Shown: positions 1 to 20,324 of the stretch, one piece after another
Numbering within the stretch: position 1 is the stretch's first letter
Layout: the number at the start of each line of letters is the position of its first letter
From: a virus
Direction: 5' to 3' (one strand)
Virus record (IMG/VR): IMGVR_UViG_3300033141_003288
Coordinates: 1-20,324 of that record
DNA length: 20,324 nucleotides
Translations under genes and position numbers: made by a program
The notes under the pieces: model-generated
Seen by the model: the letters and a program-made list of their open reading frames with translations, nothing else
What the model was told of the DNA's origin: nothing
Database searches by the model: none

Positions 1-1726
1 TTATCGTTCCAGTCAAAACATCGGTTGAAGTGCTTGCACCCCAAGGGTCGCCATAATCAGCGTAATAAAAATCAAGTGTCCAGTTAGAACCGCCCGATTG
101 CGTAATTGCAGTTATGGTAGTTAGTTTGATTTCATAAGGAGTTTGAATTGTAGCAATCTTGTCGCCTGCATCTGCGGTTGAGGAGATTTGAACATCAAAC
201 CATTTCTTGGTACGGACCGGTTCAAAATAATCGGAAGTATGTCCACCTAACTTTTCTGCATTATCTACAACCCCATCATTATCGGTATCGTATTCTATCT
301 TGAACATATCGCCGCCGACAAACTCTCCGCCTGCACCACCGCCAGTTAATTGAACACCTCTTAAATCCTGATAATACGACCCGTCTGGGAATGTCTGCAA
401 AGTCCACGTATCAGTCGGCGAACCAGTGCATTTCACGATAACACGACAAATTAAAAATCCCACTTCGTGATATACGGAAGGAACTGTGTAATTAGATATT
501 CCGTAAACATCTGCAATAGCATCGCTTTTCTTGTTATATTCCGTAGAATTATCTGCTGGAAGGTTAATCATTAGATGACAGTATTTAGTCGTATCGGATA
601 GCATTCCCCAGATAACACAGGGAACATATTTGTTATTGCTAATTGATGAACCATCGTGGTAGACGGTAAATGACGAAATCTGCGGTAATTCAACCCACGA
701 TGATGAGGAAATTCTGTATTTTATCGTATCGCCAGAGGAAGTATCCAGAGCAGGAAAAGTCCAGGCGTGCATCTGGTAAATCGTGCCTTCGGTTACTGAA
801 ATATCATTACCAGTTATAGTTGGCTGACACCCTGAATCCCAGGTGGCACGCAGACGAATTCTGTCTGCGGTAAATCTCATATACTCGTCAATTTTTTCTT
901 CCTGCGAGTTCATAAGATATACCGTAACACTACTGCCAGAACAAGAGCCAATTAGTGCGTTTCCTATCTGCGCATAATCACCTGAAGTCGGGTATGAAGT
1001 TCCTGTGGTGATGTTTACCGAATCCCCGTCAGGTGTAAGCCAGATATAAGTCCAGACAGGTGCTGAATCTGTCCCCACCGCAAGAGTAACTGACGAGTTC
1101 GGAACTACATAATTTTTGCCAGAGATATGAAACTCCGTGTATGTTGAACCCCCAACATCATAGAAATACCATTGCGGGACACCAGCAGTTGCTGTAATCT
1201 GATGATTTAAGCCAAGGTGAGATAATCCTTCTGATAATATATTGATATGTTCCCCTGCCTCATCAAGTGCGTCCTCTACATCGTTTGACTCGCCCCAGCG
1301 GTTATTGGCATCGGAGACAGAGACATCAGAGGCAGAAATGTTAGAAGTGGCAATGGCTACTTCTGCGTCAGTAGCAAGAGTAGTTCCAATAACCGTTTCT
1401 ATTTTTCCCTGTGTATCCCATTCTGTATCTCTTGTAATCGCAGAAGGGATTTGAGAATCGGAGATAGAACCAGAAATGTCAGAGAAGCCAATGCCAGTTA
1501 TTGTTCCTGTTACTTTCAGGTTATCAAAATAGCCTGTGGTAACATTTAAGATGTTATACCAATTGAGATTTAAGTTTTGAGTAGCAGGAGTTACTACAAC
1601 ATTACCTTCTGATACGCTAATTGCTTCTTCAGTCCAGGCAGCAGAGGATATATTCTCTTCATACCAGGTTTCAGCGTATGCATATAGAGGAAATATCAAC
1701 AAGATTAAGATTATTATTTTCTTCAT
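1..1726 (-). CDS. Tail-fibre-like protein with signal peptide (3' end outside window)
   Basis: The reading frame is open for about 575 codons from the ATG directly abutting the preceding stop (TGAATG) to the window edge, so the C-terminus is missing. A GAGGG ribosome binding site lies about 8 bases upstream of the ATG. The N-terminus is a classical Sec signal peptide: MKK, a long Ile/Leu core, then a YAYA-ET cleavage site around residue 18. The rest is rich in Ser, Thr, Gly and Asn with beta-type sequence. Near codon 500 there is a segment DTDNDGVVDNAEKLGGHTSD; the xADxLgGHxxxxF-like pattern is common in phage tail fibres and host-recognition proteins. I infer a tail fibre, tip or receptor-binding protein, consistent with its place after the adaptor. 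A signal peptide on such a protein is unusual. Family assignment is tentative; the coding call is firm. Confidence 0.72.
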   Translation of the reverse strand, partial: MKKIIILILLIFPLYAYAETWYEENISSAAWTEEAISVSEGNVVVTPATQNLNLNWYNILNVTTGYFDNLKVTGTITGIGFSDISGSISDSQIPSAITRDTEWDTQGKIETVIGTTLATDAEVAIATSNISASDVSVSDANNRWGESNDVEDALDEAGEHINILSEGLSHLGLNHQITATAGVPQWYFYDVGGSTYTEFHISGKNYVVPNSSVTLAVGTDSAPVWTYIWLTPDGDSVNITTGTSYPTSGDYAQIGNALIGSCSGSSVTVYLMNSQEEKIDEYMRFTADRIRLRATWDSGCQPTITGNDISVTEGTIYQMHAWTFPALDTSSGDTIKYRISSSSWVELPQISSFTVYHDGSSISNNKYVPCVIWGMLSDTTKYCHLMINLPADNSTEYNKKSDAIADVYGISNYTVPSVYHEVGFLICRVIVKCTGSPTDTWTLQTFPDGSYYQDLRGVQLTGGGAGGEFVGGDMFKIEYDTDNDGVVDNAEKLGGHTSDYFEPVRTKKWFDVQISSTADAGDKIATIQTPYEIKLTTITAITQSGGSNWTLDFYYADYGDPWGASTSTDVLTGTI

Positions 1727-2458
1727 TCATCGCACCCTCGGCTTAAAACTTCCCTGTTTATCTGGAATTATATTCAATTCGTTTTTCATCATTCCAAGTT
1801 TCGTCATATACTTCTTTTCATAATAGTCAGCCATATTCATTTGCCTGTCATCACACATACAATCAGCAACGACACGCCAGACGATAAGTTCGTGATAGGG
1901 ATAAAGCCTTTTCCTTCCGTTAAACGGAATATCGGTATCAGAATTCATCTCATCTGGTATCTCTGCGTAATCAATCTGGAGTGTCTGCGAGCCACTGTAA
2001 CTTGAGGAAGGAGCAGGAACAAGACCGATGCGGTTTCTGCGAATGTAATATTCTAAAGGTTTACCATTTGAATCATCTTCCCATGAACCGTCAAGGTCAA
2101 GTTTCCTTATGCTGACCCAACCAAGACGCTCAAAGTCCCCTGCAGAGGTAGAAATCTCAAAAGCCGCTCTGATTATTGTGTAAAAATCATCTGGCAGGAT
2201 ATATTCACGAGTGCCTGTAACTGTATCAATTTTTGCTCGTGACTGAAGACAAAATGTCTTTGCGCAAATATCGTATTGTGCAAGGTTAATACGCTGGTTT
2301 AAGATACTATCTGTCCATCTCTGTTGAGTTGAAATCGTTGAAGTATCGCAGATAAAATATCGTATTTGGCTACGAATATTCCCACGATTTAATGCAAAAG
2401 AGATATTACAGGCAAGCAACAATACTGACAATAGAACCCATATCCGTTTTAATTTCAT
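1727..2458 (-). CDS. Head-to-tail adaptor-like protein with signal peptide
   Basis: A 243-residue protein with a GGGAG ribosome binding site 6 bases before the ATG. After the first ~25 residues it resembles phage head-tail adaptor/connector proteins of the P22 gp4 / podovirus adaptor type: an N-terminal helix with W..(S)ILNQRINLAQ, then TREYILPDDFYTI, a GKPLEYYIRRNRIGLVPAPS stretch, LQIDYAEIPDEM, and a final helical YHELIVWRVVADC..YYEKKY segment. In that family the protein docks under the portal and links it to the tail. Residues 1-22 form a hydrophobic Sec signal (positively charged start, LLSVLLLA core) with a possible AxA-like cleavage at ISFA-LN; LLAC could alternatively be a weak lipobox. 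A signal peptide is not expected on a protein that normally assembles in the cytoplasm. It lies between the secreted 150-aa protein and the tail-fibre-like gene. Confidence 0.7.
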   Translation of the reverse strand: MKLKRIWVLLSVLLLACNISFALNRGNIRSQIRYFICDTSTISTQQRWTDSILNQRINLAQYDICAKTFCLQSRAKIDTVTGTREYILPDDFYTIIRAAFEISTSAGDFERLGWVSIRKLDLDGSWEDDSNGKPLEYYIRRNRIGLVPAPSSSYSGSQTLQIDYAEIPDEMNSDTDIPFNGRKRLYPYHELIVWRVVADCMCDDRQMNMADYYEKKYMTKLGMMKNELNIIPDKQGSFKPRVR

Positions 2459-2475
2459 CAGACACTCCCTATCGT

Positions 2476-2928
2476 TTATTCGGCGTAACCGTAGCGAACA
2501 TTGAAATTCAGAGTATCATAACTTGTGTCAGTATTTTCAATTTTTGAGATTCTAACTGATTCAACCCCGTAGACATCAATAATTTTACTTCCACGAGTTG
2601 GTGATGTGGATATCGTAGAAGTAATCACACAGTAAACTTGCGTTGATGCTTCAGTATCCCAGGTTGAACCATCTGTTGAAAAAACGAAAGTTACAATAGT
2701 CCTGCCAGTAGCAGCAGTGCTTTGCGTAATTCCATAATACTGAACAAACATTTTCTCTGCATACGGCACTCTTACCGAAGAAGATGCCGTAGTATATTCA
2801 CCTGATTTTGGAATGCTTGAAACATCAGTAGTATAGAATGTGCCATCAGCATAAGTTCTCAAACCACCTGCTTGAGCAATTGAGGCAAAAAGCACCACTG
2901 CAAGAAGCCCCAGAAGTATCTTCTTCAT
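2476..2928 (-). CDS. Small exported virion-like protein, 150 aa, unknown function
   Basis: I chose the ATG at 2928 because AGGAGG lies 5 bases upstream; the frame is open 28 codons further but that stretch overlaps the previous gene and has no ribosome binding site. The protein starts with a textbook Sec signal peptide (MKKILLGLLAVVLFASIAQA, predicted cut before GG). The mature ~130 residues are rich in Ser, Thr, Val and Tyr with alternating hydrophobic residues, suggesting a beta-sandwich; the end reads TLNFNVRYGYAE. I do not recognise the family. Position between the 169-aa protein and the adaptor, on the late strand, suggests a minor head or tail surface component. Confidence 0.75.
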   Translation of the reverse strand: MKKILLGLLAVVLFASIAQAGGLRTYADGTFYTTDVSSIPKSGEYTTASSSVRVPYAEKMFVQYYGITQSTAATGRTIVTFVFSTDGSTWDTEASTQVYCVITSTISTSPTRGSKIIDVYGVESVRISKIENTDTSYDTLNFNVRYGYAE

Positions 2929-2948
2929 AAATTCCTCCTGTTTATTTT

Positions 2949-3458
2949 TTACTGTATCCTGCGCTCTGTTATTACCCAGCCCTTGCCTGGAACACCAACT
3001 ATACCAAGACAATCGTATTGTGCGTCAACTTCGTTATTATGAGTTGCACCGTCAATTGTCTGTGAACCAGCAGGGTCAAGGTATAGCACGTGGTTTACAG
3101 ATGTTATATCTTTGAAGATAAATTCTTTTTCATAACCACTTGTGATTGTTGCAGTTGAAGGAAGCGTAACAGTATAAGTGCCTGCTGTCACATCAACTAA
3201 TTGCAATTTTGGAGATGCCACAGTTAAGGTTGTTGTTGCGCTAATAGTGCCATATTTCTCAAGAATTGTTTCGGCAACATTTAGCGTTCCATTAACAGTT
3301 ACATCATCTTCAACATACAAATCACCATCGCCAACCGTAACACCAGCATCACTAACTTCGTTCTGCGTTGCAACCGCTATTCCACTTGGGAAATGCGTTT
3401 CTGCAAAAGCAACGGTTGCAAAAAGACAAACTAATACTACAAGTAAATACTTTCTCAT
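2949..3458 (-). CDS. Exported protein with short beta-repeat region, 169 aa
   Basis: ATG at 3458 follows AGGAGGG with normal spacing. The first 19 residues form a Sec signal (MRKYLLVVLVCLFATVAFA, cut before ETHF). Residues ~45-65 (DGDLYVEDDVTVNGTLNVAE) look like the stacked short beta-strands found at the start of tail spikes and fibres. The C-terminal half is Thr/Val-rich with TYTVTLPSTA, LYLDPAGSQTIDG and GKGWVITERR, as in the beta-domains of phage fibres and decoration proteins. It is the first of four consecutive late genes with signal peptides. Function is inferred only as a virion surface or fibre component. Confidence 0.75.
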   Translation of the reverse strand: MRKYLLVVLVCLFATVAFAETHFPSGIAVATQNEVSDAGVTVGDGDLYVEDDVTVNGTLNVAETILEKYGTISATTTLTVASPKLQLVDVTAGTYTVTLPSTATITSGYEKEFIFKDITSVNHVLYLDPAGSQTIDGATHNNEVDAQYDCLGIVGVPGKGWVITERRIQ

Positions 3459-3474
3459 CTTTTCCCTCCTTATG

Positions 3475-3729
3475 TTATGCTCTAAGAAGCCCTTTCTGTT
3501 TTGCTTCTTGAATTAACCTTTCGGCTTTCTCTTTTGATACAGCAAATACATACTCCTTCACATCTACCTGTCGTATGACTTTGTCAATAACTCTCACTTT
3601 CTGCCCAACCCTGTTTATTGCCTGTAAAGGCACTGATAGTCCCTGAAGCAAAGCTGCAATCTGCATATCTCTGGTAGAGTAAAGGTTTTCTTCAGCTTCT
3701 GTTTTCTTTGGTCTTCCCGGATTCGCCAT
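3475..3729 (-). CDS. Small conserved-looking late protein, 84 aa
   Basis: Good ribosome binding site (GGGAGG, 5 bases before ATG). The protein starts MANPGRPKKTEAEENLYS, a basic start with a GRPKK motif that in other proteins contacts DNA minor grooves, then is mostly helical, ending in a charged helix (SKEKAERLIQEAKQKG). There is no signal peptide, unlike the next four genes. It lies between the zinc-finger gene and the exported proteins. I do not recognise the family; a completion, chaperone or DNA-contacting role would be guesswork. Confidence 0.65.
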   Translation of the reverse strand: MANPGRPKKTEAEENLYSTRDMQIAALLQGLSVPLQAINRVGQKVRVIDKVIRQVDVKEYVFAVSKEKAERLIQEAKQKGLLRA

Positions 3730-3740
3730 AACTACCTCCC

Positions 3741-3923
3741 TTAATGCTCAAAAATGTCAATGAAGCGCTGAAACTCTTTGTATGCATCAGGAATCCACTT
3801 GGCTCTATTCTGACTTAATACATCCCTCAAGCATTGTTTGCAGAGCCACTTGTTATCGTAATGCGTAAGATTCTCCGCATACATACCACACTTATCGCAA
3901 TCGCCTGTTATTTTTGCTCTCAT
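3741..3923 (-). CDS. Small zinc-binding protein, 60 aa
   Basis: Two CxxC pairs (CDKC at residues 9-12 and CKQC near residue 28) separated by about 15 residues make a zinc ribbon or treble-clef knuckle; the rest is one helix. GGAGG lies about 8 bases upstream of the ATG, but it abuts and partly overlaps the 3' arm of a perfect 12-bp hairpin (3934-3966), so translation may depend on RNA folding. It is the first gene after the major capsid gene. Function unknown. Confidence 0.65.
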   Translation of the reverse strand: MRAKITGDCDKCGMYAENLTHYDNKWLCKQCLRDVLSQNRAKWIPDAYKEFQRFIDIFEH

Positions 3924-3933
3924 CGTTTTAGCC

Positions 3934-3966
3934 TCCGGGGTCTTGCAGAATAAACAAGACCCCGGA
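3934..3966 (-). promoter_or_regulatory. Perfect 12-bp hairpin between capsid gene and zinc-finger gene
   Basis: TCCGGGGTCTTG (3934-3945) and CAAGACCCCGGA (3955-3966) are exact reverse complements around a 9-base loop. On the transcribed minus strand no T-run follows, so this is not a normal intrinsic terminator. The stem abuts and slightly overlaps the ribosome binding site of the 60-aa gene. It could protect the 3' end of the capsid message or reduce translation of the downstream gene. Confidence 0.7.
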
Positions 3967-3990
3967 AAAACACTTCAAACTTATGAAGTG
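3966..3990 (-). terminator. Weak terminator-like hairpin at the capsid stop codon
   Basis: On the minus strand CACTTCA, a six-base loop holding the TAA stop of the capsid gene, and TGAAGTG form a 7-bp perfect stem, followed directly by five T residues (3970-3966). Stem GC is low, so it would be a partial terminator that lowers expression of genes beyond the capsid gene. Confidence 0.45.
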
Positions 3991-4961
3991 CTGAAGTTAG
4001 AACCAGCCCAGAATCTCCAGTTCTTAATCATCAGTCCATACCGCTCCACTATGGAGTAGTAATAAACTTGATGCTTATGGTCATACCAGAAGTCAATTTC
4101 AGGTTCTTCGCTCTGGTAGAATATTAGACCTTTCTTGGCGCAACCGATAAACCAAGCGTCGGTATCGGAAAGATAACGCCAAGAGATTGGCTTGACCAAA
4201 TCCTGAATCGGGTTGATTCTGTTTTCTGCGCTATAAGGATTCTTTGATGATTTTAGAACCTCATCCGCCTTAAATTTCATCTCGCCTGTCGGAACAAGAA
4301 TGATATCAGGCGTTATAGCAACTTCGGTGTCATCTTCATTGTAAGCATTCGTCCTTGTTATCAGTTGCCAGAGGGTTCTAAAATTCGCATCGTTCAAATC
4401 GAGCGCCACCCCGTTGTAGTAAGTTCCACCGCCTTTACTTGAGCGGGTATTACCACTCAGGTTAAAAAACGGCTTGCCATCATAGATGTAATCGCCAGAA
4501 GGGTCAGTGAACAAACCGTTTTCAAGCGTCTGATTGAAAATGCTGTGTCCTGAAGTATAGCCGCCATAGTTGAAGTGCTTTGCGACAAACTTATCTTTTG
4601 TCCGCTGGGCATCAACCATAAACTGCTTGGTTATATCCTCTACCCAGTGTTCAAGCCTCTGTATGTCTTTTGATACTTCTCTTGTGGCTGCTAACTTTTT
4701 ACCAAACTTCTTTATGCCGCAATAGGTCGTGTAACCTTCTTTCAAACCAGTAGATGGTATTTCCTCTCCCTCGTTGAACTGTTCAAGGTCAGAAGATGAA
4801 ATCACGGTTGTTGACTGCTCCCATGCGGCATTGGTGGTCTTTATGTCGCAGATTAAAGGAACAACAGATTTTTCCTGTTCATATTCCCTCTGCTCAAGAC
4901 CATATTCATAGGCATTTTTCTTCATGCCTTCAATTAGGTCACTGCGTTTAACTACTCCCAT
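3981..4961 (-). CDS. Major capsid protein (HK97-fold type)
   Basis: 326 residues, a usual size for a major capsid protein without a long delta domain. GGGAGG lies 6 bases before the ATG. The sequence has the expected plan: an N-terminal helical arm, a central E-loop/P-domain region (EGYTTYCGIKKFGKKLAATR), a helix of the spine type (QRLEHWVEDITKQFMVDAQR), and an A-domain with TPDIILVPTGEMKFKADEVL, NPYSAENRINPIQDLVKPIS and WRYLSDTDAWFIGCAKKGLI, a pattern also seen in Mu-gpT-like major heads. It follows the scaffold and decoration genes in the order usual for phage head modules. Hairpins lie on both sides of the gene, consistent with separate control of the most abundant virion protein. Exact family not determined. 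Confidence 0.8.
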   Translation of the reverse strand: MGVVKRSDLIEGMKKNAYEYGLEQREYEQEKSVVPLICDIKTTNAAWEQSTTVISSSDLEQFNEGEEIPSTGLKEGYTTYCGIKKFGKKLAATREVSKDIQRLEHWVEDITKQFMVDAQRTKDKFVAKHFNYGGYTSGHSIFNQTLENGLFTDPSGDYIYDGKPFFNLSGNTRSSKGGGTYYNGVALDLNDANFRTLWQLITRTNAYNEDDTEVAITPDIILVPTGEMKFKADEVLKSSKNPYSAENRINPIQDLVKPISWRYLSDTDAWFIGCAKKGLIFYQSEEPEIDFWYDHKHQVYYYSIVERYGLMIKNWRFWAGSNFSTS

Positions 4962-5102
4962 TTTATACCTCCCTTATCAACATTACATAATAAAAGGTTG
5001 TTCTGCTACTTCCCCTTATTACGCCCGGAAAGAGAGGCGAAGCGAACAACTGTTGTCCCTGCCAGAGAGAATAACTCCCCAGCAGAGACAAACCAGAAAA
5101 GA
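4962..5102 (-). promoter_or_regulatory. Structured 141-base leader of the capsid gene
   Basis: This is the longest gap inside the head operon and has no open frame of note. On the minus strand TTGTCTCTGC (5091-5082) can pair with GCAGGGACAA (5062-5053), a 10-bp stem with one G-T pair, and GAACAAC at 5044-5050 complements GTTGTTC at 4997-5003. These suggest an RNA stabilising or processing element for the capsid message. No consensus sigma-70 promoter was found here. Confidence 0.4.
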
Positions 5103-5600
5103 TTATGTATCTCTCTGGATTTCGTTAGGATTTAGTTTCACAAGGACATAATCTGTATCGCCATCATGAAACATGCCCTGAATAAGCAATACATCTTGAG
5201 TAGATGTGCCGGGATTGGCTACTTGCTGTGTGCCATCATTTACACCAATCAGGTCACATGCTTCTCCAACCCTTGCTTGTGCAAGTGTTGCACTTGAATC
5301 TACTGGTATACAAAAAACTGCTGTCAGGTCAGTTATCACATAGACCTTATCAGCACCAGCAGTTGACGAAGATGTCCAGTAACCATTTGACTCATTTGTT
5401 GAACCAGCAGCAAAAGACCTTGGTGTGCAAGCCCAACCAAAAAGATACTGCGTTGCTGTGAGAGCAAGCGTTACCCTTCCGTTTGCGTCAAGGTAAACGA
5501 AATGCCCTCCATCTGGATGGAACATCTGAGAAGCAGCGACTGGAAGTGTATATCCCTGCACTCCACCTGCAATATGTCCTACTGATAGTAATTTACCCAT
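5103..5600 (-). CDS. Capsid decoration-like protein, 165 aa
   Basis: AGGAGG lies 8 bases before the ATG. A Gly, Ala, Thr and Val-rich beta protein without signal peptide or membrane segment: it starts MGKLLSVGHIAGGVQGYTLP, contains FVYLDANGRVTLALTATQYLFGWA-like strands and ends with DTDYVLVKLNPNEI. Size, composition and position between scaffold and major capsid genes match head-decoration or capsid-stabilising proteins (for example the DUF2190 type with its glycine-rich, barrel-like fold), but I cannot identify the family with certainty. Confidence 0.6.
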   Translation of the reverse strand: MGKLLSVGHIAGGVQGYTLPVAASQMFHPDGGHFVYLDANGRVTLALTATQYLFGWACTPRSFAAGSTNESNGYWTSSSTAGADKVYVITDLTAVFCIPVDSSATLAQARVGEACDLIGVNDGTQQVANPGTSTQDVLLIQGMFHDGDTDYVLVKLNPNEIQRDT

Positions 5601-5612
5601 ATTAGTTACCTC

Positions 5613-6431
5613 CTATTTTTTTCTTGATTCTCGTTTTTTCTTGAGATTATCATCTATTTCCATAGACTTCTCAAGAGGCAAATCCCTTCTTATTGCCCTT
5701 TCAATATCGGCTTGTGTCGGAGTCCTTTTTGGACCGCCTCCACCAACGCCAGGAGCTTTACCAGCACCTGCGCCGCCAAGAACCGTGCGCTTTTCTTCAA
5801 CTTCTTTTTTCGCTTTTTCCACAAGCGCTTCGGCTTTTTTACCTTTAGCAATAAGAATCGCACGCTCTACATCCTGATTGGAAATAGGAACATCAATTGG
5901 AAGTTGACCCAGCTCTATCTCTACTTCATCACCAAAAAGCTTTCTGTCTTCTGGTGAGAGTTCACTTAAAACCTGTTTAATCTTAAGCTGTCGTTTCATA
6001 GTAAGTCCGCTGTAATGTTTTGCAGCAAGGTCAGCCATCCTTGCAGTGGCAGAAAGAGTGCGTGCATACTGCCTGACTCTTTTATCATACTCGTCATCAT
6101 CTTCATAAGCTCCTTTCGGAAGCTCCTGTTTTGCCTGCTCTAAGAAGGGGTCGGAAGCCGAAAAAGTTTTCGCCTGGGATTTTTGGGCGTTTGCCTTCTC
6201 CAGTTCTTCCTGAATCCTTCTTTTTTCCTCTTCTGCCTTCTTTGCTTTGCGTTCCCATTCCTTTACCCGATTTTTGTAAGGAACTCCATGCTCATCCACC
6301 GCCTCTATCTCTTGAGTCGGTGCTTTTGTTTTTGGATTCCCGCTCTCATCTAAAATCGGGTTTCCATTCTCATCAACTTCAATCTCTGGCTCGTTACCCT
6401 GTCCAGCATCGGGTTTTTCTAATGGTGGCAT
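5613..6431 (-). CDS. Scaffold-like protein, 272 aa, coiled coil
   Basis: AGGAGGG lies 5 bases before the ATG. The first ~50 residues are acidic and disordered (Pro, Glu, Asp and Gly, with ENGNPILDESGNPKTKAPT). A long charged coiled coil follows (residues ~55-90, WERKAKKAEEEKRRIQEELE), then a helical middle, a Gly-rich hinge (GGAGAGKAPGVGGGGPKRT) and a basic C-terminal helix (IDDNLKKKRESRKK). Acidic start, coiled-coil centre and basic C-terminal helix that docks on the capsid protein are the classic plan of phage scaffolding proteins, and the gene stands just upstream of the head genes. No protease motif is evident. Confidence 0.7.
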   Translation of the reverse strand: MPPLEKPDAGQGNEPEIEVDENGNPILDESGNPKTKAPTQEIEAVDEHGVPYKNRVKEWERKAKKAEEEKRRIQEELEKANAQKSQAKTFSASDPFLEQAKQELPKGAYEDDDEYDKRVRQYARTLSATARMADLAAKHYSGLTMKRQLKIKQVLSELSPEDRKLFGDEVEIELGQLPIDVPISNQDVERAILIAKGKKAEALVEKAKKEVEEKRTVLGGAGAGKAPGVGGGGPKRTPTQADIERAIRRDLPLEKSMEIDDNLKKKRESRKK

Positions 6432-6448
6432 TTTACCCTCCTATCACG

Positions 6449-6481
6449 CTTCTTTTTACAGGGTGCGACCCTGAAAAGAAG
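6449..6481 (-). promoter_or_regulatory. Strong RNA hairpin upstream of the scaffold gene
   Basis: CTTCTTTT (6449-6456) pairs with AAAAGAAG (6474-6481) and CAGGGT (6459-6464) with ACCCTG (6468-6473), giving 14 base pairs with a two-base bulge and a GCG loop. No T-run follows on the minus strand. It lies 18 bases upstream of the scaffold start, so an RNase processing site or stability element is more likely than a terminator. Confidence 0.6.
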
Positions 6482-6490
6482 GAATTACCA

Positions 6491-6817
6491 TTATTTTTCA
6501 CTTTCATATTTCTCCTGTGCCTTTATATAATTATCTGGCATATTCAATACATGCTCCAATACCGTAACTCTGGTTTCAATTTCAACACGCTTCAAAAGAT
6601 ATTTTTCAGTATTCTTCAAAATGTCATTGACATCAAAACTTTTCAAGATTTCCAAATCCGCTCTGGCATTCTTTAAGGCTTTTTCTATCAACTTCTGATG
6701 CGCCTGAAATTCCTCGCTCTGCTTGAGACGCCTGTAAGAAATTGCCATATCAACTACTTCTTTTTTATGTGCAAGTTCTTCCTTTTTTATTGCTTTGGTA
6801 AAATCTTTTTCTCTCAT
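6491..6817 (-). CDS. Coiled-coil protein after portal, 108 aa
   Basis: The ATG overlaps the portal stop codon (ATGA), a sign of translational coupling; there is no separate strong ribosome binding site. The protein is almost wholly helical and charged (MREKDFTKAIKKEELAHKKE; ARADLEILKSFDVNDILKNT) with heptad-like spacing. I do not recognise a family. Position between portal and scaffold suggests a head-assembly or minor internal protein. Confidence 0.65.
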   Translation of the reverse strand: MREKDFTKAIKKEELAHKKEVVDMAISYRRLKQSEEFQAHQKLIEKALKNARADLEILKSFDVNDILKNTEKYLLKRVEIETRVTVLEHVLNMPDNYIKAQEKYESEK

Positions 6818-8646
6818 CTAATAACCCCCGGGATTTCAGGCGACAATCTCTTACGCTCTCTCTGCGCCTGTTTGGCTAATTCTTTCAACTCTTCTTCAGT
6901 AGGAATAAGTTTATTAACTTTTTCGGTCCATACTCCACGAGCGGATACTATAAACTCATGCAAGATTTCCCTTACTGCAAAAGGATTCTCCGCAATTACA
7001 GGTTTTGACAAAAGATAATCCGAAATCCTTGCGTTCTTTTCAAACACCGCTTCTGGATTTAAGGCATCTGAAGAAAGCGGTGCGACATAAGTAACATCGG
7101 GGCTTATTTCTAAATCATCTGCCTTAATCTTCTGTCCTCTGATTTCTTTTATCCCGCTTTGAAGTTCAAGTTTACCTAAAAACAATAAACCTTCGGCTAA
7201 CTTTGTCAGCCCTTCGTTTAAGTGCAGGAGATACTCATTTAAGCGAACTCCACCAGCAGAAAGAAGCGTTTTAATTTTCTCGCCTGATTCTCTCTGCCCG
7301 AATTGTCCCGTTCCCGAATAATATGGCGAAAGTCCCGATATTTCACGGGAATAAGCAAGGGATAATTGCTCATATCCTGCAAAATTCAATTGCGATGGTC
7401 TTACCTCAAACTGAACTACATCGTCAAGCCTCTCAAGCCACCAGACGACACCTGGATACCATTTCTGCCTTGTGGGGTCAAAATCATTACCAGTTCTTGC
7501 CTTAAACGACGGAACTAATGTTATGTAACCAGAGTTTATGACCAGGTCGTGAAGTTCTTTATTCTCTTCATGCGTTGCTTTTAACTTATGATAAAACCCC
7601 TGACGGAAGAATCTTCCGCACCAGGGTTGAATGTGGTAATTGATATAATATGATTTGTTATCAGGCCACAGGTAATAAGACGACTGCAGAATTGTCTTTG
7701 TCTTACGCTCCATCACAAAGACATTCTTTTCCTGATAACCATCGCCATCAAGGTCTTTTTTCAAGACACAACTGATAACCTCAAAGGTTTCATCAGACGA
7801 GTCATCGTCTTTAATACCAGATTTTTCAAATACTTCATCAACTCCTTCAAATTCGCCTGATACTTTTTTCTCTTTTAACTCTGCTGGCGTATAAGAAATT
7901 ATTTCTCCGACAAAATCTTCATCGGCAGGGTCTTTTGCGTCTTTGTGAATTAGAAACTTGTCGTTTGGAATCCAGGGTGCTTCCTTGACCCAGTATTGCT
8001 TGGTTACTCTTGAAGCAATTACAACGACTTCGTCATTTTTAAGCATCTGAATATATTTGGTTTTCTCTCTTTCGCTCAAATCCGAATATTTACTCTTAAA
8101 GTCTTTGAGGTCTTCTTTACCAAAGAACTTTTCAAACTCTATGTAAGAATACTGTTCTTTTTTCAAGCCCAATCTTTGAACTCCCGTGCCTTTCAAAAAT
8201 GCCGAAGTGAGAATTGAGGCCATATCGGTTTTGAATCCTTTGACATCGTTCCTTACAGCATTCTGCAACCATAATTCCTGTTTTATTTTTTTATCGCTAT
8301 CGGTTTCGCCTGATATGATATAAGGGGGATTCAATTCAAGTGCTTTCATAATGTTTGCCCTGCCAGAATCAACTGACATAGGAATTATGATACCAGGCAT
8401 ATTTGAACAACCTTCAAAAGGAAAATCCGTATCTTCAACGACATAATGATAATAATCATCTGCTTCCTGCCACTGAGTTGTAATACAGCCGAATGTTTTT
8501 TCCGTTTCCTTACGCTCTTTTTCAATCTGGATTACATGTTTTTCTATAAGCTCGGCAATTTCTTTCTTCTGCTCTGGCGTAAGTTTCAATTTCCATATCA
8601 ATGGATTTTTTTCTGGTTCTTGAACCTGTATGTTTTTGGTTTTCAT
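6814..8646 (-). CDS. Portal protein
   Basis: 610 residues, a typical length for P22- or podovirus-type portals, which form the dodecameric DNA entry channel of the head. Supporting segments are a helical N-terminal region, PFEGCSNMPGIIIPMSVDSG near residue 77, then PPYIISGE, a wing region with many charged residues, WPDNKSYYINYHIQPWCGRF, the helical EENKELHDLVINSGYITLVP around residue 370, and SREISGLSPYYSG...ESGEKIKTLLSAG, the region where portals have the long stem helix and crown transition. The start overlaps the previous stop by ATGA. It lies between terminase and scaffold in the usual late gene order. Confidence 0.82.
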   Translation of the reverse strand: MKTKNIQVQEPEKNPLIWKLKLTPEQKKEIAELIEKHVIQIEKERKETEKTFGCITTQWQEADDYYHYVVEDTDFPFEGCSNMPGIIIPMSVDSGRANIMKALELNPPYIISGETDSDKKIKQELWLQNAVRNDVKGFKTDMASILTSAFLKGTGVQRLGLKKEQYSYIEFEKFFGKEDLKDFKSKYSDLSEREKTKYIQMLKNDEVVVIASRVTKQYWVKEAPWIPNDKFLIHKDAKDPADEDFVGEIISYTPAELKEKKVSGEFEGVDEVFEKSGIKDDDSSDETFEVISCVLKKDLDGDGYQEKNVFVMERKTKTILQSSYYLWPDNKSYYINYHIQPWCGRFFRQGFYHKLKATHEENKELHDLVINSGYITLVPSFKARTGNDFDPTRQKWYPGVVWWLERLDDVVQFEVRPSQLNFAGYEQLSLAYSREISGLSPYYSGTGQFGQRESGEKIKTLLSAGGVRLNEYLLHLNEGLTKLAEGLLFLGKLELQSGIKEIRGQKIKADDLEISPDVTYVAPLSSDALNPEAVFEKNARISDYLLSKPVIAENPFAVREILHEFIVSARGVWTEKVNKLIPTEEELKELAKQAQRERKRLSPEIPGVIR

Positions 8647-8852
8647 AATGGTCTTAATGCTCCTATCCTTTTGGAACGCATCGGTCTTATAACTTTATCG
8701 TATTTAATATCAGAAGTATCAGGCAAATCCACGATGGATAAAATATCGGATATAAACTTATCGCAGACATTGCCATCAATCTTACCCTGCAAGCGCAGGT
8801 CTCTAAATATTCCATTTAACGCAAATTTAAGTTGTGCTTTAGAGTAAATCAT
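8643..8852 (-). CDS. Small helical late protein, 69 aa
   Basis: Coupled at both ends: its ATG overlaps the stop of the basic 51-aa gene and its TGA overlaps the portal ATG. The sequence (MIYSKAQLKFALNGIFRDLR, then SDILSIVDLPDTSD) looks like two helices and an extended tail. No recognisable domain or signal peptide. The perfect coupling to the portal gene supports a real gene with a head-assembly role, but this is only inference. Confidence 0.6.
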   Translation of the reverse strand: MIYSKAQLKFALNGIFRDLRLQGKIDGNVCDKFISDILSIVDLPDTSDIKYDKVIRPMRSKRIGALRPL

Positions 8853-9004
8853 TTTTTCTTTCTGGGTTTAAATCCATGAACAATCGCCTCTGCCATCCTC
8901 GCCCAATTCTCTCTTTTTCTCTTACTTCCAAAACAACGAACTTTACCAGTCCTTTTATTCCTCAAACAATATTTTGCACCACGTTTGAACCTGCTATAAG
9001 GCAT
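8849..9004 (-). CDS. Very basic small protein, 51 aa
   Basis: I start at the ATG at 9004 (AGGAG about 11 bases upstream, one base after the stop of the next basic gene); the same frame stays open upstream only as a shadow of that gene. Of 51 residues, 19 are Lys or Arg and only two are acidic. It contains KYCLRNKRTGKVRCF, two cysteines within 12 residues, and ends in KPRKKK. The charge suggests nucleic-acid binding, for example packaged DNA or RNA contact. Small proteins of this kind occur in phage head modules, but I know of no assigned function. Confidence 0.65.
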   Translation of the reverse strand: MPYSRFKRGAKYCLRNKRTGKVRCFGSKRKRENWARMAEAIVHGFKPRKKK

Positions 9005-9005
9005 T

Positions 9006-9221
9006 TTATTTCTTTCTCCTCTTACGGTATTTGGCACGTGCAGTAGTCCAATAAGCACGACCTGCTGCTGCCGTGCCACGCTTCTTGGACCCATATTTCC
9101 TTGCTGCTTTCCTCTGAATTTTCCTGAATGTTGAAGGTCGCATAATTGCGCCCCGCTTCTGCCTTGACCTCCAGGCAAGCATGCTCTTGCCCCTTCTTGC
9201 TTTCGGTATTCCTCTTGCCAT
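9006..9221 (-). CDS. Protamine-like basic small protein, 71 aa
   Basis: ATG at 9221 has GGGAG just upstream and AAAGGAG a little further; a GTG four codons earlier has no spaced ribosome binding site. 28 of 71 residues are Lys or Arg and there is no Asp or Glu at all. Lys/Arg runs alternate with Ala and Gly (RKIQRKAARKYGSKKRG) and the protein ends KYRKRRKK. Such composition fits a DNA-condensing or internal capsid protein. It sits between the terminase group and the 51-aa basic gene with a one-base gap, so the two are made together. Confidence 0.68.
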   Translation of the reverse strand: MARGIPKARRGKSMLAWRSRQKRGAIMRPSTFRKIQRKAARKYGSKKRGTAAAGRAYWTTARAKYRKRRKK

Positions 9222-9239
9222 ACTCTCCCTCACTCCTTT

Positions 9240-9455
9240 CTATGATAATTTTACTTTCACATCTGGTTTTACTATCGGAGATTCTTTCCTCTGTAAGTAT
9301 TCCGATAATTCCACCATCGCCCGACCTAAAATCATAAATAAGAAATCAGGCTCATCAATCCTGCCCCTGACTATAACCTTACCGTCTTCGGCAAGATAAA
9401 TAGCCAGAACTTCCTGCGCTCGTTTCTTCGCCCCTACAATTGGTTCGCCTGCCAC
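9240..9455 (-). CDS. Small protein overlapping terminase 3' end, 71 aa
   Basis: The start is GTG at 9455, 22 bases inside the terminase gene, with a good GGAGG five bases upstream. The protein (MAGEPIVGAKKRAQEVLAIY start, then DGKVIVRGRIDEPDFLFMIL) looks like a small alpha/beta domain with an N-terminal helix and several strands, ending VKPDVKVKLS. Small genes just behind the large terminase are common, but I do not recognise this one. Function unknown. Confidence 0.62.
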   Translation of the reverse strand: MAGEPIVGAKKRAQEVLAIYLAEDGKVIVRGRIDEPDFLFMILGRAMVELSEYLQRKESPIVKPDVKVKLS

Positions 9456-10936
9456 GCATTCCTCCGTGTAAAATGAAATTGCTTTTCCTTAGGGTTAAAA
9501 TACGGGTCACGCCATCTGATGCCTGCCATACAAGCATATTCTAACAGATTCGGAAAACACTTGTTGCGTTTCTGGGGGCGTTCTGATACATCCCTTTTAT
9601 CAGAAATCCTGCCAGAATATTCATCCCATAGATAATGCCTGAAACCGTAAATAACATTATGACAATGCCTTAAGATATAAAGTTTCGGATGATTGGTGCT
9701 TGATAGGGGTTTATTCTTATCAAAAAACATTCTCTCCCTTAAGAGTTTTCTTGCCGTTGATTCAAACACTCCTTTTGGAAAATCCCCAAAACTCTCAATT
9801 CCAGTAAACTTTATCCCGTGTTGCCGATATTCTTCAGAGACCGTAAGGCGAGAATTGGGATAAACCTTGTTAAACCAGTTCGGGTCCATAAATCTCATAG
9901 AAGGAGAAATCCCCATATCAGATTCTTTGGCTTTAATAATATCTGCAATCTGCTTAATCGTTAAATCGGTATTTTTTATCTTATGAAACGGTTGACTTGG
10001 CCATTCATCAACCACCCACCAATCATCAGTAGTATCAACCCCAAGCCAGATTGCCGCAGGGGGACGTCTATCATGCGGGTCAAGGAAAAAATACCAGGTA
10101 TAGTTTCTCTTATCCTCTAGCAGGCCATCAACAGTATGAACATCGTAATCAAAAGAATTGTAAACCCTTCCTATCAAATGGAGCGGTTTACCATGCGCAC
10201 GTGCCTCCACTTCCATCGGGTCCCACAGGTCAATCATACGCATAATATTTTCATGCTCCAAGACTCCCCTTATGCCATGCTCTCTACAATTAGCGGAAAT
10301 ATCACCATAAAATACTTTAATCTTTTTACCATCAGCCCTATCAGAGATTTCACTGTCTATCCAGCCCGAACCCTCCAGAGGGCATAGCGAGAAAATAATC
10401 AGGCCACCTTTTTTAAGGCGTGCAACAGTCGCCTTATACTTGGACTCCGGCGGTATCTCATCAAATATAGCAAGGCCGATAATGGTAGACTCAAACTGCT
10501 CATCGTCCATATCAAATGTCAGGCAGTCAATGATAAAGCCATTATCAGCCTTATACAAACTATCGTATTGCCTGCCCTGCCTGAAAGACTCATATCTTCC
10601 GGGTGGCCACCATTTTTTGACTTCCTGCGCAAAAGCGCCTCTATCTTCAAGATTCTGCGCAGTGGATATAATCCTCAAGTGCCTGGGATACGGCCAGCGA
10701 GAAATAAGCGGTATGCGAAACCATTCGCTTTGTGGCCCCCAGATAATATTGCCCAAGAGATTTACGATGAACGCAGTCTTACCCCATGAGTTAGCACAGG
10801 AAAGGACGATAACCTCCAGTTCTTTGTCAAGCATATTTATGACCTTCTCCTGCTCCCCGTGAGGGACGAAAGCTTCCAGAGGATTGATTCTCTCTGAATA
10901 AAAACGCTCTAATTTGTCTAAAATTGATTCTGGCAT
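9434..10936 (-). CDS. Terminase large subunit (packaging ATPase and nuclease)
   Basis: 500 residues. The ATPase half has a Walker A variant CANSWGKT (residues 47-54, followed by AFIVNLLG) and a Walker B IGLAIFDE (153-160) with D159 and the catalytic E160; the coupling motif is near SLCPLEGSGW (183-192). The nuclease half has the RNase-H-like acidic residues in FFLDPHD (D286, before AAIWLGVD) and RFMDPNW (D351). It cuts and pumps DNA into the prohead through the portal. The start follows the previous stop (TGA-T-ATG) with no clear ribosome binding site, so translation is probably coupled to the 126-aa gene. Walker A lacks the usual first glycine, which is common among phage terminases. Confidence 0.88.
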   Translation of the reverse strand: MPESILDKLERFYSERINPLEAFVPHGEQEKVINMLDKELEVIVLSCANSWGKTAFIVNLLGNIIWGPQSEWFRIPLISRWPYPRHLRIISTAQNLEDRGAFAQEVKKWWPPGRYESFRQGRQYDSLYKADNGFIIDCLTFDMDDEQFESTIIGLAIFDEIPPESKYKATVARLKKGGLIIFSLCPLEGSGWIDSEISDRADGKKIKVFYGDISANCREHGIRGVLEHENIMRMIDLWDPMEVEARAHGKPLHLIGRVYNSFDYDVHTVDGLLEDKRNYTWYFFLDPHDRRPPAAIWLGVDTTDDWWVVDEWPSQPFHKIKNTDLTIKQIADIIKAKESDMGISPSMRFMDPNWFNKVYPNSRLTVSEEYRQHGIKFTGIESFGDFPKGVFESTARKLLRERMFFDKNKPLSSTNHPKLYILRHCHNVIYGFRHYLWDEYSGRISDKRDVSERPQKRNKCFPNLLEYACMAGIRWRDPYFNPKEKQFHFTRRNAWQANQL

Positions 10937-10937
10937 A

Positions 10938-11318
10938 TCAAAATATTACAAATTCTTTTTCAAAAGAACGATTTGGTGGAGTATCTTTATACCACCACTC
11001 AAAATTTATTCTGAATGTCCAATCCTTTCTCTTTTTTTCAAGTAGTCGTATAAAGAACCTCAACCACGAACGAAATAAGGGAATCTGAATTGTAATCGCA
11101 CAAGGACTAACCCAAAAGAACTTTGGCGCTCTGAAAGTTGTTTGATTTATATCAAGCATACAGGGTAGACCCCGTTTTGTGGTAAATTCAATAAGTGGGT
11201 TTTCTCTAACTTCAGCCACTTTACCCAGTCGTTTGTTAAAATACTTCTTTATTCCTGCTGGAGTCCCCCAATGCCTGTAGCCATTGCCATAAGGTTCAAA
11301 CTCTTGCCATAGTTTCAT
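10938..11318 (-). CDS. Unknown 126-aa protein before terminase
   Basis: AAAGGAGG lies 5 bases before the ATG. The protein is basic and very rich in Trp, Phe and Tyr (WVSPCAITIQIPLFRSWLRF, INFEWWYKDTPPN), with no obvious membrane helix or catalytic motif. It is the first gene of the late operon after the repeat-containing gap, and its stop is one base before the terminase ATG. No family recognised. Confidence 0.6.
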   Translation of the reverse strand: MKLWQEFEPYGNGYRHWGTPAGIKKYFNKRLGKVAEVRENPLIEFTTKRGLPCMLDINQTTFRAPKFFWVSPCAITIQIPLFRSWLRFFIRLLEKKRKDWTFRINFEWWYKDTPPNRSFEKEFVIF

Positions 11319-11559
11319 AAGTCCTCCTTTTAGGATGAGACAAAAGCTGGAGAGTTTTGAAGTCGGGGGCGGGAGGAGGTAAATATTTTATTCATTTGCG
11401 TGGGGGGCATCTCCGCCCGCGCGCTCCACCTCTTGCGCCTTTCCCTTTTTCCCATCCTGTGCATATCCTGTGAACTTCATCTCTCCATCCTTCATCTTCC
11501 GCTTTTTCTGCCCGGAATCCCAACTTTACAGAATTACAATTATGTTAACTGCAATTTCC

Positions 11560-11636
11560 GACGCAAAATTTGGCGATTTTAGCCGCCTAAAACACCTTGC
11601 CGAATGATATTATACCTAAAAATAATTTTCTGCCCT
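11560..11636. repeat. 77-bp imperfect direct repeat, copy 1
   Basis: Shares with copy 2, in the same order and near-equal spacing, GACGCAAAAT, an AGCCnCCTAAAA block, CCGAAT, TATACCT and ATTTTCTGCCCT. A TTGCGTCA, inverted relative to the first block, follows about 35 bases later. Read on the minus strand the core is AGGGCAGAAAATT, six bases, AGGTATAAT, which resembles a -10 box. Confidence 0.7.
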
Positions 11637-11776
11637 AAAAACGCAAAGGCAAAACAGGTATATATTTATTGCGTCAATTCTCAAAGACCAGAACATCTAT
11701 GCAGGATAAGGGTAAATCTTGATGGATACACAAAACATCATTCCACCGCCTACGAACTCCTGCCCATATCCCACTA

Positions 11777-11852
11777 GACGCAAAATATAACTTTACAAGC
11801 CCCCTAAAATTTGCTCCGAATAGTTTTATACCTGTTTTCAATTTTCTGCCCT
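11777..11852. repeat. 77-bp imperfect direct repeat, copy 2
   Basis: Second copy, 217 bp to the right of copy 1, with the same blocks and again followed by an inverted TGCGTCA about 20 bases later. Minus-strand core AGGGCAGAAAATT, six bases, AGGTATAAA. A partial inverted copy (AAAACAGGTATA) lies between the two repeats. Confidence 0.7.
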
Positions 11853-11921
11853 TCTAGCAATGAAAGAATGCGTCAGAATGGATTCTGTGAGGGATTTCTA
11901 ACCCCGTTTTCTCCATCCTGT

Positions 11922-13025
11922 TCAATTTGCCTGCCTCAAAACCCCTTGTTGTCGTTCTCGCTCCAGTAAACTCCGTGTAACTCTCTGGAATGCGACTATA
12001 TCTCCCATCCTCACCGCCTCTAACGCCTCTTTCACCGTCCGGATGTCTGCAAGGGTAATACCTTCCATCGCTGTAATCTCCGTTGGCTTGCCTTCTAACA
12101 TTTGTTTCGCCTTCACCGCCGATGTAATTGCAGATACACAGGCAGGAACGTCTCCAATCTTTCCACGCTCCAGAGCTTCCTCTAACGCCTGCTTGGCGGT
12201 GGAGAGAGCGGAGTTGATAGTCGGAAGGGAGTCAATGATTTCGTCCGCTCGCTTTTCCGCTAACTTCTCAATAACTTTCTGTTCTGCCAGAGCCTGATTG
12301 CGCTGGCGAATGAATTCCCAGTTGCGCTGGGTATTGCCTTCTGCTCTAATCCAACGAGATAATGCTGTTGGAGAAACATAAAAGCCATATTTTTGTTCCA
12401 GCAGCTGTGAAAATTGCCTGTAAGTTGGCTTGTCTGCTAGATGAACATACACGTTCTTGGCCGTTTGCTTATATTTTAACTTCGCCCCTGATTTACCACT
12501 AGCACGGTCTAATTTACTTATTTTATTATCTTTACTTGCTTGTTTCTGTTTATTTAATTCTTTAGAACCCTTAATAGACTCTGAAGAAATCCTTAATAAA
12601 CCCTTAACAGTATTTTTTTGACTTTCTTTTTCTTTTTTGTTATTTGCTTTATTAATATTATTATTATTATCTTCTATACTATTACGACTATTACGACTTA
12701 GTATATTATTAGCTTCTTTAGACTTAGAGTTAGTATTATTATATATATTATTATTATTTATATTATATAATATATTATTATGCAGTTCCTTCTTCCTTTT
12801 CGCTTCTCTCATAATCTCTGCCTGGCGAGCTAATTTCCGCAAGCGTTCTGCTCGTTGTTCTGGAGTTTCGTTCATTTCCTTCAGACGCTTGCGTTCTCGC
12901 AGTCTTTTCATTGCTTCTGGTGAGTGTGTATGCGCTGGCATTACCTGACCATTGGAGAGAATTACTTTATCTTCGTGAGACAATGAGTTTTCGGTTGGTT
13001 TGATTAGTTCTGGTTTGTTTTCCAT
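11922..13025 (-). CDS. Helix-turn-helix protein, possible small terminase
   Basis: 367 residues from the ATG at 13025. An in-frame TTG at 13103 would add 26 residues, but that stretch is made by a duplicated operator-like repeat and has no ribosome binding site; the ATG also lacks a clear one. Layout: charged helical N-terminus (MKRLRERKRLKEMNETPEQR), an Asn-rich low-complexity insert (~residues 82-125), a basic linker, a helix-turn-helix in YRQFSQLLEQKYGFYVSPTA followed by LSRWIR, and a long helical C-terminal half with regular Ala, Glu and Lys. HTH plus helical oligomerisation region, and location beside the large terminase and direct repeats, suggest the small terminase that recognises packaging DNA. 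A transcription regulator for the switch region is the main alternative. Confidence 0.6.
   Translation of the reverse strand: MENKPELIKPTENSLSHEDKVILSNGQVMPAHTHSPEAMKRLRERKRLKEMNETPEQRAERLRKLARQAEIMREAKRKKELHNNILYNINNNNIYNNTNSKSKEANNILSRNSRNSIEDNNNNINKANNKKEKESQKNTVKGLLRISSESIKGSKELNKQKQASKDNKISKLDRASGKSGAKLKYKQTAKNVYVHLADKPTYRQFSQLLEQKYGFYVSPTALSRWIRAEGNTQRNWEFIRQRNQALAEQKVIEKLAEKRADEIIDSLPTINSALSTAKQALEEALERGKIGDVPACVSAITSAVKAKQMLEGKPTEITAMEGITLADIRTVKEALEAVRMGDIVAFQRVTRSLLERERQQGVLRQAN
12637..12782. repeat. AT-rich simple-sequence tract inside the HTH gene
   Basis: About 145 bases made largely of A and T, with runs of TTA/TAT triplets (for example TATTATATATATTATTATTA). On the minus strand they encode a block of Asn with Ile, Tyr and Lys. 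It has no stop codon, so the frame is kept. Composition differs sharply from both ends of the same gene, suggesting triplet expansion by slippage or an acquired disordered linker. Confidence 0.65.
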
Positions 13026-13038
13026 AATTTTTATAAAA

Positions 13039-13102
13039 ACTATATCTTGTGGTGTTTTACTTATTTTCGTCTTAAACACCACTATATTTTGTGGTATTGA
13101 CA
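13039..13102. promoter_or_regulatory. Duplicated operator-like sites
   Basis: ACTATATCTTGTGGTGTT (13039-13056) and ACTATATTTTGTGGTATT (13081-13098) match at 16 of 18 positions and start exactly 42 bases apart, four DNA turns. The second overlaps the -35 box of the rightward promoter at 13097. Inverted copies of the core lie at the leftward promoter: CTTGTGGTATT (minus strand, 13464-13454) and GATGTGGTATAA (minus, 13489-13478, overlapping its -10). This suggests one regulator acting on both promoters. Confidence 0.5.
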
Positions 13103-13126
13103 ATTTACGGTAACTTGTGCTATAAT
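13097..13126 (+). promoter_or_regulatory. Consensus sigma-70 promoter, rightward
   Basis: TTGACA (13097-13102), 18-base spacer, TATAAT (13121-13126). Transcription would start near 13133, exactly where a 9-bp perfect hairpin (GTTATGAAA ... TTTCATAAC) begins. Both hexamers are perfect. Confidence 0.75.
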
Positions 13127-13132
13127 ACTTTT

Positions 13133-13364
13133 GTTATGAAACATTTCCGATTTCATAACCAGTGTCATCTAACACGAGTTAATCACTTCTCGGCTACTGT
13201 GAACGTGCAGAGAAGGCAGGCAGGCAAGGGCGGAATTGACCGCTATAACTGCAAGATAGGGAGACAAAAAAGGGATGTTTTTCTTTTATCATCTCCCGCC
13301 TGCAAAGGTCCTCAGGCAACCTAACGGTTAATACCAAACACCGCAATGCCTGCCATTATTTTTT
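13133..13364 (+). ncRNA. Candidate structured RNA from the 13097 promoter
   Basis: No convincing protein is encoded. The predicted transcript has several complementary segments in nested order: GTTATGAAA/TTTCATAAC (13133-13141 with 13151-13159), GTGT/ACAC (13162-13165 with 13172-13175), CTTCTC/GAGAAG (13186-13191 with 13210-13215), GCGG/CCGC (13230-13233 with 13240-13243), GGGAGA/TCTCCC (13259-13264 with 13292-13297), and GCAGGC with GCCTGC (13298-13303). The GGCAGGCAGGCA run (13215-13226) can instead pair with TGCCTGCC (13347-13354), which is followed by ATTATTTTTT, a terminator-like end. It may be a small regulatory RNA or the 5' leader of the early operon. The individual short stems are not significant alone. 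Confidence 0.4.
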
Positions 13365-13423
13365 CGTATAAGAAATATCCCTTATTAGTCTTGCTGTGTC
13401 TTTAAGAGAATAAGAGAAAGAAT

Positions 13424-13572
13424 TTACAAACGCTCGACTCAAAGAACAATTGTAATACCACAAGTATACTACTACGATTATACCACATCTTTTTTATTTT
13501 GTCAAGTCCCCTGACTTAAAGTACCTGATTTTTGGCTCTGTTAAAATTGTTACAAAAGAGTTACAAACGCTC
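13424..13572. repeat. TTACAAACGCTC repeats around the leftward promoter
   Basis: Exact 12-base copies at 13424-13435 and 13561-13572, and a partial copy TTACAAAAGAG at 13550-13560 directly abutting the second (11-base step). They flank the leftward promoter (13477-13505) on both sides, as would binding sites for a regulator. Confidence 0.45.
13477..13505 (-). promoter_or_regulatory. Consensus sigma-70 promoter, leftward
   Basis: On the minus strand TTGACA (13505-13500), 17-base spacer, TATAAT (13482-13477), start near 13470. It points at the HTH/small-terminase gene and late operon, about 445 bases upstream of that gene's ATG. Its transcript would run antisense through the whole candidate RNA at 13133-13364. 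The -10 box lies inside a TGTGGTATAA operator-like site. Confidence 0.75.
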
Positions 13573-13642
13573 AAAACCCGCATAACTATTGACTTCCCAC
13601 GCTTTAATTTTCTGAAATTTGACTAATTTTTAAGAAAGGGGG

Positions 13643-13671
13643 TTGACATTTCTAAAGACATTGACTATAAT
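13643..13671 (+). promoter_or_regulatory. Consensus sigma-70 promoter of HNH cassette 1
   Basis: TTGACA (13643-13648), 17-base spacer, TATAAT (13666-13671), start near 13678. It is the first promoter of the continuous plus-strand early block and the first of three promoter-leader-HNH cassettes. Confidence 0.8.
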
Positions 13672-13677
13672 CAGAGT

Positions 13678-13801
13678 GCAATGAAAAAGAGCATAGCAAA
13701 AATTGGAATTGCAAAGCCACTGGAAATGACCAGTGGTATTTTTATGTCTAATTGCCTGCGGGTGCTATGCTCCGAATTCCAAGCCCGCAGGCTTTTATTT
13801 T
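13678..13801 (+). promoter_or_regulatory. HNH-associated leader RNA, copy 1
   Basis: Segment A GAGCATAGCA (13689-13698) is perfectly complementary to A' TGCTATGCTC (13763-13772). Segment B TTGGAATT (13703-13710) is complementary to B' AATTCCAA (13775-13782). Both A' and B' fill the 21-base loop of the terminator hairpin at 13754-13792, and because A precedes B and A' precedes B', the two pairings cross and cannot both be simple nested helices. Between them is a separate 7-bp hairpin, CCACTGG/CCAGTGG (13717-13723 with 13730-13736). If transcription stops at the terminator the product is a ~124-base RNA; read-through enters the decayed HNH gene. Confidence 0.6.
13754..13801 (+). terminator. Intrinsic terminator before HNH remnant
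   Basis: GCCTGCGGG (13754-13762) and CCCGCAGGC (13784-13792) form a perfect 9-bp GC-rich stem followed by TTTTATTTT. The start codon of the HNH remnant lies at 13803, directly after the T-run. Confidence 0.75.
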
Positions 13802-13802
13802 A

Positions 13803-14031
13803 ATGCCATATAAAAATAAAGAAAAACTAATTGAATTCGGAAAAAGAACTTTTGAAAACAACAGGACAAGGTTTAACGGTTGAGCATATTATACCTCTTT
13901 CAAAGGGTGGCACAAATTATATAGACAATATCGTTCCTGCGTGTAGATTTTGTAATCTAAGTAAAAATAATAGAATTTGGATGCATCAACAGCAAGAGTT
14001 TCGTTTTATGACAGAGGAGGAGGACCAATGA
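13803..14031 (+). pseudogene. Decayed HNH endonuclease (cassette 1)
   Basis: The ATG at 13803, in the same place after the terminator as in the other two cassettes, opens a frame (MPYKNKEKLIEFGKRTFENN) that stops at 13883. An overlapping frame from about 13862 gives TVEHIIPLSKGGTNYIDNIV and onwards to IWMHQQQ, closely matching the C-terminal half of the HNH protein at 19617-20207 (KDHIIPL, GGTNYIDNIVPACR, WMHQQ). The first CxxC pair and most of the N-terminal region are missing, so an internal deletion with frame change has removed half of the nuclease. The second CxxC and one catalytic-type His remain. A TTG at 13831 could start a 66-aa fragment. Its end overlaps the next ATG (ATGA). Confidence 0.7.
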
Positions 14032-14120
14032 CGAAAAAAGAATTAGCAAAAGAAATAGTCGGAGCAATCCTGTTTGGCATAGGGTTGCTCGTGTTTGCGG
14101 TGCTGGCGTTGTGCTTGTGA
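14028..14120 (+). CDS. 30-aa single-membrane-span peptide
   Basis: ATG follows a GAGGAGGAGG ribosome binding site and overlaps the HNH remnant's stop. The peptide has a short charged start (MTKKELAKE) and one hydrophobic helix of about 20 residues (IVGAILFGIGLLVFAVLALC), ending at the membrane. Tiny membrane peptides of phages can act on host membrane proteins or lysis timing, but nothing specific can be read here. Confidence 0.6.
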   Translation: MTKKELAKEIVGAILFGIGLLVFAVLALCL

Positions 14121-14131
14121 GGAGGTGAATT

Positions 14132-14332
14132 ATGCCATATACGATAGGAGAACTATTAGCAAATACTTTCGCAGGCAAATCCACTCCACGCCCTTTTGAT
14201 GTAGTCAACTGCTACGGATGTGGCAGGAGATTTTACAGGTGCTTCCTTGAGCGTGGACACGGACTTTGTCCTGAATGTTTGGTAAAAATGGAAAAAGAGC
14301 AAGAGGATTGGGATAGGAGGCACGAAAGATGA
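14132..14332 (+). CDS. Small zinc-ribbon protein, 66 aa
   Basis: GAGGAGG lies 6 bases before the ATG. Two CxxC pairs (CYGC near residue 27 and CPEC near residue 46) make a probable zinc ribbon, followed by a charged C-terminal helix (KMEKEQEDWDRRHER). The end overlaps the nuclease gene start (ATGA). Exact role unknown; such ribbons often bind nucleic acid or protein partners. Confidence 0.65.
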   Translation: MPYTIGELLANTFAGKSTPRPFDVVNCYGCGRRFYRCFLERGHGLCPECLVKMEKEQEDWDRRHER

Positions 14333-14988
14333 AAACAGCCGCACATCAGGTATATAAAACGAAAAGCGGTTTACGAGTGCCGGGAACGACTACTATAACT
14401 GGCAATCTGGGCTGGAATAAGCAAGCGCTAATTACATGGGCTAATAATCTCGGCTTGGAAGGAATTGTTGCCTCAAAGTTTAGAGATGATAAGGCAGAAA
14501 TAGGCACGCTTGCACACCGCTTCCTTTTAGACGAAAAAAAGGGAGTAAAAACCGATACATCCGACTACTCCGCCAATCAGATACAGCAAGCCGAGAATTC
14601 ATTGATATCCTATTACGAGTGGGCAAAGGGTAAGAAGATAGAACCGATACTGATGGAAGAACCTCTGGTTGATGAAGAAAACCTCTACGGTGGAACTCCT
14701 GACATTTACGGGCGTGTAGATGGCGTGTTGGAACTTACGGATTACAAAACCGGGAAGGGCATCTATCTTGAGCATTTTATACAGGTCGCTGGCGGATATA
14801 AGCACCTGCTTGAGGCAAATGGGTATAAGGTGGAGCGTGTCAGGATATTAAACATTCCACGCACTCCGGACGAATCCTTTGACCAGAAAATAATCACGCC
14901 AGAGATGGCAGATATTTGCTGGCGGATATTTAAGGATTTGCTGGATATACATAAACTGAAAAAACAATTAGAAAGGGGCGTAATATGA
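14329..14988 (+). CDS. PD-(D/E)XK nuclease, RecB/Cas4-like exonuclease
   Basis: 219 residues with the motifs of the RecB-type nuclease fold: GTLAHRFLL with H63, then GGTPDIYGRVDGVLELTDYK with Asp at 131 and 138 and Lys at 140 (the D..DxK core, followed by TGK), and QVAGGY (Q152 to Y157), the QxxxY motif of RecB/Cas4 and AddB relatives. It probably degrades one DNA strand for phage recombination or host DNA breakdown. The SSB-like gene is two genes downstream, as in many phage recombination modules. No cysteine cluster for an iron-sulfur centre is visible, unlike Cas4. Confidence 0.75.
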   Translation: MKTAAHQVYKTKSGLRVPGTTTITGNLGWNKQALITWANNLGLEGIVASKFRDDKAEIGTLAHRFLLDEKKGVKTDTSDYSANQIQQAENSLISYYEWAKGKKIEPILMEEPLVDEENLYGGTPDIYGRVDGVLELTDYKTGKGIYLEHFIQVAGGYKHLLEANGYKVERVRILNIPRTPDESFDQKIITPEMADICWRIFKDLLDIHKLKKQLERGVI

Positions 14989-15188
14989 AAAAAGTATATA
15001 TAAGTTATGATGAGTCATTTCCAGATTTTTACATTGAAGAAGATGAAAACTTTGGAATTGGTGAAGAAGCAATTATCCCAGACGAAAAATTGAAATGGAT
15101 TAAAAGAGTGGAAAAAGAATATAATCAAGTGCAGGCATATTTAAGAGAGATTTACAATAATATTAACAAGGAGGGAGAGAGGCTATGA
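14985..15188 (+). CDS. Unknown acidic 67-aa protein
   Basis: Start and stop both overlap neighbours as ATGA. The first 40 residues are acidic (YISYDESFPDFYIEEDENFG), the rest is a charged helix (KWIKRVEKEYNQVQAYLREI). It lies between the recombination nuclease and the SSB-like protein. Acidic composition could suggest DNA mimicry or partner binding, but no family is recognised. Confidence 0.55.
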   Translation: MKKVYISYDESFPDFYIEEDENFGIGEEAIIPDEKLKWIKRVEKEYNQVQAYLREIYNNINKEGERL

Positions 15189-15817
15189 AAATTAAAGATG
15201 TAGCAACACTCAAGAGTAAGGAAACGGCAGTAATTGAGGGCGTAATTGTATGGGTTGGAGAACCAACAACATTAACTTCAGGAACAAACAATATGACTTT
15301 TACCGTAACGAAATTCAGCGTAAAGGATGACACTGGCTCAATCTACTGCTCTACTTCAAAACAAGTCCCTCAAAAAGGCACGAAGGTAGAAGTAAGAGGC
15401 ACAGTAAATGAGTGGAAAAAGAGAGATGGAACGCTCCAGAAGAATTTAAGGGTAAAAGAATTAAACATCATACAGGAAACTAAAACCGAATCCAGCAGGT
15501 CCAATCAGATGACTAAAGAAGACTGGCAGGATAAAGACCGCCTGATTGGAAGGCAGGCAATCGTAAAGGCAGTATGTGGTATGTTTGAATTCAATACTCC
15601 GATAGCAGATGACAGCGTAGAGAAATTTGAAAGACAGATAATCGGCATAATGGAAGAAATATCTAAAAAATTTCTTTTTAAGGATAATATACCTGAAAAG
15701 AAAAATACCCCCCTTAAAAGCGAATCTCGTGCGTCTGATGAGGCACAGGAAGCCCTTGAAGGGGCAGAAGAACCACCGATAGAGGCAAGTATAGGAGAGG
15801 AAGATGAGCCATTCTAA
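15185..15817 (+). CDS. OB-fold single-strand DNA-binding protein
   Basis: Residues ~1-95 look like an OB fold: alternating strands IEGVIVWVGEPTTL, TVTKFSVKDDTGSIYCSTSK, GTKVEVRGTVNEWKKRDG and LRVKELNIIQ. A middle segment (LIGRQAIVKAVCGMFEF) may be a helical module. The last ~40 residues are disordered and acidic and end EEDEPF, much like the DDDIPF tip by which bacterial SSB recruits repair and replication proteins. I infer a phage SSB or a closely related replication/recombination OB protein, fitting its neighbours. It overlaps the next gene by 14 bases. Confidence 0.65.
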   Translation: MKIKDVATLKSKETAVIEGVIVWVGEPTTLTSGTNNMTFTVTKFSVKDDTGSIYCSTSKQVPQKGTKVEVRGTVNEWKKRDGTLQKNLRVKELNIIQETKTESSRSNQMTKEDWQDKDRLIGRQAIVKAVCGMFEFNTPIADDSVEKFERQIIGIMEEISKKFLFKDNIPEKKNTPLKSESRASDEAQEALEGAEEPPIEASIGEEDEPF

Positions 15818-16220
15818 AGAGGAGTTGTATACGCTTGATGATTTTGTGAAACCAATGGTAGACCCTCGCTTCAACGATGTCATTAAAATAGCGCATTGGC
15901 TTATTGACCATCCAGAGGTAGATGATTATACCAAACTTCGCAGGTGTATGGTGCGACTTTTGGGTTATCTTGCATTTGCTTCTACCGTAGCAGGATGGAC
16001 TACTGCTGAACGCAGGCGCAAATACGCCGAAACGTTTTTGAAAGCAACAGGAACTGCAGGGGAGCGAGAGGCACAAGCAGAATTGGCTTGCAGTGAGGAA
16101 CGCCATAGGGAAGAAGTAATGAGCGGGCTTTTTAAGTCAATAGCAGAGATAATAAATGGACTTAAGAAAATCTACGAAATCCGCCAGATGGAATGGGAAC
16201 AAACAAAGTCAAAAGTCTAA
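15804..16220 (+). CDS. Unknown helical protein, 138 aa
   Basis: AGGAGAGGAAG precedes the ATG, which lies inside the end of the SSB-like gene. Almost wholly helical: TLDDFVKPMVDPRFNDVIKI, RRCMVRLLGYLAFASTVAGW, ERRRKYAETFLKATGTAGER, and a C-terminal coiled segment (SIAEIINGLKKIYEIRQMEW). I do not recognise the family, though similar proteins are often found beside phage SSB and nuclease genes. It is followed by a structured leader at 16227-16283. Confidence 0.62.
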   Translation: MSHSKEELYTLDDFVKPMVDPRFNDVIKIAHWLIDHPEVDDYTKLRRCMVRLLGYLAFASTVAGWTTAERRRKYAETFLKATGTAGEREAQAELACSEERHREEVMSGLFKSIAEIINGLKKIYEIRQMEWEQTKSKV

Positions 16221-16226
16221 TTATCC

Positions 16227-16283
16227 GGGGGGTTGGTTCTTTTCTCACTCTTCTCACCAGCCCCCTATGAGAAAGGAGAAACT
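16227..16283 (+). promoter_or_regulatory. Pseudoknot-like leader over a ribosome binding site
   Basis: GGGGGTTGGT (16228-16237) pairs with ACCAGCCCCC (16256-16265), 10 bp with one G-T pair. The loop contains TTTCTCA (16241-16247), exactly complementary to TGAGAAA (16268-16274), which runs into the AAGGAGA ribosome binding site of the gene at 16284. An H-type pseudoknot would cover the upstream edge of the ribosome binding site. A second loop segment (TTCTCA at 16251) could pair with the same target, so alternative folds are possible. Confidence 0.5.
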
Positions 16284-16472
16284 ATGAAAGCGGTAATCAT
16301 CAGAATACCCAGAACACCGATGACCGAAATTATGAACTATGAGGATTATCAAACAAATACTCTGTCCTTAAGAATAACAGCGGATTGGTTGCCTGAAGAA
16401 TACAAATGTAATTTAGGCGAACCTGCTAAAAGCGTGAATTTAATTAACTTGTTAAGGAAAGGAACAAAATGA
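16284..16472 (+). CDS. Unknown 62-aa protein
   Basis: ATG at 16284 has AAGGAG 6 bases upstream; the upstream open frame runs through the RNA hairpin and is not used. The protein (MKAVIIRIPRTPMTEIMNYE, later LRITADWLPEEYKC) appears to be a small alpha/beta protein. Its stop overlaps the next ATG. Function not recognised. Confidence 0.55.
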   Translation: MKAVIIRIPRTPMTEIMNYEDYQTNTLSLRITADWLPEEYKCNLGEPAKSVNLINLLRKGTK

Positions 16473-16657
16473 AAAAACTCAGATTTGACAGAATTGAATG
16501 CTTATTTGAGCGCATCTCAAAACCGCTCTCCGTAAAGGACAAATTACGCCTCAAAATCATTCTTCTTGCTCTTTTGAGCATAAAGGAAAGGGCTATGGAG
16601 ATAGGGGATAAAGTAATTTTAGAGGAATTAAGCAGAATAGGAGTGAAGGAGATATGA
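16469..16657 (+). CDS. Unknown helical 62-aa protein
   Basis: Coupled to both neighbours by ATGA overlaps. Predominantly helical (LRFDRIECLFERISKPLSVK, LRLKIILLALLSIKERAMEI). The Leu/Ile-rich centre is amphipathic rather than a clear membrane span. Position in the middle of the early operon supports a real gene. Confidence 0.55.
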   Translation: MKKLRFDRIECLFERISKPLSVKDKLRLKIILLALLSIKERAMEIGDKVILEELSRIGVKEI

Positions 16658-17325
16658 TTGGAGAAATTATCAATGCAATCTGGCAACTACCTTGGTATAA
16701 AGTAATTGTAATTGCCTTTGTAGATGACATTATTTTCGTTTTGAAAACTTGGTGGTTATATTTAGTTCTTATTCTTATAATTATTATAGTCAGTATAAGA
16801 AAAAAAGAAGAAGGATTAGGAGGCAATATGACCAAGCAACAAGCCATCAGAGAAAGTATTGCCCACTGGGAGCGGATGATAGCGTGGGTAGAAAAGCAAC
16901 CGAAAATAGAAGAACCTGACAGAATTGAAATGGAATACCAGATAGGCGAAGATTGGTATGCTAAACATTGCCCACTCTGTAAACTTTATTATCGTGATGA
17001 GCTTTGCACAAATTGTCCGCTTAAAGCTGAATATGGAAAATGTGATAATGATGGTAGAAACGCTTGGCATTTAGTTTCCAGTTCACCAACTTGGGCTGAA
17101 TGGCTCAGGCACGCAAAAAAAATGTTAGAGCAGTTGAAATCGCTGGAGGAGAAGGGACTTGACAAAATGAGAAAGATTGTCTATAATAGTTTTAGACAAT
17201 CATCAGCCGAGATTATTACATCGTTTCTAATACGGGAAGTAAATTTAGATGAAAAAAGACAAATAGAGAAGTTGGAATGCGGTAAGAGCCCTACCGATTT
17301 TTTTATGGATACAACCTCCGAGTAG
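16654..17325 (+). CDS. Membrane-anchored zinc-site protein with cassette-derived tail
   Basis: 223 residues as one frame, with three parts. Residues ~15-48 hold two hydrophobic stretches (YKVIVIAFVDDIIFVL and WWLYLVLILIIIIVSI). From M59 (ATG at 16828, with AGGAGG just upstream) begins what looks like an independent soluble phage protein: TKQQAIRESIAHWERMIAWV, a four-cysteine zinc site (C106, C109, C118, C121), then TWAEWLRHAKKMLEQLKSLE. From about residue 168 onward the frame reads into the promoter and leader of HNH cassette 2, so the last ~55 residues are encoded by inserted regulatory DNA. Either two genes have fused, or translation also starts at 16828. The original end was probably near EEKG. 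Confidence 0.6.
   Translation: MIGEIINAIWQLPWYKVIVIAFVDDIIFVLKTWWLYLVLILIIIIVSIRKKEEGLGGNMTKQQAIRESIAHWERMIAWVEKQPKIEEPDRIEMEYQIGEDWYAKHCPLCKLYYRDELCTNCPLKAEYGKCDNDGRNAWHLVSSSPTWAEWLRHAKKMLEQLKSLEEKGLDKMRKIVYNSFRQSSAEIITSFLIREVNLDEKRQIEKLECGKSPTDFFMDTTSE
17159..17187 (+). promoter_or_regulatory. Consensus sigma-70 promoter of HNH cassette 2
   Basis: TTGACA (17159-17164), 17-base spacer, TATAAT (17182-17187), start near 17194. The 14 bases GGGACTTGACAAAA and the following TG are identical to cassette 3. A perfect dyad, GATTGTCTA (17175-17183) with TAGACAATC (17193-17201), covers the -10 box and start site and could be a repressor site. Confidence 0.75.
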
Positions 17326-17356
17326 GGTGGGGCTCTCACCCGAAAGGAGGTTTTTT
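17194..17356 (+). promoter_or_regulatory. HNH-associated leader RNA, copy 2
   Basis: After ~90 bases unlike copy 3, the leader aligns with it from about 17284: AGAGCCC (17285-17291), segment A, is complementary to GGGCTCT (17330-17336) in the terminator loop. Between them lies a T-rich weak hairpin at the same place as in copy 3. The terminator loop is closed by an inner GGGT/ACCC stem, where copy 3 has GGGG/CCCC. The upstream 223-aa frame stops at 17323-17325, so a ribosome finishing there would sit on the 5' arm and open the hairpin. Confidence 0.6.
17313..17356 (+). terminator. Terminator carrying the HNH ribosome binding site, copy 2
   Basis: AACCTCC (17313-17319) pairs with GGAGGTT (17346-17352), with inner stem GGGT (17325-17328) to ACCC (17338-17341), followed by a T-run to 17356. 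The 3' arm AGGAGG is the ribosome binding site for the ATG at 17360, so the same hairpin would stop transcription and hide the translation start. Confidence 0.7.
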
Positions 17357-17359
17357 ATT

Positions 17360-17950
17360 ATGGAAAACAGCAAAGAATTTTTAGAGAAGTTAGAAAATTT
17401 TATGAAGGGAAGTAAGCATTTTGCTGGTTTAACAATGATAGGATGTTACACTTTAAGCATAAAAGATTTTTTAGCCGCATTAGAATACTATATAGAAACA
17501 GGAAAAAATGTCTTGGATGAACACGCAGAAATAACGTGGGCAGGATGGAAAGACTATAATAAGCATTCAGATTACCGAATATCAAAATATACAAATAGGA
17601 AAATTGCAAAATTACAAAAACTCTTTAATAATAAAGGATTTTGGAATGTTTATTCTTTTTATCCAGAGAAAAAAATTAAGGAAATACGTGATTATCTTGC
17701 TTGGTGTAAAATAGAAAATCAAAAATTGGAAAGTTACCCAATGAAAAGATATAGGGCTTCTCTTTATACTTCACGTTCAGATATAAGAAAGAAAATCTTT
17801 GAACGAGATGGTAGGGTATGCAGATATTGCGGTTCTACTGAAAATCTCACTCTTGACCATATCATTCCTGTCAAAGATGGTGGGAAAAATACATTGGATA
17901 ATCTACAAGTTTTATGTCGTTCCTGTAATGCAAAGAGAAACAAGAAATGA
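17360..17950 (+). CDS. HNH homing endonuclease (cassette 2)
   Basis: 196 residues from the ATG 9 bases after AGGAGG; upstream codons in frame are part of the leader hairpin. The C-terminal ~50 residues are a complete HNH domain: C154-x2-C157, the catalytic LTLDHIIP (D166, H167), GGKNTLDNLQVLC with N181, and C186-x2-C189 followed by N190. Residues 1-130 are an unrelated helical domain (LEKLENFMKGSKHFAGL, YYIETGKNVLDEHAEITWAG) that I do not recognise and that may set target specificity. Free-standing HNH enzymes in phages are usually homing endonucleases that nick or cut a related phage so the gene is copied in. Its stop overlaps the replication initiator ATG. Confidence 0.8.
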   Translation: MENSKEFLEKLENFMKGSKHFAGLTMIGCYTLSIKDFLAALEYYIETGKNVLDEHAEITWAGWKDYNKHSDYRISKYTNRKIAKLQKLFNNKGFWNVYSFYPEKKIKEIRDYLAWCKIENQKLESYPMKRYRASLYTSRSDIRKKIFERDGRVCRYCGSTENLTLDHIIPVKDGGKNTLDNLQVLCRSCNAKRNKK

Positions 17951-18585
17951 TACGAGGCGGATTTTTTCTTTTTGCAAGACAAATGATTGAAAGTGATATT
18001 TTCAAAAAGAAGCCAGACAAATGGCTCAAAATATGGCTTTATATTCTGGCGACAGTAAATCATAAGGATTTGCCAGATTTTCCACGAGGTAAGCAGTTTT
18101 TCACATACAATCAAATTATGTATAACACAGGAGCAACGCCCGACCAAGTCAAGCATTGTTTGGAGTTTTTGAAAATGCGCCACTCAATAGCCACACAGAA
18201 AGCCACACGAGGAATGGTAATTGAGGTAATAAATTACAACAAATATCAAAATAAGGATAACTACAAAAGCCACACAGAAAATCAATCAGACGCCAGACAA
18301 AAGCCAGACAAAAGCCACACTATAAACAATAATGATAATAAAGAGAATAAAGACAATAAAGAGAAATATAATAAAGAGAAATATCTTGACTTTGTCTTAC
18401 TGACAAAAGAGGAATACCAAAAGTTAATAGAGAAATTTGGTAAGTCTGAAGCAGATGACCGAATAGACCGCCTGAATACTTATATCGGTTCTAAAGGTGT
18501 GAAGTATAAATCTCATTACTATACGATACTGAACTGGGCGAGGAAGGATAAACCAGCCAGTCAGGAGGAGGGACACAAATGGTAG
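17947..18585 (+). CDS. Replication initiator-like protein, 212 aa
   Basis: The N-terminal ~100 residues read like a winged-helix module of phage replisome organisers: SDIFKKKPDKWLKIWLYILA, then a helix-turn-helix (YNQIMYNTGATPDQVKHCLE) and a MVIEVINYNKYQ strand. A low-complexity Asn, Lys and Glu linker follows (residues ~105-145). The C-terminal block LLTKEEYQKLIEKFGKSEAD followed by DRIDRLNTYIGSKG and YKSHYYTILNWARK is a segment typical of phage DnaD/replication-initiation proteins. It probably binds the origin and recruits the helicase loader encoded next. Repeats inside its own gene (18189-18320) look like the binding sites. It overlaps both neighbours. Confidence 0.72.
   Translation: MIRGGFFLFARQMIESDIFKKKPDKWLKIWLYILATVNHKDLPDFPRGKQFFTYNQIMYNTGATPDQVKHCLEFLKMRHSIATQKATRGMVIEVINYNKYQNKDNYKSHTENQSDARQKPDKSHTINNNDNKENKDNKEKYNKEKYLDFVLLTKEEYQKLIEKFGKSEADDRIDRLNTYIGSKGVKYKSHYYTILNWARKDKPASQEEGHKW
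18189..18380 (+). repeat. Candidate replication origin: iteron-like repeats and AT-rich tract
   Basis: GCCA(C/G)ACA units occur at 18190, 18202, 18269, 18292, 18303 and 18314, including an exact 11-base tandem GCCAGACAAAA (18292-18302 and 18303-18313) followed by GCCACAC. Another unit lies at about 18013. Directly right is a ~60-base tract of A, T and few G (18321-18380). Iterons plus an AT-rich unwinding stretch inside the initiator gene is the arrangement of lambda-type and many other phage origins. Confidence 0.5.
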
Positions 18586-19433
18586 AGATACAGGCACAAA
18601 ATGTTGAAGAATATAAAATGCATATACGGGTTATAGAATTGCCAGAAGAAGCGCCAGTATGCAAACATTGCGGAAAAAAATTTAAGAAAGTCCAAAAAGA
18701 CAAATATTCAATTGATACTTACCCAAAAGGATTTGTAGAAATCAATTTTGTGACTACAGAAGGTGAGCCTTATCCTAAAACCTCAGATTATATGTGGATA
18801 CCTTCCTGTGAATGCTATGAAAAAGAATGGCAAAAAACAATGACGGAGTTAAAGCGAAAAGAACAACAAAGAATTCGGGAACTTGAAGAATACCAGAAAG
18901 AAGAAGCAAAGAGGCAAAAAGAAGAAAGGATACAAGAACTGATTGATTGGTCACGTATTCCAAAGCGATATATTCAAGCAAAGACAACAAGAAAATACAA
19001 TTTAGAAAAAGGTAGAGGAATATTGTTTACTGGTGTATATGGCTCTGGCAAAACTTATGAAGCCTGTGCAATACTATTAAGAGAGATTAAACAAAATTTA
19101 AAACGATGTGTATTTTACACATTGTGCGATTTACACGGAGAATTAGTCAAATATAGTCAAACAAATAAAAGTCCAGAAGATTTAATAAGCGATTTATCTA
19201 CAATTAACTTATTAGTGCTGGACGACCTGCACCGTCTGAATCCAACCAGTTTTATGGCAGAAAGTATTTTCAGAATTATTAACAACAGATACAACAATAT
19301 ACTCTCAACCATATTTACCACATCAGTAAGTGCGAAAAAACTGGCAGATGTAATCGGCGGTGATATCGTGTCAAGGATTTATGAAATTAGCGAAATAGTT
19401 GATTTGGGGAATAAAGACAGACGCCGAAAATAG
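18579..19433 (+). CDS. DnaC-like helicase loader (AAA+ ATPase)
   Basis: 284 residues; AGGAGGG precedes the ATG. An N-terminal zinc-type module has C28-x2-C31 and C77-x-C79. A charged coiled segment (residues ~82-122) leads to the AAA+ core: Walker A GVYGSGKT (152-159), Walker B LLVLDD (211-216), sensor-1 TIFTTS (244-249) and a GGDIVSRI segment with R266 as arginine-finger candidate. This is the plan of DnaC/DnaI and phage helicase loaders, which place the replicative helicase on initiator-bound DNA. It follows the replication initiator with a 7-base overlap, as usual for this pair. No helicase gene is within the window. Confidence 0.8.
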   Translation: MVEIQAQNVEEYKMHIRVIELPEEAPVCKHCGKKFKKVQKDKYSIDTYPKGFVEINFVTTEGEPYPKTSDYMWIPSCECYEKEWQKTMTELKRKEQQRIRELEEYQKEEAKRQKEERIQELIDWSRIPKRYIQAKTTRKYNLEKGRGILFTGVYGSGKTYEACAILLREIKQNLKRCVFYTLCDLHGELVKYSQTNKSPEDLISDLSTINLLVLDDLHRLNPTSFMAESIFRIINNRYNNILSTIFTTSVSAKKLADVIGGDIVSRIYEISEIVDLGNKDRRRK

Positions 19434-19462
19434 GCGAGACAGATTTTGAGGGGAGGTAAACT

Positions 19463-19492
19463 ATGAAATACCAAGTAGGTGAGGGGACTTGA
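19463..19492 (+). pseudogene. 5' stub of a gene interrupted by HNH cassette 3
   Basis: A strong GGGGAGG ribosome binding site and ATG open a frame MKYQVGE that ends after nine codons at a TGA formed by the cassette's conserved GGGACTTGACA start. A well-placed start with such an early stop is best explained by insertion. A likely continuation is the open segment after the HNH gene (20165-20293). Confidence 0.5.
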
Positions 19493-19517
19493 CAAAATGG
19501 ATAATATCCTCTATAAT
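19489..19517 (+). promoter_or_regulatory. Consensus sigma-70 promoter of HNH cassette 3
   Basis: TTGACA (19489-19494), 17-base spacer, TATAAT (19512-19517), start near 19524. It shares GGGACTTGACAAAATG with cassette 2, so the promoter is part of the mobile unit. Confidence 0.78.
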
Positions 19518-19523
19518 ATAAGT

Positions 19524-19616
19524 AATAGACAAGAGGGAAGAACAGCCCTTCCACTTTTTATTGGAAAAAATATCCTCCAAAGGGGTGGGCTGTTCGCCCC
19601 GATGGAGGATTTTTTT
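19524..19616 (+). promoter_or_regulatory. HNH-associated leader RNA, copy 3
   Basis: Segment A GAACAGCCC (19540-19548) is perfectly complementary to A' GGGCTGTTC (19587-19595), which lies in the terminator loop. A 5-bp hairpin TTCCA/TGGAA (19549-19553 with 19562-19566) sits between A and the terminator. The leader is ~93 bases and has no stop codon in the HNH frame. Compared with copy 2, both the A/A' helix and the terminator stem differ at paired positions while staying complementary. Confidence 0.65.
19572..19616 (+). terminator. Terminator carrying the HNH ribosome binding site, copy 3
   Basis: ATCCTCC (19572-19578) pairs with GGAGGAT (19604-19610), inner stem GGGG (19582-19585) to CCCC (19597-19600), then seven T residues to 19616 and the ATG at 19617. 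GGAGG in the 3' arm is the only ribosome binding site, 8 bases before the ATG. Confidence 0.75.
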
Positions 19617-20207
19617 ATGTGGACAAAAGAGAAAAAAAGAGAATATGATAAGAAATATTATAGACTACATATTGAGAAAATAAAAAATCGTCATAAAGAA
19701 TGGTATAGAAAAAATTTCGAGAAAGAAAGAGAAAAGAAAAAGAAATATAGAAAATTATATCCTGAAAAAATAAAGAAATATACGAAAAAACATTATAAAG
19801 AATATTGTGAGGAAATAAAAAAACGAAATAAAAAGTATCACGAAAAACATTCTGAACAGATTAAAAAATATATGAGAAAGTGGTATTGTGAGAATCCTGA
19901 TAAAAAACGATTATATTATATGACTCGTAGAGCAAGAAAACGAGGCGCAAAAGGTTCTTTTACTCTTGAGGAATGGCAAGCGAAATTAAAGGAATATCAT
20001 TACCGTTGTGCTTATTGCGGAAAAACGCAAGCACAACACATCAGAGAAACGGGACAAAAACTACATAAAGACCATATTATTCCACTCAAAATGGGCGGAA
20101 CAAATTATATAGATAATATTGTGCCTGCCTGTCGTAGTTGTAATTCAAGAAAACATACTTCTGTATGGATGCATCAGCAAAAGAATTCCACTTTAATAAA
20201 AAAGTAG
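19617..20207 (+). CDS. HNH homing endonuclease with repetitive basic arm (cassette 3)
   Basis: 196 residues from the ATG after the terminator T-run. Residues ~5-100 are a Lys/Tyr/Glu-rich array of loosely repeated ~13-residue units (such as YPEKIKKYTKKHYKEY and HSEQIKKYMRKWY), likely a helical DNA-binding arm. The HNH domain follows: C131-x2-C134, KDHIIPL with D152 and H153, GGTNYIDNIVPACR with N167, C172-x2-C175 and H180. Its C-terminal half matches the decayed copy at 13803-14031, so these two are relatives, while the 17360-17950 protein has a different N-terminus. It appears inserted in a small gene beginning at 19463. Confidence 0.8.
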   Translation: MWTKEKKREYDKKYYRLHIEKIKNRHKEWYRKNFEKEREKKKKYRKLYPEKIKKYTKKHYKEYCEEIKKRNKKYHEKHSEQIKKYMRKWYCENPDKKRLYYMTRRARKRGAKGSFTLEEWQAKLKEYHYRCAYCGKTQAQHIRETGQKLHKDHIIPLKMGGTNYIDNIVPACRSCNSRKHTSVWMHQQKNSTLIKK

Positions 20208-20293
20208 ACGGGAAGGAAGTTCCAGTTTCTGAAGTTTTTGGGAAATATTTGGATAGAATTCTGGAGTCTATTAAAACTGAAGGAGGCAAATAA
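20165..20293 (+). pseudogene. Probable 3' remnant of interrupted gene (or 42-aa gene)
   Basis: A frame overlapping the last 43 bases of the HNH gene continues to TAA at 20293 as FHFNKKVDGKEVPVSEVFGK then YLDRILESIKTEGGK. The region after the HNH stop looks truly coding, yet the only in-frame ATG lies inside the HNH gene with no ribosome binding site. I read it as the tail of the gene starting MKYQVGE at 19463. If so, the cassette replaced or split it near FHFN/KKVDG. It could alternatively be a small overlapping gene. Confidence 0.45.
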
Positions 20294-20294
20294 A

Positions 20295-20324
20295 ATGTCA
20301 ATGGCTGTTGAAGGCGAAAGAAAG
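20295..20324 (+). CDS. Start of next gene (cut by window edge)
   Basis: GGAGG lies 8 bases before the ATG, one base after the previous TAA. Only ten codons are visible (MSMAVEGERK). No function can be assigned. Confidence 0.55.
   Translation, partial: MSMAVEGERK

Follow-up and report, generated by a model that had tools for sequence, protein, structure and literature searches.

Self-complementary leaders behind strong promoters precede three HNH cassettes of a phage and may attenuate nuclease synthesis

The window analysed here is a whole virus record of 20,324 bases. It carries divergent phage genes (head-protein-like, portal-like, exonuclease, replisome organizer, and DnaC-like loader) and a large terminase (TerL) recognised via Manatee Spring phages (35 per cent identity). 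The right half of the window contains three HNH cassettes, all on the plus strand, of which two are intact (17159–17950 and 19489–20207) and one is decayed (13643–14031). HNH endonuclease 1 (17360–17950, plus strand) has 196 amino acids, with the HNH domain at residues 154–195 and an N-terminal part without a family match; HNH endonuclease 2 (19617–20207, plus strand) also has 196 amino acids, with the HNH domain at residues 131–181 and a lysine-rich N-terminal part. In the decayed gene (13803–14031, plus strand), the frame opened by the ATG at 13803 soon reaches a stop, and the C-terminal HNH part lies in a different frame; over the aligned core, this HNH 3 remnant and HNH 2 are 66 per cent identical. 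The homing-type nuclease domain PF01844 was found in HNH 1, HNH 2, and the remnant, and Pfam searches of the cassette proteins returned HNH-type nuclease families only, with no RuvC family match.

An earlier, sequence-only reading had proposed that HNH 1 and HNH 2 share nothing but the HNH domain. Their alignment is indeed confined to the HNH motif (44 per cent identity over 50 amino acids), with nothing significant elsewhere. The AlphaFold2 model of HNH 1 was uninformative (pLDDT of 43.7), and calling the N-terminal domains unrelated therefore reflects the absence of sequence similarity between the two proteins. Searches of viral and bacterial collections with peptide patterns retrieved nearly no close relatives of either HNH protein. 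The frame of the gene upstream of cassette 1 (16828–17325), for which no relatives were found, extends across promoter 1 and also hairpin 1, which suggests insertion of the cassette at the 3' end of this gene. Cassette 2 may interrupt a small gene (19460–19492 / 20205–20291), for which a homolog search found nothing. A well-placed Shine-Dalgarno (SD) sequence and ATG before cassette 2 open the peptide MKYQVGEGT, whose stop lies within the promoter, and an open frame (..KVDGKEVPVSEVFGKYLDRILESIKTEGGK) lies behind the cassette (20205–20291).

All three cassettes have the same layout, in which a perfect sigma-70 promoter is followed by hairpin 1 and its U-run, hairpin 2 and its U-run, and the start codon. 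The promoters (TTGACA-17-TATAAT, plus strand) are at 17159–17187 in leader 1 (12 of 12 consensus positions), 19489–19517 in leader 2, and 13643–13671 in leader 3. The last of these belongs to the third cassette, whose layout occupies 13643–13805 ahead of the frame-broken HNH remnant; neither the cassette nor its promoter figured in the earlier reading. The promoter start that had been described as common to leaders 1 and 2 lies within a 42-nt repeat that is 81 per cent identical, and in leader 1 a 9–10 nt inverted repeat (GATTGTCTA/TTAGACAATC) overlaps the -10 element.

As a signature of a module, the promoter word was rejected because it is generic: one copy, with a perfect promoter, points leftward at 13510–13477 (minus strand) and is followed by neither an HNH gene nor such a leader, and the word also occurs in 91 viral and 12 bacterial genome stretches ahead of unrelated genes. 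No such leader was seen in the stretches read around these other copies. Another perfect sigma-70 promoter, with an 18-nt spacer (13097–13126, plus strand), lies at the start of a leftward 393-aa open reading frame (ORF) and faces the promoter at 13505–13477 (minus strand) across a divergent region.

The T-rich hairpin that had been noted at corresponding positions of the two intact cassettes is hairpin 1 with its T-run, at 17280–17304 and 19536–19560. In leader 1 it has a CGGTA/TACCG stem and a 7-nt loop, AGAGCCC, followed by A and TTTTTTT; in leader 2 it has a GGAAG/CTTCC stem, the loop AACAGCC, and a T-rich tail. The terminator-like hairpin 2 (its helix is hereafter P2), with the SD embedded in its 3' arm and a T-run behind it, is likewise present at 17313–17357 and 19572–19616, immediately ahead of the start codons at 17360 and 19617. 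Its arms are AACCTCC/GGAGGTT in leader 1 (SD GGAGG at 17346–17350) and ATCCTCCA/TGGAGGAT in leader 2 (SD at 19604–19608, U-run up to the ATG). Leader 3 (13689–13799, plus strand) has hairpin 1 and its U-run at 13716–13737 and P2 at 13754–13763/13783–13792, again followed by a U-run; its hairpin 2 contains no SD, and the gene behind it is dead.

A further feature, missed by the sequence-only reading, is that each leader contains a segment A, within or ahead of hairpin 1, whose complement, segment A', forms part of upper hairpin 2. The pairs are AGAGCCC (17285–17291)/GGGCTCT (17330–17336) in leader 1, GAACAGCCC (19540–19548)/GGGCTGTTC (19587–19595) in leader 2, and GAGCATAGCA (13689–13698)/TGCTATGCTC (13763–13772) in leader 3. 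Leaders 1 and 2 have segment A in the hairpin-1 loop, leader 3 has it upstream of hairpin 1, and A' is also part of the apical stem of hairpin 2. Given the order A, P2 5' arm, A', P2 3' arm, A:A' and P2 are interleaved helices. Between the promoters and the first arm of P2 lie 55–126 nt, and the transcript holds both arms; a transcript started at the cassette's promoter has to run through the terminators, which lie downstream.

Leaders 1 and 2 agree in 53 of the 96 columns of their alignment. Compensatory changes between them, read by eye because the MAFFT alignment shifts the register of hairpin 1 by one base, affect 4 of the 5 pairs of hairpin 1, two in the apical stem, and one each in P2 and A:A'. 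Because covariation in A:A' amounts to a single pair change, it is thin, and the main support comes from a shuffling test and from the independent leader 3. In none of 2000 dinucleotide shuffles of each of the three leaders did the score for the interleaved layout with a U-run reach that of the actual sequence. When both strands of the window were scanned, a score of at least 40 was obtained by all three leaders, by leader 1 in antisense, and by one further, weak match. Compared with shuffles, folding of the whole leader is only slightly better in leader 1 (z = -1.7); for leader 2, z is -3.9.

In silico folding bears on the order of events. When the RNA ends immediately ahead of P2's 3' arm, A:A' is part of the MFE fold of every leader. 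In the complete leader RNA, P2 is ahead by about 4 kcal/mol in leader 1 and 6.5 kcal/mol in leader 2, and A:A' and P2 are nearly tied in leader 3. Under free folding, the probability that the SD is unpaired is 0.008 in leader 1 and 0.000 in leader 2; with A:A' enforced, it rises to 0.63 and 0.85, respectively. The SDs of these two leaders are also hidden on longer read-through transcripts from upstream. Since these energies ignore pseudoknots, A:A' and P2 might coexist as kissing loops rather than exclude each other.

Considering these elements, their complementarity, and the computed accessibility of the SD, we think that each leader is probably a cis-acting attenuator, in which a terminator that also sequesters the SD competes with an antiterminator and keeps the synthesis of a putative free-standing HNH homing endonuclease low. 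Transcription would begin at the strong sigma-70 promoter, and the nascent RNA would first expose segment A together with hairpin 1, which would act early as a weak terminator, followed by P2's 5' arm and then A'. As A' emerges, A:A' would pair, keeping P2 open and letting the polymerase read on; in leaders 1 and 2, the SD would be free in this state. Once its 3' arm is out, P2 would compete and terminate transcription in the U-run that precedes the start codon; transcripts that read through would, in leaders 1 and 2, have their SD hidden by it. As a result, the nuclease would be made in small amounts or only under certain conditions, strong as the promoter is, which would limit the cost to the phage. 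The predicted formation of A:A' before P2, with release of the SD, would match a terminator/antiterminator attenuator that also controls translation. This reading is based on three leaders of one phage, from which we infer termination itself, the antiterminator role of A:A', and the homing activity of the nucleases.

The hairpin 2 component is widespread. The device CCTCC..GGAGGNTTTTTT..ATG, a terminator whose 3' arm contains the SD and which has a U-run ahead of the ATG, occurs at at least 120 viral places before many types of gene. Among the matches listed, 54 genes behind the device (80 loci) include seven homing endonucleases or fragments, and six of 53 once a duplicate (L280 = L295) is removed. 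These are a NUMOD4-HNH gene (L301), a GIY-YIG gene (L319), DUF559-type genes (L280 = L295 and L305), a gene of a further homing type (L317), and a fragment resembling these (L269); tail, terminase, exonuclease, regulator, and other genes make up the remainder. Compared with control ORFs of the same loci, for which the count of 1/129 comes from phmmer with these queries and a motif search, homing-type genes are enriched (7/54; Fisher P-value of about 0.001), also without the duplicate (6/53; P-value of about 0.003). In several loci (L303, L275, and others), CTAAATA-type sequences resembling late promoters are found in the loop of SD-containing terminators before T4-like structural genes, so that a single element may serve there as terminator, late promoter, and SD.

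This wide distribution raises the possibility, which we regard as unlikely but the strongest of the alternatives, that hairpin 2 is just such a common phage SD-terminator, insulating the cassette from upstream transcription and lowering translation, with A:A' and hairpin 1 secondary, and that the leaders are alike through cassette duplication within the phage, divergence or replacement of the nucleases having followed later. The presence of the device before so many gene types fits this explanation, as do the close relationship of HNH 2 to the HNH 3 remnant (66 per cent over the core) and the 53 of 96 columns shared by leaders 1 and 2. Against it stand the interleaved complementarity, which beats 2000 of 2000 shuffles in every leader and which leader 3 retains with different arms, and the promoters placed upstream of terminators that their own transcripts must then pass.

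Two other explanations place the function outside such cis folding. The leader RNA might itself be the regulator: termination at hairpin 1 or hairpin 2 would release short RNAs, whose loop AGAGCCC or AACAGCC would pair with hairpin 2 of other transcripts. The 7-nt loops of hairpin 1 in leaders 1 and 2 are fully complementary to hairpin-2 segments, and with terminators behind a strong promoter, most of the RNA made would be short; nevertheless, the complementarity is already explained in cis, the apical loops of the MFE folds expose only 3–5 nt of A', and no Rfam relative was found, making regulation in trans improbable. Even less probable is control at the DNA level, in which the nuclease, as for I-TevI (PMC2988022), or a phage repressor would bind the promoter region and autorepress transcription, RNA folding being incidental. 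The inverted repeat across the -10 of leader 1 would suit such an operator and I-TevI provides the precedent, but no matching inverted repeat was seen in leaders 2 and 3, and the leaders resemble each other most strongly in features that follow the start site and close with U-runs. We retain the cis-acting attenuator as the preferred reading.

Whether the leader is a regulatory module conserved or shuffled apart from the nuclease, as had been suggested earlier, received a mixed answer. In favour of it, one layout stands before nucleases whose N-terminal parts lack sequence similarity; its shape is kept while its sequence changes, as seen in the compensatory changes and in the different arms of leader 3; and the terminator-with-SD component precedes other homing endonuclease families in other phages. 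Conversely, the promoter is not specific to nucleases, and the terminator-SD device also precedes non-nuclease genes. The expectation that the full leader accompanies other nucleases in other phages was not borne out: in a search that covered exact patterns and one HNH family (relatives from viral contigs), it was absent upstream of 76 HNH relatives, where only two weak architecture matches were found (2.6 per cent, compared to 4.6 per cent in shuffles). A leader-core pattern gave 27 GC-rich, chance-like matches in viral contigs, none with such a leader; these viral scans used exact patterns, and the collections may omit very near records. In the nearest relatives by TerL (Manatee Spring phages MW202743, with 35 per cent identity, and MW202601) and in an HNH phage (MW202615), no leader was found after a promoter. 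Within one phage, duplication of a cassette followed by divergence of the nuclease explains the sharing as well as shuffling does.

A broader version of the module is a sequence-free attenuator defined by structure only (promoter, A, terminator, P2 5' arm, A', P2 3' arm, and U-run), which compensatory change would maintain and which phages would place ahead of unrelated cargo, nucleases included, as a portable limiter of expression. We consider it doubtful; if true, a newly inserted cassette could come with a promoter of its own and do the host phage no harm. Two unrelated viral contigs with non-HNH ORFs (L098, minus strand, position 801; L135, minus strand, position 2725) have the layout of the three leaders in very strong form, with perfect promoters and helices of 13–16 bp; they are picks from 42 loci pulled by a promoter/CCTCC/GGAGG pattern and as such give no frequency estimate. 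In both, A:A' is the MFE structure before the 3' arm of P2 emerges, and at full length the MFE structure contains P2 in L098 and A:A' in L135. Their short ORFs of unknown kind are possibly moron-type cassettes.

Each part of the proposed attenuator has phage precedents; only the combination looks new, and in the open-access literature we found no paper uniting an antiterminator, a homing endonuclease, and a leader. In T4 and Aeh1, I-TevI, SegB, and MobE have SD-hiding hairpins on early transcripts, from which late transcripts escape by means of a late promoter, and mobE and segF have intrinsic terminators at their 5' ends (PMC2988022, PMC3014915); terminators and SD-hiding hairpins that limit phage homing endonucleases thus have a precedent (PMC2988022). 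The leaders described here resemble these systems in that a homing endonuclease would be kept low by an SD-hiding hairpin and an intrinsic terminator near the 5' end. They differ in uniting terminator and SD hairpin in one structure with a competing interleaved helix, and in having the promoter upstream of the whole hairpin, so that their own transcript contains it in full and relief cannot come from promoter choice. With phage SD-terminators (CCTCC..GGAGG-U6-ATG), leaders 1 and 2 share the design of hairpin 2; in contrast, the SD-terminator loci examined lack an adjacent sigma-70 promoter with hairpin 1 and a strong A:A', and some have a T4-type late-promoter-like loop sequence.

Attenuators as a general class likewise combine a promoter, a leader, a terminator-like hairpin with a U-run, and an alternative earlier helix, but here there is no common leader peptide, conserved aptamer, or Rfam match, and A' is in the loop region of the terminator rather than in its stem. 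Leader-peptide attenuation was rejected as a common mechanism because leader 3 has a 40-codon frame, whereas leaders 1 and 2 have no comparable frame with a start. A group I intron P3/P7-like pseudoknot was also dismissed, as the leaders are too short and match nothing in Rfam, and so were known RNA families in general: none reached the Rfam gathering score, and leader 2 gave only sub-threshold, chance-level matches. HEARO, the omega RNA of IscB, is similarly an RNA element ahead of an HNH gene, but the leaders are much shorter and the proteins are small HNH enzymes without a RuvC family match; a HEARO search of leaders 1 and 2 with E-values up to 1 gave no match.

Homing endonuclease genes need enough expression to spread and too little to hurt their phage. 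T4 solves this by timing, with a late promoter inside the SD-hiding hairpin, and the three cassettes described here seem to do so by braking a strong promoter with a self-contained RNA attenuator. The enrichment of SD-terminators before unrelated homing nucleases points to convergent 'brakes' on selfish nuclease cassettes as a testable general rule.

HNH genes of other viral contigs often have promoters of their own: 9 of 69 HNH relatives have one within 130 nt, compared to 1 of 131 other ORFs (P-value = 0.0003). Often this is a near-consensus sigma-70 promoter whose -10 element stops 6–8 nt short of the start codon (start codons at L148 2251, L149 2149, L169 2185, L206 2050, L213 2125, and L197 2185), and their mRNAs are predicted to be leaderless. 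In L155, at about 2060–2150, a promoter lies within the inverted repeat GTTTATTGATGCCAT / ATGGCATTCAATAAAC; by analogy with the arrangement of T4 homing endonucleases, this repeat would hide the ATG on read-through transcripts only.

Follow-up and report, generated by a model that had tools for sequence, protein, structure and literature searches.

A homing endonuclease has to be made in amounts sufficient for its spread and yet small enough to spare the host phage, and the controls known for such enzymes are hairpins over the ribosome binding site (RBS), late promoters and autorepression. The phage record IMGVR_UViG_3300033141_003288, an IMG/VR virus, carries three HNH genes, each preceded by a perfect σ70 promoter, and raises the question of what lies between such a promoter and the gene that it would drive. 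We address this question for the whole 20,324-base stretch of the record, referred to below as the window. An initial annotation had read the DNA in front of one of these genes as a mobile RNA switch or attenuator that silences the endonuclease. The terminator-like structure that holds the Shine–Dalgarno (SD) site and the covariation in its stems and in the complementary segments A and A′ stand, whereas its mobility is not supported.

Genomic context

The minus strand of the window carries the structural genes, and a rightward replication operon runs from about 13.6 kb to the window end. This operon holds all three HNH genes, namely a broken gene 1 (13803–14031), gene 2 (17360–17950) and gene 3 (19617–20207), whose leaders we call copies 1, 2 and 3. 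The promoter ahead of each is a 12/12 match (3/3 genes), and of the five perfect σ70 promoters detected in the region from 11.0 to 20.3 kb, three precede HNH genes. The encoded proteins are small, and Pfam recognises nothing in them apart from the HNH domain. The nearest GenBank relative of the phage is not close (terminase 35%, Manatee Spring phages); a portal protein query returned no host or prophage relatives, and a terminase query returned no relatives in about 600 genome searches within one phylum, sampled in two overlapping draws.

Taken alone, the promoter (GACTTGACAAAAT..TATAAT) follows a generic consensus that many viral contigs share, and it is not diagnostic. A reading in which the promoter is the mobile unit was rejected, as the sequence common to the copies is this generic consensus.

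Two further regions of the window deserve mention in their own right. At 13097–13400 (+ strand), a perfect promoter with an extended −10 element stands before about 270 nt that fold well (z −2.7) and hold no convincing gene; no Rfam match was found there, and the region is possibly a noncoding RNA. At 11560–11852, in a 600-base gap between leftward genes, lies an imperfect direct repeat with a spacing of about 217 that holds AGGGCAGAAAATT..AGGTATAA twice; these repeats may be operators or promoters.

Architecture of the leaders of genes 2 and 3

The features of copy 3 and its gene are as follows.

19489–19517, + strand: σ70 promoter, TTGACA-17-TATAAT, 12/12 match
19536–19552, + strand: hairpin 1 (hp1), GGAAG-AACAGCC-CTTCC, with a T-run at 19555–19559; terminator-like by scan
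19541–19547, + strand: loop A, AACAGCC, complement of loop A′
19572–19610, + strand: hairpin 2 (hp2), ATCCTCCA / GGGGTG-GGCTGTT-CGCCCC / TGGAGGAT, then a T-run; its 3′ arm is the SD
19588–19594, + strand: loop A′, GGCTGTT
19604–19608, + strand: SD of HNH gene 3, GGAGG, within the 3′ arm of hp2, 8 nt before the ATG at 19617
19617–20207, + strand: HNH endonuclease gene 3, 196 aa, Pfam HNH 8.4e-14

Those of copy 2 are the following.

16829–17325, + strand: upstream ORF running through the leader; mechanical frame open from 16654, TAG at 17323–17325 inside hp2
17159–17187, + strand: σ70 promoter, 12/12 match
17280–17296, + strand: hp1, CGGTA-AGAGCCC-TACCG, then a T-run
17313–17352, + strand: hp2, AACCTCC / GGGTG-GGGCTCT-CACCC / GGAGGTT
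17360–17950, + strand: HNH endonuclease gene 2, 196 aa, Pfam HNH 2e-15

Both leaders share one layout, in which the promoter is followed by hp1 (5 bp, 7-nt loop) with its T-run, 16–19 nt, hp2, a second T-run and the ATG. Within hp2, an outer stem of 7–8 bp, an internal loop and an inner stem of 5–6 bp carry a 7-nt loop, and the outer 3′ arm is the SD (in copy 2, GGAGG at 17346–17350, 9 nt before the ATG at 17360). From the start of hp1 to the last base of the ATG, copy 2 measures 83 nt and copy 3 measures 84 nt. The initial annotation was right that copy 3 has a perfect promoter at 19489–19517, a 9-base complement to the terminator loop and a terminator 3′ arm that is the HNH ribosome binding site, and each of these has an equivalent in copy 2: the counterpart promoter at 17159–17187 is likewise 12/12, GGAGG lies in the hp2 3′ arm of both copies, and the A/A′ complement is exact in both (copy 3, GAACAGCCC 19540–19548 / GGGCTGTTC 19587–19595; copy 2, AGAGCCC 17285–17291 / GGGCTCT 17330–17336). 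This complement had been described as a loop pseudoknot. The complementarity is real, but hp1 had been overlooked; because A sits in a loop of 7 nt that caps a 5-bp hairpin of its own, the match is best read as a loop–loop, or kissing, contact, the loops of hp1 and hp2 being exact 7/7-nt complements in copies 2 and 3.

The hp2 of each copy is a G+C-rich stem between promoter and gene with 6–7 U behind it and predicted energies of −21.8 and −25.3 kcal/mol (37 °C assumed, no pseudoknot term). The predicted pair probability of its outer stem is 0.99 in copy 2 and 1.0 in copy 3, where the stem pair probability of hp2 is also 1.0. In the window, a perfect promoter together with an SD-masking, terminator-like hairpin is found at 2/2 of these HNH starts and at 0/27 other ORFs.

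To score the arrangement, we used a strict detector that demands a T-run and a pair of hairpins, each with a stem of 5 bp or more that includes 3 or more G-C pairs, whose loops hold a 7-nt complementary match. Exactly two sites in the window pass it, each at the start of an HNH gene, and the opposite strand has none; a site turned up in 0/600 dinucleotide-shuffled versions of the window and once in 2.17 Mb of other fetched loci. The detector was written after both sites were known and its settings fit them, which leaves the verdict unchanged because the margin is wide: the paired kissing-hairpin sites are not due to chance.

Gene 3 itself appears to be inserted into a small gene (19463–19492 and 20165–20293). 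Upstream of it, MKYQVGEGT* ends at a TGA within the −35 box, and behind it a frame ending FHFNKKVDGKEVPVSEVFGKYLDRILESIKTEGGK* is the apparent continuation of the interrupted gene, for which a homologue search found none.

Homology and covariation

Judged by their alignment, the leaders of copies 2 and 3 are homologous and paralogous. The alignment scores 21, against −20.8 ± 5.6 for shuffled sequences, of which 0/2000 do as well; the part before the SD alone also gives 0/2000, and the promoter regions, too, align better than shuffles. Furthermore, a covariance model built from copy 3 only (R1) finds copy 2 over its full length with 34.7 bits (E 1.6e-5).

The compensatory differences between the two copies that the initial annotation had quoted, in the stems and in A/A′, are correct, and the covariation check that it had called for came out positive, with both sides changed in 10 of the 26 pairs, including 4/7 in the kissing helix and 4/5 in hp1. 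The kissing helix is absent from the model that made the alignment, and yet 4/7 of its pairs are compensated. Paired cells amount to 98%, which 0/500 shuffles equal, whereas structures slid along the alignment reach 38–52%. These figures support selection on pairing in an RNA-level structure that precedes the HNH genes and encloses the SD in a terminator-like stem; covariation between two sequences is strong evidence for pairing and is silent on wider conservation.

Outside the HNH domain, the alignment of the gene 2 and gene 3 proteins shows no relation, the N-termini included.

The divergent leader of the broken gene

Copy 1 stands at the head of the rightward operon and has these features.

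13643–13671, + strand: σ70 promoter, 12/12 match
13681–13803, + strand: 40-codon open frame across the leader, ending in a TAA that overlaps the ATG of the HNH remnant (TAATG)
13689–13698, + strand: A, GAGCATAGCA, pairs with 13763–13772 in the hp2 loop, pair probability 0.74
13703–13710, + strand: B, TTGGAATT, complement of 13775–13782
13717–13736, + strand: hp1, CCACTGG-AAATGA-CCAGTGG, with a T-run
13754–13792, + strand: terminator-like hp2, GCCTGCGGG / CCCGCAGGC, whose 21-nt loop holds A′ and B′
13803–14031, + strand: HNH gene remnant (gene 1), Pfam HNH 2.1e-11, gene 3-related (repeat D1, 75%)

Three leaders of one form had been proposed. Copies 2 and 3 do match, but the leader at 13643 has another layout, in which a 10-nt A/A′ and an 8-nt B/B′ reach into the 21-nt loop of a 9-bp terminator. 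Its similarity to copy 2 is weak (12/2000 shuffles as good), and there is none to copy 3 (391/2000). In the predicted folds, A–A′ pairing is best, with −41.2 versus −40.1 kcal/mol for the terminator fold, so that A/A′ may compete at nearly the same energy with the leader's own terminator, in an attenuator-like manner. Gene 1 is broken, with its start region and C-terminal half in another frame, and its promoter and leader are retained. Leader type is thus not tied to HNH type: copies 1 and 3 have the same HNH type behind different leaders, and copies 2 and 3 the same leader before proteins that are related in the HNH domain only.

Searches beyond the window

The statement that no described RNA has this form is borne out by Rfam 15, where no leader scored at or above the gathering score of any family; a riboswitch or other known RNA family was rejected on this ground. 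On the other hand, neither the expected linkage to HNH genes nor mobility was recovered. The arrangement is absent within 1.1 kb upstream of all 160 HNH loci searched (80 from GTDB genomes and 80 from IMG/VR; 0/160), and covariance models R1 and R2 find nothing in the other fetched loci or in 48 records. The leader is likewise absent from the HNH upstream regions of Lactococcus, Streptococcus, Shewanella and f2b1 phages and from the Manatee Spring phage with the best terminase match. Among 2.9 million viral contigs, a tight hp2 pattern gives three matches, all unrelated. A pattern for an SD in a terminator-like stem gives many matches in viral contigs, and none of those found stands before an HNH gene. 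With no relative in the 160 HNH loci or the viral pattern scans, general HNH linkage and movement between phages are not supported, and among the genomes searched the module is so far peculiar to one phage.

In several of the viral contigs scanned, a hairpin that masks the SD of a gene carries a TATAAT-like sequence in its loop, which suggests a T4-like, promoter-inside-hairpin logic in other phages.

Proposed function and alternatives

From the observed sequence, homology, covariation and placement, we infer that copies 2 and 3 are probably paralogous, cis-acting leaders that hold down the HNH gene downstream. RNA polymerase coming from the local σ70 promoter or from the upstream operon would make hp1 and then hp2. 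As an intrinsic-terminator-like stem followed by U's, hp2 would end transcription and hide the HNH SD, and because its 3′ arm is that SD, one structure would serve to end transcription and to mask translation. In vivo, the complementary 7-nt loops would kiss and most likely lock the OFF state by adding stability. Against this silencing role stand the number of examples, two copies on one contig, and the different layout of copy 1. Furthermore, a terminator behind a strong promoter with replication genes downstream needs leakiness or conditionality, and no trigger was found. As for the triggers suggested earlier, a ligand is an unlikely one, since an unpaired core conserved between copies 2 and 3 is lacking and even the A/A′ code differs from one to the other. 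Control by a ribosome is possible, as each of the three leaders is crossed by an open frame, but the statistical case is weak: by shuffling, these frames are not unusual (P 0.22 for the 40-codon frame of copy 1), with the exception of the long one in copy 2 (P 0.03). This frame crosses hp1 and stops inside hp2, and a ribosome translating it would therefore open hp2.

A broader proposal, which we put forward tentatively and hold to be somewhat less than an even bet, is that the leaders represent a new family of cis-acting kissing-loop attenuator RNAs, in which private complementary loops join termination to SD masking and silence homing endonuclease genes until a presumed trigger, either a ribosome or a phage factor, converts the kissing contact to an antiterminator. 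The A/A′ contact could spread by strand exchange into a longer A–A′ helix, and is a possible switch because this extended helix would open hp2 and free the SD. Taken by itself, the idea that A/A′ acts not as a lock but as an antiterminator (anti-sequestor) helix, with hp2 as the OFF state, the extended A–A′ helix as the exclusive ON state and the choice left to ribosome position, pausing or a factor, is conceivable but rather unlikely. In its favour, A–A′ extends into the hp2 5′ arm by 11 bp in copy 2 and by 12/13 in copy 3, A–A′ is the best predicted fold of copy 1, and the ON state lies nearer than chance, compared with shuffled upstream sequence, in copy 3 (8/300) and copy 1 (16/300). The ON fold of copy 2, however, has no excess stability (149/300), the extension pairs are formed in 8/10 cases with one broken per copy, and the terminator fold is favoured by about 4–6 kcal/mol in copies 2 and 3.

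It is improbable that hp2 is an ordinary T4/Aeh1-type RBS-masking hairpin with a functionless loop complementarity: an SD in a stem before a homing endonuclease gene is already known (PMC2988022), and phage DNA is rich in T-run hairpins that mask an SD (at least 119 stretches), but complementary loops occur in both paralogues with the compensated pairs of kissing helix and hp1 given above, and shuffles yield no kissing site. Equally hard to credit, and if anything more so, is the view that promoter and terminator delimit a small noncoding RNA (about 95, 165 and 120 nt) and that the HNH SD does no more than overlap the terminator. All three copies do show a promoter and then tandem hairpins with T-runs, and copy 1 kept its leader despite a broken HNH gene; the optimal SD–ATG spacing argues otherwise, as do the structure of copies 2 and 3, which runs right up to the start of the HNH gene, the private A/A′ codes and the lack of a conserved single-stranded, trans-acting sequence. 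Finally, the inverted repeats would very improbably act as DNA, as operator half-sites through which the HNH protein regulates itself in the way that I-TevI does on its own promoter. Homing endonucleases can autorepress (PMC2988022), and the A/A′ sequence is specific to each copy; the stems, U-runs and SD placement, on the other hand, are RNA-like, the conserved part is hp2 while the variable part is compensated for pairing, and A/A′ lies downstream of the promoter and not over it.

Comparison with known systems

If the silencing role of copies 2 and 3 is correct, a strong σ70 promoter held silent by a kissing-loop terminator and SD mask would be a further solution to the control of homing endonucleases, and the leaders would be compact natural riboregulators whose A/A′ code is free to change while pairing is kept. 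Among known systems, HEARO, the omega RNA of IscB/IsrB, is also a structured RNA beside an HNH gene; the phage leader differs in having no Rfam match, small HNH proteins and a structured part of less than 100 nt. The put leader of HK022 is a cis-acting antitermination leader with a pair of stem-loops close behind a phage promoter, from which the phage leader is set apart, by description, in that hp2 is itself terminator-like and carries the SD. In the attenuators of copy-number and antisense systems such as ColE1 RNA I/II, pIP501 RNAIII and CopA/CopT, complementary loops of about 7 nt kiss and can proceed to an extended duplex that decides between a terminator and readthrough. Full complementarity between hairpin loops of this size is a shared feature, but both loops of the phage leader lie in one transcript, in cis, and a promoter scan showed no strong antisense promoter on the leaders.

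The closest parallel is provided by T4 I-TevI/II/III, segB and Aeh1 mobE, in which the endonuclease SD is hidden in a hairpin on long early/middle transcripts, while transcripts from a nearby late promoter are too short for the hairpin and leave the SD free (PMC2988022). Common to these and to the leaders studied here, as predicted, is a homing endonuclease gene whose good SD, about 8 nt ahead of the start codon, lies in a stable stem (PMC2988022). The promoters at 17159 and 19489, on the other hand, lie upstream of the whole structure, and a promoter scan found no σ70-like site inside the structure of copies 2 and 3, although a late promoter of another type may exist. The stem of the phage leader is also terminator-like and is accompanied by a second hairpin with a complementary loop. 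By analogy, these leaders would work like the T4/Aeh1 RBS hairpins, with the kissing partner as the clear difference.
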